Positions 1 to 64,000 of a stretch of DNA of 64,000 nt are shown in pieces; the stretch's first letter is position 1; the number at the start of each line of letters is the position of its first letter. The notes under the pieces are model-generated. The model did no database searches and was not told where the DNA came from. It saw nothing but the letters and a program-made list of their open reading frames with translations. The translations under genes and the position numbers were made by a program. This stretch comes from a virus. Where the stretch lies: the IMG/VR virus record IMGVR_UViG_3300020411_001522, positions 1 through 64,000 of that record; one strand, written 5' to 3'.

Positions 1-2471
1 ACTGAGATACCATTCAACACGTTAGATGCTGTAGTATATCCTAAGTTATTTTGTGACTCCTGTAGATAATACTGTGTAGTCTCTTTTGTGATAGAGAGCT
101 GAGTATTCTCATTTGGTGTAGGAGATGCACCGTCAGTTGTCTTCACTAGACCCAACACTTCATTATCTGCAACAGAGATAGATGCTGCAGGGTCTGCAAC
201 AGGATTGTCTCTGTCAAATGCAGGGTAGAGATCAACTGTTTGTTGAGAGAAGTTGAATTCGTTGAAGTTAGTTGTTGTTGGGCTAACTGAAGCATTAAGA
301 AGAGTCAGATAGTATACACCATCTGTGACACCTCTTTCAAACTCTTGATATGTCTCGACTGCATAGATGTAATATGTCCGTGAGTATGCAGGAGAGTTAG
401 TCTCGGAAGATCTGGGCTGAATAACGAAACCAGTAATCGGTGTCCTAGGCACTGGGAATGCGTCTTTATCAAGGACGTAACGATAACGATAGATTCTGTC
501 AACAAGGTTTCTAGCATCAGGCACCCTACGGATGAATGTAGTAGGTGTGAATCCGAGGTTTTGATATGTTGTATTAGACTGTAGTGTAGTATAAATTGTA
601 TTCTGACTACCATCTACTTGGATATACCAGTTGCTTTGCACGCTATCCCACTTGAGAGGAGAGTCATCATCACCAGGTGATGTGCCTGTTACAGTAGGAC
701 CTGAAGGTGTAATCTCTGCGTAGTGTGTAGTTGGCTCAGATGCACCAGATGCAACCAGTAGCACATAAACTCTATCTGGGGTGTTTACGTCGTCTCTTCT
801 AGCACCAACTGTATAGCCTTGGACTTTTGAAGGTGGTTTGCCAGTTTCTACGGAGTAACCATATAGGAATAGTTTTGTAGGATCTGCTGCTGCTCTAGTC
901 TTATTAATATCAATGGTCACCCAGTTAACTGAGATCTCTTCAACATCTGATAGTCCTTTTGGTGGGATAACGTGAGTTATTTGCCCAGCCTTGTCTTTTG
1001 TAAAACTTGCCGACTTAAATCCTGTTGATCTAAGTGAAGTATTTCCGAAGTTACTGTTACTATTAGTGATAGAAAGGTCGCCACCACTATTGCTAAAGAA
1101 ATGATCGCCAAATCCCACAGCGAAAACAGAAACGACTTGAATGAAAGCGTCGTTGGATGCTTTGATATGGCAGTTACGCCATCCTTTACGGTATTTTGCC
1201 AGTCCATTAATATGTGCTCCACTACCTGCTGCTTGTGCTTCATATTGTCCTGTTGTTGGATTATATAAAACAAATGCTCTATCGTCTTTTTGTAGAGAGA
1301 TACCTGTAAACTGTGCCACAACCATGGATTTGAAACCAGTTGCCTCGGCACCATCAGCGTGCATACCATTGATACCCCAAACTGATCTTAGCGAGCAGTT
1401 GAATACATATGGAGATGCAGAGTCAACAGTATCAATCTCAACTTTAACAAGGACGTTACTACCAATAGCATTACCAGATGGCTCAGCACTCATCTGATAA
1501 GTAAACTGGTTACCTTGTGCAGACGTAACAAAGAATGATCCATTATACAATAACTGATCCTGCTCAGTAGGACCTGTTACACCAGAAATATTAACAGCAA
1601 CACCAACAGAGAAACCGTGGTTTTTGGGGTTACCCAATTCATCCACGGTAAATGCAGTAGCAGTCTGTCCGTTTCTAATGATCTGTGATACAGCAAATTC
1701 ATCAGAGATCGGACCTACAATTCTGTTTTCCTCAACTCTTGCCTGTAACTGGTCTTGTGCGATAATACCAGATGAGTCGGGGATTGTAGCGTATGCTTTA
1801 GAGATCTTCTGATAGTAGAGGTTTAGATCATCTGTATTAGCATACTCAAAACATGTTAGTTTATGATGTGAGAAGTTAGGTGCGATCTGTGAGAGGTCGT
1901 CTCTATAGAATACACCATTGTTGTCCCCATCAAAGAAGGACATCTGCCAGAAATATGTTGCACCAGTTAACCTAAAGATCGCAGTAGGATCAGGTTCATT
2001 AGCAGCAGTAATACCGAGACTACCCTGTACTGTGGGATAAGGGACATATTTCGGAACGATTTTGGTTCGACGTAAGTCCGAACCAACAACAGAGCAACCA
2101 CGAGGGACAATAATACCACCACGAGTTGAATTAAATTTATAAAGCTCATTGGATGCAGACGTTATATCAAAGTTAGTATTCTCATTAAATGGTTGGATCT
2201 GGTTAAAATCTGCAAGACCTGGTCTATTGTCTAGCACATACTCGGAAGGATACAGATAGATCGAGAATGCATCGAATTCGTCATTACTAAGACCAACTCT
2301 GTATGAAAATCTCGATACTTCTAGAAATGCACGTTGCAACGTCTTAAATGGACGTAACGCTGAGTTACCTCTATTATCAAAACTATCTGACGCATCAAAA
2401 TCATCGGGGTTAACGTAGATAATACGTCCAGTCCTCGATGTAATGATATTTTTAAGACGAGTAAGTGCCAT
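1..2471 (-). CDS. Large virion structural protein, N-terminal part (cut by window edge)
   Basis: The reading frame starts at an ATG at 2469-2471 and stays open to the left edge, giving at least 823 codons; the C-terminus lies outside. The N-terminus reads MALTRLKNIITSRTGRIIYV, followed near residue 30 by an N-R-G-N-S-A-L-R-P-F-K-T-L-Q-R-A segment. That resembles the 'xGNSxxxPFKTIQxA' opening of right-handed beta-helix (pectate-lyase-like) domains found in phage fibres and tailspikes. It heads a block of virion genes with the next gene ending 26 bases upstream. I infer a tail or baseplate-attached fibre protein; the exact T4 equivalent is not recognisable. The fold is an inference from one motif. 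Confidence 0.75.
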   Translation of the reverse strand, partial: MALTRLKNIITSRTGRIIYVNPDDFDASDSFDNRGNSALRPFKTLQRAFLEVSRFSYRVGLSNDEFDAFSIYLYPSEYVLDNRPGLADFNQIQPFNENTNFDITSASNELYKFNSTRGGIIVPRGCSVVGSDLRRTKIVPKYVPYPTVQGSLGITAANEPDPTAIFRLTGATYFWQMSFFDGDNNGVFYRDDLSQIAPNFSHHKLTCFEYANTDDLNLYYQKISKAYATIPDSSGIIAQDQLQARVEENRIVGPISDEFAVSQIIRNGQTATAFTVDELGNPKNHGFSVGVAVNISGVTGPTEQDQLLYNGSFFVTSAQGNQFTYQMSAEPSGNAIGSNVLVKVEIDTVDSASPYVFNCSLRSVWGINGMHADGAEATGFKSMVVAQFTGISLQKDDRAFVLYNPTTGQYEAQAAGSGAHINGLAKYRKGWRNCHIKASNDAFIQVVSVFAVGFGDHFFSNSGGDLSITNSNSNFGNTSLRSTGFKSASFTKDKAGQITHVIPPKGLSDVEEISVNWVTIDINKTRAAADPTKLFLYGYSVETGKPPSKVQGYTVGARRDDVNTPDRVYVLLVASGASEPTTHYAEITPSGPTVTGTSPGDDDSPLKWDSVQSNWYIQVDGSQNTIYTTLQSNTTYQNLGFTPTTFIRRVPDARNLVDRIYRYRYVLDKDAFPVPRTPITGFVIQPRSSETNSPAYSRTYYIYAVETYQEFERGVTDGVYYLTLLNASVSPTTTNFNEFNFSQQTVDLYPAFDRDNPVADPAASISVADNEVLGLVKTTDGASPTPNENTQLSITKETTQYYLQESQNNLGYTTASNVLNGIS

Positions 2472-2497
2472 TTACTGTTTCCCTATATGGTTATTTA

Positions 2498-4702
2498 TTA
2501 TGGGGTTGGAGCACCGCCACCTTCACCACCAGTTGAAGTCTTAGTCATATTCACGACCTCAAAGTCGGAAGATGAAGACTCAAAACCATTAACAATAAAA
2601 GATACGTTTGTGTTTGCTGCACGACAGACTAGGTTTTGACCAGGTCCGACAACGATAGATGAATTCTTTTCACTAACGTTTGCAGCGATTGCCTTATCAT
2701 AGAATAGGTAATCACTTACGTTGTAAACTCCTGTTGCAGAAGTTTGAATACCAGATGAGATAGTTGCTACATTGAAGGTTAGGTTTGCAGCACCTCCACC
2801 ACCTAGATCACTATCAAGGATAGTTACAGTATTACCAACAGTGTGATTCTTACCACCATTCAAGACTGTCACAGTTGCTGCACCTGTAGATGCTGCGACT
2901 ACAACAGAGAATGATTGTCCAGTGCCACTACCGTTAGTAGATCCACTGACTGTGTATGTCCCTGCAGTCCTACTTGCATCGGCAGCACTGATAGTATCAA
3001 TGGTAAGAATCTTACCATCTACAACTTCCGTCATAGATCTTACACCATTGTTAAGAGTAGGAGAGTCATAGAATTGATCACCCACAGAGAATGCTGCTGA
3101 GTTTCTATCAATAGAAACTTTCAGATGATTAGTTGCAGGATCCCATCCATGGACGTAACCATAAGGACCTACGCTTACACCGTTTGCTTCAACAGTTTGT
3201 GTGATACCACCGATAGTAAATGTATCAGCAGCAGCAAGTGGCTCACCTGCAACATTGTAGATGTAAACTCTTGTGTAAGTAGGAGTCAAACTAACGTTAG
3301 CAGTAAAACCACGACCACCAGTCTGTGAAGGATCAAGTCCATCCTCAGAGTAGATATTCAATAGGTTACTAGTAGAATCTGTGATGCTGATAGTTACTGT
3401 GCAACCTGCTTGTCCTGCAGTACCTACCTTAGTAACACCTGTAGTATACTCAGTACCTGATCCATTAGGACCTTCAGTGTCATCTGCTGAAAATCTAAAT
3501 GCGTTACCTGCGTTTGTTGCGTTACTTTGATCAAAGATATATGTCCTGTCAAGGTCTAATTGCAGTGCCTGATTATAGATGTGATCGGTTGCACTAGCAC
3601 CTGTAAGAGACAAAACAAACTTAGTAGAGATTGTTTGAGATGCAGTTGCACTGAATGATACAGTTGCTGCTGCACCACCTGCGAATGTAAGTCCCTCGTC
3701 AGTTGTAAACCAGTTAAGAAGATACTGTCCATTGTTTGTCAAGAGTGTGACATTGGATCCGTTGTTGTGGTTAACATCAGATGTGCCGTAAGACCCACGA
3801 GTAACAGTAAGATCATTACCTGCAACACCTGTGACCTCTAGGATCTCATTGTCAATCAAGATAAATCCACCAGTCACAAAACCAGTAGAGTCTGTAACAG
3901 TAAGAGTTACGTCACCTGCAGCATATGTGCCACCCTCATCAATGGTAGTGGTAGTAGCAGATGCTGACCATGCAACAGACAAACGACCTGCAGGAATATT
4001 TGCAGGAGTTGTGCCAAGTGCACCACGAGTAACAGTCAGGACGTTAGTCGTAGTGTTAATTCCAGAGGAATTGATAGAAATAATTTCGTCTGTATTATCT
4101 GAGTTAGCAGGGTCACCAACAGTTAGATACATACCGTCAGCAAGACCAGTATTTCTATCTACGTTAACTGAAGTGCCACCTGTGCCAATATCAGCGATCT
4201 CAATATATGCAGAAGTACCTCCTGCCTGCACACCACGGTTGGATGCAGTAACACCAGAAGTTGCACCAGTAATAGTCTCACCATCGACAGGAGTACCAGT
4301 CAGAGAGTCAGCAGCGAAACTAAGTTGAATAATCTCAGCAATCTTTGTGTAGTAAGTTACAGCAGTCGTGGGTTTGAATACATCAAGAATAGTGCCAGTC
4401 GCACCGTTAGTAGATGTAAAATTAGTGCCAGGAATTGCTTGTGAATCTTGGAAACCTGGATTAAGATCCAAGTAGTAAGATGTGATTGGATTGCCTTTTG
4501 CAAATTTATATGCACTAGCATTCAAACCATCTAGGTGTAGCACCTGATCGTAATCTCTCAACGCTAATCGATATGAGCTACCAGATCCATTCTGGTTGCA
4601 CACATTGACTACCGTCGATGCTGTGTCTGTGATATTCGCCTTATAAAGCGTCGTATCTGTGGTTGCTGCGGGTGATACGGCAGCTAGTCTACCTGCTGTC
4701 AT
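2498..4702 (-). CDS. Virion structural (fibre-like) protein, 734 aa
   Basis: A 734-residue protein rich in Thr, Ser, Gly and Asn, poor in Cys and Lys, as expected for an extracellular beta-structured phage protein. Around residues 205-330 two copies of a unit of about 60-70 residues are visible, each ending in L-T-V-T-R-G-x-x-G-T followed by a variable stretch and a hydrophobic strand; such RG-x-x-GT units recur in phage structural proteins. The C-terminus is a Gly/Pro tail. It lies 7 bases downstream of the 446-residue fibre gene and 26 bases upstream of the beta-helix-like gene, so these three probably form a late transcription unit. The specific role (fibre, baseplate or neck) is not determinable from sequence. 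Confidence 0.8.
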   Translation of the reverse strand: MTAGRLAAVSPAATTDTTLYKANITDTASTVVNVCNQNGSGSSYRLALRDYDQVLHLDGLNASAYKFAKGNPITSYYLDLNPGFQDSQAIPGTNFTSTNGATGTILDVFKPTTAVTYYTKIAEIIQLSFAADSLTGTPVDGETITGATSGVTASNRGVQAGGTSAYIEIADIGTGGTSVNVDRNTGLADGMYLTVGDPANSDNTDEIISINSSGINTTTNVLTVTRGALGTTPANIPAGRLSVAWSASATTTTIDEGGTYAAGDVTLTVTDSTGFVTGGFILIDNEILEVTGVAGNDLTVTRGSYGTSDVNHNNGSNVTLLTNNGQYLLNWFTTDEGLTFAGGAAATVSFSATASQTISTKFVLSLTGASATDHIYNQALQLDLDRTYIFDQSNATNAGNAFRFSADDTEGPNGSGTEYTTGVTKVGTAGQAGCTVTISITDSTSNLLNIYSEDGLDPSQTGGRGFTANVSLTPTYTRVYIYNVAGEPLAAADTFTIGGITQTVEANGVSVGPYGYVHGWDPATNHLKVSIDRNSAAFSVGDQFYDSPTLNNGVRSMTEVVDGKILTIDTISAADASRTAGTYTVSGSTNGSGTGQSFSVVVAASTGAATVTVLNGGKNHTVGNTVTILDSDLGGGGAANLTFNVATISSGIQTSATGVYNVSDYLFYDKAIAANVSEKNSSIVVGPGQNLVCRAANTNVSFIVNGFESSSSDFEVVNMTKTSTGGEGGGAPTP

Positions 4703-4709
4703 TTTTTAA

Positions 4710-6050
4710 TTACCATCCTGACTGGAAATGTGATTGTAGTCTAAGTTGTCCACCTAAGACTGGGGCGGAAATAGGACCACCGAAACTAATACCCACCTCA
4801 GCGATGTTATTAGTAGAAAGTAACGTTGCGTCTGCGTTAGGGAATTGAATCGTTACTGCCTCAGTAATATTAGAGACATCAATAGTAACTAAACCGTTTA
4901 AATCGTTAGGGTTGTTAATCTTAGCAGATTCAAAGGTCTTGTTAACCAACGTTTGAGTCTTCAATTCTGTTACAAGAACCGAAGGATCAGTAGTATTTAG
5001 GGGAGCAGAAGGGTCGTTGTTTGGGAAACTAAAAGAATAGTTTTGGTTGTCTTCAATGTTAGACAAGTCAAAAGTTACTTTCCTATTAATACCTACACCT
5101 GCAGTAGTATCTGCAAAAATTGCACCCTGATATACTTTATTACTTAGTGTTTGAGTTGAGTCTGTACCAACGAGAGTAGCATTAAGATCATCAAATGTGA
5201 TCGTGCGATCAGCAGTAATACCAGAGGAATCAAAGATAACCTGTGGTGTTGGGTTTTGAGGATCACCAGAGGGAGTATTCGAGAATGTGGGGTTAACCAT
5301 ATTCTTGTTGAATATATTCTGCTCTGTAATGTCGTCAATCAGCGTTGATTGTGTTTGTGTTGCACCGAAATCAGGCAGTCTATAGATATGTGTGCCTGGT
5401 GATTGCCATGCGTCACACTCTAACTTAGCAATCTTATCGGTAGATGTAGATCCAGTAATAGACAACTCATTATCTTTGATGATAAGAGTCTTATTTGTCA
5501 GTGTCTGGAATGTGTCGTTAGCAACGAGAGTTGTAGACGTGTTTGCACCTACATCTGGCAAGTCAAATCTTTTTGTACCTGACTGTGTAGAGATAGTATC
5601 AGCATTAAAGAATGCTCTCTTAGCAGGGTTTTGATCACCTGTTAGATAGAATTCAACGTCTTTAAACTGAGTCAGACCCTGTACAGTAAAATAACCACTA
5701 CCCTGAGGAGTGATTTGTACATTGCTGTTAGCACTAGCCGTATCAATAGCAGTGATGTTTACCGTTGAAGATCCATCAGTGTTTGCTACTCTAGTGTTAT
5801 AGATTGTCGCAGATCCAAAGGTTATACCAATCTCATTTGCTTGTGCTTGGTAGAGTCCTGTGTCCCTGTCCAAATCGAAACATAGACCAGGCGTGGACGC
5901 TGTACCTGCACTCACACCTCTATGCAACTGGTTAACTTTGGCTTTGCGGTTAGGTTGTAATGGATCAGAAATAACTACAGGGAGAATCGACTCGCCAGTA
6001 ACCTCTGCATCCGTTATAGTACCTAATTGTGATATTCTTTTGGTTGCCAC
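4710..6050 (-). CDS. Repeat-containing tail-fibre-like protein, 446 aa
   Basis: The N-terminal region has a P-G-L-C-F-D-L-D-R-D-T-G-L-Y motif (residues 54-67), a variant of the 'PGIxFxxDxDTGIY' motif common in tail-fibre proteins. Residues 160-440 hold degenerate repeats of about 60-70 residues, each with a hydrophobic-Pro strand (DLPDVGA, RLPDFGA, SFPNNDP, QFPNADA) followed by a T-L-x-N-K-T box (near residues 183, 245, 301 and 367). This is typical of trimeric fibre shafts. A perfect TATAAATA late-promoter box lies 26 bases upstream of the ATG. I infer a late-expressed distal tail fibre or fibre shaft; host-binding function is inferred from architecture only. Confidence 0.8.
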   Translation of the reverse strand: MATKRISQLGTITDAEVTGESILPVVISDPLQPNRKAKVNQLHRGVSAGTASTPGLCFDLDRDTGLYQAQANEIGITFGSATIYNTRVANTDGSSTVNITAIDTASANSNVQITPQGSGYFTVQGLTQFKDVEFYLTGDQNPAKRAFFNADTISTQSGTKRFDLPDVGANTSTTLVANDTFQTLTNKTLIIKDNELSITGSTSTDKIAKLECDAWQSPGTHIYRLPDFGATQTQSTLIDDITEQNIFNKNMVNPTFSNTPSGDPQNPTPQVIFDSSGITADRTITFDDLNATLVGTDSTQTLSNKVYQGAIFADTTAGVGINRKVTFDLSNIEDNQNYSFSFPNNDPSAPLNTTDPSVLVTELKTQTLVNKTFESAKINNPNDLNGLVTIDVSNITEAVTIQFPNADATLLSTNNIAEVGISFGGPISAPVLGGQLRLQSHFQSGW

Positions 6051-6076
6051 AACCGCTCGCTATTTAGTTACAACTT

Positions 6077-6084
6077 TATTTATA
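6077..6084 (-). promoter_or_regulatory. T4-type late promoter box TATAAATA
   Basis: A perfect TATAAATA octamer on the minus strand, 26 bases upstream of the 446-residue fibre gene and directly after the lysozyme stop codon. It equals the T4 late-promoter consensus read by the gp55/gp33 sigma system; late use here is inferred. Confidence 0.65.
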
Positions 6085-6570
6085 CTAGTCAAGAGTCAAC
6101 CTTTGTCGGTATTCTTCAGCATAAGTCCCTCTTTGACCGTATACACCCCATCCTAACCAACTATATGCAGGTTTCATATACTGGTCGATAGTTTTACCTC
6201 CTTCTTTTAGGTCTGGAAGTATGGATTGGAATTGATATTCATTCATCATATAACGAGTCTGACATGCAAGACTACTAGGATCGCAATTATATTTCATTGC
6301 AAATGCTCCTAGACCCGCATACCTTGCAAGGGATGTCCATTGGATCAGACCATAACCACCTGTATGACAGTTTTCGTATTCTACTCTTGCTCCACCTTCA
6401 CATATATTAGAGTGAAACATTGATTCTTGTTTAATATTACCTAGCACAGTGGCTAGAGCATTCTTGTCTGTAATTCCTTGTGTTTGTAATTCTTTCAATA
6501 CATATGCCTCTGCAAAGGATGCATCAGGCATTTTATATGTCATGCTCGCTGCTAATAGAATCTCAAGCAT
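6085..6570 (-). CDS. Phage tail lysozyme (peptidoglycan hydrolase)
   Basis: A 161-residue protein of the phage tail lysozyme type: helical N-terminus with G-I-T-D-K-N-A-L-A-T-V-L-G-N-I-K-Q-E-S, where the Glu of QES is the likely catalytic acid, then G-G-Y-G-L-I-Q-W and an aromatic C-terminus (SWLGWGVYGQ). It should cut cell-wall glycan during entry. The open frame extends nine codons further, but the ATG at 6570 is chosen because GGAGG sits 6-8 bases before it (GAGGAGGTGCCCG). It overlaps the upstream gene by 8 bases. It lies three small genes downstream of gp5, which itself shows no lysozyme domain. Confidence 0.8.
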   Translation of the reverse strand: MLEILLAASMTYKMPDASFAEAYVLKELQTQGITDKNALATVLGNIKQESMFHSNICEGGARVEYENCHTGGYGLIQWTSLARYAGLGAFAMKYNCDPSSLACQTRYMMNEYQFQSILPDLKEGGKTIDQYMKPAYSWLGWGVYGQRGTYAEEYRQRLTLD

Positions 6571-6850
6571 CGGGCACCTCCTCAAAGTTAACAACATACC
6601 CTTCCAGATCCCACATCAGTGGGTGACATTCCTCCTCACAAAGATAACAGGAATACTTGAATAAGTCTTCCATTGTGTATTCTGAGGATGTCTCTGCATC
6701 TAGAATGATCTCTTCGTCTTGTTGCATAAATTCTGGCAACTCATCAAAGGTATAGGGCATACCATTGATTTTATAACACTTGACGATTTGACGTCCTTGA
6801 TCAGGTAATTCTAGATAACAATAGTTTTCGCTTACCTTGACCTGTAACAT
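6563..6850 (-). CDS. Hypothetical acidic protein, 95 aa
   Basis: A small acidic protein not assigned to a family. It has four Cys, three of them close together near residues 68-75 (C-Y-L-C-E-E-E-C), which could bind a metal. It abuts the next gene upstream (stop 6853/start 6850) and overlaps the tail lysozyme gene, so it is co-transcribed in the gp5-lysozyme block. Function unknown. Confidence 0.6.
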   Translation of the reverse strand: MLQVKVSENYCYLELPDQGRQIVKCYKINGMPYTFDELPEFMQQDEEIILDAETSSEYTMEDLFKYSCYLCEEECHPLMWDLEGYVVNFEEVPDA

Positions 6851-7105
6851 TTAAAAATCCTTCGTCATTTCTCTCATGGACTCTGCTACATATACTCCGA
6901 CAGCAGCAGGGTCTGGGACAAATTCCTCAGCGTCTGGGATGTTTACATCATCTGGAAGTTGAGTGTAACCCATAACTGGGGTCAGCAAAACTGCTTTTTC
7001 ATCTTTCGTAATAACTTTGATCGTGTGACCCTTTTCGCAAAGTTTCAACGCAAAGTCAAAGTTACTTTCAATCTCATCTTGTGTGAGAGTAATAATAGTG
7101 CTCAT
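6851..7105 (-). CDS. Hypothetical acidic protein, 84 aa
   Basis: Unrecognised small acidic protein, no membrane segment, about half charged or polar residues. It overlaps the upstream 62-residue gene by 4 bases (ATGA) and directly abuts the 95-residue gene, indicating translational coupling within the gp5-lysozyme block. Function unknown. Confidence 0.6.
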   Translation of the reverse strand: MSTIITLTQDEIESNFDFALKLCEKGHTIKVITKDEKAVLLTPVMGYTQLPDDVNIPDAEEFVPDPAAVGVYVAESMREMTKDF

Positions 7106-7290
7106 GGTGTGATTGTAAGTAGATCTCTAGGGACTGCTGCTTGGAAGTTGGCAAGAGTTTCAGAGAAACCTTCTCCTCCTTCCTCGTCCCACTTGTATTT
7201 AACAACTTCTTCATAACCTGCCTCATCAAGGATGGTTATCTTCCGTTGACTCATCTTCACAAAAATGTGAGCGACGGCATCTGAGTCCAT
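7102..7290 (-). CDS. Hypothetical protein, 62 aa
   Basis: Unrecognised small protein immediately downstream of gp5. The ATG at 7290 is used; an alternative ATG at 7254 (MSQRKITI) would give a 50-residue protein and neither has a clear Shine-Dalgarno sequence. A 7-bp inverted repeat lies just upstream of the first start. Confidence 0.5.
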   Translation of the reverse strand: MDSDAVAHIFVKMSQRKITILDEAGYEEVVKYKWDEEGGEGFSETLANFQAAVPRDLLTITP

Positions 7291-7292
7291 AA

Positions 7293-7314
7293 TATAGGGG
7301 GGTCACTCCCTATA
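7293..7314 (-). other. Inverted repeat between gp5 and downstream genes
   Basis: TATAGGG and CCCTATA (7 bp) flank an 8-base loop in the 31-base gap between gp5 and the 62-residue gene. No T-tract follows, so it is not a classic terminator; it may protect or process mRNA or mask the next start. Confidence 0.4.
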
Positions 7315-7321
7315 CTATACA

Positions 7322-9919
7322 TCAATTCAACAGGACTGGCAAGCCATAAATCTGAGTAGGTCCTGCAGAGCAACCTGCAGCGAAGAATCCAGTATTCACA
7401 CCGTATGATGCGATACCGTTGTTTACTTGGTTAATGATAGCACCACCTGCTGCATTAACGATCTCAGCGATACCACCTGATGAGGTGTTAACGAAAGTAA
7501 AGTGTGCACCAGTTGTGCCTGACACTACGTCTGCCATACCACCCACAAGAGTTGTGGCATTAGCAATACGAATGTGTAGTGGTGGTGTAGCGGGTGGGAT
7601 ACCTGGTTGGTCAACACATGCATCAACAATAGATCCCTTGACCATCTGGAATACACCAGAGACCTTAGGCATAACGTCAAGACTAAACATATTAACGAAT
7701 GCCAACTCACCAGATCCTAGGAATTTACTGATCCAGTTTGCTTCCATAGTAATCTCACCGTCAGCAACCAGATCAATAGCGTTACCTTCAATCTTAGTTA
7801 CCTGTGCTGACATATTAATTTTATCTGCTGCCTGTATTTTAACGTCAGCACCTTGGACTGTAACAATACCAGAGTATGCAATGGTATGGTCACCGTGCTT
7901 CACTTCAACAGATGATTGCTCTTTGCTACTACTACTCTTCGTAGGCACGGCTAGAGTTGATCCGCCTTCTCTACGTCCCCATTTATCAGTGCCTGGCTCC
8001 TTAGGATATGCAGGATAGTCGCTGCGACCATAGACAGGTGTAGGTGGTTTAAAGAAGTTAGCATTGTCAGTGCGGAATGCATACTGCCCTCTTTCATTCT
8101 TAGTCTTAGGTTTAGAGGGTTTAGATGATCCTGTAGTTTCTGTAGGATCTCCACAACTCTGATTTATATTCATAGCACCAACAACTTCAATGTTGAAGTT
8201 ACCCATGACCTTCAAGAAGTAGTCACCTTCTACAGTTAGAGTCTTATTACCTTTTACAGTTTCGCAAGAATCCTTCGCAATAATTCTCGTGTCATTGTTA
8301 GGGACATTCTTATGGACATTGCCAAGTTTATCCTCAATAGTAGATACACCACCAGGACCACTGACAATACGCTTTTCCTTCTTAGGTGTAGCGTCCTCAA
8401 TAATGCTTGTGCCATTTAAAAATGTTTGAGTAGTTTGTCGGTAAGGATCGATCTCACCAAACATATCATTAAAGAATCCTCGACCGTCTTTCTGCTCCTT
8501 ACCCCATTTACCTGCAGGTAGTGGATTCCCACTTTGTTTAAGTGTCTCTCCAAAAGTGTCGCATTGGGTAGTCCCCAGTAATGGAAACCACCCTTTCGTC
8601 TTACTGACCTTCGTCGTTCGTCCGCAGTCCTTTGCAAATAGTGCCTTAAGGATACCCATGACGATACCCAACAGAGATCCCCAGTCCAACTTAGAGAAGT
8701 CTGTAGTAAGAATAGTTTTAATATTACCAGTAAGTGCTGTCACACCTTTGCCTGCCTCGGATACACCAAGGATACCAGTCATCACTGTGCCAATAGTTTG
8801 TGCTGTATCTGACATGGCTTTCTGTGCACCATTCAGCATACGATCAATGATATTATCTACTTTATTAGCTACGCCATCTAACGCATCAGTAATCTTATCC
8901 GTAATACTATTTGCCAGTCCATTGGCAAAACTAGAGATGTCACCTAGTGCACTGTTAACCAGACCTAACCATGATGGCACAGGCATACAGAAGATATCTA
9001 GGATCTGCGATAGGAAAGCCATGATAACTTTCAACACTGCCATCGGCACAAACTTTGATACAAGTTTCACGATCAAGTTTACTGCCTTGGAGATTGCTTC
9101 TGCCATTGCTTGCTTTAGAGGTGCAAGCATACCAGATAGACCACCACTTACAAAGTTTACAATCTTATTCAGTCTTTCTTTAATTGGGTCGCCAGGTATA
9201 ATTTTACCAGTGATGATAGAAACATATGTGCCATCCTTACCTCTAGCGAGTTGGTTACCCATGTTGCCCAACTCTTTCAACATACGACTTAAGTCAGTCT
9301 GGAATCCTTTACCCGCAGATCCATTTACACCATCAGCAACACCTTGCATCTCAGATGGGACAATAGCAGGGTTAGTCGTAGGGTCACCATGACCTGAGTT
9401 AACAACTGCTGCCTTACCTAGTGCACCTCTAGACTCATCTTCTTGACCACCAGGATCTGCAGGTGGTGAAACAACTGCTACAGCAGTGTTACCTGAGTTT
9501 ACCTTTTCACCTGTAAGTGTCTGTGCTTGTGGTGGATTATCATCATCTTTCTTTGCTTCTTCTGGGTTAGCAGCAAAGGTGTCACCCTTCTGATCTTTAA
9601 CAGTATGGAATGCACCCATAACCATAGGGATCTGACCTTCTTCACCATCCATGAAGAAACCAACGACCATTGCACCTTCCTGCAATTCGCCCTTGGATCC
9701 GATCTGTTTTACCTGTGGTTTATCTGTAGGGACTAGACACATTGCCCATGGCAATGCTTCGGTTGGCATCTTCTTTAGGTAATCCTCTGAGTCATTACCA
9801 CCAGTATGCCATCCATAGATACGCACCTTGACACGACCAAGTTGCATCGGGTCTTTATTAGACTCGACTTCCCCGACCCACCAAGTGAATCCGTCCGATC
9901 CAGAATAATCTGTTATCAT
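7322..9919 (-). CDS. 5: Baseplate hub/spike protein gp5-like, 865 aa
   Basis: The N-terminal ~120 residues form the gp5 OB-fold: V-G-E-V-E-S-N-K-D-P-x-x-L-G-R-V-K-V-R-I-Y-G-W-H, then L-P-W-A-M and G-A-M-V-V-G-F-F-M-D-G. The middle (about 200-430) is helical and hydrophobic. The last ~300 residues are short polar/hydrophobic strands (for example TVKGNKTLTVEGDYFLKVMG) like the triple-stranded beta-helix of the T4 needle. I see no T4-lysozyme-like domain in the middle; a separate lysozyme gene lies downstream. Role: membrane-puncturing spike at the baseplate centre. A TAAATA-like late promoter (CTAAATAA) is at about 9937. Confidence 0.85.
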   Translation of the reverse strand: MITDYSGSDGFTWWVGEVESNKDPMQLGRVKVRIYGWHTGGNDSEDYLKKMPTEALPWAMCLVPTDKPQVKQIGSKGELQEGAMVVGFFMDGEEGQIPMVMGAFHTVKDQKGDTFAANPEEAKKDDDNPPQAQTLTGEKVNSGNTAVAVVSPPADPGGQEDESRGALGKAAVVNSGHGDPTTNPAIVPSEMQGVADGVNGSAGKGFQTDLSRMLKELGNMGNQLARGKDGTYVSIITGKIIPGDPIKERLNKIVNFVSGGLSGMLAPLKQAMAEAISKAVNLIVKLVSKFVPMAVLKVIMAFLSQILDIFCMPVPSWLGLVNSALGDISSFANGLANSITDKITDALDGVANKVDNIIDRMLNGAQKAMSDTAQTIGTVMTGILGVSEAGKGVTALTGNIKTILTTDFSKLDWGSLLGIVMGILKALFAKDCGRTTKVSKTKGWFPLLGTTQCDTFGETLKQSGNPLPAGKWGKEQKDGRGFFNDMFGEIDPYRQTTQTFLNGTSIIEDATPKKEKRIVSGPGGVSTIEDKLGNVHKNVPNNDTRIIAKDSCETVKGNKTLTVEGDYFLKVMGNFNIEVVGAMNINQSCGDPTETTGSSKPSKPKTKNERGQYAFRTDNANFFKPPTPVYGRSDYPAYPKEPGTDKWGRREGGSTLAVPTKSSSSKEQSSVEVKHGDHTIAYSGIVTVQGADVKIQAADKINMSAQVTKIEGNAIDLVADGEITMEANWISKFLGSGELAFVNMFSLDVMPKVSGVFQMVKGSIVDACVDQPGIPPATPPLHIRIANATTLVGGMADVVSGTTGAHFTFVNTSSGGIAEIVNAAGGAIINQVNNGIASYGVNTGFFAAGCSAGPTQIYGLPVLLN

Positions 9920-9940
9920 TATAATTGGTATGGATATAAG

Positions 9941-10408
9941 TTATTTAGGAAGTTTTACGAAATGAAATTCGCCATCCTTCTCTTCTTTGCCCCAAACAAA
10001 TGCACCTGATCTTAGTCTACGACCATTGTCGAATGACCAGTAATCAGTGCCATTGAATCTTGCAAGTGCAGTTATGTTAACATCATTTACTACACAAGGA
10101 CCGTTTGTCTCTCCCCACCATGTCCCATCGTCCATCTTGACGAAGACAAAACCGCATCCTTCTTTGTTTCTTTTTAGATCTAAAGTATCACACTCAATTA
10201 TATCTTCGTGAATACGTTTATATTTTGCTCTGAAATGTTTATAGGGTTTATTAGGACCCTCATACTCATACCAAGATTTACATTCTAAAATCTTACCCTT
10301 TTTGATCTCAGTCCATTCAATGTGGATTAGTGGCCACTTTTGTGGATCTGAATATGCTTGAGATTTATTTGAGTAATGTCCACACAGAGCCTCTTCAAAG
10401 CTACTCAT
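9941..10408 (-). CDS. cpeT: CpeT-like phycobiliprotein lyase
   Basis: 155 residues with the CpcT/CpeT N-terminal signature: G-H-Y-S-N-K-S-Q-A-Y-S-D-P-Q-K-W-P-L-I-H-I-E-W, then a Y-E-G-P-N-K-P-Y block, matching the family pattern 'G.(W/F)SN..QA..NP..F.HI' and 'PYR'. Family members attach bilin chromophores to phycoerythrin or phycocyanin Cys residues; phage copies are thought to affect host light harvesting. It sits just upstream of gp5 in the virion block. The phage sequence is diverged, so lyase activity is inferred. Confidence 0.75.
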   Translation of the reverse strand: MSSFEEALCGHYSNKSQAYSDPQKWPLIHIEWTEIKKGKILECKSWYEYEGPNKPYKHFRAKYKRIHEDIIECDTLDLKRNKEGCGFVFVKMDDGTWWGETNGPCVVNDVNITALARFNGTDYWSFDNGRRLRSGAFVWGKEEKDGEFHFVKLPK

Positions 10409-10432
10409 CGTCTGAAACCCAACAAGCTAATT

Positions 10433-10573
10433 CTATTTGTTATTTTGTTTCTTGTCAAGCCCTTTCTTTGCTTGCTCTCTCATCATCCTAGCGTATACAA
10501 TTTCTGCTGATGACCAATGATCTGGATCTTTGATTATTTTGTTTGCTGCCTTTTTTACTTCTTTTAGTCGCAT
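10433..10573 (-). CDS. Small basic protein, 46 aa
   Basis: ATG at 10571-10573, TAG at 10433-10435; begins MRLKEVKKAANKIIKDPDHW. Lys/Arg-rich, probably helical, with a DP-x-H-W-S-S-A-E-I-x-Y-A-R core that I recognise as recurrent among small cyanophage ORFs, function unknown. A perfect TATAAATA box lies 31 bases upstream, which supports it being real and late-expressed. Confidence 0.55.
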   Translation of the reverse strand: MRLKEVKKAANKIIKDPDHWSSAEIVYARMMREQAKKGLDKKQNNK

Positions 10574-10604
10574 TTGTTACATATTTGTTAGAGTTTGCTA
10601 ACTC

Positions 10605-10612
10605 TATTTATA
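10605..10612 (-). promoter_or_regulatory. T4-type late promoter box TATAAATA
   Basis: Perfect octamer on the minus strand, 31 bases before the 46-residue ORF and ahead of cpeT and gp5. It therefore may drive the cpeT-gp5 block. Confidence 0.6.
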
Positions 10613-10620
10613 ACAAATAC

Positions 10621-10752
10621 TTAACGTTTTACATCATGGGCACAACCGTCACCCTTGTAGTTATCCGTGTCGTAATATCCACCTCTAGACCCAAAGTATA
10701 GAGTCGCCATTACAAATGGAAAAGCAGACCACAGGAGTATGTTACCTAGCAT
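10621..10752 (-). CDS. Small membrane protein, 43 aa
   Basis: Begins MLGNILLWSAFPFVMATLYF, one hydrophobic segment (residues 2-20), followed by a polar Gly/Tyr/Asp tail with one Cys. Its start overlaps the end of the 24-residue ORF upstream (shared bases 10742-10752). Single-pass membrane protein of unknown role, support from tight packing only. Confidence 0.4.
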   Translation of the reverse strand: MLGNILLWSAFPFVMATLYFGSRGGYYDTDNYKGDGCAHDVKR

Positions 10753-10816
10753 CAATATACCTCGCTACGCATACACCCCAAAAAGTAAATGCTCCAAAAA
10801 ATATTAGATATTCCAT
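10742..10816 (-). CDS. Tiny hydrophobic peptide, 24 aa
   Basis: MEYLIFFGAFTFWGVCVARY is its start; almost wholly hydrophobic. Its ATG overlaps the TGA of the 99-residue gene (ATGA at 10816), and its end overlaps the next small membrane protein. Too short to confirm, but the ATGA coupling argues for translation. Confidence 0.35.
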   Translation of the reverse strand: MEYLIFFGAFTFWGVCVARYIDAR

Positions 10817-11115
10817 CAGTCTCGTTGTCTCCAATCGTCAGGTCTATCTTGTCTAAACCAGTCTGCGATGTCTCCTGCATCAGTGAAACCCCTTTTGTGT
10901 TTACTTGAATCGGGGTCTCCAATATTCAAGTTATTCAGAAAAGAGTCGTCTGGATTCGTTGCCAACCTCCTTGCTGTTTGCAACATCCCTCTTGCGGATG
11001 TATTTGTTTTTGCTAACTTTTCTGCCCAAATCATATCTTCCAAACTAACTTCCATACCTGCTGCGATGCTCTTACAAATTTCTTGTAGGCGGAGACGATA
11101 CTGGGTTGATAACAT
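10816..11115 (-). CDS. Conserved cyanophage hypothetical protein, 99 aa
   Basis: Soluble, helical N-terminal half with basic and acidic residues and a C-terminal D-I-A-D-W-F-R-Q-D-R-P-D-D-W motif. I recognise this pattern from other T4-like cyanophages but no function is known. It lies in the run of small genes between cpeT and cp12. Confidence 0.6.
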   Translation of the reverse strand: MLSTQYRLRLQEICKSIAAGMEVSLEDMIWAEKLAKTNTSARGMLQTARRLATNPDDSFLNNLNIGDPDSSKHKRGFTDAGDIADWFRQDRPDDWRQRD

Positions 11116-11119
11116 AAAT

Positions 11120-11263
11120 TTACGGTTGCTTTTTCTTTAGTTGTTCATAGAGGATTGCTTGCATAAAAGACTTAGGTCCTTTTTCAAGCAGATCTTCCTT
11201 CCACTTAATACTTTTAAGTGTAGGAGGATTCTTTAGTTTGTTTGTTTTTTTGCGACGTGCCAT
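11120..11263 (-). CDS. Small basic protein, 47 aa
   Basis: ATG at 11261-11263, TAA at 11120-11122; begins MARRKKTNKLKNPPTLKSIK. Very Lys/Arg-rich, may bind nucleic acid. Its start shares one base with the stop of the 27-residue ORF upstream (TAATG). Function unknown. Confidence 0.5.
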   Translation of the reverse strand: MARRKKTNKLKNPPTLKSIKWKEDLLEKGPKSFMQAILYEQLKKKQP

Positions 11264-11346
11264 TACTTTTTAAATACACCTGCCTTTGCAAGCAAGTATA
11301 CAGACAATGTAGTCCAAAACAGCACTTCTAGTCCAACATTATTCAT
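11263..11346 (-). CDS. Tiny single-pass membrane peptide, 27 aa
   Basis: MNNVGLEVLFWTTLSVYLLA then KAGVFKK: one hydrophobic helix with a basic C-terminus. It ends in a TAATG overlap with the basic 47-residue ORF and starts 2 bases after cp12 ends. Function unknown. Confidence 0.4.
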   Translation of the reverse strand: MNNVGLEVLFWTTLSVYLLAKAGVFKK

Positions 11347-11348
11347 AA

Positions 11349-11576
11349 TTAATCTTCATAAATTAAGCACTCTGGCTCATCTGGGTGTTGGTCACAGAAT
11401 AGCTCAATGCAGTTAGGATCATGGTGATCTCCTGCTTCGATCTCTTTCTTGTGGTGCTCAACATAGTCCTCCAAATCATGCAACTCCAACTCGATGTGGC
11501 GACGCATTTGTGGATTTGTGGTAGGATCGCTAAGGATTTGCTTATCCTTCTCGATGTGTGCTTCGATGCTTTTCAT
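11349..11576 (-). CDS. cp12: CP12-like Calvin cycle inhibitor
   Basis: 75 residues. The C-terminus I-E-L-F-C-D-Q-H-P-D-E-P-E-C-L-I-Y-E-D matches the CP12 signature (Cys-x8-Cys ending in an acidic Tyr-Asp tail). The N-terminal Cys pair of plant and cyanobacterial CP12 is absent, as in other phage copies. CP12 binds phosphoribulokinase and GAPDH and switches off the Calvin cycle; in cyanophages it is thought to act with talC to redirect carbon to the pentose phosphate pathway. A GATAAATA box about 20 bases upstream suggests late expression. Here it is placed among tail genes, not next to talC. Confidence 0.8.
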   Translation of the reverse strand: MKSIEAHIEKDKQILSDPTTNPQMRRHIELELHDLEDYVEHHKKEIEAGDHHDPNCIELFCDQHPDEPECLIYED

Positions 11577-11599
11577 GTGTGATACCTGTGTGATTACTA

Positions 11600-13018
11600 C
11601 TATTTATCTTCACGGATCGAATCTTTAGTAAGATAAAGAGTGGTTGTTATGCCATCCTTACGATAGACATGTTTTAGACCTGCAATCAGATACTTACCAC
11701 TATATACACGATCTTGCTTGACGTCATTCTTATTCTCCGTTTTAGATGCGGGAATGCTGACTTTAACCAATTCGCCTACAGCAAGAGCGGTGTTACCTGG
11801 TACGACGATTGTTAGTTGTATAGCATTTAGTAATGCATACCTAGCAGTAGCATACGATGATACAGATAGCGTGTCAAGATATGTCCTGGTTCCCCCTTCT
11901 GGATCTCCACCACCTGCAGGTTGGTGAATCCAAGTAGGCATGACTCTTAGTTTGAATCTAGTAGCTGCTTGTGCTTTAGAATCAAAACCCGTGTCTTGAA
12001 ATGGTCTGCCCGTGTCAATCGTCGATGCTTTATCAAATATAGATTCAAACGTAGTTTCAAAATTCTTTCTCTTCACCTCAGTGGTATTATTCTCACCACC
12101 ACTTGAGGATGCTGTTGGTAGATGTGTCAATCCTAGAGAAGGGACTGATACACCAAGCACAGATGTTTTATATAAACCTGTCCTTAATTTTTCTAGATGA
12201 TTAACTTTATCTGGAAATGTAATAGTTTCAATTTTAAAGTATTCTTCTACTGCAGTTTTAGTCTCTACACCTGACTGCATGTAGGTATATGTTTTAATCT
12301 CATCGTTTTCATTACCCTCACATAGTCTGTCAATAGATTTGTAATGAAATCCATGCTTATTTTCATAGAATAAGAAACCTGATTGCATGTTAGATCTCTT
12401 ACCTGTGCCACCCTCTTGTCTCAATACCTTATCGCTAAGATATGCAATAGTGTCATAGGGTCTCCAATTAGGGCAACTGAAACAAACTTTGCTAGGTTTT
12501 TCAAAGTTTTTATTTTTTGCTTTTTCACCTGCCTTGAGATATTCCTTTGCAATAAATCTAGGAAGATTGTCCTTGTCTTTGTGCTTCTCACAAGGTCCGA
12601 ATGCACCAAATACTCTGTTTGCTTCATTTAAGAATGCTTCATGTGACACGAGATGCAGGATATACATCGCTGCTCTCTCATTCTTGATGAAACTACCCAT
12701 CTTAAAGATTCGGAAGATAACCTCTAATGGATCCTTGTTTGAGCTCTCTGAGGTAATTTTAATCTTTACAATTTCCTTACCACGAATCTTTTTGTATAGA
12801 TCAATAGAGTCAACGATTGCTATGTCACACCTTAGGAAAGGACTATCAATAGACTCATAGTATTCTATAGATGCAACAAGATCACCAATATCAAAGACAT
12901 TATCACCCTTAAGTCTATTCTTAGGTGACAATGGCTCAGACCACTTCATCCTACCCTCTTCACCAAAGGCAATGGATGCTTCATTCAGCTCTACAATTTT
13001 CGCTCTTCTTTCTGCCAT
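11600..13018 (-). CDS. Baseplate hub protein, gp27-like
   Basis: 472 residues, with a C-F-S-C-P-N-W-R-P-Y-D-T-I-A-Y-L-S-D-K block in the middle. This fits the 'P..x.P(F/Y)D.I.(W/Y)L..(K/R)' pattern of gp27/gpD-type hub proteins, between two beta-rich halves. Such proteins form the ring that holds the gp5 spike and joins the tail tube. Its start shares a base with the stop of the first tape-measure-like gene (TAATG at 13016-13020). Two Cys-x2-Cys-type clusters (near 142 and 182-185) could bind a metal; that is unproven. The T4 number is inferred from context. Confidence 0.6.
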   Translation of the reverse strand: MAERRAKIVELNEASIAFGEEGRMKWSEPLSPKNRLKGDNVFDIGDLVASIEYYESIDSPFLRCDIAIVDSIDLYKKIRGKEIVKIKITSESSNKDPLEVIFRIFKMGSFIKNERAAMYILHLVSHEAFLNEANRVFGAFGPCEKHKDKDNLPRFIAKEYLKAGEKAKNKNFEKPSKVCFSCPNWRPYDTIAYLSDKVLRQEGGTGKRSNMQSGFLFYENKHGFHYKSIDRLCEGNENDEIKTYTYMQSGVETKTAVEEYFKIETITFPDKVNHLEKLRTGLYKTSVLGVSVPSLGLTHLPTASSSGGENNTTEVKRKNFETTFESIFDKASTIDTGRPFQDTGFDSKAQAATRFKLRVMPTWIHQPAGGGDPEGGTRTYLDTLSVSSYATARYALLNAIQLTIVVPGNTALAVGELVKVSIPASKTENKNDVKQDRVYSGKYLIAGLKHVYRKDGITTTLYLTKDSIREDK

Positions 13019-16000
13019 TATTTAAGTGTAGGTGTGTAGGTCAAGTCAGCTTGTGTTTCTCTGAATCTAGAGAATCTAGATACAAAGTATGGATCTGCTT
13101 CATTCCATTGATTTGAGTTAGGTATTACGATAGGCACTTCTTCTGGTTGTGATGCTTCTCCACCACCTGCACCCATTGCTGCAACCTTTTGATTCTGAGC
13201 TTCAACTGCCTGCATGACAGCCATGTTTGCATTCTCTTTAGTCTTTCTCTTGTTACTATTCTCTTCAGATTTAAAACCAAGTAACCGTTTACCAACGTCT
13301 TTAACGCTGTTGAATACTTGACCTGCTTTATCTAGGGTCATTTTAACTACCCTTGTTGCAGGATCTAACTGCTGATTCTGTGGCTCGGTGTCACCTTTAC
13401 CCTTAAATGCATACTCACCTCTTACATTCTTCTGTTGATCGCCACTAAAGTTACCACCTACTCTTCCTCTATCTTTAGCACCCGATCCTCTCTTTCTCCT
13501 CTGGATAGGCTCAATGTTTGGTTTGATTTTATCACCCTTAATCGTCTCTGTAGGTTTAGTTTCTGGTGGCTCAACCTTACCCCATACGTCTCCCATCTTC
13601 CATGTCACAAAGTCCTTTGTAGACATGTTCATATTATCACTACTTCCAAATTTGAATCTTCTTCTCTGCTCTTTTTTACCTAGACCTAAGAAACCTGTCT
13701 TGACTGTGTATGTAGGATAGTATACGTCAACCATACGCATACCTGCTGCGATACCATGGTCATCAACATAACCTCCAGCTTTGTATAGTGATTCATATGA
13801 ATTGATAGATTTATATTTTGCTTCACCACCATCTGCAAATCCTTTTGGTGTTGCATATCCTTTACTTACTGCTTCTCTCATTCTTCTACCAGTAAGACCA
13901 GAATCTGTTTTTGTCTTAGGTGTGTTGAATGGGACGATGAATGCTGATCCACCACTTGCTCTATTAGGCATTCCAACCCACTCTAGACCGTGACCAATGA
14001 ATGATACAGAGTTACCACCATCCAAACTTACAGGATAACCAGACTGAGGACCGTTGATCCATCCACCTCTAGCATACTCTGGGACTTGTGGTTGTATTAC
14101 ACCACCACCTGCAAACCAGTTGCCAGGATTCCACCATCCACCTTCGCTGCTCTTAGGTGATACTGCATGGATTATTTTATTCATTAATCCAATAACAGAC
14201 TTCTCACCTCCACCAATCATCTTGTTGAGAGCTTTGATCTGATTACCTTCTTCTTGTATCTGTGATTTATCTTCGTCAACACCGCCTGATCCACCTGAGC
14301 TCTCTGATCCCATGACACTCATGGGGACACCAAATACTTCTGCTAGTGGTGCAATAAAGTTGCCGATCATTGACTTCAGAGGACCTGGCAAGAATTTTGC
14401 AAACATAGATCCTACCTTTGCAATAACAGATACGATAGAGATACCAACCGCTTTGATAGGTAGTGCCAACAACTGTGACAGTGCCATGACCTTACGAGTC
14501 ATCATCTGTCTGTAGTCATTTGCAAATTCAAACATAGCACCCAACTTGGATTCACCCTCGGATGCTTCTCCACCGTCGTCCATCTTGGGGACGACTACCA
14601 TACCACCTGCTGCCTTTTCAATCGTAACGCCATAGTTTTTAAGTTTCTCAGCATAGCTCATATTGTAATAAGCCATGTATTCATCTGTAGAAACCTCTTT
14701 GTCATTAATATATGCCTGACCAGTATCCATGTCGAATCGACCAGATACCCTCTTCGTAGGTTTGAATTCCTTCTTCGGTGTAGGTTTAGGTTTTTCTACT
14801 TTTGGTTTCTCGTCTTTCTTACCGCCTCCTGCAAAGAAACTTAAGATAAAAGTCAATGCCTTCATCAAACCAATCAAAGGTGCAAATGCTACCGTGCCAA
14901 AGAATGCACCAACCTTCTTGATCATTGGCATAGCAGGCTCAATAAAGTCTAAGACCTTATTAAATGCACCACCAAGTGCCTTAAAGAAATCTCCTGCTGC
15001 CTGTTGTATAGGTGCAAAGACAGATGCAAATACTTCTCCGATTGCTCCGAAGAATTTCATGAATGGATCAATGATGGGTTGCATTGCCTTACCAATACCA
15101 CCACCTACAGCACCACCAACAAATGCACCTGCTGCACCTGCCAACGCACCTGCACCAGGTATTCCAGTCGCTGCACCCAGAGAAGCACCGATTGCTTGAC
15201 CTGCACCTGCACCAACACCTGTGCCTATTGCTTCTCCTTGCTCTGCACCAGATAACCGTGCTGCTGCATATGCTGCACCACCAAATACTGCTGCACCACC
15301 AACTCTACTACGCAGAACGCTACTTGCTACTTTCCTGAGCTTTCCTCCTAGTCCACCTGCCTTCATCAGGTTTTTGACCATGCCAAAAAGCATGCCCACA
15401 ACTGCTTTTATGCCTTTGAGTGCTGCTAATGGATTCCTAAGTATCGTGAATGCTGCAAATATAGGTGCTAAGCCCAGTGCAAACTGCATCACACCAAAGA
15501 ATCCTCGTAGTGACAAAGGATTCTCTAAAAACTTTATTAAACCTTTTCCTGCTGTGCCTAGTAAGAAGGTGGTGACTCCAAATGCCCACTTACCTATAGC
15601 ATATAAACCTTTTGCTAATGCTTTGACTTTATCTGGATTTTTCATGATCCAGTCAAAGATTGCAAACTTAACTATCCCTGCAAATAACCATGTTGCAATA
15701 CTACCAAGCATCGCAAAGAAACCACCGAATGTTTTCGCTGCTACACCAACAAAACCTGCAATAATCTTTCCAGATGTAGTCTTTACCTCTGCTGCGTCGT
15801 CTCTCTTCTCTCTTTGTGCTTCTTTCTTATCCTCTATCTTCTGACGTGCTGCATCACGTTTTTCATTAGAATCTTTTAACTTCCTATATCTCTCATCAAT
15901 ACCTTTCTGTGAGATTTGGAATTGCACCATCTCTTTCATGGCAATAGTCTGTTTCTCTAGTGCCAGTGCAATAGAGTTTAATGTGCCACCAAGACTATTT

Positions 16001-16134
16001 GCTGCATTAAGATTCTTCTTTAAACCTGTAGTAATCTCTTGTGTTTCCTTACTGGCACTCTTATCCACCCCCTTAAAAGATACCATCTTATAAAGGGCAG
16101 GTTTTTTAATAACTGTCTTGGGTTTTTCTGCCAT
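13018..16134 (-). CDS. Tape-measure-like tail protein, 1038 aa
   Basis: Basic, coiled-coil N-terminus (to ~120), then alternating hydrophobic helices and Gly/Ala-rich stretches (about 120-430), typical of tape-measure proteins that line the tail tube and enter the membrane. The second half has repeated A-R-G-G-W and G-G-G-V-type turns, with a W-I-N-G-P-Q-S-G-Y-P-V-S-L-D-G-G block like those in cyanophage tape-measure proteins. TAATG overlaps join it to both neighbours. Having two adjacent long proteins of this type is unusual compared with T4's single gp29. Function inferred from composition and position. Confidence 0.65.
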   Translation of the reverse strand: MAEKPKTVIKKPALYKMVSFKGVDKSASKETQEITTGLKKNLNAANSLGGTLNSIALALEKQTIAMKEMVQFQISQKGIDERYRKLKDSNEKRDAARQKIEDKKEAQREKRDDAAEVKTTSGKIIAGFVGVAAKTFGGFFAMLGSIATWLFAGIVKFAIFDWIMKNPDKVKALAKGLYAIGKWAFGVTTFLLGTAGKGLIKFLENPLSLRGFFGVMQFALGLAPIFAAFTILRNPLAALKGIKAVVGMLFGMVKNLMKAGGLGGKLRKVASSVLRSRVGGAAVFGGAAYAAARLSGAEQGEAIGTGVGAGAGQAIGASLGAATGIPGAGALAGAAGAFVGGAVGGGIGKAMQPIIDPFMKFFGAIGEVFASVFAPIQQAAGDFFKALGGAFNKVLDFIEPAMPMIKKVGAFFGTVAFAPLIGLMKALTFILSFFAGGGKKDEKPKVEKPKPTPKKEFKPTKRVSGRFDMDTGQAYINDKEVSTDEYMAYYNMSYAEKLKNYGVTIEKAAGGMVVVPKMDDGGEASEGESKLGAMFEFANDYRQMMTRKVMALSQLLALPIKAVGISIVSVIAKVGSMFAKFLPGPLKSMIGNFIAPLAEVFGVPMSVMGSESSGGSGGVDEDKSQIQEEGNQIKALNKMIGGGEKSVIGLMNKIIHAVSPKSSEGGWWNPGNWFAGGGVIQPQVPEYARGGWINGPQSGYPVSLDGGNSVSFIGHGLEWVGMPNRASGGSAFIVPFNTPKTKTDSGLTGRRMREAVSKGYATPKGFADGGEAKYKSINSYESLYKAGGYVDDHGIAAGMRMVDVYYPTYTVKTGFLGLGKKEQRRRFKFGSSDNMNMSTKDFVTWKMGDVWGKVEPPETKPTETIKGDKIKPNIEPIQRRKRGSGAKDRGRVGGNFSGDQQKNVRGEYAFKGKGDTEPQNQQLDPATRVVKMTLDKAGQVFNSVKDVGKRLLGFKSEENSNKRKTKENANMAVMQAVEAQNQKVAAMGAGGGEASQPEEVPIVIPNSNQWNEADPYFVSRFSRFRETQADLTYTPTLK

Positions 16135-19100
16135 TATCGTCTAAGGATACCAGGTGTCAATGGTTGAGTGACTTTCTTGTAGGTCTGACCACCGCCACCT
16201 CCACTATTTATTGCGATAGGCATGGATATAGGTAGACATACAGGAGTGTCAGTCTGCTCAAGTGCTTCCTCTGCCTTTGCTCCATCTATCATCATTTGAC
16301 GGTCTGCTTCATTCCTATTTTCTAGTTGTTGATATTTGTCTATTGATGATTGGATTGGGACGTCTTCTTTCTTAGGTTTTCTCTTGAATCTACTGAATAT
16401 ATTTACAACCTTAGTAATAAGATCCTTAACACTTGATCCTGCTGTAGGCACACTTTCTCCTGTAGGGACAGCATCAGCAGCAGGTATCGCTGCAGGATTA
16501 GCTCCTTGCATCTTAGGCTGAGGTGTCTGACCTCTAAATTCTTGTGTCTGTGGCATATCACCATCTGTATCACCCTCTACCTCTGCACCAAGTTGTGCTG
16601 CAGCAAACGATCTATGATCACTTGGCGATGCATCTAAGTGAATATGGACTGATCCACTAGGTTTATTTCCTTGCAATCCAATGACAGACTTAGGTCCTAC
16701 CATTGATCCTACACTGGTTTTAATACTGTCAAAGTGGTGAAATTGCATCCTGTCCTTACCATGATTAGCAATCACCACAGTGTTATGACTGTCACCACCT
16801 GCGTATACAACTTTACCAGTAACACCTGCAACAACTGGTGTGCCTCTATCTAATCCTGGTCTATTCCAATCTCTTACTGCAACATAGTCTCTAGGCACGA
16901 TAGGATGACCACCTAGTCTATTGTTGTTATATGAATGACTATCAGATTTATTATGGTGTAGAGCATAATCACTGAATGGAGTTTGAGGTGTCAGTTTAAC
17001 ATCAGCAACTGCTCCATTGGTTGATAACAAACCACCTTGTGAATATCCCTGTATCTCTTTCTTCCTTTGGATCTTCTGATCCATTCTCCTATACATCCCA
17101 ATAGAAGGAGATTCACCCATACCAGTCCTAGAAGATCTCTTCTTCTTGGTGACCATCTTCTTGACAAAGCTGCCAATTCCAATGGCAGCACCCATGAGAA
17201 GACCACCCACTGCCATTTCTTCTGTATCTTCATCAGTATCCATTGTATCTACAGCTCTCTGTAGAATACCAATAAGACTATTCTTACCTACACCTATCAT
17301 CTTGATAGTTGTAGACAAATCACTCTGTGGTTTCTTTCTCTCCTCTGCCATCAAGTCAACCTGTGGCACAGGAATTGCTTTCACACCACCACTACCACCT
17401 GAGCTTGCAGATGCACCACCTCCAAAAATCTGAGATACTACTGACAGTTGAGGACCTAATATCTTCTTGACGTTAGGTGCAAATATACCAAAAAGTGCAA
17501 TACCACCAGTAATAGCAGCAACTAGACCCTTACCTAAAACATCTACTGCTAGTGCTAATCCCATCAAAGGTGATGGTGTGAGTCTATTCTTAGATGATAT
17601 CTTAGGTTTAGTATCCTGCTGAGTAGGAGCTGGAGTGAAAGTTGCTCTATCTCTATTCTTATCAAATTTAGGAGTCTGACTTCTACCTCTAAATTCTCCA
17701 CCCTGATCAAACTGCTCAAGATCTGGTTTCTTCTCTGATCCTTTTGCATTTGCTACCTGATCTAATTCTATATCTCTGCCAGGATCCTTACGTCTTATAA
17801 CATCCCATGCAAATCCTATAGGATTTAAAGTAAATGCGACAATATTCTTAATTAAATTGAAGGTAAACGACAATACCTTAAAGACTGTCTTAATAGCACC
17901 ACCTAATACAAAACCTACAAACTTTGTAATAGGTATAATTGCCTTCATTATAGTGCCGACAATATTACCCAATGCTTTAAAGAATGTGCCGAGTAACTCT
18001 TTCATTGGCTCAAGCACTGGCATGAGAGGAGCTAGGAATATGTCCTTCATCATTCCAAATGCTCGTGCAATAGGCTCAAAGATAGGTTGAATAATAGGTC
18101 CTATCTTACTACCAATGAATCCACCTAAGAAGTCACCAATAGCAGCACCAATCATAGGTCCGAAAGGTCCTAAGAATGGTAACAATGCACCACCTGCTGC
18201 TGCTCCCGCTACACCACCGATTGCTTTACCTACACCTTCACCTGCTGCTGTGCCTTTTGCCTCTCCTTCTCTATCTCCACCCATGATGCGACCGATACCA
18301 CCAACTACGGATGTAGCACCTGCCAACATTGTGGCACCACCGCCAGGTATCCTTCCTTTCAATCCTTTGAATGCATTACCCATACGTCTGGTAGCACCCA
18401 TCTTCATGCCACCGATCTTAGACGTCGGTCTAACTCTATTCTCAAATGCTTTTAATCCGCCAGGCTGCTTACGAGCTGCCTTACGCATCGTATTATACTC
18501 TTCTTTAGTATAAAACTTATTAGTCTTTTTGTCGTAATATCCGTTTTTTACTCTTTCAGTTGCTTCTTTAGCACCCTGCTCAGTCTTTCTAGCACCTTCA
18601 AAGATATTGGTTAGTTTACCTACATCACTAAACAACTTCCATGGCATGAGTAAGTATTGTGCACCTCTAAGTGCTGCAAGACCTACCAATAACTGCATTC
18701 CTCCCTTAAAGAATCGGAATACCCTATTGATCTTATTCTCTCCTAAATTATCTGTCCGACCAAACATATTGGTCAGTCCATTTAAGACATTATTAACACC
18801 AAAACTCGTTATCTTATATACAAACTTAACTAGAGATGCTACTACTTTAAATACTTGTTTAATTGCTTCTCCATTCTTCGACATCCAGTCGAGACCACCA
18901 AACAAGAGAAATGCACTAAAAATTGAGCTGAAGAATCCACCGATCCTATCCAACATCTTCTGGAAAGGAGTCAATTCCTTCTTTCTATTCTCTTTCTCCT
19001 TCGCTATCTCCTTGCCTTTCTCTAGATTCTTAGACATGTCCGCAGACTTGTCTCTCTTTCCTCGTAACTTCTCTCTTTTCTTCTGGACTTTTAGGCGTGA

Positions 19101-19340
19101 AGCGATAAGTTTCTTCTCTTTATCCTTACCTACATCATATTTTCTATCTGTCTTGACTTTGCTTACAATGTAATCCTTTTGGAATTCAGTAATGATTGCC
19201 ATCTGCTCGATGGACTTACCGATGCCCTCAGTGGTCTGTCCGAGTCTGTTCACACTCTTCCGAAGTCCATTCATGTTGGTGCCGACCGTAGTCGTGGACT
19301 TGAAAGGTTTAACAGTAACGAATGACCGTATTGCTGACAT
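16134..19340 (-). CDS. Tape-measure-like protein with M23 peptidase-like domain, 1068 aa
   Basis: N-terminal ~200 residues are basic coiled coil; residues ~330-480 are Gly/Ala-rich hydrophobic helices (for example GGVAGAAAGGALLPFLGPFG). Near residues 800-902 lies an M23/LytM-like unit: G-T-P-V-V-A-G-V-T-G-K-V-V-Y-A-G-G, T-V-V-I-A-N-H-G, then G-S-V-H-I-H-L-D-A, which resembles the HxH zinc-ligand strand of M23 ('GPHLHFEV'). The usual first ligand motif (HxGxD) is degenerate. Its start overlaps the 63-residue ORF (TAATG). I infer a tape measure that may cut cell-wall cross-links; catalytic competence is uncertain. Confidence 0.65.
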   Translation of the reverse strand: MSAIRSFVTVKPFKSTTTVGTNMNGLRKSVNRLGQTTEGIGKSIEQMAIITEFQKDYIVSKVKTDRKYDVGKDKEKKLIASRLKVQKKREKLRGKRDKSADMSKNLEKGKEIAKEKENRKKELTPFQKMLDRIGGFFSSIFSAFLLFGGLDWMSKNGEAIKQVFKVVASLVKFVYKITSFGVNNVLNGLTNMFGRTDNLGENKINRVFRFFKGGMQLLVGLAALRGAQYLLMPWKLFSDVGKLTNIFEGARKTEQGAKEATERVKNGYYDKKTNKFYTKEEYNTMRKAARKQPGGLKAFENRVRPTSKIGGMKMGATRRMGNAFKGLKGRIPGGGATMLAGATSVVGGIGRIMGGDREGEAKGTAAGEGVGKAIGGVAGAAAGGALLPFLGPFGPMIGAAIGDFLGGFIGSKIGPIIQPIFEPIARAFGMMKDIFLAPLMPVLEPMKELLGTFFKALGNIVGTIMKAIIPITKFVGFVLGGAIKTVFKVLSFTFNLIKNIVAFTLNPIGFAWDVIRRKDPGRDIELDQVANAKGSEKKPDLEQFDQGGEFRGRSQTPKFDKNRDRATFTPAPTQQDTKPKISSKNRLTPSPLMGLALAVDVLGKGLVAAITGGIALFGIFAPNVKKILGPQLSVVSQIFGGGASASSGGSGGVKAIPVPQVDLMAEERKKPQSDLSTTIKMIGVGKNSLIGILQRAVDTMDTDEDTEEMAVGGLLMGAAIGIGSFVKKMVTKKKRSSRTGMGESPSIGMYRRMDQKIQRKKEIQGYSQGGLLSTNGAVADVKLTPQTPFSDYALHHNKSDSHSYNNNRLGGHPIVPRDYVAVRDWNRPGLDRGTPVVAGVTGKVVYAGGDSHNTVVIANHGKDRMQFHHFDSIKTSVGSMVGPKSVIGLQGNKPSGSVHIHLDASPSDHRSFAAAQLGAEVEGDTDGDMPQTQEFRGQTPQPKMQGANPAAIPAADAVPTGESVPTAGSSVKDLITKVVNIFSRFKRKPKKEDVPIQSSIDKYQQLENRNEADRQMMIDGAKAEEALEQTDTPVCLPISMPIAINSGGGGGQTYKKVTQPLTPGILRR

Positions 19341-19531
19341 TAGAGATTAACTCGATTCCTGTTATTTTCTGCTGCACGGCGTCTTTCTTCTTCTTGAAGA
19401 TAGGCTAGTAACAAATTAACATAGACATCTCTCTCCCATGGGATCATATTCTCTAACTCAGTCAAAGAATACTTGTGATGCTGCATCAAAGCAAAATTAG
19501 TCTTGTATAGGTTTTCAAGACTATCATGCAA
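19340..19531 (-). CDS. Probable frameshifted C-terminal extension of gp26 (tail assembly chaperone-like)
   Basis: This frame has no ATG at its start: it opens at a TTG (19529-19531), and the first ATG is 15 codons in. It is in the -1 frame relative to gp26, which ends 6 bases upstream. At the end of gp26 the sequence T TTT TTC (19549 to 19543) is a canonical -1 slippery heptamer in the right phase, so a slip would fuse gp26 to this 63-residue segment. It carries Y-S-L-T-E-L-E-N-M-I-P-W-E-R, reminiscent of the T domain of lambda-type gpGT. Its stop overlaps the start of the tape-measure-like gene. Internal ATG initiation is the alternative. Confidence 0.6.
   Translation of the reverse strand: MHDSLENLYKTNFALMQHHKYSLTELENMIPWERDVYVNLLLAYLQEEERRRAAENNRNRVNL
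19498..19523 (-). other. Stem-loop downstream of the slippery site
   Basis: TAGTCTTG and CAAGACTA form a perfect 8-bp stem with a 10-base loop in the mRNA, 19 bases after the slippery heptamer. The spacing is longer than the usual 5-9 bases for a stimulatory element, so its role is uncertain. Confidence 0.4.
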
Positions 19532-19536
19532 CAGAC

Positions 19537-20247
19537 TTATGCGAAAAAAGCTGCTAAGCCCTCAAATACAATGTCATTATCTTTTTTGGTCTTAGGATTC
19601 CTCACACTCATGGTATAACTGAGTTTTGGAATAGTTTCAAAGAATTCTTGGATCTTCGCAAATTGGTCTGAATTCAGACTCTCTAGGAAGTCAACTGCTT
19701 CTTTTTTAGTGAAACTATCATAAACTTCATCACCATCGAATGCTTGACCAATACAACTTGCTGCAAGTTGGAAAACGTCATCAATGGTTTGCTCACCATC
19801 TGTCATATTCTGTTGGACGAAAATGTCGAGTGAAGGATACTTCATTACGACTCCAACATCATCAGTAAACATGATTTTAGGATTATGATTATCAGGTACT
19901 TGTAACTCAACCTTGTCTAAAGGCACTGATACATCCACCTGTGTTTCACCATCATCAGGCATTGTTACCTTGAATTCACTAACCTCTCCGACCGCTTTTG
20001 ATCTGATTTTGAGGAAAACATACTCAATTTCAAAAGTCGCGAGTTTTTCAACTTCCTTGTCCAAGAGAGACGTGCAGTTCTTAATGATAGTTTTAACTGC
20101 CTTAACCATCTCCTTTTCATCCTTCGATTCCATGGCGAGATAGAGGAGTTTCTCTTCTTTAACAAGGAAAGGACGGTAAGTAAGTTTCTTACCCGTGATC
20201 GGGATTTTAAGGTCATGCTCAGGTAGTGCAATTTTGGGTAATGGCAT
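19537..20247 (-). CDS. 26: Baseplate hub subunit gp26-like (tail chaperone-like)
   Basis: 236 residues matching the T4 gp26 baseplate-hub family: L-T-Y-R-P-F-L-V-K-E-E-K near residues 23-34, then F-E-I-E-Y-V-F-L-K-I-R-S-K-A-V-G-E-V, a P-D-D-G-E-T block, and the C-terminal F-A-K-I-Q-E-F-F-E-T-I-P-K-L. In T4 gp26 helps build the central hub. Its place directly ahead of a -1-frame ORF and tape-measure-like genes is the arrangement of tail assembly chaperones (gpG/gpGT) in other tailed phages. A CTAAATAA box is at about 20270. Confidence 0.8.
   Translation of the reverse strand: MPLPKIALPEHDLKIPITGKKLTYRPFLVKEEKLLYLAMESKDEKEMVKAVKTIIKNCTSLLDKEVEKLATFEIEYVFLKIRSKAVGEVSEFKVTMPDDGETQVDVSVPLDKVELQVPDNHNPKIMFTDDVGVVMKYPSLDIFVQQNMTDGEQTIDDVFQLAASCIGQAFDGDEVYDSFTKKEAVDFLESLNSDQFAKIQEFFETIPKLSYTMSVRNPKTKKDNDIVFEGLAAFFA
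19543..19549 (-). promoter_or_regulatory. Candidate -1 ribosomal frameshift heptamer T TTT TTC
   Basis: In the gp26 frame the mRNA reads GCT TTT TTC GCA TAA. T TTT TTC fits X XXY YYZ with the codons in the correct phase. After a -1 slip, reading continues CGC ATA AGT CTG TTG CAT into the 63-residue frame without a stop. Confidence 0.6.
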
Positions 20248-20274
20248 AATATACTCAAATACTATATGTTTTAT

Positions 20275-21108
20275 TTAGACCCCAATACCGACGAAGTTTT
20301 CGAGACTGGAATCTATGCTAAGTGAATCAAGCACAGAAGAGTTGTCCATTGGAATTTGGACATCCTTAAGTGCACCTTTAAACATCTTAGCATTGTTTGG
20401 TGTGTCCATACGGTATCTCTCGTAATAGAAAGAGATATCCAATTTAATTAGATCCGTAGGTCCATTATTTAGTGTGATTGCAGACATGTCAAATGGAAAT
20501 GCTCCATACATTGTCCAACAGGCAGATACACCGTTGAAACGCTGCATATAGGTTGCTTTTTGACCATTATCTTTAGTCCTAGTCTGCTTTCCAACGTAGT
20601 TGGATGCTAATTCCCATTTAATTAGACGAAGTTTACTTGTATATTGATCATACATACCCACTCTATTCTCTGAGTCGGATGCTGTGTAATTCATCCATCT
20701 CTCAAAATACTCTCTATGATACATGTCTTTAGGTAGCAAGAATGATACTTGCATTTCACTAAAACTAGTATCAGTGGCAAATCTTCTCATTGCACCAACG
20801 TCTCTTACTGTGCCAACAGTAATACGTCTGCCAGGTATACTCACAGTGTCAGCATAGTAATTCATCATATCAGCATGCTCACGGTATTTCCTCATCTGCG
20901 TCTGGTCTTCGATACCGACGAATCCAAGTACGTTATCAAGGAATTGGTTACCAGTCAAAGACTGCTCAGCAAAGTCACCGCCAACACTTGTCATAACAGG
21001 TGGCGGGTCAATTACCACTTGGAAGAGATTAGATCTTGCAGGCTCTTTATTACCTGTCCCGATTAACTCTCTAAAAGTGTTTATTGAATTGGGTTGTTTG
21101 TAGCTCAT
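20275..21108 (-). CDS. 54: Baseplate tail-tube initiator gp54-like
   Basis: 277 residues with tail-tube-type features: Y-A-D-T-V-S-I-P-G-R-R-I-T-V-G-T-V, then M-Q-V-S-F-L-L-P-K-D-M-Y-H-R-E-Y-F-E-R-W, and a beta-rich C-terminal half. This resembles the gp19/gp54 tube fold, in which 'V.LPG......' and 'F....D...R.YFE.W' recur. gp54 starts polymerisation of the tail tube on the baseplate. Neighbours gp26 and gp48 (tube cap) support this; assignment to gp54 rather than another tube-like protein is by context. Confidence 0.7.
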   Translation of the reverse strand: MSYKQPNSINTFRELIGTGNKEPARSNLFQVVIDPPPVMTSVGGDFAEQSLTGNQFLDNVLGFVGIEDQTQMRKYREHADMMNYYADTVSIPGRRITVGTVRDVGAMRRFATDTSFSEMQVSFLLPKDMYHREYFERWMNYTASDSENRVGMYDQYTSKLRLIKWELASNYVGKQTRTKDNGQKATYMQRFNGVSACWTMYGAFPFDMSAITLNNGPTDLIKLDISFYYERYRMDTPNNAKMFKGALKDVQIPMDNSSVLDSLSIDSSLENFVGIGV

Positions 21109-21575
21109 ACTCTGCTCCAGATTACGCTACTAGGCACTGGCACTTTGACTCCCATTCTTGTAAATAGAAACTGCTCTAATGGCAGTGGGACATAATCTGT
21201 AAATGCCGAAGGTGGCACTATGTATATATTTGATGCACTAGACATAAAGTATTTATGATAGCAACGCGAAGGATATGTATTTGCACCTCCTGCCCATGAT
21301 TTTCCTACTATTTGCCTTGCAGATGGGCGTAAATAGTGGATATTACCACCACTAAACTGTCCTAAAAAGTTGTCTACATCAGTCACAAGGGTTAGTGGGT
21401 GCATGTCATACCAGTCTAATCGTTGTGATTGTGCTACATAGTCATAGAATAGAATATCACCTTCTCTGATAGGACGCCCTAAAGACTCTAGACCATATCT
21501 AACCTGTGAGCGATACCAATCCTTAGATTGACTACGCCCTCCTGCTAGCTCTTTTACGTCTTTGAATAAACTCAT
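21105..21575 (-). CDS. T4-family conserved protein, 156 aa, unassigned
   Basis: Soluble protein with a D-W-Y-D-M-H-P-L-T-L-V-T-D-V-D-N segment followed by G-G-N-I-H-Y-L-R-P-S-A-R, a pattern I associate with small T4-family virion or DNA-packaging genes, but I cannot name it. It overlaps gp54 and gp4 by 4 bases each (ATGA), so the three are translationally coupled. Confidence 0.6.
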   Translation of the reverse strand: MSLFKDVKELAGGRSQSKDWYRSQVRYGLESLGRPIREGDILFYDYVAQSQRLDWYDMHPLTLVTDVDNFLGQFSGGNIHYLRPSARQIVGKSWAGGANTYPSRCYHKYFMSSASNIYIVPPSAFTDYVPLPLEQFLFTRMGVKVPVPSSVIWSRV

Positions 21576-22006
21576 ACCTTAAGGTGTTTTTCGGTGAGTA
21601 TCATAAATTCCATGTTTCTGTCAAGACAGTATTCAGTCGCTGCTTTCCATTTTGCCTGATTAATACCGTAGGTCTTGACCTCATTAATAAACTTTTTTGT
21701 TTGTCTCTTAGGTCGTTTTGGCACCATACATTGCTTCTCTGGTTTAACCTCAACGATGTATTTCTTGATTTTATTGTCTTTTGTGCGTGCCTTTACATAG
21801 AAATCAGGGAAATATCGGTGCACACGGCGATCCACAGGTGACACATAGGGGATAATAATCTCTTCACTACCCCATTGGAGCACATTTTCATTCTTATCAC
21901 ACCAGACCATAAACTTTCTTTCCCACAAACTCCTATAAATAATATTTGTAGGATCACCTTTATATTTTTTCGGTTGTGATGGTCTGTATCTTCCCGAATA
22001 TGCCAT
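21572..22006 (-). CDS. 4: Head completion protein gp4-like
   Basis: 144 residues. The N-terminus Y-S-G-R-Y-R-P-S-Q-P-K-K-Y-K-G-D then I-I-Y-R-S-L-W-E-R-K, W-G-S-E-E-I-I-I-P-Y-V-S-P-V-D and H-R-Y-F-P-D-F-Y-V-K-A-R matches T4 gp4 (gp50/65), which has a nuclease-like fold and is needed for head completion before tail joining. The E..IPY...D...H.Y.PDF..E(V)K layout recalls PD-(D/E)XK nucleases. Its ATG overlaps the ATG of gp48 on the other strand by two bases inside CCATGG. Confidence 0.85.
   Translation of the reverse strand: MAYSGRYRPSQPKKYKGDPTNIIYRSLWERKFMVWCDKNENVLQWGSEEIIIPYVSPVDRRVHRYFPDFYVKARTKDNKIKKYIVEVKPEKQCMVPKRPKRQTKKFINEVKTYGINQAKWKAATEYCLDRNMEFMILTEKHLKV
21934..21941 (+). promoter_or_regulatory. 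T4-type late promoter box TATAAATA (plus strand)
   Basis: Perfect octamer on the plus strand, 63 bases upstream of gp48 and inside the gp4 coding region. It is the best promoter candidate for the plus-strand gp48-gp53 operon. Confidence 0.6.
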
Positions 22007-23024
22007 GGCAAATAATAGACTATTAGTATTCCCTAGATCAAAACCGTATGGCGGAAGTCGCTCTGAGACCAGAGGCGACGTAACTTCTGCTGACGCTTAT
22101 CCTACACAGGTGATTGATTACCTAAAACTTGACATTTATGATAGTCAAGAGAGTAATCCTTACAATGAAATAGGTGGTGACTCAAATAATGTCATCGCTA
22201 ACTCTATATATTTATACCTCCCTTCCAAACTTTCTGAGCAATTCAGTGCTAACTACACCAACCATAAACTAGGTCAGGTTGGTAGTAACCTAGTGCAGAT
22301 GGGTCAAGGTGGTATGGCAGGTGACGGTTTTACAGATAGTATTCAAGAAGCTGCAGATGCTGCAAAAGCACAACTTGGTTTTAAGATGGCAGGAGATGCT
22401 ATCAATGCCGTTGTTGCTAAAACTGGTGGATCCAGTAGTTTGTCTGCTAACTCTCTTTCAGCATTAACCCAAAAACGTGTCTTCAACCCCTACGAGGAGA
22501 CTACATTTGAGGGTATGAATTATAGAAGACACAATTTTAACTTCAAACTAGTGCCTAAAAGTGCGAAAGACGTAGAAATGATCGGTGAGATCATTAAAAC
22601 TCTTCGTATTGCTATGCTACCTGGCAGTAGTAAACAGAAATGGTTGACTATCCCTGATTTCTTCAAAATCAGTATAATTAGATATAGTGACGACGGTCAA
22701 ACAGAAAAAATACAAACACCTGATAAAGAAGGTGGTGTGTTGCAGGATCTATACAGATTCCCAACAAAACTAGTGCTAACAGATATGGGAATTGACTATT
22801 CACCTGATGGCAACTATGCCAGTCTCAAGTCATTCTTCGGTGAATCGAAAAACTTCTCTGAGTATGATTATGGTCCTGTTAGTTATAACTTATCACTTAC
22901 ATTTAGCGAAACTGCTCTTCCAATCAAGAATTTCTACGATAAGAATTTCCAATACGACTCTGAAGGTGAATGGAATTGGGAAGATTGGGCAGGTGAAGGA
23001 GATTCAACTGAAACAAGCTCATGA
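22005..23024 (+). CDS. 48: Baseplate tail-tube cap gp48-like
   Basis: 339 residues, first gene of the only plus-strand operon. It carries the block N-P-Y-E-E-T-T-F-E-G-M-N-Y-R-R-H-N-F-N-F-K-L-V-P-K (near residues 165-190), characteristic of the T4-like tube cap gp48, with a Gly-rich helical insertion before it. gp48 sits on the baseplate and accepts gp54 to start the tail tube. It overlaps gp53 by 4 bases (ATGA). The start codon overlaps that of gp4 on the opposite strand. Confidence 0.8.
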   Translation: MANNRLLVFPRSKPYGGSRSETRGDVTSADAYPTQVIDYLKLDIYDSQESNPYNEIGGDSNNVIANSIYLYLPSKLSEQFSANYTNHKLGQVGSNLVQMGQGGMAGDGFTDSIQEAADAAKAQLGFKMAGDAINAVVAKTGGSSSLSANSLSALTQKRVFNPYEETTFEGMNYRRHNFNFKLVPKSAKDVEMIGEIIKTLRIAMLPGSSKQKWLTIPDFFKISIIRYSDDGQTEKIQTPDKEGGVLQDLYRFPTKLVLTDMGIDYSPDGNYASLKSFFGESKNFSEYDYGPVSYNLSLTFSETALPIKNFYDKNFQYDSEGEWNWEDWAGEGDSTETSS

Positions 23025-24070
23025 GTCAATACTTTTCCTACTTACCTAACATCAAGGTCAGAAAGACTGGTTATCGTCAAGATAGCACGTCTCCCTATGT
23101 TAATGCGAAGAATATCTTCCGTAGAGTCAAAATTCGTGATGAGTTGGATGACATCATTTTAGGATTTGAGAAATATTACATCAAAAACAGCGAAAGACCA
23201 GATCAACTCGCTCAGAAGTTTTACAATGATACTAAGTATGATTGGGTTATTCTACTTTGCAACGAAATAACCAATCTATACAATGATTGGCCAATGAATG
23301 AATATGAGTTGACTGAGTATATTGTAAGGAAATACAATTTCACAAATCCCACTGATATTGGTAAAACTAGGCATTGGGTCACTAAAGAGGTCAAAAGAGA
23401 CGGTAGAGTGTATCTGCAAGAGGACATGGAAGTGCCTCAAAACTTTGAATTTACCCTACCTGGCGGTGAAGTGATTCCACAGGCAGATCTTGTAAGACCC
23501 ATTTCTTACTATCAACACGAAATGAGGCAAAATGAGCGAAAACGTCTTATTTACATTTTACGTCGAGAATACCTAGATGACTTTGTAGAGGAATTCTTCA
23601 GTTTGGTGTCTTATTTGCCAAACGACGAATTAGAGGTAGATATCTTTGGAAAGGAAACAAAGACTACTTTCCGCACAGTCCAAGAAATCTTCAAACCGAC
23701 GAAAAAGGAATATACGACCGAAATCGGAAAAACACCAAGTATCACATTCTTGGCACAACAGCAACTTACGTCCAGAGTGTATACACCTGGCACAGGGTCT
23801 ACAGTCAATGGCACGAATGTTGCATCAACATTGTCACCTTTCGATTCAGCAGGAGCGTTTACTGGGGATGGATCTACAACGACTGATCAAAATACTTACA
23901 GTAGTGGTAGTAGCAGTAGTAGTAGCTCGAGCAGTAGCTCTTCTTCTTCTAACTCAAGCTCTTCATCTTCTTCTTCTTCCTCCTCATCATCTTCTTCCTC
24001 CTCAGGATCCTCTGGGTCGTCAGGATCATCAGGATCAAGTGGCGGTGGATACTATGGAGGAGGTTACTAG
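23021..24070 (+). CDS. 53: Baseplate wedge gp53-like with poly-Ser tail
   Basis: 349 residues. The N-terminal ~210 residues match the T4 gp53 wedge family: R-V-K-I-R-D-E-L-D-D, Y-Y-I-K-N-S-E-R-P-D-Q-L-A-Q-K-F-Y-N-D-T-K-Y-D-W-V-I-L-L-C-N, N-D-W-P-M-N. The last ~60 residues are nearly all Ser, then Gly-Ser repeats and a G-G-G-Y-Y-G-G-G-Y end, far longer than T4 gp53 (196 residues). gp53 joins wedges into the baseplate. The tail is low complexity and probably disordered or surface exposed. Confidence 0.85.
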   Translation: MSQYFSYLPNIKVRKTGYRQDSTSPYVNAKNIFRRVKIRDELDDIILGFEKYYIKNSERPDQLAQKFYNDTKYDWVILLCNEITNLYNDWPMNEYELTEYIVRKYNFTNPTDIGKTRHWVTKEVKRDGRVYLQEDMEVPQNFEFTLPGGEVIPQADLVRPISYYQHEMRQNERKRLIYILRREYLDDFVEEFFSLVSYLPNDELEVDIFGKETKTTFRTVQEIFKPTKKEYTTEIGKTPSITFLAQQQLTSRVYTPGTGSTVNGTNVASTLSPFDSAGAFTGDGSTTTDQNTYSSGSSSSSSSSSSSSSSNSSSSSSSSSSSSSSSSSGSSGSSGSSGSSGGGYYGGGY

Positions 24071-24100
24071 GTATTAATACTTAACGCGACCCCCCAGACC

Positions 24101-24131
24101 AAAAAATACCCCGAATTTTTTTTCGGGGTAT
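24101..24131 (-). terminator. Rho-independent terminator for minus-strand transcription
   Basis: A perfect 10-bp stem (24106-24115 with 24122-24131, ATACCCCGAA/TTCGGGGTAT) lies between the convergent gp53 and glutaredoxin-like genes. The T6 tract (24101-24106) follows on the minus strand, so it mainly stops transcripts from the 24-32 kb block running antisense into gp53. Confidence 0.8.
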
Positions 24132-24157
24132 CTGTAACTGGAAAGTCGATTTTGGTT

Positions 24158-24403
24158 TCAGTTAATATAACCGTGCTGTTTTAAATATTGCAACGCATCC
24201 TTCAATCCACCCAAAGGTTTACTACCTAGGGCAATCTGAGGGTAGTGAGCATCACCTCCGAATTCCATTTGGAATTGTTGCTTTGTAAAGTCTTCATCAA
24301 GGAAATATTCTCGAAAGTTACATCCTAGTGCCTTTAAAAGTTGTGCTGCCCTCTCACACTCCTGACTTTTGTTAGAGTAGATGGTTGCAATATTCATTGT
24401 CAT
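24158..24403 (-). CDS. Glutaredoxin-like protein without active-site Cys pair
   Basis: 81 residues with a thioredoxin-fold glutaredoxin layout: I-A-T-I-Y-S-N-K-S-Q-E-C-E at the active-site position (CxxC replaced by S-N-K-S-Q-E-C), then H-Y-P-Q-I-A-L-G (the cis-Pro loop, 'FPQVFI' in glutaredoxins) and G-G-L-K-D-A (the 'GG.dd' glutathione loop). With no CxxC, redox activity is doubtful; it may be a binding protein. A normal glutaredoxin is at 32002-32253. It overlaps the next gene by 4 bases. Confidence 0.7.
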   Translation of the reverse strand: MTMNIATIYSNKSQECERAAQLLKALGCNFREYFLDEDFTKQQFQMEFGGDAHYPQIALGSKPLGGLKDALQYLKQHGYIN

Positions 24404-24624
24404 GGTTTGTGTGCTGCAAACTTGTCATGATTACCGTCGCCTGGCATCTTACCAAAGGCAACGTATTCGATTGCTTGCTTCGATCCCTCTAGTCTTTTGA
24501 GATCGCTTTCGTTTTTCACATACTCTTCGTATGCTTCTTTCAACTCTTCGTTTCTTGCGGAGAGTTGCATTGTCCTCTTCGTAAAACGTTGGAGGAGTTG
24601 CTCATAAGATTCAACTGATTTCAT
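24400..24624 (-). CDS. Hypothetical helical protein, 74 aa
   Basis: Highly charged and probably coiled-coil (residues 1-50), with no recognised family. ATGA overlaps with neighbours on both sides indicate co-translation. Confidence 0.6.
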   Translation of the reverse strand: MKSVESYEQLLQRFTKRTMQLSARNEELKEAYEEYVKNESDLKRLEGSKQAIEYVAFGKMPGDGNHDKFAAHKP

Positions 24625-25094
24625 TCACCTAATCTGTGGATAACAGGTTTTTCGTTTTTCAATATATTATATAGTTTCATACACTCTGCACATGATACAG
24701 GATAAAACTCTGCAGAGGGATCAAACCCATCGTATCTCTTTGCTTGATTGATAACTATAGATCCATTCTCTCCTGACACTGACCTGTGAAATGTGCCACG
24801 AGGTATGATCAATGCACCACTATGCACATCAAGGTGCACTATATGGTATGGGAATTTCCATTCCTCATTGACCAACTCAAACATCCTTGTCCCTGAGACT
24901 ACTCTATTGTAGTCATCTTGGAAAGAATGAATATAGAATTGCTTACCTCCCACACAATCAGGTGGGGGTGACTGAGCAGGTCCTTCATGGACTACTAAGT
25001 CAGCAGCATTGGATTCATCTACTGATATGTCATAAAAAATAACACCGTCTGTTTCTCTAAACACACGGTGTTTTTTAAAATGTATGTCACTCAT
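24621..25094 (-). CDS. Cupin-like protein, 157 aa
   Basis: Beta-rich protein with a C-terminal cupin-like strand set: H-I-V-H-L-D-V-H-S-G-A-L-I-I-P-R-G-T-F-H-R-S, where the G-x-(L/I)-x-(I/V)-P-x-G-x-x-H pattern is cupin motif 2. The first His cluster (H-I-V-H) could provide metal ligands. Substrate unknown. Two Cys follow in a C-A-E-C motif near residue 133. Confidence 0.55.
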   Translation of the reverse strand: MSDIHFKKHRVFRETDGVIFYDISVDESNAADLVVHEGPAQSPPPDCVGGKQFYIHSFQDDYNRVVSGTRMFELVNEEWKFPYHIVHLDVHSGALIIPRGTFHRSVSGENGSIVINQAKRYDGFDPSAEFYPVSCAECMKLYNILKNEKPVIHRLGE

Positions 25095-25551
25095 GTGACC
25101 GCCACTCCTTCCTCATCTTTTTATATGTATCGTTGTTAGCAACGATGTCTCTAACTTTCTTAAAGATCTTTGCAGACTTTGCATACTTACTGGTAGCATG
25201 GTCTTCTTCTTGTGGTCTCACGTTACCATCATCGTCATACTTTTTACCAGAGTTATGGTTTGCGTAACGACGTGCTCTTGTGAAACCCATCTCCAAAAAC
25301 TTACGACACATGTCCATGCCTATAAAATCTTCTTCGTCTCTGTAATCTAGATACATTGCGAAGATTTTATTCGCAGACTCTACTGCAATCTCTGGAGTCT
25401 TAAATCTCCAATGAGCACATATGTCGTTAGTATAAGGGCGTACCAGTAAAACTCCTTGCTCCCCCCTTCCAATGCGATAAAGCATCCGAGTTTCTGTATC
25501 TGTAAAGTCAAGAGTCTTGTAATCGAGGTCATAATCAAACTCTTTCATCAA
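25087..25551 (-). CDS. DUF4385-like protein, 154 aa
   Basis: F-D-Y-D-L-D-Y-K-T-L-D-F, Y-R-I-G-R-G-E-Q-G-V-L-L-V-R-P-Y, H-W-R-F-K-T-P-E-I-A and the A-R-R-Y-A-N-H motif match DUF4385, a family found in cyanobacteria, plants and cyanophages with no known biochemical role. Overlaps both neighbours by 4-8 bases. Confidence 0.75.
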   Translation of the reverse strand: MMKEFDYDLDYKTLDFTDTETRMLYRIGRGEQGVLLVRPYTNDICAHWRFKTPEIAVESANKIFAMYLDYRDEEDFIGMDMCRKFLEMGFTRARRYANHNSGKKYDDDGNVRPQEEDHATSKYAKSAKIFKKVRDIVANNDTYKKMRKEWRSHE

Positions 25552-26009
25552 CCCCCATCAACTTCACAACCTGCGATGGCACCACTAACGATACCAAGAG
25601 GGATAGACCAGATATAAGCATCTGATTCAGAGATAGCACCTGCTACACCGCCACCAAGGATACCGCCTAAAACGGCACCCTCTGAGCAGTCGTTTGTGTC
25701 TTCCTCTCGTGGGACAGGGACAGCACGAGGACCGTTGTCCCTATATGGTGGTCTCCAATATCTGTCTCCATAACAGGGGACAGCGACAGTCTTGCGTTTG
25801 TAGTCAACGTAGCCAGGACTATCTGAGGTGCCAGGAATATATACTTCCTTATATCGTTGCTCATAGCATGTGCGAGAGCGAGATCCAGACCACCCACGAT
25901 ACTCACGCTCACCAGTAGTAGGATTGATTGATCCGTTGTGGTGTGCGAAAGCAGTAGTCGGAGTGGTGATGACACCCAGAAGTGTCATGGCAGTTAACAT
26001 TGACTTCAT
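25548..26009 (-). CDS. Exported glycine-zipper protein, 153 aa
   Basis: N-terminal signal peptide (MKSMLTAMTLLGVITTPTTA, cleavage likely after A-F-A). The C-terminal ~45 residues form a Gly-zipper (G-A-V-L-G-G-I-L-G-G-G-V-A-G-A-I) that can insert into membranes, and four Cys could pair. No lipobox was seen. It lies directly downstream of gp32. I infer a periplasmic or outer-membrane protein of unknown function; the export is read from the sequence. Confidence 0.65.
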   Translation of the reverse strand: MKSMLTAMTLLGVITTPTTAFAHHNGSINPTTGEREYRGWSGSRSRTCYEQRYKEVYIPGTSDSPGYVDYKRKTVAVPCYGDRYWRPPYRDNGPRAVPVPREEDTNDCSEGAVLGGILGGGVAGAISESDAYIWSIPLGIVSGAIAGCEVDGG

Positions 26010-26903
26010 TTAGTCTTCTTCGGCAAGTTTAGCAAAGTAGGAAAGGTCTACGTCCTCATCCTTCTGTAATGATTCTACCTTATCTCCAAACCCTGTGCGA
26101 AGATCAGGGACACTTTGTGAAGTGTCTTCCTCTTCGTAAGTCTCAGGGTCAGGACGCTTAGGTGTAACCTTAAGCACAGAATTGAGACGTGCTTCCAATT
26201 CTTCGTAAGATTTAAACTGTGATGGGTTGGTAAAGTCCTTAAGACTATAAGATTGTTTCCAAACTGCTTCCAACTCAGCGTCAGTCATCTTACCAAGAGT
26301 AGATGGGTTAGCAAACCCACTCTTATCATAATTCCAGAAACCTGCAACCTTACAGATCTTCAGACGGAAGTCCGCACCATTCCAAAGATCGAATGGATTG
26401 ATTGCTTGCTCGTCTTCAAACTCAGGTTGTGCAGCAGCGACGATCTTGTCATGAATCTTCTTACCATACTTGTAGAGGAAGACCTTGCCCTCATTCTCAG
26501 GATTCATTTCATCCTTAACAACATAGATGTTGCTGTAGTATGAGAGTTTACGCTTCTGCTTTCGTGCAATTTCCTTGTCAGAATCGTTGCCACTATTCCA
26601 CAACTCTCGGTTGAGGTCAGAGACAGGATCCTTTTGTCCTAGAGTAGTCAAACTATTTTCAATATACCATCCACCAGGACCTTGGAAGGCATGACTCCAA
26701 ACCTGTGCCCAAGGAAGGTCTTCCCCATCAGGCTCTGGAAGGAATCGAATAACAGCATACCCATTACCGCTCTTGTCAAGAGTTGGTTTCCATAGACGCT
26801 CATCAACTTGAGCACTGCCCGCAGGCTTTTGTAGTTTCTCAATCTCCTTTGTAAGTTTTGCAAAGGAAGATCCAGAAGACTTCTTGAGTGATGCAAATGA
26901 CAT
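26010..26903 (-). CDS. 32: Single-stranded DNA-binding protein gp32
   Basis: 297 residues from the ATG at 26903 (MSFASLKKSSGSSFAKLTKE), chosen over the upstream ATG at 26945 because GGAG lies about 9 bases before it and cyanophage gp32 starts this way. The OB-fold core shows Y-A-V-I-R-F-L-P-E-P, then S-Y-Y-S-N-I-Y-V-V-K-D and F-R-L-K-I-C-K-V-A-G-F-W-N-Y. The C-terminus is acidic, as needed to contact replication proteins. gp32 coats ssDNA in replication, recombination and repair. The Zn-binding Cys/His set of T4 gp32 is not evident. Confidence 0.85.
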   Translation of the reverse strand: MSFASLKKSSGSSFAKLTKEIEKLQKPAGSAQVDERLWKPTLDKSGNGYAVIRFLPEPDGEDLPWAQVWSHAFQGPGGWYIENSLTTLGQKDPVSDLNRELWNSGNDSDKEIARKQKRKLSYYSNIYVVKDEMNPENEGKVFLYKYGKKIHDKIVAAAQPEFEDEQAINPFDLWNGADFRLKICKVAGFWNYDKSGFANPSTLGKMTDAELEAVWKQSYSLKDFTNPSQFKSYEELEARLNSVLKVTPKRPDPETYEEEDTSQSVPDLRTGFGDKVESLQKDEDVDLSYFAKLAEED

Positions 26904-26962
26904 TTTTGTATTCTCCGTGTTTGTATTTGGCATTAGTGCCACCATTCATGGTGACATACTAT

Positions 26963-27115
26963 TTAGGTCTTGTCAAGACCTTGTGTTTTATTCCTGATAA
27001 TTATATTCTCTCCATCATGTGTGAAAATAATCTCGTCATCGGGATCCCAAAGTAACTCCTCCATGACATCATTCAAACGTTTCATGTCTTCCCATAGTTG
27101 ATCAGGATTCGGCAT
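26963..27115 (-). CDS. Small acidic protein, 50 aa
   Basis: Begins MPNPDQLWEDMKRLNDVMEE; stop at 26963-26965. Acidic and soluble, lying between the DUF1825-like gene (start overlaps its end by 14 bases) and gp32. A perfect inverted repeat GGTCTTG-T-CAAGACC at 26966-26980 covers its last codons. Unrecognised. Confidence 0.45.
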   Translation of the reverse strand: MPNPDQLWEDMKRLNDVMEELLWDPDDEIIFTHDGENIIIRNKTQGLDKT

Positions 27116-27461
27116 TGTTTAACTCCTTCTTCCATCCTAACAATTTATCTTCCATAACTTGTAGCACAGACATGAGATCCATACCACCTGTCGTCTTCAT
27201 TGATAGTGTGTCTACTCTGTCCTTAATATATGCAACAGACTCATCGCTATCATCTTCATGTGATGCGAGTGCTAGTCGTGCATAAAATAACTTCTGTTTA
27301 GCAATCAACTCTAGCGTCTTGTTGATGTGCTCAATTCTTTTCTTGACATCATACTCTGCAAAACCTGCAGACATCTTTAGCAAGTCAGTGTAACATACTT
27401 GGATGTCTTCGAGTGACTCTCTTACTTGATCGCTGTGGAAAAATTCTTCTTTCTTGGTCAT
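27102..27461 (-). CDS. DUF1825-like protein, 119 aa
   Basis: Helical protein with E-F-F-H-S-D-Q-V-R at the N-terminus and I-A-K-Q-K-L-F-Y-A-R-L-A-L-A-S, fitting the DUF1825 pattern in cyanobacteria and cyanophages (an N-terminal FFxSxxV, then 'RxFxxRxxLSxD'). Function unknown. The start overlaps gp33-like by 4 bases. Confidence 0.6.
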   Translation of the reverse strand: MTKKEEFFHSDQVRESLEDIQVCYTDLLKMSAGFAEYDVKKRIEHINKTLELIAKQKLFYARLALASHEDDSDESVAYIKDRVDTLSMKTTGGMDLMSVLQVMEDKLLGWKKELNNAES

Positions 27462-27703
27462 AGTGGGAGGACACCTCTTGAGGTGCGTTTAACGTAATTA
27501 AGTTGTTGAGCATCCCATTTGATTTTATCTTTCAATGGTCGAGAGATCAGTTTATTAACAACTTCAATCTCTATTCCATACTCTTCACATACTGTAGTGA
27601 CTGCTTCAATATAATTTAGCAGTCCTTCACTGTCTTTAACAAGGTTTTCTACCAGTGAAGTAAATTTACCTTGTGTCATAAATTCCTTTTCAATATCATT
27701 CAT
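27458..27703 (-). CDS. 33: Late transcription coactivator gp33-like
   Basis: 81 residues, helical, with L-L-N-Y-I-E-A-V-T-T-V-C-E-E-Y-G-I-E-I-E and the C-terminus T-S-R-G-V-L-P-L. I associate this pattern with cyanophage gp33 homologues; T4 gp33 links RNA polymerase and the sliding clamp at TATAAATA late promoters. The short Leu-rich C-terminus is compatible with a clamp-binding tail as in T4. Support also comes from gp32 nearby and TATAAATA boxes here. Confidence 0.6.
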   Translation of the reverse strand: MNDIEKEFMTQGKFTSLVENLVKDSEGLLNYIEAVTTVCEEYGIEIEVVNKLISRPLKDKIKWDAQQLNYVKRTSRGVLPL

Positions 27704-28326
27704 TTGGTGACCTCCACATACATGCGAGAGACTCCACCAGATTCAATGAGACCTGAGGGAAATGCATTCGCTGCAATAGTCATGCGGGGTCCATTAGTGG
27801 TGTTAGGTTGTGCGTAATGCCTTATAGTAGGAGGGAAACAGATAAACTTACCTGCCTCTGTAGGCTCCTCATGCATTATGTGGTATTTTGTGTCCGTATA
27901 ATCTCCAAAAGGTGAGATGTTAGTATTACTATACCACGGATTCGGCAAAAGCCAAACTGTTTTATCTTGTGGCAAACCAGATGCATAATAATTACTGCTT
28001 AGGAAACAGTTAGGATGCGTGTGGTCAAAGAAATGATCACCAGGATCATTCTTGTTTGCCCATGACGATACAAATTTAAAAGAGGTAGCGTTGGGTGCTA
28101 TCTCTTTCCTTACTTCTTCCAGACATTCATTCATCCATGAAAATAAATCAGCAAACTGTGGTAGATCATGTAACTGTTTACCTGTCCCACGAGCATTAAT
28201 ACCTGCCCAGATCCAGTTAAAATCATTACGTTTCCACTGTAAGTTTTCTAATTCATATGCAACCTTCTCTACGTCGCCAGGATAATAGAAGCGAAAGAAG
28301 GGGATGCCTAGAAAAGTATCTTTCAT
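27700..28326 (-). CDS. 2OG-Fe(II) oxygenase-like protein, 208 aa
   Basis: Pattern S-S-W-A-N-K-N-D-P-G-D-H-F-F-D-H-T-H-P-N with S-S-N-Y-Y, then F-P-P-T-I-R-H-Y-A-Q-P-N and R-M-T-I-A-A-N. This is the layout of the phage 2OG-Fe(II) oxygenase group: HxHP (Fe ligands), a distal His, and an Arg on a later strand. Such enzymes hydroxylate proteins, nucleotides or small molecules; substrate unknown. Overlaps gp33-like by 4 bases. Confidence 0.7.
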   Translation of the reverse strand: MKDTFLGIPFFRFYYPGDVEKVAYELENLQWKRNDFNWIWAGINARGTGKQLHDLPQFADLFSWMNECLEEVRKEIAPNATSFKFVSSWANKNDPGDHFFDHTHPNCFLSSNYYASGLPQDKTVWLLPNPWYSNTNISPFGDYTDTKYHIMHEEPTEAGKFICFPPTIRHYAQPNTTNGPRMTIAANAFPSGLIESGGVSRMYVEVTK

Positions 28327-28997
28327 TGACGAGATTCAATATACTGTCTGTATTCTTTAATGTAATCAAGAAGTTTGTTGATATACTTCTCTTTATCATA
28401 TCTCTGCTCGACTTGCATCTCGCCAGACTCTGATACAGATATTGTAACTAACTTGTCAACCTCAATGCCAGTGTGCTCGTAATACATGTAAGCATAAGCA
28501 CTACACTGCACGAAATAGTTTTCCAACCACTCAGGTTTTTTCAATTCCTTTGTGGTTTTGAAATCAATTACAGCAAGCTCGCCATCAAACTGAGCAAGGC
28601 AATCAACACGGCCAGCGAGATATAGATTGCGAGAAAATAAAGGGGCTTCAATAAGATGAATATCAGTGATCCGATCAAGATCCTTACGAGCAGCCCTAAA
28701 AAGGTACGAGGTAAGACCCTCGCCTTGCGTACGATTTTCCACATCTTCATTTCTTAGATACTTTTCTACTAGGTTGTGATACTTGGTGCCTCTCCAAGAA
28801 GATTTCATACGAATCTTCTCTGCCTCGTGGTATCCGACACGCTTCTGCCACTCAAGGATACCTGCCTTAGATTGATGACCGATAACTGTGGTGACAGATG
28901 GCACCCACACCTTGTCAAGTTTGTAGAATCTTCCCTGCTCTAGGGTGCGTGATTCTAACTCAAGGATCTCACAAGGAGGTCCTACATGATTAAACAT
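28323..28997 (-). CDS. PD-(D/E)XK nuclease (RecB-like)
   Basis: 224 residues. Near residues 125-145: A-G-R-V-D-C-L-A-Q-F-D-G-E-L-A-V-I-D-F-K-T-T-K, the GxxD...(D/E)xK core of RecB/Cas4-type nucleases; a C-terminal Q-C-S-A-Y-A-Y-M-Y helix follows. It sits next to phoH and gp32, so it probably acts in DNA end processing, recombination or host DNA breakdown. No helicase domain. Confidence 0.75.
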   Translation of the reverse strand: MFNHVGPPCEILELESRTLEQGRFYKLDKVWVPSVTTVIGHQSKAGILEWQKRVGYHEAEKIRMKSSWRGTKYHNLVEKYLRNEDVENRTQGEGLTSYLFRAARKDLDRITDIHLIEAPLFSRNLYLAGRVDCLAQFDGELAVIDFKTTKELKKPEWLENYFVQCSAYAYMYYEHTGIEVDKLVTISVSESGEMQVEQRYDKEKYINKLLDYIKEYRQYIESRQ

Positions 28998-29003
28998 AAT
29001 TAA

Positions 29004-29744
29004 TTAATATCCAAGAGATAATTTGCTAACGAGATACTCTTTCACGAGACCTGACCTTACTATATCATCAATACCAAACTCTACGCAAGTAAATGATGGC
29101 ATTTGCTTAAGAATTCTAAGGAAGTCTAGGATACCTTCTCTCTCATTAGATTTTGTCAAGTCTGACTGAAAGTAATCACCACAAAAAATAATTTTGCAGT
29201 CTTCTCCAACACGAGTGATAATAGAATCTAACTCGTGGAAGTTTAGGTTTGAAAACTCATCAACAAGAATGATAGAGTTATCAAATGTGGTGCCTCTAAT
29301 AAAAGAGGTTGACCAGAATGAAATAGTTTCTTGTGCTCTAAGATTAGAATACAATGCTTCAAAACTATTGTCATCAGGCATCTCAAACATATACTTCACC
29401 ATATTTTTATATGGAATTTGATATAGGTTTGATTTGTCTTCATGATCACCTGGCAAGAAACCAATCTCCCTTGTAGGGACGAGTGACCTTACCATGTAAA
29501 CCTTCTCATACTTTGATGCAGGGTCAAGACATTGTTTCAATGCAAGATACAAAGAGATGAATGTCTTACCTGTCCCTGCTGCACCATGGAGCACTAGATT
29601 CTGTCCCTTACCATATGCTTCCCAGATCTTCTCCTGATTCTCTGTGAGTGGCTCGATGGTTTTAAGGTGCTCAAGGTTGATAGGTTTCTTCCTTCGCAAT
29701 ACCTTGGTTGGGATATTTGCTAGTGACTTCTTTGGTCTAGGCAT
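29004..29744 (-). CDS. phoH: PhoH-like ATPase
   Basis: 246 residues with Walker A G-A-A-G-T-G-K-T (54-61), Walker B S-I-I-L-V-D-E-F and the PhoH-type sensor I-F-C-G-D-Y-F-Q-S-D. PhoH proteins are ATP-binding, RNA-helicase-like, common in cyanophages; phosphate-stress links are reported, but the molecular job is unclear. Its start shares one base with the stop of the upstream gene (TAATG-type). Confidence 0.85.
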   Translation of the reverse strand: MPRPKKSLANIPTKVLRRKKPINLEHLKTIEPLTENQEKIWEAYGKGQNLVLHGAAGTGKTFISLYLALKQCLDPASKYEKVYMVRSLVPTREIGFLPGDHEDKSNLYQIPYKNMVKYMFEMPDDNSFEALYSNLRAQETISFWSTSFIRGTTFDNSIILVDEFSNLNFHELDSIITRVGEDCKIIFCGDYFQSDLTKSNEREGILDFLRILKQMPSFTCVEFGIDDIVRSGLVKEYLVSKLSLGY

Positions 29745-29974
29745 TAGGTGTATTGACTAAGGTTTGCTTTAGGGTGTGCTGCTTGGACTTTAGACATGAC
29801 TTCTTTGAAACCATCAGACTGTTTAGGTTTGCCGTAGGTTGTGCCTGCGACACCTTTTGACCAGTCTTTATCCCAATCGGGATTGTCTTTTCTCCATTGA
29901 TCGTATTCCGCCATGGTCATACGAAACTCTTTCTCTTCACCTGTCTCTCTGTGTTTTACATTGTAGGTTGGCAT
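29744..29974 (-). CDS. Small conserved protein, 76 aa
   Basis: Start set at ATG 29974 (MPTYNVKHRETGEEKEFRMT), which forms TAATG with the thyX stop; the upstream ATG at 29992 would overlap thyX by 19 bases. The N-terminus resembles the FmdB-type zinc ribbon family ('MPTYxxxC') but has no Cys, so zinc binding is unlikely. A pattern I know from T4-like phages, no function known. Confidence 0.6.
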   Translation of the reverse strand: MPTYNVKHRETGEEKEFRMTMAEYDQWRKDNPDWDKDWSKGVAGTTYGKPKQSDGFKEVMSKVQAAHPKANLSQYT

Positions 29975-30669
29975 TAGTCTATCCTCAAACATGGTTGGAT
30001 GTCATCCCATCCTTCGGGACAACCGCAGTCTTCGCACCATTCAAGTGCTTTAGAGACGATAGGGAATTGACACATGAATACTTTTTTACAAGCATTTGCA
30101 ATGTCCATGTGCTCTTTTTGTGTGCCATTAGCAGACCTCAATTCAATATAATGAATCCATGATCGGACTGATCCTGTCATGTAGATTCTGGTTGGTGTTG
30201 CCAAAGGCAATACCATTCTAGCACACTCTTTAGCAATTCCGTGTCTCAACAACTCATTATATAGATCAACTCCTTCGTTAAAATACTGTGCAATCCTACC
30301 CTGCAGGAAATACTTCTCCTTTTGTGGCACATCATCAATACTATTCTGTCTATTCTTACTGTCTTGACGACGTAGATCAGGGACAGGGATCTCACCTAGC
30401 AGATTAGTATCAGCATATCTCTGTGAGAACTCTTGAAATGTGAAGCTACGATGCCTCAGAATTTGAGCTGCGATTGCTCTTGTAGTATTGATCTCAAGTG
30501 TCAAACTTGCCTGCTCAAATACAGACCAATGATTATGTTTGATGCAATAAGATAGAAGTCCTTCTACCTTTGGATTGTCTTGATTGTTTGGGTTGCTTAC
30601 TCTCGCAATGTAACCCATTGTTTTTTCTGCCTCAGGTGTGACGCTTACGAGACAAACTTTATTAGTCAT
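29974..30669 (-). CDS. thyX: Flavin-dependent thymidylate synthase ThyX
   Basis: 231 residues carrying the ThyX signature R-H-R-S-F-T-F-Q-E-F-S-Q-R (72-84), plus the C-terminal R-S-W-I-H-Y-I-E-L-R. ThyX makes dTMP from dUMP with methylene-THF and NAD(P)H, giving dTTP for phage DNA. It is linked to phoH, nrdAB and mazG in this phage's nucleotide programme. Length is normal. Confidence 0.9.
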   Translation of the reverse strand: MTNKVCLVSVTPEAEKTMGYIARVSNPNNQDNPKVEGLLSYCIKHNHWSVFEQASLTLEINTTRAIAAQILRHRSFTFQEFSQRYADTNLLGEIPVPDLRRQDSKNRQNSIDDVPQKEKYFLQGRIAQYFNEGVDLYNELLRHGIAKECARMVLPLATPTRIYMTGSVRSWIHYIELRSANGTQKEHMDIANACKKVFMCQFPIVSKALEWCEDCGCPEGWDDIQPCLRID

Positions 30670-30940
30670 GCTTAAAAATTAGACGTGCCATTACTAGTAA
30701 ACCAAATGATTTCAAGTAACCCAATACAGGTAGTCCAAACGTGCCAACCATGATCCAATTCCAGAAGAACATAAAAACAAGAGGAGATATAAACAGTGCA
30801 CCCAATGCAGCAGCGACCTTACGTCCTACTGTTTCGTTGTCCATTGCTTTAATCTTCTCTGTCCACTCCTCTACAGTCTCTGCAGGAGCAGGAGTTTCTT
30901 CAATTTTTTTTGCTTTTCTTGGATCGATATAGACGCTCAA
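30662..30940 (-). CDS. Membrane protein, 92 aa
   Basis: Acidic N-terminal ~40 residues, then two hydrophobic segments (about 42-62 and 66-86), so a two-pass membrane protein. It overlaps thyX by 8 bases and the upstream gene by 4. Function unknown. Confidence 0.6.
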   Translation of the reverse strand: MSVYIDPRKAKKIEETPAPAETVEEWTEKIKAMDNETVGRKVAAALGALFISPLVFMFFWNWIMVGTFGLPVLGYLKSFGLLVMARLIFKHD

Positions 30941-31380
30941 GACCTATTACCCCATCGAATTTCTGGAAATGCTTCTTTAACTACCGCTTCTGTGATGCGA
31001 TACTTCTTGTGTAGAGACTTATTAACTGCTTTAATAAATGCCACAGCGTCATCTTTGTAGAGACCCTCTAGCATCTGAATAAACATATTCTCTACCTTCA
31101 TGTTAGGGAGGTTGTCTGCACCACCCTTGAAGAAATAGTAAAACTTCTTTGCTTCTACAATCAAATTAGTATGCTCTGTCCCCAACGGTGCTTCGTTAGG
31201 TGTGTAAGGTACGTCCTCACCAAGAGGCACACGAGGCACGACTGACCCATCAAAGTTGATAATGAATAGTGTGCGAAGTGCTTGACTGTTGTTATCACGA
31301 AGAATTTTAATTTTCTCTGCTTTTGTCTTAGCAGAGTGAGTCTTTTGCAAGACCTCACAAATCATAAGTTTTTGTGCCAT
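30937..31380 (-). CDS. Conserved cyanophage protein, 147 aa
   Basis: Soluble, helical with repeated R-T-L-F-I-I-N-F-D-G-S-V and P-L-G-x-E-H-T-N-L segments and a basic C-terminus. I recognise the pattern from other T4-like cyanophages (a small cyanophage-only family) but no activity is known. ATGA overlap with the membrane protein. Confidence 0.6.
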   Translation of the reverse strand: MAQKLMICEVLQKTHSAKTKAEKIKILRDNNSQALRTLFIINFDGSVVPRVPLGEDVPYTPNEAPLGTEHTNLIVEAKKFYYFFKGGADNLPNMKVENMFIQMLEGLYKDDAVAFIKAVNKSLHKKYRITEAVVKEAFPEIRWGNRS

Positions 31381-31382
31381 GA

Positions 31383-31625
31383 TTAATCATCAGTGTCAGT
31401 AATTGTATCATCTTCCTCTGTCAAACGCAAGTAGAATAGATCTTCTGTGTCCAGAAAATTACCATTCTCATCATACATCTCGGGATGCATGACTATTTTA
31501 GCATAGTCTGCCTTTTCTTGCCACTCGTCAAATGCTGCTTTGATATTCCAAGAGATCAAGAATCCAACAAGGAAACTACCTAACGTGAGGAAGAAGGCAA
31601 TGTAAAGGAAAGAAAGATCCGCCAT
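31383..31625 (-). CDS. Single-pass membrane protein, 80 aa
   Basis: N-terminal hydrophobic segment (residues 4-25, FLYIAFFLTLGSFLVGFLIS), then an acidic cytoplasmic-like domain ending D-D-T-I-T-D-T-D-D. A CTAAATAA box about 30 bases upstream could be a weak late promoter. Unknown function. Confidence 0.55.
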   Translation of the reverse strand: MADLSFLYIAFFLTLGSFLVGFLISWNIKAAFDEWQEKADYAKIVMHPEMYDENGNFLDTEDLFYLRLTEEDDTITDTDD

Positions 31626-31651
31626 GTAATTGCCTCCTAAGACTGTTGTTT

Positions 31652-32002
31652 TTATTTAGTAACTTTTTTCCTGCCTGGTCTCCTATCCCTTTCATATTTC
31701 CATGCATCCTCAAGGATACCGTAGAGATACTTTCTAATCTTTCTTGCTTCTGGTTTTGGGATGTGTCCGTATGCTTCACGCAATACTTTGTCACCTCCCT
31801 TGATATATGCATCAAGATCTAGGATAGTATTGTTTAGAGAGTTAGCAGTTGGGGATTCAATAAACTCAGTAGTCTCCTTACGAGTATACTTTGCTCCTTT
31901 TAAATACCCATACATGTTAAATAAGAAACGTTTCTTCTCGAATGCTTCATCAATCGATCGCTCGATCAACTCATATAATTCGTTAGCGTTTCTGAGTTTC
32001 AT
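31652..32002 (-). CDS. Conserved hypothetical protein, 116 aa
   Basis: Start placed at ATG 32002 (MKLRNANELYELIERSIDEA), sharing a base with the glutaredoxin stop (TAATG). The longer frame to 32047 would overlap glutaredoxin by 46 bases. Helical, basic C-terminus (R-P-G-R-K-K-V-T-K), no recognised family. Confidence 0.6.
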   Translation of the reverse strand: MKLRNANELYELIERSIDEAFEKKRFLFNMYGYLKGAKYTRKETTEFIESPTANSLNNTILDLDAYIKGGDKVLREAYGHIPKPEARKIRKYLYGILEDAWKYERDRRPGRKKVTK

Positions 32003-32253
32003 TAGAGGAATTTGCCTTCTCGTAGATGTTTTACAGCATCGGTGCAACCACCGACTTTATTCCCACCAATGATTACCTGTGGGAAGGTAGACCCCATACC
32101 AAACTCCGCATAGAATTGGTTGCGGTCGAAGTTAACATCGAGTTTCATCTCGTTGTAACTCCATCGATTCATATTATACACTTCTTTAATTTTTGTGCAA
32201 TAAGGACAACCAGATCTTGTATAGATTGTTGTCGATGGTGGAATCTTTGCCAT
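32002..32253 (-). CDS. grx: Glutaredoxin
   Basis: 83 residues, classical glutaredoxin: Y-T-R-S-G-C-P-Y-C-T (C16, C19), cis-Pro loop F-P-Q-V-I-I-G, and G-G-C-T-D-A. It reduces disulfides with glutathione and can recycle ribonucleotide reductase, which this phage encodes (nrdA C-terminal Cys pair). A terminator lies upstream of its start, so it is the first gene of its transcription unit. Confidence 0.85.
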   Translation of the reverse strand: MAKIPPSTTIYTRSGCPYCTKIKEVYNMNRWSYNEMKLDVNFDRNQFYAEFGMGSTFPQVIIGGNKVGGCTDAVKHLREGKFL

Positions 32254-32260
32254 AATATTA

Positions 32261-32290
32261 TAGAAAAAAAGAAAGGGGTCAGAGACCCCT
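32261..32290 (-). terminator. Terminator downstream of the exported beta-barrel gene
   Basis: 7-bp stem AGGGGTC/GACCCCT (32274-32280 with 32284-32290), followed on the minus strand by a T-rich tract (TTTCTTTTTTTC). It ends the 122-residue gene and isolates glutaredoxin. Confidence 0.8.
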
Positions 32291-32314
32291 GATGGTATTA
32301 TATATCCTTTCTAC

Positions 32315-32683
32315 TTAGAAAGCATACTTCACACCCAACTTACCTCCGTATCCGTTGTCTGCAGAGTCTGCAGTAACAAAAGAGACTTCAGTGTAGAGAT
32401 CCATCGCCTCAGAGAGTGGAAGACCAAGACCTGCCTTACCAGAGAAGTCAGTGTCAGTGTCACCACCGTCCACAGAAGTCACTGCTGGACCTCCTTGGAC
32501 GTAGTAAGATGCGATTCCAACTTGTCCTTCGTAACCAACGTGCACGTCAGTCGTCGTCCCAGTATAATCCGAGCCAGTCCAAGAGGAGTTTGCTTCGATA
32601 TTAATATACGGTCCTGCAAAGGAAGCAGATGGGGCTACCACAGCTGCGGTAGCAGCAAGAGTTGCGATTGCAGTTTTGATCAT
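32315..32683 (-). CDS. Exported outer-membrane beta-barrel-like protein, 122 aa
   Basis: Signal peptide (MIKTAIATLAATAAVVAPSA, cleavage after S-F-A), then alternating polar/hydrophobic strands and a C-terminal Phe (K-Y-A-F), the usual beta-barrel assembly signal. Short enough for an 8-strand barrel. Similar small porin-like genes are known from cyanophages; function unknown. It is a monocistronic unit, with a TATAAATA box upstream and a terminator downstream, so late expression is expected. Confidence 0.7.
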   Translation of the reverse strand: MIKTAIATLAATAAVVAPSASFAGPYINIEANSSWTGSDYTGTTTDVHVGYEGQVGIASYYVQGGPAVTSVDGGDTDTDFSGKAGLGLPLSEAMDLYTEVSFVTADSADNGYGGKLGVKYAF

Positions 32684-32732
32684 GTGTTTTTTACCTTTAG
32701 TTTGAGTTTATGTAACAGATAGTTACAATGGG

Positions 32733-32740
32733 TATTTATA
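32733..32740 (-). promoter_or_regulatory. T4-type late promoter box TATAAATA
   Basis: Perfect octamer on the minus strand 49 bases upstream of the exported barrel gene and overlapping the end of the halogenase. Gives the barrel gene its own late promoter. Confidence 0.65.
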
Positions 32741-33890
32741 CTATTGACAAATCACGATCCCCTGACAATCCACAATGTAATTGATACATGCATGTAATGC
32801 CAAAGATATGTGTGTGATCTGGTGCATAGTAGTAGTCAGGATGCTGTGTGAGGTGAGAATTTTTGCCCTCTCCCCACGAAGATCTGACTTTGTGGATGAG
32901 TCTACCATCATTCCACCATTTTTGTCCAACCCTTGTGACACTTTTCTTACTGACCTTCTCCCAGTATCCAGAATTGTGAGCACTACCATATTGATAGTGG
33001 AAGGCAAGGGCATCAACATATGCCTCTACCATTCTTAGATACCAGAGATTAGCGAGTAGTCTCTCCTCATTTGTTTGGCCATTAACCAAATAGTCGCAGA
33101 TTCTTTTTGCGACCATATCATAATGTAATAGCGAAAGTGCTTGCAATGGCTCGAAGAAGAGCAAAGCGTTACCATTGAGTGCCAACTTATTATTGACAAT
33201 CATATCGGGTGCGTAAGATGGAGTCCACTCGAAGAGGTCTCCATGTGAGTATACAACCTCAGCATCTACATGTGACTGATAGTCCCTGTGAAACAGGTAA
33301 CCTGTCCGTGAGATGCCTTGCTTAGGAAATGGAAGACTAAACTTCCATCCATATTCATGGGCGAGGTGGTAGGTATACTCTGGGTGACCATGTATTTTAT
33401 GGTCATCGAAATATAATACACTATTGACACATGGAATGTCAATCTCTTTTCTATAGTTGCTGAGAGCACCTGAGCAGTTGATTACGAAATCATATTCATT
33501 GCTAATAGAATTAAGAGCAGTGATACGTTTTCCAATAAACTTTACTCCTTTATATTTCTCTAGATTCTCTTGGAGAAATGGGTTAAGAGTCTTAGTGTAA
33601 AAGTGAATAGCATCTGCATGTAGAAATCTATGATAGAAATGCTTTGAGTTACCCCAGTCAACAAACTCAATGCCCTTCTTATAGGACGCAAGTCCTAGGG
33701 CAATAAGATCATCGATAGTTAAACCCAATGTGCATTCTATCAGTGATGCAAATTGAGGTGTGGTTGACTCACCAACAGGAAGTTGTTGGGTGTCGGGATC
33801 ATAATAACAATCAACTTTAATGTTGTAGGTCAAGAGATTCATGATGGTAATTAAACCACCACTACCTCTGCCAATCACTGCTACCTTCAT
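32736..33890 (-). CDS. Flavin-dependent halogenase (tryptophan halogenase-like)
   Basis: 384 residues. N-terminal FAD site G-R-G-S-G-G (7-12), V-G-E-S-T-T-P (39-45), and the catalytic-Lys region Y-K-K-G-I-E-F-V-D-W (70-79). The W-x-W-x-I-P motif is degenerate (G-W-K-F-S-L-P). The family adds Cl, Br or I to aromatic compounds using FADH2 and O2; a cyanophage homologue (VirX1 from Syn10) prefers iodide. It needs a separate flavin reductase, not seen here. Length is shorter than bacterial PrnA-type enzymes (~530). Substrate unknown. Confidence 0.8.
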   Translation of the reverse strand: MKVAVIGRGSGGLITIMNLLTYNIKVDCYYDPDTQQLPVGESTTPQFASLIECTLGLTIDDLIALGLASYKKGIEFVDWGNSKHFYHRFLHADAIHFYTKTLNPFLQENLEKYKGVKFIGKRITALNSISNEYDFVINCSGALSNYRKEIDIPCVNSVLYFDDHKIHGHPEYTYHLAHEYGWKFSLPFPKQGISRTGYLFHRDYQSHVDAEVVYSHGDLFEWTPSYAPDMIVNNKLALNGNALLFFEPLQALSLLHYDMVAKRICDYLVNGQTNEERLLANLWYLRMVEAYVDALAFHYQYGSAHNSGYWEKVSKKSVTRVGQKWWNDGRLIHKVRSSWGEGKNSHLTQHPDYYYAPDHTHIFGITCMYQLHCGLSGDRDLSIV

Positions 33891-34252
33891 TCTCCTTCTA
33901 GATACTCTCGAATTTCTGCTGCTCTTGTTTCAGAGACACTCATCTTTTCTTTAGGTGAGTCTAGTCCAACTTCCTTTCGGTAGTCTTCCACTATCTTATC
34001 ATAGGGGACTTCTCTCAATTCGTCAACAATGTTTTTGCCTGACGGTTTTGTATCAAGATCTTTGATGGTATTGATATTGCTATTCCAATACCTCTTCATC
34101 TTCTTAAGCATCTTATGACGACCATCGGGATCGTCTTTATACTTTTCGATGACCTCACGCAGAAGTTTCAACTCTTTAGTTGTCTTCTGTATTGTTTTGT
34201 CTGCCCAGTCCTTGTGTCTTTTACGACCTGGCTGGTCACCAAATCCATTCAT
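33887..34252 (-). CDS. Hypothetical charged protein, 121 aa
   Basis: Lys/Arg/Glu-rich helical protein, no recognised domain. Overlaps the halogenase by 4 bases and shares a base with the stop of the 1462-residue gene (TAATG), so it is expressed with them. Confidence 0.6.
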   Translation of the reverse strand: MNGFGDQPGRKRHKDWADKTIQKTTKELKLLREVIEKYKDDPDGRHKMLKKMKRYWNSNINTIKDLDTKPSGKNIVDELREVPYDKIVEDYRKEVGLDSPKEKMSVSETRAAEIREYLEGE

Positions 34253-37200
34253 TACTGTACTCCGTTAACTCTGATTTTGAATCTGACTCGATCACGGTAT
34301 TCTTTCTTATCTATAAACCAATACATAGACTCCTTGTTATGTGACTCTTGGTAGAATGCATCATACACAGGACGTTTTGTATCTCTGTAACCTCGACCAG
34401 ATGGCTCGTATCCAATCTTAATTTCTGACGGTATGTCTTTAGTTAGTGGATTGTAATTAGGAGCACTGGATCTATGTGCTGCGATGGTAGGACTAAATGG
34501 TGCAACATTATTATCGGTGGAGTAATCCATGATCCGATCAGTATACTTAGGTGGCCAGTAGAATTCAAATTCCTGACCCTCTCCATATCCGTCACCCCAG
34601 TCCAAGACTTCGAGCAATTCTATTGTAGCATAGAAATTTGTAATTCGCTTAGGACCTGCCTTGTTGCTGTAACCTTCATTCTTTGCCCAGAAAGTTATAC
34701 CAACACGAATCTTGGCAGTGTTAGCACCGATGCCATGATCCTCTACGTTATCATCATCCTCTGGAATCAACCAGTAGTCTTGGATAAAGTATCCCATCTC
34801 ATAGTTTGTAAGGACTTCTGGATTCTGTTGCATACCATCGTAGAGGTTGTCAAGCATCCACTGTAAGTCACTAGTTGCTACGAAACTATTCATCTTGGTA
34901 TCCCACCATGAGAAACCATCGTCAGAATACTTTGCAAGTCTTGCATAGTGTGTCTCTGATTGGACGTGTCTCTTTACAGCAGTGGGTGCACCAGTGCCAT
35001 CCAAGTAGATAGGACCTGTCTTGCCATCTTTGAATAGCATTCTGGTGACAAGTTGATTGTAATGTTGTCCTTTATCTTTCTCTTTGAATCCATATGTATC
35101 AATGTATGCATTCCTATCACTGCCATCCCATCCACGGAAGGACATAGCAGCACGGTTATTAGATCCTCCCTGATCTGCTGTCCAGTGTGTGTAGCGTGGG
35201 TAATCATCATGGTCATGGATCTGATTATTAGCATCCATGTTTACTGCTTGCTGATTCTCCCAAACAGTATAGTATCTCTGCCAGTCTTCAATCTCTGAGT
35301 TTTTACCTCTGTCATCTAGGTTGTGCATGTAGCACATATCAAATCCTGTGATCTCACCACCCACACCCTTAGAAGATTCTGCCTCTGGGTTGATAGTTGA
35401 TGGGTATGGAATTGACCTAGCGTCACCTGGTTGTGTCTGTAGACGGAGGTTGAATGTTGATTCAAAGAGATAATTATCTTCATCAAGGATGCCTAACCTA
35501 GGTGTAATCTGTCCACTAGTAGGTCCTCGTTTGATCTCTGTGACTTTGAATTTAATTACGTCACCCTCAACTACCTCAAAGAAATCATCATCATGTAACT
35601 TCTGTCCGATCTCTGGCCATGCTCCTGCTCTAAACTTCTGCTCCCAAAGAACGTTATTGTTTTTCCAAAGTTTTAATATGAATACCATGCAGTCACCTGC
35701 AAGACCTTGAGTAATACCTCCAAGACTACGCAAAGAGAATTTACCTTTGGTTACTATCTTACTCTTCTGTGTCCTGTTAACTTGGAATAGATACTCACCA
35801 TTACATTTACCACATGAGATGTCTCCACTATCTCCTGTGACGTCAATGACCTCAGATCCACAATCATTTCTCATCAACAAGACATCTTTAAATGATTTCT
35901 TAAACAGTCGTGGATCACAATCTGACTTAGAAAGTAGAGGTTTAGTTATAGATGGAGGTTTGTCCTCTCTCCACACATAACATTCAATACCCTCATAGGC
36001 TGTAGCACCACCTGCCCATACAACTTCGTGCCAGAATTTACAATCATCAAAGTCACTGTCACCACTGATTAGATCCTCCCACCATTGCCAGTGATCACCT
36101 TTCCATACTGTGTAGTCTCTACTGTCACTAACAGATCCTTCTGGGTTGAGTGATTCATCAGAGAATAAAACATAATTAGATTCTGAGGATGATACACCAT
36201 CAATCCTCCATCCATCTGACAACTGAGAGAAGTTTGTAAATGTATCACCTACGTTATAACTGTTGAGTTGAGCACCATTAGAGACAAGCAAGAATCCTAA
36301 GTTGCCACCCTTGTATTGTTGAAGGATGTTGATAGGTATCATATGCTGTGTCATACCAGCCTCATTAGTTGCATCCACAACCAAAAGTTGTGCCCATCGT
36401 GGGACACCATCTGTCTCAATGTATGCCATCAAGGTATTTCTATACCCTGCCCTACCTTTTTCCACATCTATATTCATTAAGATGGTGTTGTTTACATCAT
36501 TTGGAATTAGGTAATAGTTTTTGTTAGAGTCCTTGGTAGGTGGCTCTTCTATTGTTTGCTTACGAATAGAATAGAAATGATTATCCATTTCTATGTTGCC
36601 AGTGCTTGCTTTATCTACCCGTGAAATTCTAATCGTCCCGTTACAATCGTCTCCATGTCCATCAAGAAGACAGACAGATTCATTGTCATTGTATATCCTA
36701 TCAGCAAAATTACTATTAGCAGAGTGTAGATTCTGGAAAGTAATAGGGTAAGTGCCTGCTGACATGTTGGTAAATCTTTCAGTCTGACTACCTCTCGTGC
36801 CTCGACGCTCAAATGTCTTGTTGTCAATAGTAAAACTATCACATGTCACACCTGCAATATTTGGAGAGTCTTTCCATGACCACTCGATAGTGAAGTCACA
36901 GTTACCAGAGACTGTAATACTTTGACCAGAGAATTTTACTTCTGCTGTAGAGAATAGTTTGTCATAATACCTATGTAATTCTTGTGCCTTTTCTTTCTTA
37001 CCTAGGTATGGATTCATGGCTGCAGCATCTTCATATGCCCATCCTAAAATTTCTACGAAACCATACCCACCTGCGTTTAAGGTTGCTCTCTCACCATTGC
37101 CTGGTGTGTCAGGCTCACCTGGTTTAATTGTAAGTAGAGTATCTTTTCTAGAGTTGGAATAGTATTTGTATACTGCAACTGATCTATCGTCTTTCTTATT

Positions 37201-38640
37201 CTTATGTAAGTAGAAGACAGGTTGATTAGATGTCAGTGTATATCCTGTTGGAGGTGTAGAGGATGTGCCATAGTCATGATTAGTGCCTGCCTTGTTACCT
37301 TCCAACACCATGAATGTGACATCAAAACTAGCACTGTCACCAGTAAATGATGCTGTGGTTTCTGTGCCTACAGCAGGTAGGTCACCAGTGTATGTGCAAT
37401 ACCATCTACTATCAAACTCACCATTGTCATTATATACTTCAACGTTAACAGTGATGTTAGCACTACCAAGAGTAGCACTGTATGTCCTGTTACCTGCAGA
37501 CGTATAGATTTTATTACCGCCAGGATTATCGATCTTACTACCATTCCATGACCCATCATAGTTTGTGGTCACACCTAATAGATTATGCAGACCACTACCA
37601 TAAGGTTTAAATGCTAGAGCAGCACCTTTCTGTGTCACATACTCATAGATACCAACTCTATCTGGATAGCAGTTAGCAATACAGAATGACTTGATGTTAC
37701 CGTTATATCCTCTAGGGTAGAAGGTAACACAATCCTGTGAAGGTGGTTGCCATGCACCATCAATGTATGGTTTAAACAAACACTCTAGTGCTTCCTCTAC
37801 ACACTTACCCCAGTCATCATTTTTCTGCTCAGGTGGACAATAGAATTGCTCTCTTGTATCAGTCCTCTCCCAGTATCCATCACCAATATCTTTAACTAAA
37901 TTATCTCTTTGCAACTCCCATATTTTATCACAGTCTTTACCTCCTCCACCGATAGTTGGTGGAAGAATACCTGTGCCAGGTGTAGGTATCTTAATAGGAA
38001 ATTCTACACACGTACTAGGATCTGTAGCATACTTCTCACACTCTGGACAGAATGGTAAGTATGGAAACATATCACAGATCATATCGATCGGTGGGTCTAC
38101 CCTGAGATCAGGTATATCAAACGGAGGTAGATCAATATCAGGTTGTCTAATCCCACCATCATCAAGTCCTAGAGGAGGATAACATCTTCCAACCAACTGT
38201 CTGATAACTTCCCTAGGATCTATATCCTCATCAGATGGAGGAAGTGGAGGGGGTGTAGGTAGATCAGGTGACGTGCCTCGCTCAGGACTGTTAGGTATAG
38301 GAATAGGACCGTAACATCTATTCGCAGGGTTGTCAGCAGGATCATCATAAGTTGGCACACCACTACTAGGAGGTGGCGGTGGTGTGGCGAGTGTGATTCT
38401 GACGGGATTAGATGCATCCAACGGGTTAGGTTGGAGTGACTCCTGTCTAAACGGACCGTAGCATCTTCCATCAGCACCAATGATGGGATCACTAGGCTGC
38501 AGAGTCCCAGCCGCTTGCCTTGGGTCACTAGGAATATACTGTGTAACATCCCTAGGGTTGGCAGCGTCGAGTGCGTTAGGTTGTAATTGAGGTATCTGTG
38601 GTGAATAACTTCCACCATAACACCTTGGGTCCGCTGTCAT
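34252..38640 (-). CDS. Very large Cys- and Pro-rich probable virion protein, 1462 aa
   Basis: The first ~170 residues are Pro-rich with four repeats of R-C-Y-(G/P)-P (DPRCYGG, DGRCYGP, ANRCYGP, VGRCYPP), then a Cys-rich segment, then long beta-rich Asn/Gly/Tyr/Trp-rich modules to the C-terminus, as in extracellular fibre or adhesin-type proteins. No signal peptide or known catalytic motif was seen. The companion 222-residue gene lies 5 bases upstream; a late-type AATAAATA sequence lies before it at about 38668. I infer a tail or head appendage; disulfide stabilisation is a guess. Confidence 0.65.
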   Translation of the reverse strand: MTADPRCYGGSYSPQIPQLQPNALDAANPRDVTQYIPSDPRQAAGTLQPSDPIIGADGRCYGPFRQESLQPNPLDASNPVRITLATPPPPPSSGVPTYDDPADNPANRCYGPIPIPNSPERGTSPDLPTPPPLPPSDEDIDPREVIRQLVGRCYPPLGLDDGGIRQPDIDLPPFDIPDLRVDPPIDMICDMFPYLPFCPECEKYATDPSTCVEFPIKIPTPGTGILPPTIGGGGKDCDKIWELQRDNLVKDIGDGYWERTDTREQFYCPPEQKNDDWGKCVEEALECLFKPYIDGAWQPPSQDCVTFYPRGYNGNIKSFCIANCYPDRVGIYEYVTQKGAALAFKPYGSGLHNLLGVTTNYDGSWNGSKIDNPGGNKIYTSAGNRTYSATLGSANITVNVEVYNDNGEFDSRWYCTYTGDLPAVGTETTASFTGDSASFDVTFMVLEGNKAGTNHDYGTSSTPPTGYTLTSNQPVFYLHKNKKDDRSVAVYKYYSNSRKDTLLTIKPGEPDTPGNGERATLNAGGYGFVEILGWAYEDAAAMNPYLGKKEKAQELHRYYDKLFSTAEVKFSGQSITVSGNCDFTIEWSWKDSPNIAGVTCDSFTIDNKTFERRGTRGSQTERFTNMSAGTYPITFQNLHSANSNFADRIYNDNESVCLLDGHGDDCNGTIRISRVDKASTGNIEMDNHFYSIRKQTIEEPPTKDSNKNYYLIPNDVNNTILMNIDVEKGRAGYRNTLMAYIETDGVPRWAQLLVVDATNEAGMTQHMIPINILQQYKGGNLGFLLVSNGAQLNSYNVGDTFTNFSQLSDGWRIDGVSSSESNYVLFSDESLNPEGSVSDSRDYTVWKGDHWQWWEDLISGDSDFDDCKFWHEVVWAGGATAYEGIECYVWREDKPPSITKPLLSKSDCDPRLFKKSFKDVLLMRNDCGSEVIDVTGDSGDISCGKCNGEYLFQVNRTQKSKIVTKGKFSLRSLGGITQGLAGDCMVFILKLWKNNNVLWEQKFRAGAWPEIGQKLHDDDFFEVVEGDVIKFKVTEIKRGPTSGQITPRLGILDEDNYLFESTFNLRLQTQPGDARSIPYPSTINPEAESSKGVGGEITGFDMCYMHNLDDRGKNSEIEDWQRYYTVWENQQAVNMDANNQIHDHDDYPRYTHWTADQGGSNNRAAMSFRGWDGSDRNAYIDTYGFKEKDKGQHYNQLVTRMLFKDGKTGPIYLDGTGAPTAVKRHVQSETHYARLAKYSDDGFSWWDTKMNSFVATSDLQWMLDNLYDGMQQNPEVLTNYEMGYFIQDYWLIPEDDDNVEDHGIGANTAKIRVGITFWAKNEGYSNKAGPKRITNFYATIELLEVLDWGDGYGEGQEFEFYWPPKYTDRIMDYSTDNNVAPFSPTIAAHRSSAPNYNPLTKDIPSEIKIGYEPSGRGYRDTKRPVYDAFYQESHNKESMYWFIDKKEYRDRVRFKIRVNGVQ

Positions 38641-38645
38641 TACAA

Positions 38646-39314
38646 CTAGTTATCTTCTTTGTTATTTATTTCCTCTTCCATAGTCTTGTATGCCCACTCA
38701 TCTGTGTGTCCAACTGACCACCATTTAGGTAGAGTTTCTACAGCATAGTTTTGTGTGCAGACTTTGAAGTCAGGTTGTAGTAGAGCATCATTGTTTACCA
38801 AACTGTTGTCAAAGAATTGACATCTATTGTTAGGTTGTGCAGCAAACTGTCCATTGTCCAGTGCAATAATATTAAATGTCTTATGCTCAGGATCATGCTC
38901 TGAAAAGTTTGTATCCAATACAGAGAAGTCAGGGTGTGCTGTATCAATAGTGAATTCATATTCACCAGGATGCATCTTCCTATCTTTACCAAAGAAAGAG
39001 CAGCGACCAAGGATAGGTTTCTCAACCACTGTAATATTGTAGTCGAAACAATCCCACAACTCTAGGACATCTAGTGGTAGTTGATTATCTTTATCATAAT
39101 CTTCCTTCCATACGAATGCACTGAGTGGTAACTTGTCAAACAGTGCACCGTAATCAGTCAGTAGGGTCTCAAAGTATAATGCTTTCGCTTGTATACTTCT
39201 TACTGAGATCCAAATACCAGGTGTGATCTCTCCATGACCCTTCTCTAGGTCATAAAGATACTCTTTCTTTACCCATACCTTTCTTGGAGGTAAGGGGTGG
39301 ACTAGATAACTCAT
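38646..39314 (-). CDS. Conserved cyanophage protein, 222 aa
   Basis: Acidic, beta-rich soluble protein, no known domain. I recall similar sequences in other cyanophages. Overlaps the metallopeptidase-like gene by 4 bases and precedes the 1462-residue protein by 5 bases, so it may be its chaperone or partner, which is a guess from position. Confidence 0.6.
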   Translation of the reverse strand: MSYLVHPLPPRKVWVKKEYLYDLEKGHGEITPGIWISVRSIQAKALYFETLLTDYGALFDKLPLSAFVWKEDYDKDNQLPLDVLELWDCFDYNITVVEKPILGRCSFFGKDRKMHPGEYEFTIDTAHPDFSVLDTNFSEHDPEHKTFNIIALDNGQFAAQPNNRCQFFDNSLVNNDALLQPDFKVCTQNYAVETLPKWWSVGHTDEWAYKTMEEEINNKEDN

Positions 39315-40021
39315 TCTTTAATGTAATTGTTTTCAATAAGCCACTGCTTAGTGAGTGGAGTGGGTGGATATACTTCCCACATAGGAGTGCCAGATGCACA
39401 GACTTCAAGTGCTTCCTGTGTCATGCCCTCTTCATGACCTGCCCAGAATGCCTCCTTCTCCCATGGGATCGCTTTAGGATTCTGGTAGTATGCTTTTGCT
39501 GCCATGTCTGCCCACAGACCAGGCACATCCTCTTCGGGTTTGATAATAGCAAGTAGTGTATTATCTAGCGTCCCTGCCATACAGTCTTGTGCAGCATGCC
39601 AACCCTCATGCCTGAGGACTGCCATCAAAATATGAGGACGACTAACCCATGCCTCATTCAGATACATATGGTTGCTCACCGTGTGGTATACACCTCTGTG
39701 AGCAGGAGGAAAGTATCTGGGGGATGCAACGTATACATTGATATCTAATTTATCAAATGCATTTACAATGGCATCAAATTCTGCAGACACTACATCCCAA
39801 TTCTGATTGGGAAACATGTCTCTAATATCATCACTACTCTTTACTTGTGTAATATCTTCTTTGCATTCCTTTAATAGCATACACCCCATCGCATCATATG
39901 TAAACCATCCCTTCGTAATACTATCCTCTCCTGTCCAGTCACTTTTTACAGGTGCTGCTGAAGCACAAGTAGCGACACCTAGTGCGATCCCAACGGTCAA
40001 TGCTGCAATTAATTTTTTCAT
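39311..40021 (-). CDS. Exported HExxH protein (putative metallopeptidase), 236 aa
   Basis: Clear signal peptide (MKKLIAALTVGIALGVATCA, cleavage near S-A-A), then a domain with L-R-H-E-G-W-H-A-A-Q (H138-E139-x2-H142), the HExxH zinc motif. The downstream E in F-W-A-G-H-E-E-G is a candidate third ligand. Several Cys suggest disulfides. It should work in the periplasm, so may act on host envelope proteins or in lysis. No close family was recognised; activity is inferred. Confidence 0.65.
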   Translation of the reverse strand: MKKLIAALTVGIALGVATCASAAPVKSDWTGEDSITKGWFTYDAMGCMLLKECKEDITQVKSSDDIRDMFPNQNWDVVSAEFDAIVNAFDKLDINVYVASPRYFPPAHRGVYHTVSNHMYLNEAWVSRPHILMAVLRHEGWHAAQDCMAGTLDNTLLAIIKPEEDVPGLWADMAAKAYYQNPKAIPWEKEAFWAGHEEGMTQEALEVCASGTPMWEVYPPTPLTKQWLIENNYIKE

Positions 40022-40055
40022 TTCTTACTCCGCCGTACCTACTAATTATAACATT

Positions 40056-40084
40056 AAAAAAGAGACCTGTGGAAGCAAGTCTCT
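40056..40084 (-). terminator. Terminator downstream of the 51-residue gene
   Basis: AGAGAC/GTCTCT stem (40061-40066 with 40079-40084) followed on the minus strand by a T6 tract. It separates the small conserved gene from the exported HExxH gene. A TATAAT-like hexamer at about 40045 may restart transcription for the latter. Confidence 0.7.
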
Positions 40085-40110
40085 TAAAAGATACGATAGA
40101 TTTTATTGGT

Positions 40111-40266
40111 CTAGTAGTCTAACACCTCCTTACAGATTCGTTTGCACGCTGACCTTGTATCTGTACACTCAACCAAGCACTCGTAGTAATCATCCTCGCG
40201 ATGATTTTGGTTAGGCTCAAAAGGATGCCATGCCTCTAGTTGATTGTAAGGTAGTACGTTTTTCAT
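40111..40266 (-). CDS. Small conserved cyanophage protein, 51 aa
   Basis: Begins MKNVLPYNQLEAWHPFEPNQ; C-terminal Y-E-C-L-V-E-C-T-D-T-R-S-A-C-K-R-I-C-K-E-V with four Cys, which may bind a metal or form disulfides. I recognise this from other cyanophages. An in-frame ATG at 40290 would add 8 residues; the given start has GGA at a fair distance. Flanked by a terminator and a TATAAATA box, so it is its own unit. Confidence 0.6.
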   Translation of the reverse strand: MKNVLPYNQLEAWHPFEPNQNHREDDYYECLVECTDTRSACKRICKEVLDY

Positions 40267-40336
40267 AAGCATTTCCGTTGTCGGACTCATAACAAAGATG
40301 AGTTTGATTCATCTTCCTACCCTCTAATTCTACTAT

Positions 40337-40344
40337 TATTTATA
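40337..40344 (-). promoter_or_regulatory. T4-type late promoter box TATAAATA
   Basis: Perfect octamer on the minus strand immediately after the T-tract of the psbA-unit terminator, 70 bases upstream of the 51-residue gene. Terminator and late promoter are fused back to back. Confidence 0.6.
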
Positions 40345-40368
40345 AAAAAAGGGGGCATTTCTGCCCCC
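40345..40368 (-). terminator. Terminator of the psbA unit
   Basis: 7-bp GC stem GGGGGCA/TGCCCCC (40351-40357 with 40362-40368), 4-base loop, followed on the minus strand by T7. Strong rho-independent terminator ending the psbA/small membrane protein transcript. Confidence 0.85.
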
Positions 40369-40393
40369 GACGTAATAAAAAGAAATGCCTAGT

Positions 40394-40492
40394 TTAAGTT
40401 AGGACTGGTCCTAAAGTGATACCTACAGCAACAAAGAATAAGAATTCAAAGATGGGTAGATAACCTGCATTCTTTAGTAGAAATTGAGTCAT
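40394..40492 (-). CDS. Small hydrophobic membrane protein, 32 aa
   Basis: MTQFLLKNAGYLPIFEFLFF is its start; almost all hydrophobic, one membrane helix, ending G-I-T-L-G-P-V-L-T. It lies 26 bases downstream of psbA before the psbA terminator, so is probably co-transcribed with it. Possibly a small thylakoid-targeted protein; not matched to a known photosystem subunit. Confidence 0.55.
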   Translation of the reverse strand: MTQFLLKNAGYLPIFEFLFFVAVGITLGPVLT

Positions 40493-40518
40493 TTGACCTT
40501 GTGCTCCTCAGGTGTAAC

Positions 40519-41610
40519 TTAACCGATTGCAGGTGCAGTCAGTGCAACAGGCACGGACTCAGCAGCAGCGAGGTCAAGTGGGAAGTTGTGAGCATTACGC
40601 TCGTGCATTACTTCCATACCAAGGTTTGCTCTGTTAAGAATGTCACCCCAAGTAGGAATAACTTTACCACCTGCATCAACAACTGACTGGTTAAAGTTGA
40701 AACCATTCAAGTTGAATGCCATAGTAGAGATACCCATAGCAGTAATCCAGATACAAACAACTGGGAATGCTGCAAGGAAGAAGTGAAGACTTCTAGAGTT
40801 ATTGAAAGAAGCATACTGGAAGATAAGACGACCAAAGTAACCATGAGCAGCTACGATGTTGTATGTTTCTTCTTCTTGTCCAAATTTGTAACCGTAGTTT
40901 TGAGACTCTTGCTCAGTAGTTTCTCTAATAAGAGAAGAAGTAACAAGAGATCCGTGCATTGCACTAAACAAAGATCCACCAAACACACCTGCAACACCAA
41001 TCATATGGAATGGGTGCATAAGAATGTTGTGCTCTGCTTGGAATACAAACATGAAGTTGAATGTACCTGCGATGCCAAGAGGCATACCATCAGAGAAAGA
41101 TCCTTGACCGAAAGGATATACTAGGAAAACTGACGCTGCTGCTGCAACTGGTGCAGAGTAAGCAACACAGATCCAAGGTCGCATACCTAGTCTGTAACTA
41201 AGTTCCCATTGGCGTCCCATGTAAGCTGAGATACCGATAAGGAAGTGGAAGATAACGAGTTGATAAGGTCCTCCGTTGTAGAGCCATTCGTCAACTGTTC
41301 CTGCTTCCCAGATTGGGTAGAAGTGTAGTCCGATTGCGTTGCTGCTTGGGACGACTGCTCCTGAGATGATGTTGTTTCCATAGAGTAGAGATCCTGCTAC
41401 AGGTTCGCGAATACCGTCGATATCGACGGGAGGGGCTGCAATAAATGCAACGATGAAACATGCTGCTGCAGTGAGCAAGCATGGGATCATGAGCACACCA
41501 AACCAACCAACATAAAGTCTGTTGTTAGTAGATGTAACCCACTGACAGAACTCATCCCATCCAGAGAGGAGTCCACCACGTTGGCGAATGCCAGAGTTGA
41601 TAGTAGTCAT
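40519..41610 (-). CDS. psbA: Photosystem II D1 protein
   Basis: 363 residues from ATG 41610 ([20 protein letters not shown]); the frame opens 19 codons earlier but that part is non-D1. Contains the D1 hallmarks: [28 protein letters not shown], and the C-terminal N-F-P-L-D-L-A-A processing region. No intron. Phage D1 replaces photodamaged host D1 so photosynthesis continues during infection. The 181-base upstream region is rich in inverted repeats. Confidence 0.95.
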
Positions 41611-41791
41611 TAATTGAGAGTTTAAGTAATAGTGCAGGGAACACTGAGTATAATATTCCTGTCTCACCCTCAGAGGCAGGTATTAGAGACTTGCTTTACA
41701 TCCCCATAGGTCTCGGTTAATGGGATGTTATGTAACGAAACCGTTACATGGTGTTGGGATCAACACGCTTCTTAGTATATAGGCTTTTTGG
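41611..41791 (-). promoter_or_regulatory. Structured psbA upstream region
   Basis: Non-coding. Going towards psbA it holds inverted repeats GTGTTG/CAACAC (41751-41766), TGTAACG/CGTTACA (41731-41748), GAGAC/GTCTC (41686-41714) and CCTGYCTC/GAGRCAGG (41658-41680), then a TATACT-like -10 at about 41650. This could be a regulatory RNA or leader; PhotoRC-type RNA motifs are known upstream of phage psbA, but the match was not tested. Confidence 0.5.
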
Positions 41792-42067
41792 TTATTCTGT
41801 CAAGGGGTCAGGCAAACCTAAAAATTCTTGCCCATACTTGTGATAGCAGTTGATTATCTCCTTGTGGATTTTCTCTTCATGAAAACCCTCTCCTTTTTTC
41901 ATCTTCTCCAAGTGCTCTTGGAATAACCCTTGACTGATGTAGAGTGCACAAAATTCATAGACGTCGCGACTCAAGGGAATCTTAGCATAGATAAATGCGT
42001 TCAAACAAAACTGGCGAGCATGCATGTTTCCATCATTGTATCGCCAGTCGGAGGAGATGTCAGTCAT
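41792..42067 (-). CDS. Conserved hypothetical protein, 91 aa
   Basis: Start at ATG 42067 (MTDISSDWRYNDGNMHARQF), overlapping the next gene by 8 bases. Helical, with one Cys-rich position; no recognised family. Between the peroxiredoxin gene group and psbA. Confidence 0.55.
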   Translation of the reverse strand: MTDISSDWRYNDGNMHARQFCLNAFIYAKIPLSRDVYEFCALYISQGLFQEHLEKMKKGEGFHEEKIHKEIINCYHKYGQEFLGLPDPLTE

Positions 42068-42254
42068 CTTCTGCAATCCTTACTACTTGGTTAATGTCTC
42101 TACTCATCTTAGCACACATGAGTTGACTTAGGTAGTAGAGAAAGTTTGCTTTTGCTTTTGATAGGTTACGGTAGTGGACAAGTGACATCCACTCCTGACC
42201 ATTCCATACTTCCAGTTTAAATTTCTTCACCAGTCCTGATCCAGTTGACGACAT
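42060..42254 (-). CDS. Small hypothetical protein, 64 aa
   Basis: Start taken at ATG 42254 (MSSTGSGLVKKFKLEVWNGQ), overlapping the end of the peroxiredoxin gene by 38 bases; a longer frame to 42296 would overlap further. Basic, helical, W-N-G-Q-E-W near the N-terminus. Unrecognised. Confidence 0.5.
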   Translation of the reverse strand: MSSTGSGLVKKFKLEVWNGQEWMSLVHYRNLSKAKANFLYYLSQLMCAKMSRDINQVVRIAEDD

Positions 42255-42738
42255 TCTCTGGATAGGATACCTCATAGGGATCCTCATCCGTGTCATCTAC
42301 TTTACCAGGTTCTTCAAAAAGTTTAGTAATCACACCGTCTTCAATGACACATGCGTATCTCCATGAGCGGAGACCAAAACCCTTATCATTTTTGGTGACA
42401 AGTTGATTCATAAGTCCTGTCCACATAGCATTGCCATCAGGGATCAACTTGACCTTTTCAATACCTAACTCTCTCTGCCATGCATTCATTACGAATCCAT
42501 CGTTAACAGAAATACACCAAACCTCATCTACACCTTCCTCTTTGAAGTTGTTATAACATGCTTCGTAGGAAGGGAGTTGAAATTGGGTGCAGGTGGGAGT
42601 GAAAGCACCAGGCAGAGCAAACACTACATGCTTGCCCTTACCTAGTAGATCCACCGAGTTTATTTTGTCAAAACCAAATGCTTTGTCGTTACAATCTTTT
42701 TGACGGACGAAGACAAATTCGACACTCGGGATATTCAT
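42217..42738 (-). CDS. Peroxiredoxin (Prx5/AhpC-TSA type)
   Basis: 173 residues with the peroxidatic motif P-G-A-F-T-P-T-C-T (Cys50) of the Prx5 class and R-S-W-R-Y-A near residue 127. It reduces peroxides using a thiol donor, plausibly the phage glutaredoxin. Location beside psbA and hli suggests protection from light-driven oxidative damage. A second Cys (C61) is present. Confidence 0.85.
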   Translation of the reverse strand: MNIPSVEFVFVRQKDCNDKAFGFDKINSVDLLGKGKHVVFALPGAFTPTCTQFQLPSYEACYNNFKEEGVDEVWCISVNDGFVMNAWQRELGIEKVKLIPDGNAMWTGLMNQLVTKNDKGFGLRSWRYACVIEDGVITKLFEEPGKVDDTDEDPYEVSYPENVVNWIRTGEEI

Positions 42739-42767
42739 AATTATTAGTTACGCTATTTTATATAGTA

Positions 42768-42908
42768 TCATGCAAACACAGGAATTCCAACAGTTGCTGT
42801 TAGACCTGTGGCAAACATGAATGTAATAAATGGGATGTATTTAACTGACATTGGTCTTTTGTAAACTTCCATTACCTCATGATATGAATTAGACATGAGA
42901 TCGGACAT
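42768..42908 (-). CDS. Small membrane protein in the hli cluster, 46 aa
   Basis: MSDLMSNSYHEVMEVYKRPM then a hydrophobic segment Y-I-P-F-I-T-F-M-F-A-T-G-L-T-A-T-V-G-I-P. Its start shares one base with the stop of hli (TAATG). Single-pass membrane protein, probably acting with the hli proteins; not a chlorophyll-binding motif itself. Confidence 0.55.
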   Translation of the reverse strand: MSDLMSNSYHEVMEVYKRPMSVKYIPFITFMFATGLTATVGIPVFA

Positions 42909-43042
42909 TAGAAAATACCGAAAAACATATGTCCAGTTAGAATGTCACTTGTTGCTGCTGCAACTAGACCAAGCATTGCTAGTCTACCATTCCAAGTTTC
43001 TGCCACTCTCTTCTGTGGCTCGATTGATTTAGTATTTGTCAT
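42908..43042 (-). CDS. hli: High-light-inducible protein
   Basis: 44 residues from ATG 43042 (MTNTKSIEPQKRVAETWNGR). Carries the Hli signature A-E-T-W-N-G-R-L-A-M-L-G in one transmembrane helix, which binds chlorophyll or carotenoid. Protects photosystems by dissipating excess light. TAATG overlaps join it to hli above and the membrane protein below. Confidence 0.85.
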   Translation of the reverse strand: MTNTKSIEPQKRVAETWNGRLAMLGLVAAATSDILTGHMFFGIF

Positions 43043-43149
43043 TAAAAGATACCAGGAATGATTTGTCCTGTGAATGTGTAAGCACCAACTGCTGCTACGA
43101 AACCAAGCATTGCTGCCCATCCATTAAATCTTTCTGCTTCTGGGGTCAT
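43042..43149 (-). CDS. hli: High-light-inducible protein (short)
   Basis: 35 residues, MTPEAERFNGWAAMLGFVAA; the A-E-R-F-N-G-W-A-A-M-L-G motif is the Hli helix with G-W in place of G-R. One-helix chlorophyll-binding protein. Coupled to the next hli by TAATG. Confidence 0.85.
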   Translation of the reverse strand: MTPEAERFNGWAAMLGFVAAVGAYTFTGQIIPGIF

Positions 43150-43177
43150 GAGTTTGCTCCTATAAGGTTAGTTGTTG

Positions 43178-43378
43178 TTAGATTCCGAAGGCACCAAAAA
43201 AGAAGATGCTTCCAGAGAATGCGTATGAAATTACTGCTGATACAATCCCTAGCATTGCTAGACGACCGTTAAGTAATTCCGCTCTTTCGTTGTGAGTCAC
43301 GGATACGTCCATTACTTGCATAGGTGGTTCCTTTGCAAACATGTTTTGCCTTCCGCCTGATTCAGTAGTAATTGTCAT
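43178..43378 (-). CDS. hli: High-light-inducible protein
   Basis: 66 residues; R-A-E-L-L-N-G-R-L-A-M-L-G-I motif followed by one membrane helix ending F-F-F-G-A-F-G-I. The N-terminal 25 residues are a polar extension. First of three tandem hli genes, with a GGAACC-like weak SD. Protects photosystems during infection. Confidence 0.9.
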   Translation of the reverse strand: MTITTESGGRQNMFAKEPPMQVMDVSVTHNERAELLNGRLAMLGIVSAVISYAFSGSIFFFGAFGI

Positions 43379-43433
43379 GAATAACGTTTGTTAAGTTATG
43401 TTACATAATTATATAGGAAAGATTAAATTTCTG

Positions 43434-43685
43434 TCAACCCCCAAATGTGATGACATCCGCACCTGCTGCTCCTTGAATAGGCACTTCCCCTGCAGCAACT
43501 GGGTAGTTATCAAAATCAATGTGGAAACTTTCCACAGGTTTCTGTGTCTCTGCGATTGTCTTCAAACCAAGATAATGTCGCCACAACTCACCAGTGGTCT
43601 GGTCATCGACGTCGTTATCTAGTGCCCACTTAAAGGCAGTCTTCGCTGCAGCGACAGCATCGTGAAATTCATTAGCGTAAGCCAT
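43434..43685 (-). CDS. Conserved hypothetical protein, 83 aa
   Basis: Starts MAYANEFHDAVAAAKTAFKW (ATG 43685, overlapping the stop of the upstream gene). Soluble, helical, no recognised family, Gly-rich C-terminus. Lies between hli and a small unknown gene. Confidence 0.5.
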   Translation of the reverse strand: MAYANEFHDAVAAAKTAFKWALDNDVDDQTTGELWRHYLGLKTIAETQKPVESFHIDFDNYPVAAGEVPIQGAAGADVITFGG

Positions 43686-43951
43686 CATGCTCCTTGATAA
43701 GGTGATACAACAACATCCCTACGTCCACCATAGGCAGCGACCTCAGGATCAGGGTCTAACCACTTAGTGTATTCGGGATCTTCGATACAATAGTCCAACT
43801 GGATCGAGTTGTCAAGCTTATACATGGTGTAATAAGTCTTGGTGATCTCGTTGTATTTGAGAATGCGATAGTCAGGCATACCGTTGATCTCTAGTGTGCC
43901 ACACTCGGCAAAACGGTATGGGAATCTGTCGAGAATTACTTTTACCTTCAT
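43685..43951 (-). CDS. Conserved hypothetical protein, 88 aa
   Basis: Beta-rich small protein (R-F-P-Y-R-F-A-E-C-G-T-L-E-I-N), no family recognised. Start ATG 43951. One-base overlap with the downstream gene. Confidence 0.55.
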   Translation of the reverse strand: MKVKVILDRFPYRFAECGTLEINGMPDYRILKYNEITKTYYTMYKLDNSIQLDYCIEDPEYTKWLDPDPEVAAYGGRRDVVVSPYQGA

Positions 43952-44026
43952 GGTGTGTGTGAATCTATATGTATTCTAACGTTATCACACCAAGACTGTG
44001 ACCTACTAAGGACAGTTATATAATTG

Positions 44027-44233
44027 TCACCTACGAAGAGTGTTAGCGTGTGTAATCATATACTCTCTGATCCACATCAACTCGTTAAAACATTTCTGAT
44101 TGTGAGCACACCCACGAAGTTTAGGGTCTGGCTCGTGGAGAGACTCAATGAAGAGATCAAGTCCTCTATTCCACTTATCATTTTGCGAATCAAGATGTGC
44201 TTGATCTCTAGGTAATTCGGATCTGTCTAACAT
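44027..44233 (-). CDS. Small hypothetical protein, 68 aa
   Basis: Charged, helical, two Cys (C-A-H-N-Q-K-C) that might bind a metal. It lies 4 bases downstream of the oxygenase gene, so is likely co-expressed. Unrecognised. Confidence 0.5.
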   Translation of the reverse strand: MLDRSELPRDQAHLDSQNDKWNRGLDLFIESLHEPDPKLRGCAHNQKCFNELMWIREYMITHANTLRR

Positions 44234-44237
44234 TTGT

Positions 44238-44849
44238 TTATTGGAATGAAAACCATCCTGTGATAATCATCTTCTCCTTAGTATCAGATACCCTTCCTCT
44301 ATGGAAGTGTGTCCAATCTGCTGGCCAGATGACTGTGTATCCTTTTTGTGCGGGGACATACTTATCTTGATGAAACCACTCGGTGCCACCATCAGGGACA
44401 TCGTTTAGGTATGTCATAAAGACAAGGTGTCTATAAACATTACTTGGTAGGCAGTTTGATCTCTCTGTATGCCAGAGTTTAAAACCACCACCCTTAGGAT
44501 ACCATTGTATAGAGAGTGGCTCGTTGATACGGAAGTTAGATAACTCACAGAAAGGAAATCTATCCATGTATTTCTCTAGGACTTCTTGCAACTCAACAAG
44601 ATACTTCTCTAGGTGCATGACTGCTGCTTGGAATGGGACATGCAGGTCACGAGAATCTTTAAATTCTTTATTTGTTTTTACTTCTCCTGCTTCCATGAGT
44701 TGACCTTCAATATAAGGCAACCACTGTTGATGCCTATAGAAATTTACAACCTCTTGGACTGCATCATCAGAAATAGTAGCACCCCAAATGAAGTCACTAT
44801 CTTTGGTGCAGATCTTATTCTTATAGGTTGTGATCTCAGGATCTAGCAT
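44238..44849 (-). CDS. 2OG-Fe(II) oxygenase (prolyl 4-hydroxylase-like), 203 aa
   Basis: C-terminal half fits the 2OG-Fe(II) fold: I-Q-W-Y-P-K-G-G-G-F-K-L-W-H-T-E (HxE/D type ligand pair), V-F-M-T-Y-L-N-D-V-P-D-G-G-T-E-W (the typical YLNDVxxGGxT), and H-F-H-R-G-R-V-S-D-T-K-E-K with a distal His and a Lys. Hydroxylates a substrate not identifiable here. Overlaps the cupin-like gene by 14 bases. Confidence 0.75.
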   Translation of the reverse strand: MLDPEITTYKNKICTKDSDFIWGATISDDAVQEVVNFYRHQQWLPYIEGQLMEAGEVKTNKEFKDSRDLHVPFQAAVMHLEKYLVELQEVLEKYMDRFPFCELSNFRINEPLSIQWYPKGGGFKLWHTERSNCLPSNVYRHLVFMTYLNDVPDGGTEWFHQDKYVPAQKGYTVIWPADWTHFHRGRVSDTKEKMIITGWFSFQ

Positions 44850-45333
44850 CTATTCTATAACTAAAAATTGCTCTAGGAGATTTGGGGGATGCCTCATGAT
44901 ACATCCCTTTAGGTATGTATAGTGCATCGCCAGGATTGATTGTGACGATATCCGCCATGCATGTTTCACATGCGTTAGTATCAAATCGATAGGATGTCCT
45001 ACCCTTGACACCAATGATAAGGACATTCTCCTGATCATTATGCCTGCCGAATGTATCAGCAGGTGCAAAGTATGAGACATAGACATCCATGTTTTGACAC
45101 TCGTGTCCTGCCCACTCTTCAAACTCTCTCCTTGCCATAGTAAAAGAAGGAGGAGCAGCACTCCCCCTTCGCCATTTTGACATATAAGAAGGCGGTCCTC
45201 CATCACTAATACAATGACAAAAACCTGTAGGGTCGTTAAGAGTTGCATTTACATACATCAACACTGCATCCCAAGGCACTGCAACATGCTTAGGGAAGAT
45301 GTCTCTGTATACAATGTATCTCTCGTCATCCAT
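44836..45333 (-). CDS. Cupin/JmjC-like oxygenase, 165 aa
   Basis: Pattern G-R-H-N-D-Q-E-N-V-L-I-I-G-V-K-G (His/Asp ligands) followed by I-N-P-G-D-A-L-Y-I-P-K-G-M-Y-H-E-A matches cupin-fold dioxygenases of the JmjC/cupin_4 type. May hydroxylate a protein side chain. Cys-rich N-terminus. In an oxygenase cluster with genes either side. Confidence 0.65.
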   Translation of the reverse strand: MDDERYIVYRDIFPKHVAVPWDAVLMYVNATLNDPTGFCHCISDGGPPSYMSKWRRGSAAPPSFTMARREFEEWAGHECQNMDVYVSYFAPADTFGRHNDQENVLIIGVKGRTSYRFDTNACETCMADIVTINPGDALYIPKGMYHEASPKSPRAIFSYRIDARS

Positions 45334-45538
45334 AAACTAAATCATCACTAAGGTGGTCAATTAAAATCGCATAATCTTCTTCAACATCAATACCCCAGAA
45401 ATGGACGTGGCGTTTGTCGGCATAAAATCGACATAATGCTTGGAAGAGAGATGGATACTCGGTATCCAATTCCACTTCACCATTGACTGCTGACCTGAGA
45501 ATGGACAAGCAATCGGCAAAACGCTTTTCTACAGTCAT
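45326..45538 (-). CDS. Small hypothetical protein, 70 aa
   Basis: Start at ATG 45538 (MTVEKRFADCLSILRSAVNG), downstream of the tRNA; the longer frame would run through the tRNA gene. Soluble, no known family. Overlaps the cupin-like gene by 8 bases. Confidence 0.5.
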   Translation of the reverse strand: MTVEKRFADCLSILRSAVNGEVELDTEYPSLFQALCRFYADKRHVHFWGIDVEEDYAILIDHLSDDLVYG

Positions 45539-45580
45539 AAGTAGACTCCTATTCTGTTGTGGCAATGGGGTTACCCCCAA

Positions 45581-45653
45581 CGACTCAGGTTGGATTCGAA
45601 CCAACGACCGACTGTTTAGAAGACAGTTGCTCTATCCACTGAGCTACTGAATC
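45581..45653 (-). tRNA. tRNA-Arg (anticodon UCU)
   Basis: 73-nt cloverleaf: acceptor GATTCAG/CTGAGTC (7 bp with one G-U), D stem GCTC/GAGC, anticodon stem ACTGT/ACAGT with loop CTTCTAA giving anticodon TCT, T arm GTTGG-TTCGAAT-CCAAC, variable loop CGGTC, discriminator G. No CCA encoded. It reads AGA codons, which are common in this AT-rich genome. The 5' end overlaps the stop codon of the preceding gene by two bases. Confidence 0.9.
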
Positions 45654-46284
45654 AATAGGTGAGGAAATGTACCTCAGTAAACCGTGGTCTGTCTATGAAT
45701 GTATTACCTACCAGTCTCATGGAATGATAGATGTCTCCATTGAAAAAGACAGCACAGTTATATCGATCTAGTATACAGTGGGTCTCATCTGCATCATTAC
45801 ACCATGGGTTGAAGTGCTCACCTCCTCCGTTGTAGTCAAAGGAATTGTAGAAAGATGTGCCTGGTCCATAATCGTTACACTTGTTGAGATAAACTAGTCC
45901 GTTGATGCAGTGGGGGTCAGTATGGGGAAACCAATGACCCTTTGGTAAGGAGTTTAGCATGGTCATATTAAACATGCAACCTCCTTGGAAGTATGTATTC
46001 TGGTGGATGCCTAGTAAGGAGGAGGCTTCCCTGTGTATGTCAAACCATTGTCGATCATATGCTTCTGTAATTGCTTGTCTACCATCAAAAAACTCAACAC
46101 CATTTGCTGCCTGAGGATCTTGTGGTTTGTGTGAAATAATAGGACAGTTTTGTAGATACTCTACCACTCTGTCTGGGTTTTTATATACGTTATCAACGTA
46201 GACAATCGGTCTTCCGTTTACGTCTTCCTTGGTAAATGTTAAGTTTGAATTTAATTGAAAGTCATCGCCTGTAAAAAACTTCAT
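45652..46284 (-). CDS. 2OG-Fe(II) oxygenase-like protein (DUF6445-like), 210 aa
   Basis: G-H-W-F-P-H-T-D-P-H (HxD ligand pair with distal His further on), G-L-V-Y-L-N-K, G-T-S-F-Y, and N-G-D-I-Y-H-S-M-R match the double-stranded beta-helix oxygenases; I associate the exact arrangement with DUF6445. Substrate unknown. Its stop overlaps the tRNA start, and its start overlaps the upstream oxygenase (ATGA), so one mRNA covers cluster and tRNA. Confidence 0.65.
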   Translation of the reverse strand: MKFFTGDDFQLNSNLTFTKEDVNGRPIVYVDNVYKNPDRVVEYLQNCPIISHKPQDPQAANGVEFFDGRQAITEAYDRQWFDIHREASSLLGIHQNTYFQGGCMFNMTMLNSLPKGHWFPHTDPHCINGLVYLNKCNDYGPGTSFYNSFDYNGGGEHFNPWCNDADETHCILDRYNCAVFFNGDIYHSMRLVGNTFIDRPRFTEVHFLTY

Positions 46285-46853
46285 ATTACTTTTTTGGTTT
46301 TGTCTACATGTCCTTTAATATTAAATGATATGATTGTGCGTTTAACTGGTGATCTATTCGGTGGTGCTTCATGGTGCAGTGCAGCAGGAAAGAACACAAT
46401 AGACCCTTCCTTGACTGGTGGCACATAGGACATTAAGTTGCCATCGATGAAGTCGTGGAAGGGTGAATAGAAAGTAGTAGGGTGATGAATGTTTTCATCG
46501 AAGTCATAGTATAGCACACATGACCATCCATACATGCCATGATTGTGGACACGATGTTTGTGTGATGCAAATTGAGACTCAAACCACATTGATGAGATCT
46601 CCATCATGTGATTGCGACCAAGGCAACCACTTTTTTTGAATTTATTTATCGGTAATGCTGCTGCATCAAACACTTGGTCAGCATATGGTGGCAAGATACC
46701 CTGCTGATCCCACTCAAAGAAATCAGTATAGACTTCCACACCCTGATCCAGATGTTTATCTGTAGGGTCTGGTAATTTAATGGTATCTTTCTTCTCCGCC
46801 CAGTCTTCAATCTCGTATGTGCAGATCGGGACTCGGAATGGGAATTCCATCAT
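46281..46853 (-). CDS. 2OG-Fe(II) oxygenase (phage group), 190 aa
   Basis: S-S-M-W-F-E-S, H-V/H-N-H-G near residue 103 (H-K-H-R-V-H-N-H-G), W-S-C-V-L-Y-Y-D-F-D-E, then G-S-I-V-F-F-P-A-A-L-H-H-E and R-T-I-I-S-F-N. These correspond to the metal-binding His positions, a distal His, and an Arg on the last strand of 2OG-Fe(II) phage oxygenases. Substrate unknown. Overlaps the small upstream ORF by 4 bases. Confidence 0.75.
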   Translation of the reverse strand: MMEFPFRVPICTYEIEDWAEKKDTIKLPDPTDKHLDQGVEVYTDFFEWDQQGILPPYADQVFDAAALPINKFKKSGCLGRNHMMEISSMWFESQFASHKHRVHNHGMYGWSCVLYYDFDENIHHPTTFYSPFHDFIDGNLMSYVPPVKEGSIVFFPAALHHEAPPNRSPVKRTIISFNIKGHVDKTKKVI

Positions 46854-46978
46854 GCTTCTTCAAGCTCTCGGATCTGCTTTGCTACCGTCTCTGCCTCTTC
46901 GGTCTTGCCTTCCTCAATAAGGTAGTGCAATTTATCGATAAGATACTCAACTGAGTCTACGAATTCGATGGGAGCCAT
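46850..46978 (-). CDS. Small acidic helical protein, 42 aa
   Basis: MAPIEFVDSVEYLIDKLHYL followed by E-x2-K-T-E-E-A: a helical hairpin-like acidic protein. ATGA overlap with the oxygenase gene suggests translational coupling. Function unknown. Confidence 0.5.
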   Translation of the reverse strand: MAPIEFVDSVEYLIDKLHYLIEEGKTEEAETVAKQIRELEEA

Positions 46979-47026
46979 GATTTGGTAGTGTAACTCTCGT
47001 AAGTATATATGGTCTCTGTCCATCTG

Positions 47027-47359
47027 TCAAGGATTGTAATGCTTAATAAACCATTCGGCATCCAACACCACTAGTGCCTTCTTCCGATTTTTCTTCATAA
47101 AAAGAGCAGGTGTATGGTCACCTGCGTTTGCACACGCTTGATCGTATGCATCGTAAACGTTAAGTTTCTCTACATTTTTACATTCAATAGAGAAAGGAAA
47201 CTTTTCTCTTGCTGCTCTTGCCATGATAAGATCTTCGCCACCTGCACCCATACTACGAGACTCAATGTCCTCAGGGTGGACGTCACGATGCTCAATGAGC
47301 ATTTCTCTTACCCATTTCTGGAAGTTTCTTCCTTTAGCTTTAGCACTTTGCGGTTTCAA
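47027..47359 (-). CDS. PD-(D/E)XK endonuclease-like protein, 110 aa
   Basis: G-R-N-F-Q-K-W-V-R-E near residue 10, M-G-A-G-G-E-D-L-I-M and F-S-I-E-C-K-N-V (GxxD/E...ECK core) plus a C-terminal Q-A-C-A-N motif fit the Holliday-junction-resolvase-like/VRR endonuclease class. Likely acts on branched or nicked DNA. Next to talC. Activity inferred from the core residues. Confidence 0.65.
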   Translation of the reverse strand: MKPQSAKAKGRNFQKWVREMLIEHRDVHPEDIESRSMGAGGEDLIMARAAREKFPFSIECKNVEKLNVYDAYDQACANAGDHTPALFMKKNRKKALVVLDAEWFIKHYNP

Positions 47360-47529
47360 TCTGCGTAACCATCATCATCTCCATTGTATCTATACGACAT
47401 ACCTTCCTTAACTAGTGGATCGGAGACTACAGGTCTGTATGCATCCACATCTTCTTTAATAGCATCTTCCAAACTCTCTGCGAGGAGTTTAAGATTGTGT
47501 GCAATGAGTTTTACCTTTTGATAATTCAT
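47356..47529 (-). CDS. Small hypothetical protein, 57 aa
   Basis: MNYQKVKLIAHNLKLLAESL..., then an acidic tail with Y-R-Y-N-G-D-D-D-G-Y. ATG at 47527-47529 overlaps the talC stop (ATGA). Unrecognised. The acidic D-D-D-G is a possible Ca-binding loop only in passing. Confidence 0.45.
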   Translation of the reverse strand: MNYQKVKLIAHNLKLLAESLEDAIKEDVDAYRPVVSDPLVKEGMSYRYNGDDDGYAD

Positions 47530-48188
47530 GGTTTAAGATTTTCTTGTAGGGTTTGCCAGTCCTTGTCAAATTGCTCTAGACCTTTATCGGTCAAGACATG
47601 CTTATACATTTTGTTAAACACGGCAGGAGGGATCGTGCAGATATCTGCACCAACTCCAAAACATCTACCGACCTGATGCACATCCCTAATAGATGCTGCT
47701 AGGATTTGTGTCTTTACAGAATGCCTAGAGTATACATCAGAGATTGCTCTGATCAACTCAACACCTGAGACAGAATTATCATTCAATCTACCAACGAAAG
47801 GTGACACATAAGTAGCACCTGCTTTCGCAGCAAGAATTGCTTGTGAGACTGAGAAGCAAAGAGTAACGTTAGTGGAGATACCATCCTCCGACAACTCTTT
47901 ACATGCTTTAAGACCCTCTGGTGTGAGGGGCAATTTAATAGTTACACTAGGATGTATATCAATATAATCGTCTGCCATGTCTAGCATTTCTTCTGCTGTA
48001 GATCCAACGACCTCTGCAGAAACAGATGCTGTCCATCCAAACATGTTACAAATCTCAAGGATAACATCCCTAGGATCTTTCCCTTCTTTCATCATCAGGG
48101 AAGGGTTGGTAGTTACACCATCAATCAATCCAGTTGCAACTGCATCATAAACTACTTCGGTATTGCTACTGTCCAAAAATAGTTTCAT
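47526..48188 (-). CDS. talC: Transaldolase TalC
   Basis: 220 residues from ATG 48188 (MKLFLDSSNTEVVYDAVATG); four extra upstream codons are likely untranslated. Carries T-T-N-P-S (27-31), the Schiff-base Lys in V-T-I-K-L-P-L-T-P-E-G (Lys85), and F-V-G-R-L-N-D. Transfers dihydroxyacetone units in the pentose phosphate pathway. In cyanophages it works with cp12 to direct carbon to NADPH and ribose. A long structured leader precedes it. Confidence 0.9.
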   Translation of the reverse strand: MKLFLDSSNTEVVYDAVATGLIDGVTTNPSLMMKEGKDPRDVILEICNMFGWTASVSAEVVGSTAEEMLDMADDYIDIHPSVTIKLPLTPEGLKACKELSEDGISTNVTLCFSVSQAILAAKAGATYVSPFVGRLNDNSVSGVELIRAISDVYSRHSVKTQILAASIRDVHQVGRCFGVGADICTIPPAVFNKMYKHVLTDKGLEQFDKDWQTLQENLKP

Positions 48189-48223
48189 GACTCTCCTCAT
48201 AGTTAAAGTTATTTATTTTCGTG

Positions 48224-48427
48224 AAAAAAAGGAGGGAGGTTGGGTTACTGTATACCAACAAAGAACGGGCATTACTACAGAGTAAATACGTCCTTGCCTA
48301 CGACCTACTTGGTTGAGTAGTTCTGCTATTCCTAGCAGCGAGCACCACCTCTGTCGTATCACCTTATCCAGCCATATGCCAGAAAGATTATTCAGTCACT
48401 CCCAGTGTGCTGATCAGGCACAGATAT
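48224..48427 (-). ncRNA. Structured RNA leader upstream of talC
   Basis: About 200 non-coding bases ahead of talC with nested helices: TACGAC/GTCGTA closing a junction that holds CTGCTA-GGAA-TAGCAG (a GNRA-capped hairpin) and CTACT-CAACCA-AGTAG, ending in a T7 tract near 48224. It may be a 5' UTR regulator or a separate small RNA. Family unidentified; no ORF of note inside. Confidence 0.5.
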
Positions 48428-48456
48428 ATAATGGCATAAAAAAAGGAGGGTGTCAA
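48428..48456 (-). promoter_or_regulatory. Sigma70-like promoter for the talC leader
   Basis: On the minus strand TTGACA (48451-48456), 17-base spacer, CATTAT (48428-48433). The -35 is perfect, the -10 has 4 of 6 consensus bases. It overlaps the terminator of the preceding gene, whose loop contains the -35. Confidence 0.5.
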
Positions 48457-48465
48457 CCCCTCCTT
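48443..48465 (-). terminator. Terminator downstream of the 61-residue gene
   Basis: 8-bp stem AAGGAGGG/CCCTCCTT (48443-48450 with 48458-48465), followed on the minus strand by a T7 tract. Ends the small peptide unit. The loop holds a TTGACA hexamer. Confidence 0.8.
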
Positions 48466-48486
48466 AGAAATGTGTATGAATGATAA

Positions 48487-48672
48487 CTATTTTTCACCCT
48501 TTCTTGGATTCTTTAGATACCAAGAAGGTGTGCCAAACACGTTTAGTGTAACCCATTTGGCATACGAAACACCTCTATAACACAGTAAAGCAAACACTTT
48601 ATCTGGGTCATGTTTTTCTGGATCGTATTCTGGTAGACCGTAGTCCCATTCAATTTTAACTTTTAACCGCAT
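48487..48672 (-). CDS. Small hypothetical protein, 61 aa
   Basis: From ATG 48672 (MRLKVKIEWDYGLPEYDPEK); an ATG at 48681 adds three residues. Aromatic-rich, beta-like, basic C-terminus. It overlaps the end of the small membrane protein ORF by 17 bases. Last gene of the unit before the terminator. Unrecognised. Confidence 0.5.
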   Translation of the reverse strand: MRLKVKIEWDYGLPEYDPEKHDPDKVFALLCYRGVSYAKWVTLNVFGTPSWYLKNPRKGEK

Positions 48673-48778
48673 CGCTGCCACCCTTTAAAAAATGGAGGAA
48701 GCGAACTTCTTGGTAGATGAAGTAGATGAATACAACAGATCCAATAGTTATCCAACTAACAGTCTGTAGTGCTTCCAT
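48656..48778 (-). CDS. Small membrane protein, 40 aa
   Basis: MEALQTVSWITIGSVVFIYF then a basic tail: one hydrophobic helix (residues 5-22). It lies 4 bases downstream of the YRGVKY peptide gene. Part of the riboswitch peptide cassette by position. Function unknown. Confidence 0.45.
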   Translation of the reverse strand: MEALQTVSWITIGSVVFIYFIYQEVRFLHFLKGGSDAVKS

Positions 48779-48782
48779 CTTT

Positions 48783-48923
48783 CTACACCACTGCTAGTTT
48801 CTTTTCGACCTTAATACCACGATACATAAGTTCATGGTTTCTTGCCTGTGCGGCTTCTGCTAGTACCTTTGCTTTGTACTGCTCAGCGTCATACTTGACG
48901 CCACGATATGTGATAGTAGTCAT
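48783..48923 (-). CDS. Small YRGVKY peptide, DUF4278-like, 46 aa
   Basis: Begins MTTITYRGVKYDAEQYKAKV with a second M-Y-R-G-I-K-V near residue 33. The (I/L)-x-Y-R-G-V-x-Y motif is that of DUF4278, a family of short peptides often downstream of glutamine-riboswitch-type RNAs in cyanobacteria and cyanophages. Two AGGAG-type SD sequences lie upstream. Function of the peptide unknown; a role in nitrogen control is suspected because the RNA class binds glutamine. Confidence 0.65.
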   Translation of the reverse strand: MTTITYRGVKYDAEQYKAKVLAEAAQARNHELMYRGIKVEKKLAVV

Positions 48924-48980
48924 TTGTTTCTCCTAAAGTTGGTGAAGTTTCTCCTTTAACCCTTGCGGGTGATCCGAGTT

Positions 48981-49006
48981 CCCGTTCCTTTAGTCGTTTG
49001 CGTCCC
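48981..49006 (-). promoter_or_regulatory. Second copy of the riboswitch core (GGGACGCAA...GGAACG)
   Basis: On the minus strand GGGACGCAAACGACTAAAGG then AACGGG, overlapping the last codons (W-D-A-N-D-stop) of the 60-residue ORF and preceding the YRGVKY peptide gene. It shares the core of the upstream element but lacks an upstream CGTTC partner for the closing helix. May be a degenerate copy or a distinct motif. Confidence 0.45.
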
Positions 49007-49172
49007 AATCGCATGTGAGACCTACTGCCTCAGTCAGATGTGTCTTGTACAATTCCACGATCTCTGCCCTCTGTTGAGGTGTAAGATCGGGATGTCGGTC
49101 TGCACGGTCAAGCTTTTCAGCAATGTCCACACAAGTAATACCTGCTACAAGTATTCCGACTAGATGTATCAT
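48990..49172 (-). CDS. Riboswitch-linked small peptide, 60 aa
   Basis: MIHLVGILVAGITCVDIAEK then a charged helix with D-L-T-P-Q-Q-R-A-E-I-V-E-L-Y. Its ATG follows directly after CGTTCATCCC of the riboswitch expression platform, with GGAG 10 bases before it. A hydrophobic N-terminus may anchor it in the membrane. It is the first gene controlled by the riboswitch; unrecognised otherwise. Confidence 0.6.
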   Translation of the reverse strand: MIHLVGILVAGITCVDIAEKLDRADRHPDLTPQQRAEIVELYKTHLTEAVGLTCDWDAND

Positions 49173-49185
49173 GGGATGAACGCTC

Positions 49186-49225
49186 CGTTCCGCGACTTAC
49201 TTGCGTCCCCTAAGGGATGAACGAT
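49186..49225 (-). promoter_or_regulatory. Glutamine-riboswitch-like RNA (glnA/Downstream-peptide type)
   Basis: Minus strand ATCGTTCATCCCTTAGGGGA then CGCAAGTAAGTCGCGGAACG. P1 CGTTC/GAACG, P2 CCC-TTA-GGG, and the conserved GACGCAAGTA core match glutamine-II riboswitches (core GACG-x-AAGTA, closing CGUUC/GAACG). In cyanobacteria and cyanophages they sense L-glutamine and act before small peptide genes. Downstream, GAACG can instead pair with a second CGTTC next to the ATG (GAACG-GAG-CGTTC), giving a plausible switch. Confidence 0.75.
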
Positions 49226-49294
49226 ACAGATATGTTATCATATCCACAACTATTTAGCAAACTTAGTCATTTAACTTAACGTTAACCTTAAGTT

Positions 49295-49729
49295 TTACGT
49301 CTTCTCTTCCCATGGGTCGGGGTATTCGGTAATATCCGATGCCTTTTCAGATGTGATTTCACCTGTTTCAAAAACTTCAAGTGGTCCTTTATACCAAAGC
49401 TCGGGTGGTGGCCATGAAGAGATGTACATGTCGTTGAGTCCTGCGACTTCTGATGGTTTTTCCACGATGATTGTGTTTTTCTTTTCTTCCTCATTCCATT
49501 GATCAACAATGTTTTCAATTTGTTGATCAACATCATGCATGGTCTTATCGACCTTAAATTCTAACCACCATTTTGCATACCAAGGTAGGCAAAAATTCAG
49601 AAGGATGAATCTAAAGATACCCTTCTGTTTCTTAGACCAATCCTCAAACTGTTGCACTTCAGTAGGGACACCGCCCCACCTGTGCGTAAACTCAAAGTGA
49701 AAATCCTGCGAAGGTGTCTTTCCCAACAT
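49295..49729 (-). CDS. Hypothetical protein overlapping nrdB, 144 aa
   Basis: From ATG 49729 (MLGKTPSQDFHFEFTHRWGG) with GGAGG about 10 bases upstream, overlapping the end of nrdB by 38 bases. Aromatic-rich (many Trp), acidic C-terminal half, P-x-P-P-P-E-L-W. No family recognised. Probably linked to the nrd genes. Confidence 0.55.
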   Translation of the reverse strand: MLGKTPSQDFHFEFTHRWGGVPTEVQQFEDWSKKQKGIFRFILLNFCLPWYAKWWLEFKVDKTMHDVDQQIENIVDQWNEEEKKNTIIVEKPSEVAGLNDMYISSWPPPELWYKGPLEVFETGEITSEKASDITEYPDPWEEKT

Positions 49730-50828
49730 CTTGTTTGATGCCTCCCACAATGTATGATTCAATCTCAGTTTCCTGAGGAGCATTCTGTTGCCCTTTGCTA
49801 TTTAGCCAGTGGTTTGTCCATGGGAGTGGGTTAGTGCTCAGTGGTTGATCGAATACTGGTGTCAATCCAATCGCTTTCATGCGACGGTTTGCAGTCCATT
49901 CAACATACTGAGTCAGTAGTCTTTCATTAAGACCAATGATGCTACCTTGTGAGAAGAGATAGGTTGCCCAATCTTTCTCCTCTTCTACAGCATCAACAAA
50001 CATTTGTGTAATGTTTTCTCTTTCTTCGCGTGCAATCTCTTGCATCTCTGGATCATCACCTTGATCCCATCGTTTAAGGATCTTCTGTGTGATGTTTAGA
50101 TGTTGTGATTCATCTCTTGCAATCAATGCAATGATCTTTGCTGACCCTTCCATGAGTTTCAACTCACCGAAAGCGAAAGAGCATGCAAATGAAACATAGA
50201 AACGAATACCTTCTAGGATGTTGACGTTAGCAACTGCCCTATAAAGTTTTCTCTTGAGGTCGTGCAATGTCCACTGTGAAGTAGGTGAGTCTCTCCAATC
50301 CTTCTTCCAGAAGTTGCTGTCTGCATACTGTCCTACTGCTTCAAGGAATTCATCGTATGCACTTGTGACAGACTTGGCACGAGCTAAAATCTTTTCGTCA
50401 TCTAAAACTGTATCAAATACCTCTGATGGATCTGAGTATACATTCTTGATGATGTGTGTATATGAGCGTGAATGAATTTGCTCCATGAAATTCCATACAC
50501 CAATACATCCTTCCAACTCAGGAAGACTACAGTAAGGTGCAAATGCCATGCCAGGACCTCTGCCCTGCACACTGTCAAGAAGGATTTGATACTTAAGGTT
50601 AGAAGTATAAATGTGCTTCTGTTGATCGTTTAGTGTTTTGTAATCTGAGCGATCCTTCTGTAGAGATACCTCCTCAGGTCTCCAAAAGAATCCTAGTTGT
50701 GATTGAGTTAGTCTCTCAAAGTCTGGATACTTATATTCATCATACCTCTGCATCCCTAGGGGTGCTCCAAAAAACATTGGTTGTTTAGTAGTGTCGGTCT
50801 TGTTGCTATTAAAAACAGTTACGGACAT
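49692..50828 (-). CDS. nrdB: Ribonucleotide reductase small subunit
   Basis: 378 residues from ATG 50828 (MSVTVFNSNKTDTTKQPMFF), preferred to the 50855 ATG (overlapping the nrdA stop) by comparison with phage NrdB starts. Iron ligand motifs W-N-F-M-E-Q-I-H-S-R-S-Y and A-R-D-E-S-Q-H-L place it in class Ia; the radical Tyr sits near Y-T-H. Supplies the tyrosyl radical to NrdA for dNTP synthesis. Confidence 0.9.
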   Translation of the reverse strand: MSVTVFNSNKTDTTKQPMFFGAPLGMQRYDEYKYPDFERLTQSQLGFFWRPEEVSLQKDRSDYKTLNDQQKHIYTSNLKYQILLDSVQGRGPGMAFAPYCSLPELEGCIGVWNFMEQIHSRSYTHIIKNVYSDPSEVFDTVLDDEKILARAKSVTSAYDEFLEAVGQYADSNFWKKDWRDSPTSQWTLHDLKRKLYRAVANVNILEGIRFYVSFACSFAFGELKLMEGSAKIIALIARDESQHLNITQKILKRWDQGDDPEMQEIAREERENITQMFVDAVEEEKDWATYLFSQGSIIGLNERLLTQYVEWTANRRMKAIGLTPVFDQPLSTNPLPWTNHWLNSKGQQNAPQETEIESYIVGGIKQDVGKDTFAGFSL

Positions 50829-50847
50829 TCGATTATTAGGGATAGGG

Positions 50848-53136
50848 TTATACATTACAAGCGTCACAATCTGCCTCATCACCAGACAGAATTTCATTTA
50901 CTAGGTCTTCTACTTTAGCAGAAGTATCGTCTTCATCTTTCTTATTATCGTATGTGTTTTGATAGTATGATGTTTTCCATCCATATTTGTATGTCGTAAG
51001 CAAGTCGTTTGCCATTACTGACATAGGGACATCACTATTCGCATAATTTTGTGGATTGTATGACCAGTTACCACTGATCGCTTGGTCAAAGAACTTTTGC
51101 ATGACCGCAACAACCTTGATATATCCCTCATTGGATGGCATATCCCACAAGAGAGTGTAGTTATTTTTTAGTGTGTTGTATTGCGGAACAATCTGCTTAA
51201 GAGGTCCTTTCTTCGATTTCTTAATGGACAGGTAGTCGCGAGGTGGTTCGATTCCATTTGTTGCATTTGACACAACGGAACTGCTCTCCGATGGCATCTG
51301 TGCGGACAGAGTGCTGTGTCTGAGTCCGAACCTGAGGATGTCATCCCGTAAAGAATTCCAATCATGTTGATACTCTGGTGCGACGATGTTATCTACGTCC
51401 TTCTTATATGTATCGATCGGAAGAATTCCATCATGATACTTTGTGACTGAGAAATTACCACAAGGTCCTCTCTCTTTTGACAGAGTATTTGATGCTCTCA
51501 ACAGGTAGTATTGGAATGACTCTGTAAGTTTATGGACAAGATCATATGCCTCTTGTGAGTCATAACTTGCACCATTCTTAGCAAGGTAATGTGCTAGTCC
51601 AATGTAACCAATACCTAGTGAGCGACGTGCGATAGTAGAATCTTCTGCTGCCTTAACAGGATACTCTTGATAGTCAATCAACTCCTCAAGACCACGGACT
51701 GCAAGGTCACATAGATTCTCCAACTCCTCTACTCTATTGATCTTACCTACGTTGATAGCAGACAAGATACACAATGCAATCTCACCCTGTCCTTGGATAG
51801 ATTGAATAGGATCTGTAGGTAGAGTGATCTCTTGACACAAGTTACTCATATTCACTTTGTCTTTGAAAGATGAATGAGAGTTACAGTGATCGATATTCAT
51901 AATGTAAATACGACCTGTCTCTGATCTCTCTTTCAATAGAGAAAGAATTATCTCCTGTGCGGAGACAACAGTCTTAGGGATGGTTTCGTCGGATTCGTAT
52001 CTGGTGTAAAGATCGTCAAAGCTATCAGTGCCAAAGGCATCATAAAGACCAGGCACGTCATGAGGACTGAATAGACTGATCGTTGCATCTTGAATAAACC
52101 TCTTATAAAATAACTCAGAAATTTGAATGCTGTAGTCTAGTTTACGGACACGATTATCCTCTGTCCCTTTATTATTTTTTAAGACAAGGATGTCTTCTAT
52201 TTCTTGGTGCCAAATGGGGAAGTGGACAGTCGCTGATCCACCACGGATGCCATTTTGAGTGCAACATCTGACAGTGCTTTCAAACTTTTTGAGGAACGGG
52301 ACAACACCTGTGTGCTGCACTTCACCCCCACGGATTTTGCTGTTGATGCCACGGATTCTGCCTGCGTTAATCCCGATTCCAGCCCTTTGAGCAACGTAGT
52401 AACCAATAGCCATGTCACTGCTAAAGATGCTATCGAGGGTGTCATCAATATCAACAAGAACACAGCTAGCAAATTGCCTAAGGGGAGTCCGCACACCTCC
52501 CATGATAGGGGTGGGGATGTTGATTTTGTGCCTTGAGATTGCGTCGTAGTATTTTTTGACATAGGTTAGTCTGCTATCAAGAGGATAGCGTTGAAAAAGT
52601 GTAGCAGCGATCATGATATACATCTGCTGTGGTGTTTCATACACCTCACCAGAGGATCGATCTTGTACGAGATATTTATCAACTACTTGTCGAATACCTG
52701 CATATGTGAACAAATAGTCTCGATCATAGTCAACCATGTTGTTGATTTCGCTCCACTCCTCTTCGCTATAAGCGTCTAGAAGGGCAGGGTCATACAGTCC
52801 ATGATCAATACAGTCTTTGATGTGCTGATACAAATGTGGATGTGAGTCTGGATGGTTGTCATAGACTGCTTTCCTAAGAGAAAACAGGAGCAAACGTGCT
52901 GCGACAAACTGATAGTTTGGTGCGTCCAGAGAAATCAAATCGTTTGCAGACTTGATAAGAATCTCTTGGATGTCATTAGTTTTGATGCCGTCAAAAAATT
53001 GAATGTTAGCATTCATTTCGATGGCAGACTCGGAGACTCCTCCGATGCCTTCACATGCCATCTCGACCATCTTATGAATTTTTTCTAAGTTAAGTGACTC
53101 AACACTGCCATTACGCTTGACGACGTTGGTGCTCAT
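50848..53136 (-). CDS. nrdA: Ribonucleotide reductase large subunit
   Basis: 762 residues with an N-terminal ATP cone (V-V-K-R-N-G-S-V-E-S-L), active-site Cys at F-A-S-C-V-L, the N-L-C-Q-E motif with catalytic Cys, I-A-L-C-I-L-S-A-I-N, and a C-terminal C-D-A-C pair that is re-reduced by glutaredoxin/thioredoxin. Reduces ribonucleotides to deoxyribonucleotides. Overlaps primase by 4 bases. Confidence 0.95.
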   Translation of the reverse strand: MSTNVVKRNGSVESLNLEKIHKMVEMACEGIGGVSESAIEMNANIQFFDGIKTNDIQEILIKSANDLISLDAPNYQFVAARLLLFSLRKAVYDNHPDSHPHLYQHIKDCIDHGLYDPALLDAYSEEEWSEINNMVDYDRDYLFTYAGIRQVVDKYLVQDRSSGEVYETPQQMYIMIAATLFQRYPLDSRLTYVKKYYDAISRHKINIPTPIMGGVRTPLRQFASCVLVDIDDTLDSIFSSDMAIGYYVAQRAGIGINAGRIRGINSKIRGGEVQHTGVVPFLKKFESTVRCCTQNGIRGGSATVHFPIWHQEIEDILVLKNNKGTEDNRVRKLDYSIQISELFYKRFIQDATISLFSPHDVPGLYDAFGTDSFDDLYTRYESDETIPKTVVSAQEIILSLLKERSETGRIYIMNIDHCNSHSSFKDKVNMSNLCQEITLPTDPIQSIQGQGEIALCILSAINVGKINRVEELENLCDLAVRGLEELIDYQEYPVKAAEDSTIARRSLGIGYIGLAHYLAKNGASYDSQEAYDLVHKLTESFQYYLLRASNTLSKERGPCGNFSVTKYHDGILPIDTYKKDVDNIVAPEYQHDWNSLRDDILRFGLRHSTLSAQMPSESSSVVSNATNGIEPPRDYLSIKKSKKGPLKQIVPQYNTLKNNYTLLWDMPSNEGYIKVVAVMQKFFDQAISGNWSYNPQNYANSDVPMSVMANDLLTTYKYGWKTSYYQNTYDNKKDEDDTSAKVEDLVNEILSGDEADCDACNV

Positions 53137-54110
53137 ACCTTTTTCCAGAATGTTAGTTTTACTTTTGCTTCGGCACCCTTAAAGGTGTTACGTTTTACGA
53201 TCTCTTTAACGTCATGACCTGCTAGGTGCATGTCATTGAGATCTTTTTCTTTAATTGTTTTAGGGAATATCACTACAGGATATCCTTTATCAATAGTATT
53301 ACTTATTTTATCAACGATCTCCTTGTTTCGTGGTTCGTTGTCGAAGACGAATACAAATTGATAATCGAAAGTGCTGTAGTCAACATCACTACCACACATA
53401 GCAATAGCATTTCCAAGGAAATAACTGTCGAATGGTCCTTCTGTGACATATACAATCTCATCTTTGTTGATACGATCTAGTCCAAAGAGTTTAGTCTTAT
53501 CTTTGTTGAAGATACATGTGATATATCTTAGCACACTTTTAGGTGCTAGAGACCTACCTTGTATTCCAAACCAGTTACCATCCACATCGATGAGTGGGAT
53601 GATGATTCTTGGTTGGTCATTCTTCAAACTCTCAAAGTAGTTTGGACTTTGTTTGTTGACCCATGCTTTAAACTTGTCAACATAATACAGAGAATAGAAT
53701 GCCTCTGCAGGTAGTTGCCTCTTTGTTAAATACTCTCTTGCGGGATGCTCATTATTTAGACTAGCAATCGATTCCAGACCTGTTGGCTTACTAGCAAAGT
53801 AAGGCTTTGCTGACAGGTCAGGTAGCACGTCTTTCTTCTTAGGTTTCTTATACTTTTCTAAGAGATATTCTGAGTATAAGTCTGATGCCTGATCCTTTAA
53901 GAAGGTAGAAAGAGACTTAGAGATACCACAGTTGTGACATTTATAAACGTAATCGTTATTGCGGACAAAAAAATACCCCCTCGCTTTACTCTTATAGCGT
54001 TGGGAGTCACCACAATAGGGACACCTAAAGTTGTAGGTGCGTCCTTGATGTTTGAATTTTTCTAATCTGACACCAACACGATCAATGTATTGGGTATCAA
54101 TGTAACTCAT
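53133..54110 (-). CDS. 61: DNA primase gp61
   Basis: 325 residues. Zinc finger C-P-Y-C (30-33) ... C-H-N-C (58-61), then Toprim-like V-T-E-G-P-F-D-S-Y and F-V-F-D-N-E-P-R, matching T4-type primase. It makes RNA primers with the gp41 helicase, encoded at 62226. The start at M1 uses a coupled overlap with the coiled-coil gene. Confidence 0.9.
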   Translation of the reverse strand: MSYIDTQYIDRVGVRLEKFKHQGRTYNFRCPYCGDSQRYKSKARGYFFVRNNDYVYKCHNCGISKSLSTFLKDQASDLYSEYLLEKYKKPKKKDVLPDLSAKPYFASKPTGLESIASLNNEHPAREYLTKRQLPAEAFYSLYYVDKFKAWVNKQSPNYFESLKNDQPRIIIPLIDVDGNWFGIQGRSLAPKSVLRYITCIFNKDKTKLFGLDRINKDEIVYVTEGPFDSYFLGNAIAMCGSDVDYSTFDYQFVFVFDNEPRNKEIVDKISNTIDKGYPVVIFPKTIKEKDLNDMHLAGHDVKEIVKRNTFKGAEAKVKLTFWKKV

Positions 54111-54499
54111 TCAAGTCGGTGCATCTCTCCGACCATCATACTGGATTGTTGCTCAGGTGTCAACACGTTACCTAAAATTTTCTGGCCTGCAGGAGACACT
54201 ACGAAAGAAATTACTGTGAGGGCACCTGCGATAGTCCACATTTTCTTCTCCATCATACGGAGTCTGTCGTCTACCAGACGGATGTCTCTCTCACATCCTT
54301 TCTTGATAGCATCTGTCTCTCTAGTAATATCTGCGTGGATTCTGTCAACCTTTTCAAACAAAACCTGATCGATCTTGTCTTGCTTGTCCAGTTTTTCATT
54401 GTGTACAGCAAGAAGTTGACCCATCTTTACAGAATTTTCCTGTAATGTGTCAACTACTCTTTCTAATCTTTCTAATATTGCAGAATTAATGTCAGACAT
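54107..54499 (-). CDS. Coiled-coil membrane-anchored protein, 130 aa
   Basis: Long coiled coil (about 1-85, heptads of E/K/L) followed by one hydrophobic segment (W-T-I-A-G-A-L-T-V-I-S-F-V-V) near residue 90-105 and a short tail. The layout suggests an anchored coiled-coil protein. T4-like phages carry such small genes; no function known. Overlaps primase by 4 bases. Confidence 0.55.
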   Translation of the reverse strand: MSDINSAILERLERVVDTLQENSVKMGQLLAVHNEKLDKQDKIDQVLFEKVDRIHADITRETDAIKKGCERDIRLVDDRLRMMEKKMWTIAGALTVISFVVSPAGQKILGNVLTPEQQSSMMVGEMHRLE

Positions 54500-54894
54500 T
54501 ATACGCCTAGTGCTTTTTGTCTCTTGTCCCAGTAGAATTTGATTACTTGATTAGGGTATAGTCGTGTGATTTTAATCTTGTTATGCACCTCAGGTCTGTA
54601 GATCTTTCTGAGTTGTATCTTTATTTCTGACGGTGACTTACCGTACAAAACATATGAATCGATTCCATCGAAATGAATAAGGTAAGGGATGATGCTGCTA
54701 TCTTTTTGATAGTGACTTGCTTCTTCTCCTATTCCTACGTTAGTTACAACGTGTCCTTTGGGTTTATACTTTCTCTTCTTGACTTTCTTTCCCCCTAGCA
54801 TGGGGTCATACCCTGCAACAGGACCACTAGCAGCAGCAGATCCAGAGAATCCACCGTTGCCTGCACTCATTGTTGGGGCATCTTCATTAATCAT
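54499..54894 (-). CDS. Conserved cyanophage protein, 131 aa
   Basis: Gly/Ser/Ala-rich N-terminus (1-30), basic K-K-V-K-K-R-K-Y-K-P-K stretch, then a small beta/helix domain with a basic end. TAATG overlap with the coiled-coil gene. Unrecognised function, possibly nucleic-acid binding. Confidence 0.55.
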   Translation of the reverse strand: MINEDAPTMSAGNGGFSGSAAASGPVAGYDPMLGGKKVKKRKYKPKGHVVTNVGIGEEASHYQKDSSIIPYLIHFDGIDSYVLYGKSPSEIKIQLRKIYRPEVHNKIKITRLYPNQVIKFYWDKRQKALGV

Positions 54895-55264
54895 TGATTG
54901 ACGTCAAGGTATCGTATACATCCATATCAATATCCACATCGTTAAATGAGCCTGCATTGATTTCTGGATACCTATCTAAAAATATTAGAAAGGTTTTAAG
55001 TATAGACCAATACTCACGCTCAAGCTTATACATTAGCAACGGTATGGTTGCCTCACCAAACACATTGAATAGTATAACCAGATGGTTGATTATTAAGTTT
55101 GTACGTAATGTCCCAGTCTTTAAGTATCTTTTAAGCAGTCGCTTAAGATATTTGAATTTCTTCATGTCTTCCATGAAGTCATCCACGGTAACCGATTGCG
55201 GATTACTATAGTGTTTGATTGCAAACAGCAAGTGATTCTTATCGGTTAAACTTTCAAAACGCAT
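54887..55264 (-). CDS. Conserved T4-family protein, 125 aa
   Basis: Helical basic protein: N-terminal F-E-S-L-T-D-K-N-H-L-L, then K-x2-K-Y-L-K-R-L-L-K-R-Y, N-L-I-I-N-H-L-V-I-L-F-N-V-F-G, and a D-rich tail. I recognise the pattern from T4-like phages without a function. A GATAAATA box lies ~25 bases upstream. Confidence 0.55.
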   Translation of the reverse strand: MRFESLTDKNHLLFAIKHYSNPQSVTVDDFMEDMKKFKYLKRLLKRYLKTGTLRTNLIINHLVILFNVFGEATIPLLMYKLEREYWSILKTFLIFLDRYPEINAGSFNDVDIDMDVYDTLTSIND

Positions 55265-55294
55265 TACGAATCAGGATTTTCCTGATTTTATTTA

Positions 55295-56140
55295 TCAGCT
55301 TCCGAATGTAAGAGTTGCGGATCCGTTAGTGATAACTTCTTCAGCACCCTTAGAGGTGTTAACAACACATCTATATTTCTGTCCGTCCAACGCATTGCTT
55401 GAAAGTCCACTATATGCAAGAGTTGCAGTGGTGAAGTTTGCGTATGTAATACCTGTGTCTGTGTTGGCAGCGATGTCAACCCATCTAACAGTAGCACTTG
55501 CAGTCTGTCTCTGCCACTTGTAAGTGATGGTGCCAGACTGATCAACTGTGGCAGCAACTGCGAATGTCCCTGCTCCACTAGATGAAGTAGAGTTTGCAGG
55601 TTGTGTGCCGATAGTGATTGTTTCTTGGACGTCTGCTACCACTGTATCGTCTGCGTCATCGCCAGCCGCGGCTGCGGTAGCGTGAGTAAATGCGAGACAC
55701 TCTGCCTTATGACGTGTGTCACCATTGTATGTGGTGTATGTGCGATACAACCACCAACCAGGACCAGTGATACCTCTAGACTTGTTTGCTGCTTTAGTTC
55801 TCTCAGTCTCGTCAACAAATACGAGCTGATAGTCAGAGATGCTATCGCCACCCTTGATAACGTACTCTGCTACTGCCTTAGGAGGAGTCCTTCTAACGGC
55901 ATTTGCTGCGGTGATTGTTGCAGTAGATCCTGCATACACCTTATGAAGCTCTAGAGCAGTTGCTGACGTTACTTGTTTTACAATGTAAGCGACACCAGAG
56001 ATTTCCAACACGTCACCTACTTTGACAAGGTTGTCAGAAGCGTCCGTGAAGTCTCCAGAAGTTGTTACGGTGGCATCTCCATTGGTTACACCAATGTTTG
56101 TGCCCATTGCTTTCGCATCGAGTAGTCCAAATACAGCCAT
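55295..56140 (-). CDS. Virion protein with C-terminal Ig-like domain, 281 aa
   Basis: N-terminal ~170 residues: compact beta-rich domain; the C-terminal ~105 residues form an Ig-like domain (P-A-N-S-T, Y-K-W-Q-R, Y-R-C-V-V-N-T-S-K-G-A-E) with the paired Trp/Cys-type core. Such domains decorate heads and tails (like T4 Hoc). A perfect TATAAATA box lies 35 bases upstream. Attachment site unknown. Confidence 0.7.
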   Translation of the reverse strand: MAVFGLLDAKAMGTNIGVTNGDATVTTSGDFTDASDNLVKVGDVLEISGVAYIVKQVTSATALELHKVYAGSTATITAANAVRRTPPKAVAEYVIKGGDSISDYQLVFVDETERTKAANKSRGITGPGWWLYRTYTTYNGDTRHKAECLAFTHATAAAAGDDADDTVVADVQETITIGTQPANSTSSSGAGTFAVAATVDQSGTITYKWQRQTASATVRWVDIAANTDTGITYANFTTATLAYSGLSSNALDGQKYRCVVNTSKGAEEVITNGSATLTFGS

Positions 56141-56175
56141 TTTTCTCTAGTAGCGGGGTGGTATCATCTATATGT

Positions 56176-56183
56176 TATTTATA
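56176..56183 (-). promoter_or_regulatory. T4-type late promoter box TATAAATA
   Basis: Perfect octamer on the minus strand, 35 bases upstream of the Ig-domain virion protein, supporting its late expression. Confidence 0.65.
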
Positions 56184-56187
56184 TAAC

Positions 56188-56385
56188 TTACTCCTTTGCA
56201 GCCAAAGCTTCCTTCACTTTCTCAAAGAGAGCGTCATCTGCTGTGGTTTTAGTAAGTTTTACTGCCTTTCCGATGATAAGGAGACAGATATCGATAAGTT
56301 TTTCGCCCAATTCTGCGTCGTCAGGAATCTTAGCGACTGCTGAATCAATTACCTTATAGGCAAGGGGCATTAGAAAGCTCAACAT
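56188..56385 (-). CDS. Small conserved helical protein, 65 aa
   Basis: MLSFLMPLAYKVIDSAVAKI... helical, hydrophobic N-terminus, acidic tail. TATAAATA box 23 bases upstream. Unrecognised; possible membrane association. Separate late unit. Confidence 0.55.
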   Translation of the reverse strand: MLSFLMPLAYKVIDSAVAKIPDDAELGEKLIDICLLIIGKAVKLTKTTADDALFEKVKEALAAKE

Positions 56386-56408
56386 AATTCTATAAACAAG
56401 GGGTACCT

Positions 56409-56416
56409 TATTTATA
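56409..56416 (-). promoter_or_regulatory. T4-type late promoter box TATAAATA
   Basis: Perfect octamer on the minus strand, 23 bases upstream of the 65-residue gene, overlapping the end of the upstream gene. Confidence 0.65.
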
Positions 56417-56834
56417 GCTTTTTATATTCAGTAGGCTCAAGTCCAGCTTGTTGTGCATCATGTTGTTGTGTTAAAGAGATCATCTTTTGTCTCATTCTCT
56501 CTTTAATAACAGCCTTTGCTGCTTTATCTTCTTCGTCCTCATGTGGAATCACATTGCCTTCTGCATCAGTCTGATGATGCTCCTTCTTTACTTCATGAGG
56601 CTCATAGCCAATGCCATCACCATCGTCGTCCCACCAACGTTTGACTTTACCTTTGGTTTTGCCTTTGGCATTTTTCTTAGCAGCTTCTTTAAGACTATCT
56701 ATAGATGCCTTAACGCTGTTTCTTAGTGCTTCTTTCATAAGATCTTCCTTCTTTGGATTAACTGTAATACCTTTCTTAGTAACAGTCTTGAGACCACTTT
56801 TCCTATCAACAGTTTTGCTTGTAGGTTGCATCAA
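56412..56834 (-). CDS. Charged protein with EF-hand-like loop, 140 aa
   Basis: Lys/Glu-rich helical protein with K-R-W-W-D-D-D-G-D-G-I-G-Y-E, a loop resembling calcium-binding DxDGDG loops, near residue 66-80. This WWDDDGDG motif occurs in several cyanophage proteins. Next to the 460-residue gene (ATGA overlap), so likely in the same complex. Function unknown. Confidence 0.6.
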   Translation of the reverse strand: MMQPTSKTVDRKSGLKTVTKKGITVNPKKEDLMKEALRNSVKASIDSLKEAAKKNAKGKTKGKVKRWWDDDGDGIGYEPHEVKKEHHQTDAEGNVIPHEDEEDKAAKAVIKERMRQKMISLTQQHDAQQAGLEPTEYKKL

Positions 56835-58213
56835 ATGTCTCCTTTAATGTTACTTCTCCAATCGTATCTGGACTGTTCTCCCAAACGTTTTGCGAGTTTG
56901 CCAGCTCCTTTGGAGACTAAACGAGATCCTTTACCAACAACTTTCTTGATACCTTTCTTAAGAGCAGATCCGAATTTCTTCAAATTCTCTTTAGTCTTTG
57001 ATCCATCACCACCAGATCCAGAAGATCCAGAGGTTGTTGTTGATCCACCACCACTAGTAGAAGACGAGGAAGATGATCCTGCATCCTTAGGTGGAGTGTC
57101 ACTCATTGTGGAAGAGGTAGATTTGCTAGATCCAGATGAGGATGTCCCAGTCTGGGTCGATTTGTAACCGTCTTTGGCAGCAGAAGCCATTTTGCCTGCT
57201 GTATTTTTTGCCATGCCTGCAGCTTTACCTGCATACTTAGCACCCTTAACGGCACCTTTAGCAACTACTTTAGCAGCAGTCTTAAGACCTGCCTTGATAC
57301 GATCCTTGAGGGATGGTTTACCTGCAGGTGCTGCTGATTCCTTCTTCTTCTGAGGTGCCTGCACTGCAATATTAGGATTTGCAGAGTGCTGACTTGGTGC
57401 CTCAGTAAGAAGCTCCATTGAATCAATAAGATCGATTGCCTCATTGAGCAATGGTTGATCCAACTCAAGAAGAGTCTCTACACAGATGTCATGGATCTCA
57501 TCAAACGTTAGATCCTCATACTCTGGTAGACACAATGCTTCTATCATTGCATCAAAACTTTGGTTACTTTCTACGTTAAGTGTCTTGGGGTAATCTTTAT
57601 CACCAGGTTTTGCAGGTTTCTCGCCTCTCTTTCTCTTGGCGTGAATGTTATCCCACAATCCTTTCTTACCCTCAGCGACCTCATCTTCTTTAACGCAGTT
57701 AGGGACTACCTTTCCTCCCTTTTTCTTGGTGCCTTTAGCCTTGTATCCGTCCCAACAAGTAGACGCACCAACATTCTTACGAGCCTGTTTCATTGACTCA
57801 TGCAGGTCATCGAGATCAACACCCACTACCTGCTCTTTAGCAACGACACCGATATCAACTGCATCCTTTGCAGTCTTACGACCGTCCTTACCCATAACAA
57901 CATAGCGTCCGTCTGCCTTACGACCAGTGACTAGCATCTGATCTCCACCAGAGGTGACGACTCTACCTACATTCTTGTCACGCTTAAACTCCATCTTCTT
58001 CTTAGCAACTGCTTCCTTTTCAATAGGAAACCCGCCATAACCCTCAACGATAGGCTCCCATGAGTCCATTGCGTCGATTGCTTTCTCAGCACCCTCTTGT
58101 AGATGCTTAGTCAGTTTGTCTACAGTGCCAGTCTCTAGTGCATGGAAGATTTTTCTCTGCTCTAGGAAGGAATACTTCATGAGTGCAGCAGACACTTTGA
58201 TATCTAAAGTCAT
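56831..58213 (-). CDS. Cyanophage structural-type protein, 460 aa
   Basis: Charged N-terminal helices, a K-K-K-G-G-K-V-V-P-N-C-V segment (C-W-D-G-Y-K-A-K-G before it) that recurs in cyanophage virion-associated proteins, a central acidic helix, then an A/K-rich and Ser/Gly-rich low-complexity C-terminal third. Possible head-core or scaffold type; not certain. ATGA overlap with the EF-hand-like gene. Confidence 0.55.
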   Translation of the reverse strand: MTLDIKVSAALMKYSFLEQRKIFHALETGTVDKLTKHLQEGAEKAIDAMDSWEPIVEGYGGFPIEKEAVAKKKMEFKRDKNVGRVVTSGGDQMLVTGRKADGRYVVMGKDGRKTAKDAVDIGVVAKEQVVGVDLDDLHESMKQARKNVGASTCWDGYKAKGTKKKGGKVVPNCVKEDEVAEGKKGLWDNIHAKRKRGEKPAKPGDKDYPKTLNVESNQSFDAMIEALCLPEYEDLTFDEIHDICVETLLELDQPLLNEAIDLIDSMELLTEAPSQHSANPNIAVQAPQKKKESAAPAGKPSLKDRIKAGLKTAAKVVAKGAVKGAKYAGKAAGMAKNTAGKMASAAKDGYKSTQTGTSSSGSSKSTSSTMSDTPPKDAGSSSSSSTSGGGSTTTSGSSGSGGDGSKTKENLKKFGSALKKGIKKVVGKGSRLVSKGAGKLAKRLGEQSRYDWRSNIKGDI

Positions 58214-58246
58214 TGCTTTACTAAGTTGGTCGTCAAGAATGTATTA

Positions 58247-59323
58247 TTATTTAGTCTTAGACTTCTTTCTAAAGTCACTAAATTTGATTGTCGCTTGTCC
58301 AGGTGTCATGTCTTGCACTGCTTTACGGTATGCATCTGTGCCTACTTTCCATGTATTACCACTACCATCGTCTGCAGAATAGTTAGATTGATCTTCTCTC
58401 TCAGTGATGTGCTGTAACCATGCACGGTGCTCATTGCCATCTGGCATTCTGAATATTACATAATTAGTGCCACGATGCACAACATGTCCTGTAAGACCTG
58501 TGTCATCATGCTCTACTAGTGCACCCACCTTGAAGATGTGGTTAAGCATATAGTAGTCACGAAAGTTTTCGTAGTCTAGTTTAGGTGCATATTCCCATAC
58601 AGATTCATTCAACCACTCATGTAGTCCTTCACCCTTCTTAGGTTTCTTACTCTTAGGTGGTGGGGTCATACCCTTAAGGACATCTGCCATCAGTTGTGCA
58701 CTGTGTTTCTTGCTGATACCCTTTGGCATTCCACCATGGAATGAATCATGATCATTACCTTGTGCATGTGCACGCATCTTAGATGCTGACATGGTTTCGA
58801 TAGGATCGTCGGACTTATCGTCCCTAGCACCTGCTGATTTAATATTGATAGATTTGAAGTCGTAATGGACTCCGTTGTATTTGTTTGCTAGTGTTTCAAA
58901 TTCTTTTACTCGGTCATCACCGACAACCATAGTAACATGAGCATGACCTTCGTCATTCAAGTCTCTAAGGATGTCAAAGATATTACGGTGTGCCTCGTTA
59001 TTTTGGATCTTGTCCTTGTGATGTGGAAACATCTTTCTCATGTGACCTACTTTTTGGTCTGCTGAGAGGGGGTTTTTCTTGTGGTCTTGGGATCTTGATG
59101 GGTAGATTCTATAGTTTCCAGAGTCTCCTCCGTAAGATCTAACAGCATCGAGTAACTTACCATGGCCAGCATGAGGAGGGTTAAACCTGCCAAAAGTAAT
59201 TGCAACGTGGGGGTCATCTGGTTGTTGATTCTTCTTTGCACTGGAAGATTGACCCTTTGCGGACGCTGAGGGTTTCTTTGTCTTTGTGTCTTTTGCTTCT
59301 CGAATGAAATCTAGAAAACGCAT
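58247..59323 (-). CDS. Nucleotidyltransferase (NMN adenylyltransferase/cytidylyltransferase-like), 358 aa
   Basis: From ATG 59323 (MRFLDFIREAKDTKTKKPSA). T-F-G-R-F-N-P-P-H-A-G-H-G carries the HxGH nucleotide-binding motif and M-S-A-S-K-M-R the ISxxxxR motif of the adenylyl/cytidylyl transferase superfamily (NadM/NadR, CoaD-like). The C-terminal ~110 residues are separate, possibly an SH3-like barrel. Might make NAD or transfer an AMP; substrate unknown. Shares a base with the upstream ligase-like gene (TAATG). Confidence 0.7.
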   Translation of the reverse strand: MRFLDFIREAKDTKTKKPSASAKGQSSSAKKNQQPDDPHVAITFGRFNPPHAGHGKLLDAVRSYGGDSGNYRIYPSRSQDHKKNPLSADQKVGHMRKMFPHHKDKIQNNEAHRNIFDILRDLNDEGHAHVTMVVGDDRVKEFETLANKYNGVHYDFKSINIKSAGARDDKSDDPIETMSASKMRAHAQGNDHDSFHGGMPKGISKKHSAQLMADVLKGMTPPPKSKKPKKGEGLHEWLNESVWEYAPKLDYENFRDYYMLNHIFKVGALVEHDDTGLTGHVVHRGTNYVIFRMPDGNEHRAWLQHITEREDQSNYSADDGSGNTWKVGTDAYRKAVQDMTPGQATIKFSDFRKKSKTK

Positions 59324-60513
59324 TAGCCCCAATCTTTTGCTACGGTGAAGTTGGCACGACTAAATTCAAGTCTGTCAACGAGTTTGAGTGCAGTGCCATC
59401 TTTAATAGCAACAAACCCTTCTGGACTTGTTACACGATAACCTGTCTCGGTTTCGAGGAAGGTGCCAACACCTTCAATCTTTTTCAGTTTATTTATAACC
59501 ATATTCTTAGCGTCCATTAGATTACGGAAACCTGCTAGAGCAGCGAACATAGTTGTCTTGTTACTATTTAGGAAAGAAATAGAGTCTGCACGACGCTTCT
59601 CCCATTCTTTCTGTGACTTCTCAGTCTTTTTCTTGATGATTTCCTTCTTATACCTGTCGTTTAGGAAGGTTTCAAACCCCTTTGCCATACCCATAGAGGT
59701 AGTAGGGATCTTTCCACTACGAATAACTTGGTTGAAGTAGATCTTAAACATAGATGCAGGAGAGAAACTACTCTTATCCTTTACTATGACGTCAAGAAAC
59801 TTACCACCAGACTTAAGATTGCTCTTTGCCTGCCTAATAGTATTGTTGATCTGATTTCTCTCACTAATCGTTAGGTTGGCAATACCATTCACGTTTTGGA
59901 ATGTCGATGAGAATACAGCAATGTCTTTGACCTTCTGTAAACCAGATACATCTACACCAAATGATGCAGACAAACTAGTTATATCACTACCAGAATAGCG
60001 TGTGTGAAATACGATGCCAAGTTTAGACTTTGCAACCTTTCCACCCATCTCACTATTCTGATCTACAAGGTAAGTGATTGTATTTGGTTTAAATCTATAG
60101 CCTCGCTTACCACCAATGGCAACAAGAGGAGGGGTAGAAGTATAGAGGAGATCACCTTGGAGGATACCCTCAATAGGGAGTTTGGATAACTCTCTGTAGC
60201 ACTGTTTGAGGATGCCATTGATAGCACCTTCGTAGTGGAAGTCGATGAATTCTTCATTGTAACCTATTTTTGGTGTCGTCTTATTAAAGACTGACTTTGT
60301 GCCAACAAAAAACTGACCTGTCTGTGGATCTTTACCGCAGATCACAGCAGGTGCACCATCCCACTTCACAGTCACCTTTGTATTGGCACCACCTTGACCT
60401 GCTGTAAGCATGTCACGAAGTGACTCTAGAAAATTGACTGCATTGGCAGCACCTGCTGACCCCTGATTAAAGATGTCGTCTTCGAGGTGCTCTAGATGGG
60501 TGTTTTTTGCCAT
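59323..60513 (-). CDS. Putative KxDG nucleic-acid ligase-like protein (DUF6267-like), 396 aa
   Basis: Motif I K-W-D-G (50-53) in V-T-V-K-W-D-G-A-P-A-V, motif III-like L-Q-G-D-L-L-Y (118-124), motif IV E-G-F-V (364-367) and motif V L-K-L-V (375-378). This order fits the covalent nucleotidyltransferase fold of ATP-dependent DNA/RNA ligases and capping enzymes, with the AMP-accepting Lys50. I associate the sequence with DUF6267, not with an experimentally known ligase. Next to an adenylyltransferase-like gene, so a nucleotide- or RNA-repair pair is possible. Confidence 0.6.
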   Translation of the reverse strand: MAKNTHLEHLEDDIFNQGSAGAANAVNFLESLRDMLTAGQGGANTKVTVKWDGAPAVICGKDPQTGQFFVGTKSVFNKTTPKIGYNEEFIDFHYEGAINGILKQCYRELSKLPIEGILQGDLLYTSTPPLVAIGGKRGYRFKPNTITYLVDQNSEMGGKVAKSKLGIVFHTRYSGSDITSLSASFGVDVSGLQKVKDIAVFSSTFQNVNGIANLTISERNQINNTIRQAKSNLKSGGKFLDVIVKDKSSFSPASMFKIYFNQVIRSGKIPTTSMGMAKGFETFLNDRYKKEIIKKKTEKSQKEWEKRRADSISFLNSNKTTMFAALAGFRNLMDAKNMVINKLKKIEGVGTFLETETGYRVTSPEGFVAIKDGTALKLVDRLEFSRANFTVAKDWG

Positions 60514-60562
60514 GCCTTTATTATAATGTATAGGTTACGGTAATGGTGAAGTAGTGTGCCAC

Positions 60563-61351
60563 TTATAAACCTGGCTTGAGCAGGAAATTCGTGTCGCCAT
60601 CTAGATCCATACTACTCTTTCTAAGTCCTGAGATCTTGAGTGCCATCAGAAACGACCATCTTGCATTCGACTTGGAGTTAGTCTTAATACGAATTCTGAT
60701 ACTACTGTTTGCTACAGAGGTAGAGAATTGTGGGCATCCATATCCCTCAACATCTCTTCCCATATAATATAGTCCCTTTCCTTTCACCTGTATATAATAA
60801 GTATTCTTTGAGTTGTAGTATTTCTCTACCTCTCTTGCTGCTGCTTGACCCTCTGCTAGAAACTTATCTGGAAATCTCTTAAGATCTAGTGAGTGTGCTG
60901 ACTTACGTTGTGTAAGGGTTGCATCATTCGACAACGTAAACTTAGCAGGTATATTTCTTTTAGGATTCCAATGAGCGTTTGCTTCTCTTATAATATTATA
61001 AGACTCAGCAATACCAATCATTGTCTTTGCTGCTTCCTTCTGAGCAGATGCTTTAGTCTTGTCAATGGTAAACTGCATTGACCCAGTATCAAAATCAAAA
61101 TTCATTTGAGCGAAGTCGGCAGACAACTTCTCCTTTAACTCAAACTTAATAACCTGTGCTTTATAAGTAGGTGTCAACTCCAAGTCTGCCTTGGCACTGT
61201 CCGCTCCTGCAGGATCAGACACGTTAAAACCTTTCTCTCTCAGTGCCCTGATGAGATCCAACTCATATTGAAACCCCGCATTTACTTTAAGAGGTTTTGC
61301 TGATGCCCCCTCTCCATCCATCAGGGGCTCTTGATCTGTCTTGCGTGACAT
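60563..61351 (-). CDS. PD-(D/E)XK-like nuclease-fold protein, 262 aa
   Basis: Y-E-L-D-L-I-R-A-L-R-E-K-G-F-N near residue 30, then A-K-A-D-L-E-L...V-I-K-F-E-L-K-E-K, an arrangement of acidic residue followed by ExK that fits PD-(D/E)XK nucleases. An ATG at 61321 (MDGEGASAKP) is an alternative start, giving less overlap with the upstream gene. Function may be DNA processing. The assignment is moderate. Confidence 0.5.
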   Translation of the reverse strand: MSRKTDQEPLMDGEGASAKPLKVNAGFQYELDLIRALREKGFNVSDPAGADSAKADLELTPTYKAQVIKFELKEKLSADFAQMNFDFDTGSMQFTIDKTKASAQKEAAKTMIGIAESYNIIREANAHWNPKRNIPAKFTLSNDATLTQRKSAHSLDLKRFPDKFLAEGQAAAREVEKYYNSKNTYYIQVKGKGLYYMGRDVEGYGCPQFSTSVANSSIRIRIKTNSKSNARWSFLMALKISGLRKSSMDLDGDTNFLLKPGL

Positions 61352-61601
61352 GTGTCGTTACTGGTAACACCTTGTATTTAGGTTCGTCACAATCAGATCT
61401 ATTATTCCAGTGTCTTATGACACCAGAAATGATAAAACAATTAGTAACCAGATAAGAAATGAAAATAACAGAGCGGACGGCAGCAACATAGTTGTCATAT
61501 GGTTTAGTTTTATCATCACTAAAACTTCCTAGACTATACTTCCAGACCTTACCAATATTAGATATCACCTGGTTTCCTATTTTCGGAGTAATACTCATCA
61601 A
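61287..61601 (-). CDS. Small membrane protein, 104 aa
   Basis: Central hydrophobic segment (residues 42-62, AAVRSVIFISYLVTNCFIIS) with polar ends. It overlaps both neighbours (64 bases and 44 bases), more than usual, but no better frame fills 61352-61557. May be real with a shorter start. Function unknown. Confidence 0.45.
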   Translation of the reverse strand: MMSITPKIGNQVISNIGKVWKYSLGSFSDDKTKPYDNYVAAVRSVIFISYLVTNCFIISGVIRHWNNRSDCDEPKYKVLPVTTHVTQDRSRAPDGWRGGISKTS

Positions 61602-62229
61602 ACTTCATTTTAGGGTAGCGTGCTGCTAGTTTCAGAGTATTGATATAGATAACTTCATCCATACGGACGTCAAGTGCAGCACATGCATTCTGTGCATACC
61701 ATAGGACGTCACCCAACTCTTTGATAAGGTGATCCTTGGTATCCTCATTCCATGGTTTGCCTTGGTATTTAAGTTTCTTTACGATCTCCATAAACTCACC
61801 GCCTTCTGCAGACATTCCTGAGGCAGCAGTGTCAAGACGATTGATATCGCAACCGTTTGCAGTCAACTCATCCATCCGTGCCTTAAAGACTTTGTAGTCT
61901 TTACTAGGGTTAGAGCATGTTTGATCTACAAATTCAGCATACCTATCAAAGTTAATGTTGATTTTGTTGGCACCTGACTTCTTATTTTTCTCAGCAGTCT
62001 TCATCTTCTGCCTTACCTTTTGCTTAGTCTTATAAGCACTATTAAAGCGTTGATCAGTTACAACATCTTCTGCATCCTTAGGTGCTTCTTCTGCTGCTTC
62101 TTTCGCTGCTCGCTCAAAGTTTTCTGCAGCGTCCGTTGCAGCATTAGAAAACTTCTCTGCTTGTTGTTGGATGTCATCACCACCACCTGTCTCTGGTGCA
62201 GGGGCAAAACCGCCAGGATTAACCTTCAT
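61558..62229 (-). CDS. mazG: MazG nucleotide pyrophosphohydrolase with N-terminal extension
   Basis: 223 residues. The C-terminal half has the MazG four-helix signature: A-E-G-G-E-F-M-E-I-V-K and H-L-I-K-E-L-G-D-V-L-W-Y, with Glu/Asp Mg ligands. The first ~100 residues are A/E/K-rich coil. MazG hydrolyses NTPs (in cyanophages dGTP/dCTP have been reported) and may recycle nucleotides or alter (p)ppGpp. Overlaps helicase by 4 bases. Confidence 0.85.
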   Translation of the reverse strand: MKVNPGGFAPAPETGGGDDIQQQAEKFSNAATDAAENFERAAKEAAEEAPKDAEDVVTDQRFNSAYKTKQKVRQKMKTAEKNKKSGANKININFDRYAEFVDQTCSNPSKDYKVFKARMDELTANGCDINRLDTAASGMSAEGGEFMEIVKKLKYQGKPWNEDTKDHLIKELGDVLWYAQNACAALDVRMDEVIYINTLKLAARYPKMKFDEYYSENRKPGDI

Positions 62230-63593
62230 ATTTTAAAACCTTGAAATTTGGATTTGGTATCGGTTGTAAATTCTTCTTGATTAGCATCAAGAATATTGTC
62301 TTGAGCAGACTGCTCACAATCATACAGCCTCATCTTCGCTCTGTCAATACCTAACACAAAACGTTTGTTGACTGTAGGATCATTATATCTATTTTTTAAC
62401 TGTTTGACCATGATTTGATTCATGTTTTCTAGATCTTCAGTTGCAATAAGTGCAAACATAAGATCAGCAGTTGCAGGCAGACCGAAAGACTCGCTAGTAT
62501 CAGTAAGCTCCACGTCACTATTGCCGTAGCCTGAGCGAGTGGTTTGCGTAGCGGACACGATCGGGACTCTAAATTCGCCTGCGAGTCCTCGTAACTCTTC
62601 GGCAACTGATTTGACATAAGTATAGGAATTCACAATGTTGTTTTTATATCGTGACGATGCACAGATATTAAGATAGTCTACAAAGATAATGTCAGGATGA
62701 AAACCTTTCTTCAGTGACAACTCATTGAGTAGAGACTTGAAGTGATTAACATGTGCAGATGCAGTGGGATACTCCTTGATAACAAGGCGACCCTGTGTCT
62801 TCTCTGACAACTTGTCTATCTTAGATTGATACTTACTCTTACTGAATAAGGGATCACTTAGTTGTTGGATTGGGACGTCGAGGAGGTTGGCATCAATTCG
62901 CTCAGCAATCTTCTCCTCTGCCATTTCAAGTGTAATGTAGAGAACGTTTCTGCCCTGCAAGAGGCAGGCACTAGCGACGTGGCACATGAATAGACTTTTC
63001 CCGACACCTGTACCAGCAAGTGCGATATTGAGAGTCTTATTAGGTAACCCACCTTTTGTAATTTTGTTGAAGAAGTCGAGATCAAATGGGATCTTTTCTT
63101 CTTTTCTGTGATAGAAGTCATATCTTGACTCTGAATCCTCAATGTAATCGTGTCCTACATGGTCATCAAAGCACACACTAAGTGCGTCCGACATAATTGA
63201 CGGAATTGCATCCTGATTACGAGTCTTATCCTGACCATCAGCAATTTGGACAGACTCCATGAGAGCATTATAAATCGCTCGCTCTTTACACCACTTCTCA
63301 GTAGTGTCAAGCAACCAATCTTCATTATACTCCGTCCTATCTAGTCCTTTAAGGATTTGTAGGACTTGATTAACAGCATCCTCTGTCAAATCTTTACGCT
63401 TCTCAACCTCTAGAGCAATAGCATTAGGCTCTGGGAGGTTGTCATACTCATTAACAAATTCAGATATCTCTTTGAAGACTACCTTCTGTGATAGATCATC
63501 AAAGTATTCTTCTTTCACGAAAGGTAAAACCTTTCTCATGTAATCTGGATTACAAATCAGATTACTAATAACAATTTCTTCTATACCTGGCAT
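62226..63593 (-). CDS. 41: Replicative DNA helicase gp41
   Basis: 455 residues. DnaB-type with Walker A A-G-T-G-V-G-K-S (193-200), Walker B-type I-I-F-V-D-Y-L, and S-A-T-Q-T-T-R-S-G-Y near 350. Works with primase gp61 (encoded at 53133) at the replication fork. Its stop overlaps mazG start (ATGA), and its start shares a base with the upstream gene (TAATG). Confidence 0.9.
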   Translation of the reverse strand: MPGIEEIVISNLICNPDYMRKVLPFVKEEYFDDLSQKVVFKEISEFVNEYDNLPEPNAIALEVEKRKDLTEDAVNQVLQILKGLDRTEYNEDWLLDTTEKWCKERAIYNALMESVQIADGQDKTRNQDAIPSIMSDALSVCFDDHVGHDYIEDSESRYDFYHRKEEKIPFDLDFFNKITKGGLPNKTLNIALAGTGVGKSLFMCHVASACLLQGRNVLYITLEMAEEKIAERIDANLLDVPIQQLSDPLFSKSKYQSKIDKLSEKTQGRLVIKEYPTASAHVNHFKSLLNELSLKKGFHPDIIFVDYLNICASSRYKNNIVNSYTYVKSVAEELRGLAGEFRVPIVSATQTTRSGYGNSDVELTDTSESFGLPATADLMFALIATEDLENMNQIMVKQLKNRYNDPTVNKRFVLGIDRAKMRLYDCEQSAQDNILDANQEEFTTDTKSKFQGFKI

Positions 63594-64000
63594 TATTGAT
63601 AGTGTAGATATGTGCCTACAATGTATTTGTCATTGCTAATAGGTTGCTCTCCGAGATGAGGATACATCCATACAGGAGGGAAGCATAGCACACTACCTTG
63701 CTTTGGTTTTACCTTAAGATCTAGAGCAGGAAAGGTAGTCTCTCCTCCCTCATTGACATCATTAAGATAGAAAAACATAACAAGGAAGCGACGTGCCGTA
63801 GCATAGTCACCTACATCAATGTGAATATCAAATCGATCCTCAGTATCAACTGAATACTTCTTCATACGGATCTGCTCAATACTATTCTTAGGTGGCCAAA
63901 AGGGTGAGCACCCTGTATCACGCATATAAAATTCGGATACGTTTTGAATAGCAGTAATAATTTGATTCTGGATCGCTGTCCATTTCTGATTCTTATCTCT
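63593..64000 (-). CDS. Prolyl-4-hydroxylase-like 2OG-Fe(II) oxygenase, C-terminal part (cut by window edge)
   Basis: Open to the right edge for at least 135 codons. The segment R-F-D-I-H-I-D-V-G-D-Y (HxD), F-L-V-M-F-F-Y-L-N-D-V-N-E-G-G-E-T-T-F-P, and a later W-M-Y-P-H with distal His and Lys match 2OG-Fe(II) prolyl hydroxylases. N-terminus outside the window. Role unknown, fifth oxygenase-type gene here. Confidence 0.75.
   Translation of the reverse strand, partial: RDKNQKWTAIQNQIITAIQNVSEFYMRDTGCSPFWPPKNSIEQIRMKKYSVDTEDRFDIHIDVGDYATARRFLVMFFYLNDVNEGGETTFPALDLKVKPKQGSVLCFPPVWMYPHLGEQPISNDKYIVGTYLHYQ

Follow-up and report, generated by a model that had tools for sequence, protein, structure and literature searches.

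Sequence comparison indicates that the gp26 locus described here very probably directs the synthesis of two proteins from a single start, gp26 itself and, by -1 slippage of the ribosome, a gp26-51 fusion, which would act as the short and the long tail assembly chaperones. The window, meaning the whole stretch of DNA analysed (64,000 nucleotides, positions 1 to 64,000), comes from a 92-kb viral record, IMGVR_UViG_3300020411_001522, and its gp26 is 96% identical to that of the cyanophage P-TIM40 (Kyanoviridae). As read from the sequence, all the features of the frameshift locus lie on the minus strand (Table 1), and the genes follow the order tail-tube-like protein, gp26, gp51 frame and tape-measure-like gene, which is the position of a tail assembly chaperone. 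The tape-measure role is suggested by the position of the gene and by weak profile matches, and its product would be the expected client of the gp26 and gp26-51 chaperones. In PHROGs, the family that this M23-domain gene matches (phrog_90) is filed as endolysin. Elsewhere in the window, the gp53-like baseplate wedge protein (23021-24070) carries a long terminal tail of low complexity, rich in serine and glycine.

Table 1. Features of the gp26/gp51 locus, in window positions.
Feature	Position	Strand	Evidence
Tail-tube-like protein, directly upstream of gp26	20275..21108	minus	phrog_45 E=8.8e-41; PF23849 E=9e-6, just under cut-off
gp26, zero-frame product, 236 aa; proposed short chaperone (TAC-N)	19537..20247	minus	PF12322 E=8.9e-66, phrog_150 E=1.7e-69
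SD-like GAGGG; proposed 5' frameshift stimulator	19559..19563	minus	GAGG ends 10 nt before heptamer
Slippery heptamer T TTT TTC	19543..19549	minus	in-phase T TTT TTN in 173/174 dereplicated loci
Zero-frame stop TAA of gp26	19537..19539	minus	sequence
-1 frame extension, 67 codons (RISLLHDSLENLYKTNFALMQHHKYSLTELENM...), gp51 C-terminal domain	19343..19543	minus	phrog_634 E=1.1e-28
Hairpin, possible 3' stimulator: TAGTCTTG (19523-19516), 10-nt loop, CAAGACTA (19505-19498)	19498..19523	minus	covariation
-1 frame stop, 1-base overlap with next ATG (TAATG)	19340..19342	minus	sequence
Tape-measure-like gene, 1068 aa, M23 peptidase domain	16134..19340	minus	phrog_90 E=2.8e-191, PF01551

The final codons of gp26, GCT TTT TTC GCA TAA, contain T TTT TTC in X XXY YYZ phase and ahead of the zero-frame stop, just as the first-pass annotation had read them, although without stating the strand. 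That annotation had proposed, as a check, that the heptamer and the -1 ORF be sought throughout the T4-like cyanophages, and the outcome was strongly positive: in a comparison set of 174 dereplicated loci from IMG/VR and named phages, 173 carry an in-phase variant near the gp26 stop (168 T TTT TTC, 4 T TTT TTT and 1 T TTT TTA), a conservation that, at the level of sequence, is far beyond chance. Scans of viral contigs with the HTVC008M and T4 gp26 proteins returned few distinct loci. The codon 5' of the heptamer specifies Ala, Ser, Asn, Asp or Gly, yet it ends in T in 173/173 loci, and therefore it is the nucleotide and not the protein that is conserved (log10 P about -35 against gp26 codon usage; pooled P values such as this one assume independent loci and are optimistic, the effect being nonetheless near-absolute). 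Four other genes lie on the minus strand from 16134 to 22006, and none of them contains an in-frame T TTT TTN. The zero frame stops one codon past the heptamer in most loci; in the cyanophage-like loci L116, L121, L123, L135, L156 and L159 it runs eight codons beyond the heptamer before its stop, giving the short form a different tail.

The second element of the cassette lies upstream. GAGG starts at position -14 relative to the heptamer in 104 of the 173 loci, with 10 nt between the two, a distance in keeping with the 9-14 nt given for stimulators of -1 shifts (PMC5009743). It falls on a conserved Glu-Gly pair in which Glu is written GAG in 104/146 cases, whereas Glu-Gly pairs elsewhere use GAG in 20/84 (p=2.6e-12), and the duplex with the anti-SD is stronger (-6.83) than after synonymous resampling (-5.47, sd 0.11). 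The SD-like GAGG thus evidently is the result of a codon choice beyond what the protein needs.

The third element, RNA structure downstream of the heptamer, is more variable. The RNA that follows the heptamer folds at -8.8 kcal/mol; synonymous resampling yields -4.3 kcal/mol, with a mean z of -2.1 and p about 1e-37, and six control regions gave folding z values of -0.03 to -0.58. The hairpins are clade-specific: one of 11 bp starts 5 nt past the heptamer, one of 5 bp at 10 nt, and that of the clade of the window, of 8 bp, at 19 nt. Compensatory changes exceeded shuffled and slid controls in all three stems, the groups for the 11-bp and 5-bp hairpins having been chosen by the encoded residues and not by pairing. 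A whole-set scan for one helix alignable across all clades gave a weak common signal, because the hairpins are clade-specific, and this candidate was rejected; some distant phages (HTVC008M, P19) have no strong downstream hairpin. In the window, TAGTCTTG and CAAGACTA do form the perfect 8-bp stem, 19 bases downstream, that the first-pass annotation had described. Its proposed part as a downstream element held in so far as compensatory changes are present: over 32 relatives, 82% of the cells are paired and 23 cells changed on both sides, against 6.9 in shuffles (0/500). It is, however, specific to this clade, and its role is uncertain because 19 nt is far for a classical stimulator; in many other clades the hairpin is stronger and lies closer to the heptamer. 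Candidate stimulators are therefore present as sequence signals on both sides of the heptamer, the SD-like GAGG and the covarying hairpins, with the stem of the window being atypically distant.

Beyond the heptamer, the -1 frame encodes the C-terminal domain of gp51, since it matches phrog_634 ("gp51", baseplate hub assembly catalyst). It had been noted as an open 63-residue ORF with no ATG of its own; the frame is indeed open, but it extends for 67 codons after the heptamer, the figure of 63 counting from an in-frame TTG, and it does contain an ATG, the first one being its 20th codon. Its stop overlaps the tape-measure-like gene, as also noted then, by a single base. The predicted fusion would comprise 235 + 67 = 302 aa. 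Across the loci the -1 frame measures 52 to 70 codons, and a gp51 frame is recognisable by tblastn in 527 phage records. Compared with P-TIM40, the -1 frame shows 16 differences, 13 of them at third positions, with 1 amino-acid change, and over 31 relatives its substitutions number 765/379/150 at positions 3/1/2; by this pattern, the -1 ORF is under purifying selection.

Current annotation treats gp51 as a separate small protein with its own start (in the window TTG 19531, in some relatives an ATG), which might be translated by re-initiation after the gp26 stop. We consider this improbable. Many phages are annotated with a gp51 CDS of their own, and an ATG is found at -1 codon 4 or 5 in 77/173 loci and within the first ten -1 codons in about 100/173, so some separate initiation is possible; however, no SD signal precedes these early ATGs (anti-SD strength -1.05, against -1.14 for random sites and -3.10 for the gp26 start), and the GAGG is too distant from them to have a role in initiation there. 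The first -1 codon, which lies 5' of every possible start, is CGN (Arg) in 155/173 loci, with a variable base that alters the overlapping zero-frame residue (Ala, Gly, Val, Glu), and this too speaks against a start of its own; the conserved G of the CGN codon could alternatively come from RNA context. Furthermore, the Aeromonas phages Aeh1, 65 and P19 and the Cronobacter phage S13 have no ATG, GTG or TTG before -1 codon 19 to 32, and their late-start ORFs are still gp51 (phrog_634 E about 4e-10 to 1e-13). A separate gene would leave the heptamer, the SD-like codon bias and its spacing unexplained, and T4 gp51 is the full fusion and not a free tail. Loss of the heptamer together with a separate ORF, the pattern named in the first-pass annotation as speaking against a frameshift, is absent from nearly all loci and appears only in the Vibrio phages K364 and K367 (L172, L273), a remote lineage (about 22-24% identity) whose gp26 homologues have no heptamer and overlap a small ORF through TAATG. 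Re-initiation may therefore operate there, and in these two phages a switch from frameshifting to re-initiation is possible.

Two further explanations place the frame change elsewhere than in the ribosome. RNA polymerase could slip on the T run at the junction, so that the mRNA itself would change frame, but this is highly improbable: the run has six T in 169/173 loci and seven or eight in the other four, below the length of nine A or T given for slippage in bacterial transcripts (PMC5009743), and it was on run length that we rejected this candidate. The SD-like element, the codon phase and the downstream hairpin also point to the ribosome. An error of sequencing or assembly that split a single gene, conceivable given that homopolymer runs are error-prone, can be dismissed, as the same offset recurs in >170 independent loci and in finished genomes such as those of P-TIM40, S-PM2, P-SSM2, KVP40 and Aeh1.

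The reading of gp26 and gp26-51 as products of -1 frameshifting is also consistent with what is found in T4 and other relatives: (i) T4 gp26 is a PF12322 domain alone. T4 gp51 (249 aa) begins with a PF12322 domain (E=3.9e-52, residues 1-201) and continues into a phrog_634 tail, and the gp51 genes of two further Tevenvirinae have a PF12322 domain too. The predicted frameshift product is thus colinear with a protein that T4 encodes directly. (ii) T4-type gp26 also ends in Phe-Phe, written G/A TTC TTT, in one case G TTT TTT, without a heptamer, so that a separate long form goes with the absence of the heptamer. (iii) The window represents the opposite situation, since the 92-kb record (possibly a fragment) contains one PF12322 match, which is gp26, and one gp51-tail match; an independent full-length gene with PF12322 and the tail, of the T4 gp51 type, was not found in it. 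(iv) In length, cyanophage gp51 reaches only about 20% of its T4 counterpart (PMC3037559), as would follow from its being encoded as the -1 tail of gp26. (v) Aeh1, previously listed as the sole T4-like genome without gp51 (PMC3037559), carries at 2583-2759 (L266) an unannotated 58-codon -1 ORF after T TTT TTC, with the gp51 tail (phrog_634 E=1.1e-13), and a -1 ORF is likewise unannotated in P19 (L171), VmeM-32 (L269) and S13 (L270). This shows that the gp51 of Aeh1 is not missing and is, as predicted from these ORFs, encoded behind the shift. Taken together, it seems fairly likely that the ancestral chaperone pair of the T4 superfamily was made through a dnaX-like three-part cassette (SD-like element, T TTT TTC and a fast-evolving hairpin), now present in cyanophages, pelagiphages, rhizobial, Aeromonas, Vibrio, Cronobacter, Citrobacter and other phages, that the Tevenvirinae swapped it for gene duplication and lost the heptamer, and that phages scored as gp51-less, such as Aeh1, encode gp51 behind the shift.

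In the mechanism that we propose, most ribosomes would translate gp26 as far as its TAA and so yield the 236-aa short form (TAC-N), and a minority would move back by one base on T TTT TTC, with tRNA-Phe re-pairing in both the P and the A sites, aided by the SD-like GAGGG at its 10-nt spacing and by the downstream RNA structure. The slipped ribosomes would then read 67 more codons and complete the 302-aa gp26-51 fusion (TAC-NC). In this scheme the product of the next, tape-measure-like gene would be given a coat by the gp26 part, and tail-tube subunits would be brought in by the gp51 tail. We find in the sequences the cassette, its conservation, the selection on the -1 frame and the homology of the predicted fusion to T4 gp51; that slippage takes place, at what rate, and that the products are chaperones, we infer. 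The two predicted products share an N-terminal domain, extended at the C terminus in the long one, and are colinear with T4 gp26 and gp51, both forms being presumably produced. Since T4 gp51 is one in-frame fusion and T4-type gp26 ends in Phe-Phe without the heptamer, the best reading of the two products, gp26 and gp26-51, is as the short and the long chaperone, a function to which homology, gene order and the two-isoform design all point. The AlphaFold model of gp26 (pLDDT 87) found as its best fold match among 350,542 PDB chains the HK97 tail assembly chaperone 2ob9, a match that is not significant (E=0.64, prob 0.44), and a sequence profile had no match in the PDB.

Part of this has precedents. 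Xu, Hendrix and Duda reportedly described in 2004 the frameshifts of lambda G/GT and of related tail assembly chaperone genes, and Vladimirov, Gautam and Davidson are said to have identified in 2022 the chaperone genes of T4-like phages, gp26 and gp51, with a mechanism other than frameshifting being proposed, to go by the title. The first-pass annotation took frameshifting to be undescribed for T4-type gp26; this was probably mistaken, in view of the 2022 work, and the idea is probably not new in principle. A review of lambda G/GT and related chaperone frameshifts states that the G-T shift is widely conserved among phages with long tails, 'except T4' (PMC5009743, 2016). Of the later papers, one refers to the 2022 study when it mentions poly-T shift signals in the TAC-N genes of T4-like phages (PMC12846349), and another for the use of a separate fused gene by some T4-like phages. 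The chaperone identity and the poly-T sites in T4-like phages therefore appear to be prior art. In the literature searched we found no direct description of cyanophage frameshifting, and neither the three-part cassette and its covariation nor the gp51 concealed in Aeh1 was described there; the cassette and this hidden gp51 are what the present work adds.

If correct, gp26 and gp51 of a highly abundant marine virus group would be two isoforms of one chaperone and not two separate baseplate proteins, and the annotation of hundreds of genomes would be corrected. Frameshift in some phages and a duplicated gene in others would constitute a natural experiment on how the ratio of chaperone isoforms is set, and the cassette is amenable to a simple reporter.

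The resemblance to the G/GT arrangement of lambda-type tails, proposed from the start, was borne out: the -1 ORF encodes the C-terminal domain of gp51, T4 makes this fusion in frame as its own gp51, and the genes are arranged as in a G/GT locus, with gp26 and gp51 placed after the tail tube and ahead of the tape-measure-like gene. As in lambda, two ORFs lie just upstream of the tape-measure gene, a -1 shift would occur at the end of the first, and the short and long forms have a common N-terminal part. In contrast to lambda, whose heptamer is G GGA AAG, the heptamer here is T TTT TTC and is accompanied by the SD-like element and covarying hairpins, and there is no detectable sequence similarity to solved chaperones. 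With T4 the locus shares the protein families, PF12322 for gp26 and PF12322 plus the phrog_634 tail for gp51, but in T4 the long form has a full-length gene to itself, encoded on the opposite strand, whereas here one gene and its -1 frame would suffice. The chaperones of Vandenendeviridae and Andersonviridae, for which a poly-T -1 frameshift with the motif GTTTTT is described in the relevant part of PMC12846349, likewise have a T-rich slip site at the end of TAC-N, a conserved -1 ORF and the tape-measure gene next; these are other phage families, and that part of the paper holds no analysis of an SD-like element or RNA structure. In design the cassette also resembles that of E. coli dnaX, with its SD-like element at 9-14 nt spacing, slippery heptamer and downstream stem-loop, although the gene is unrelated, the heptamer is A AAA AAG in dnaX and T TTT TTC here, and in the phages the shift would lengthen the protein.
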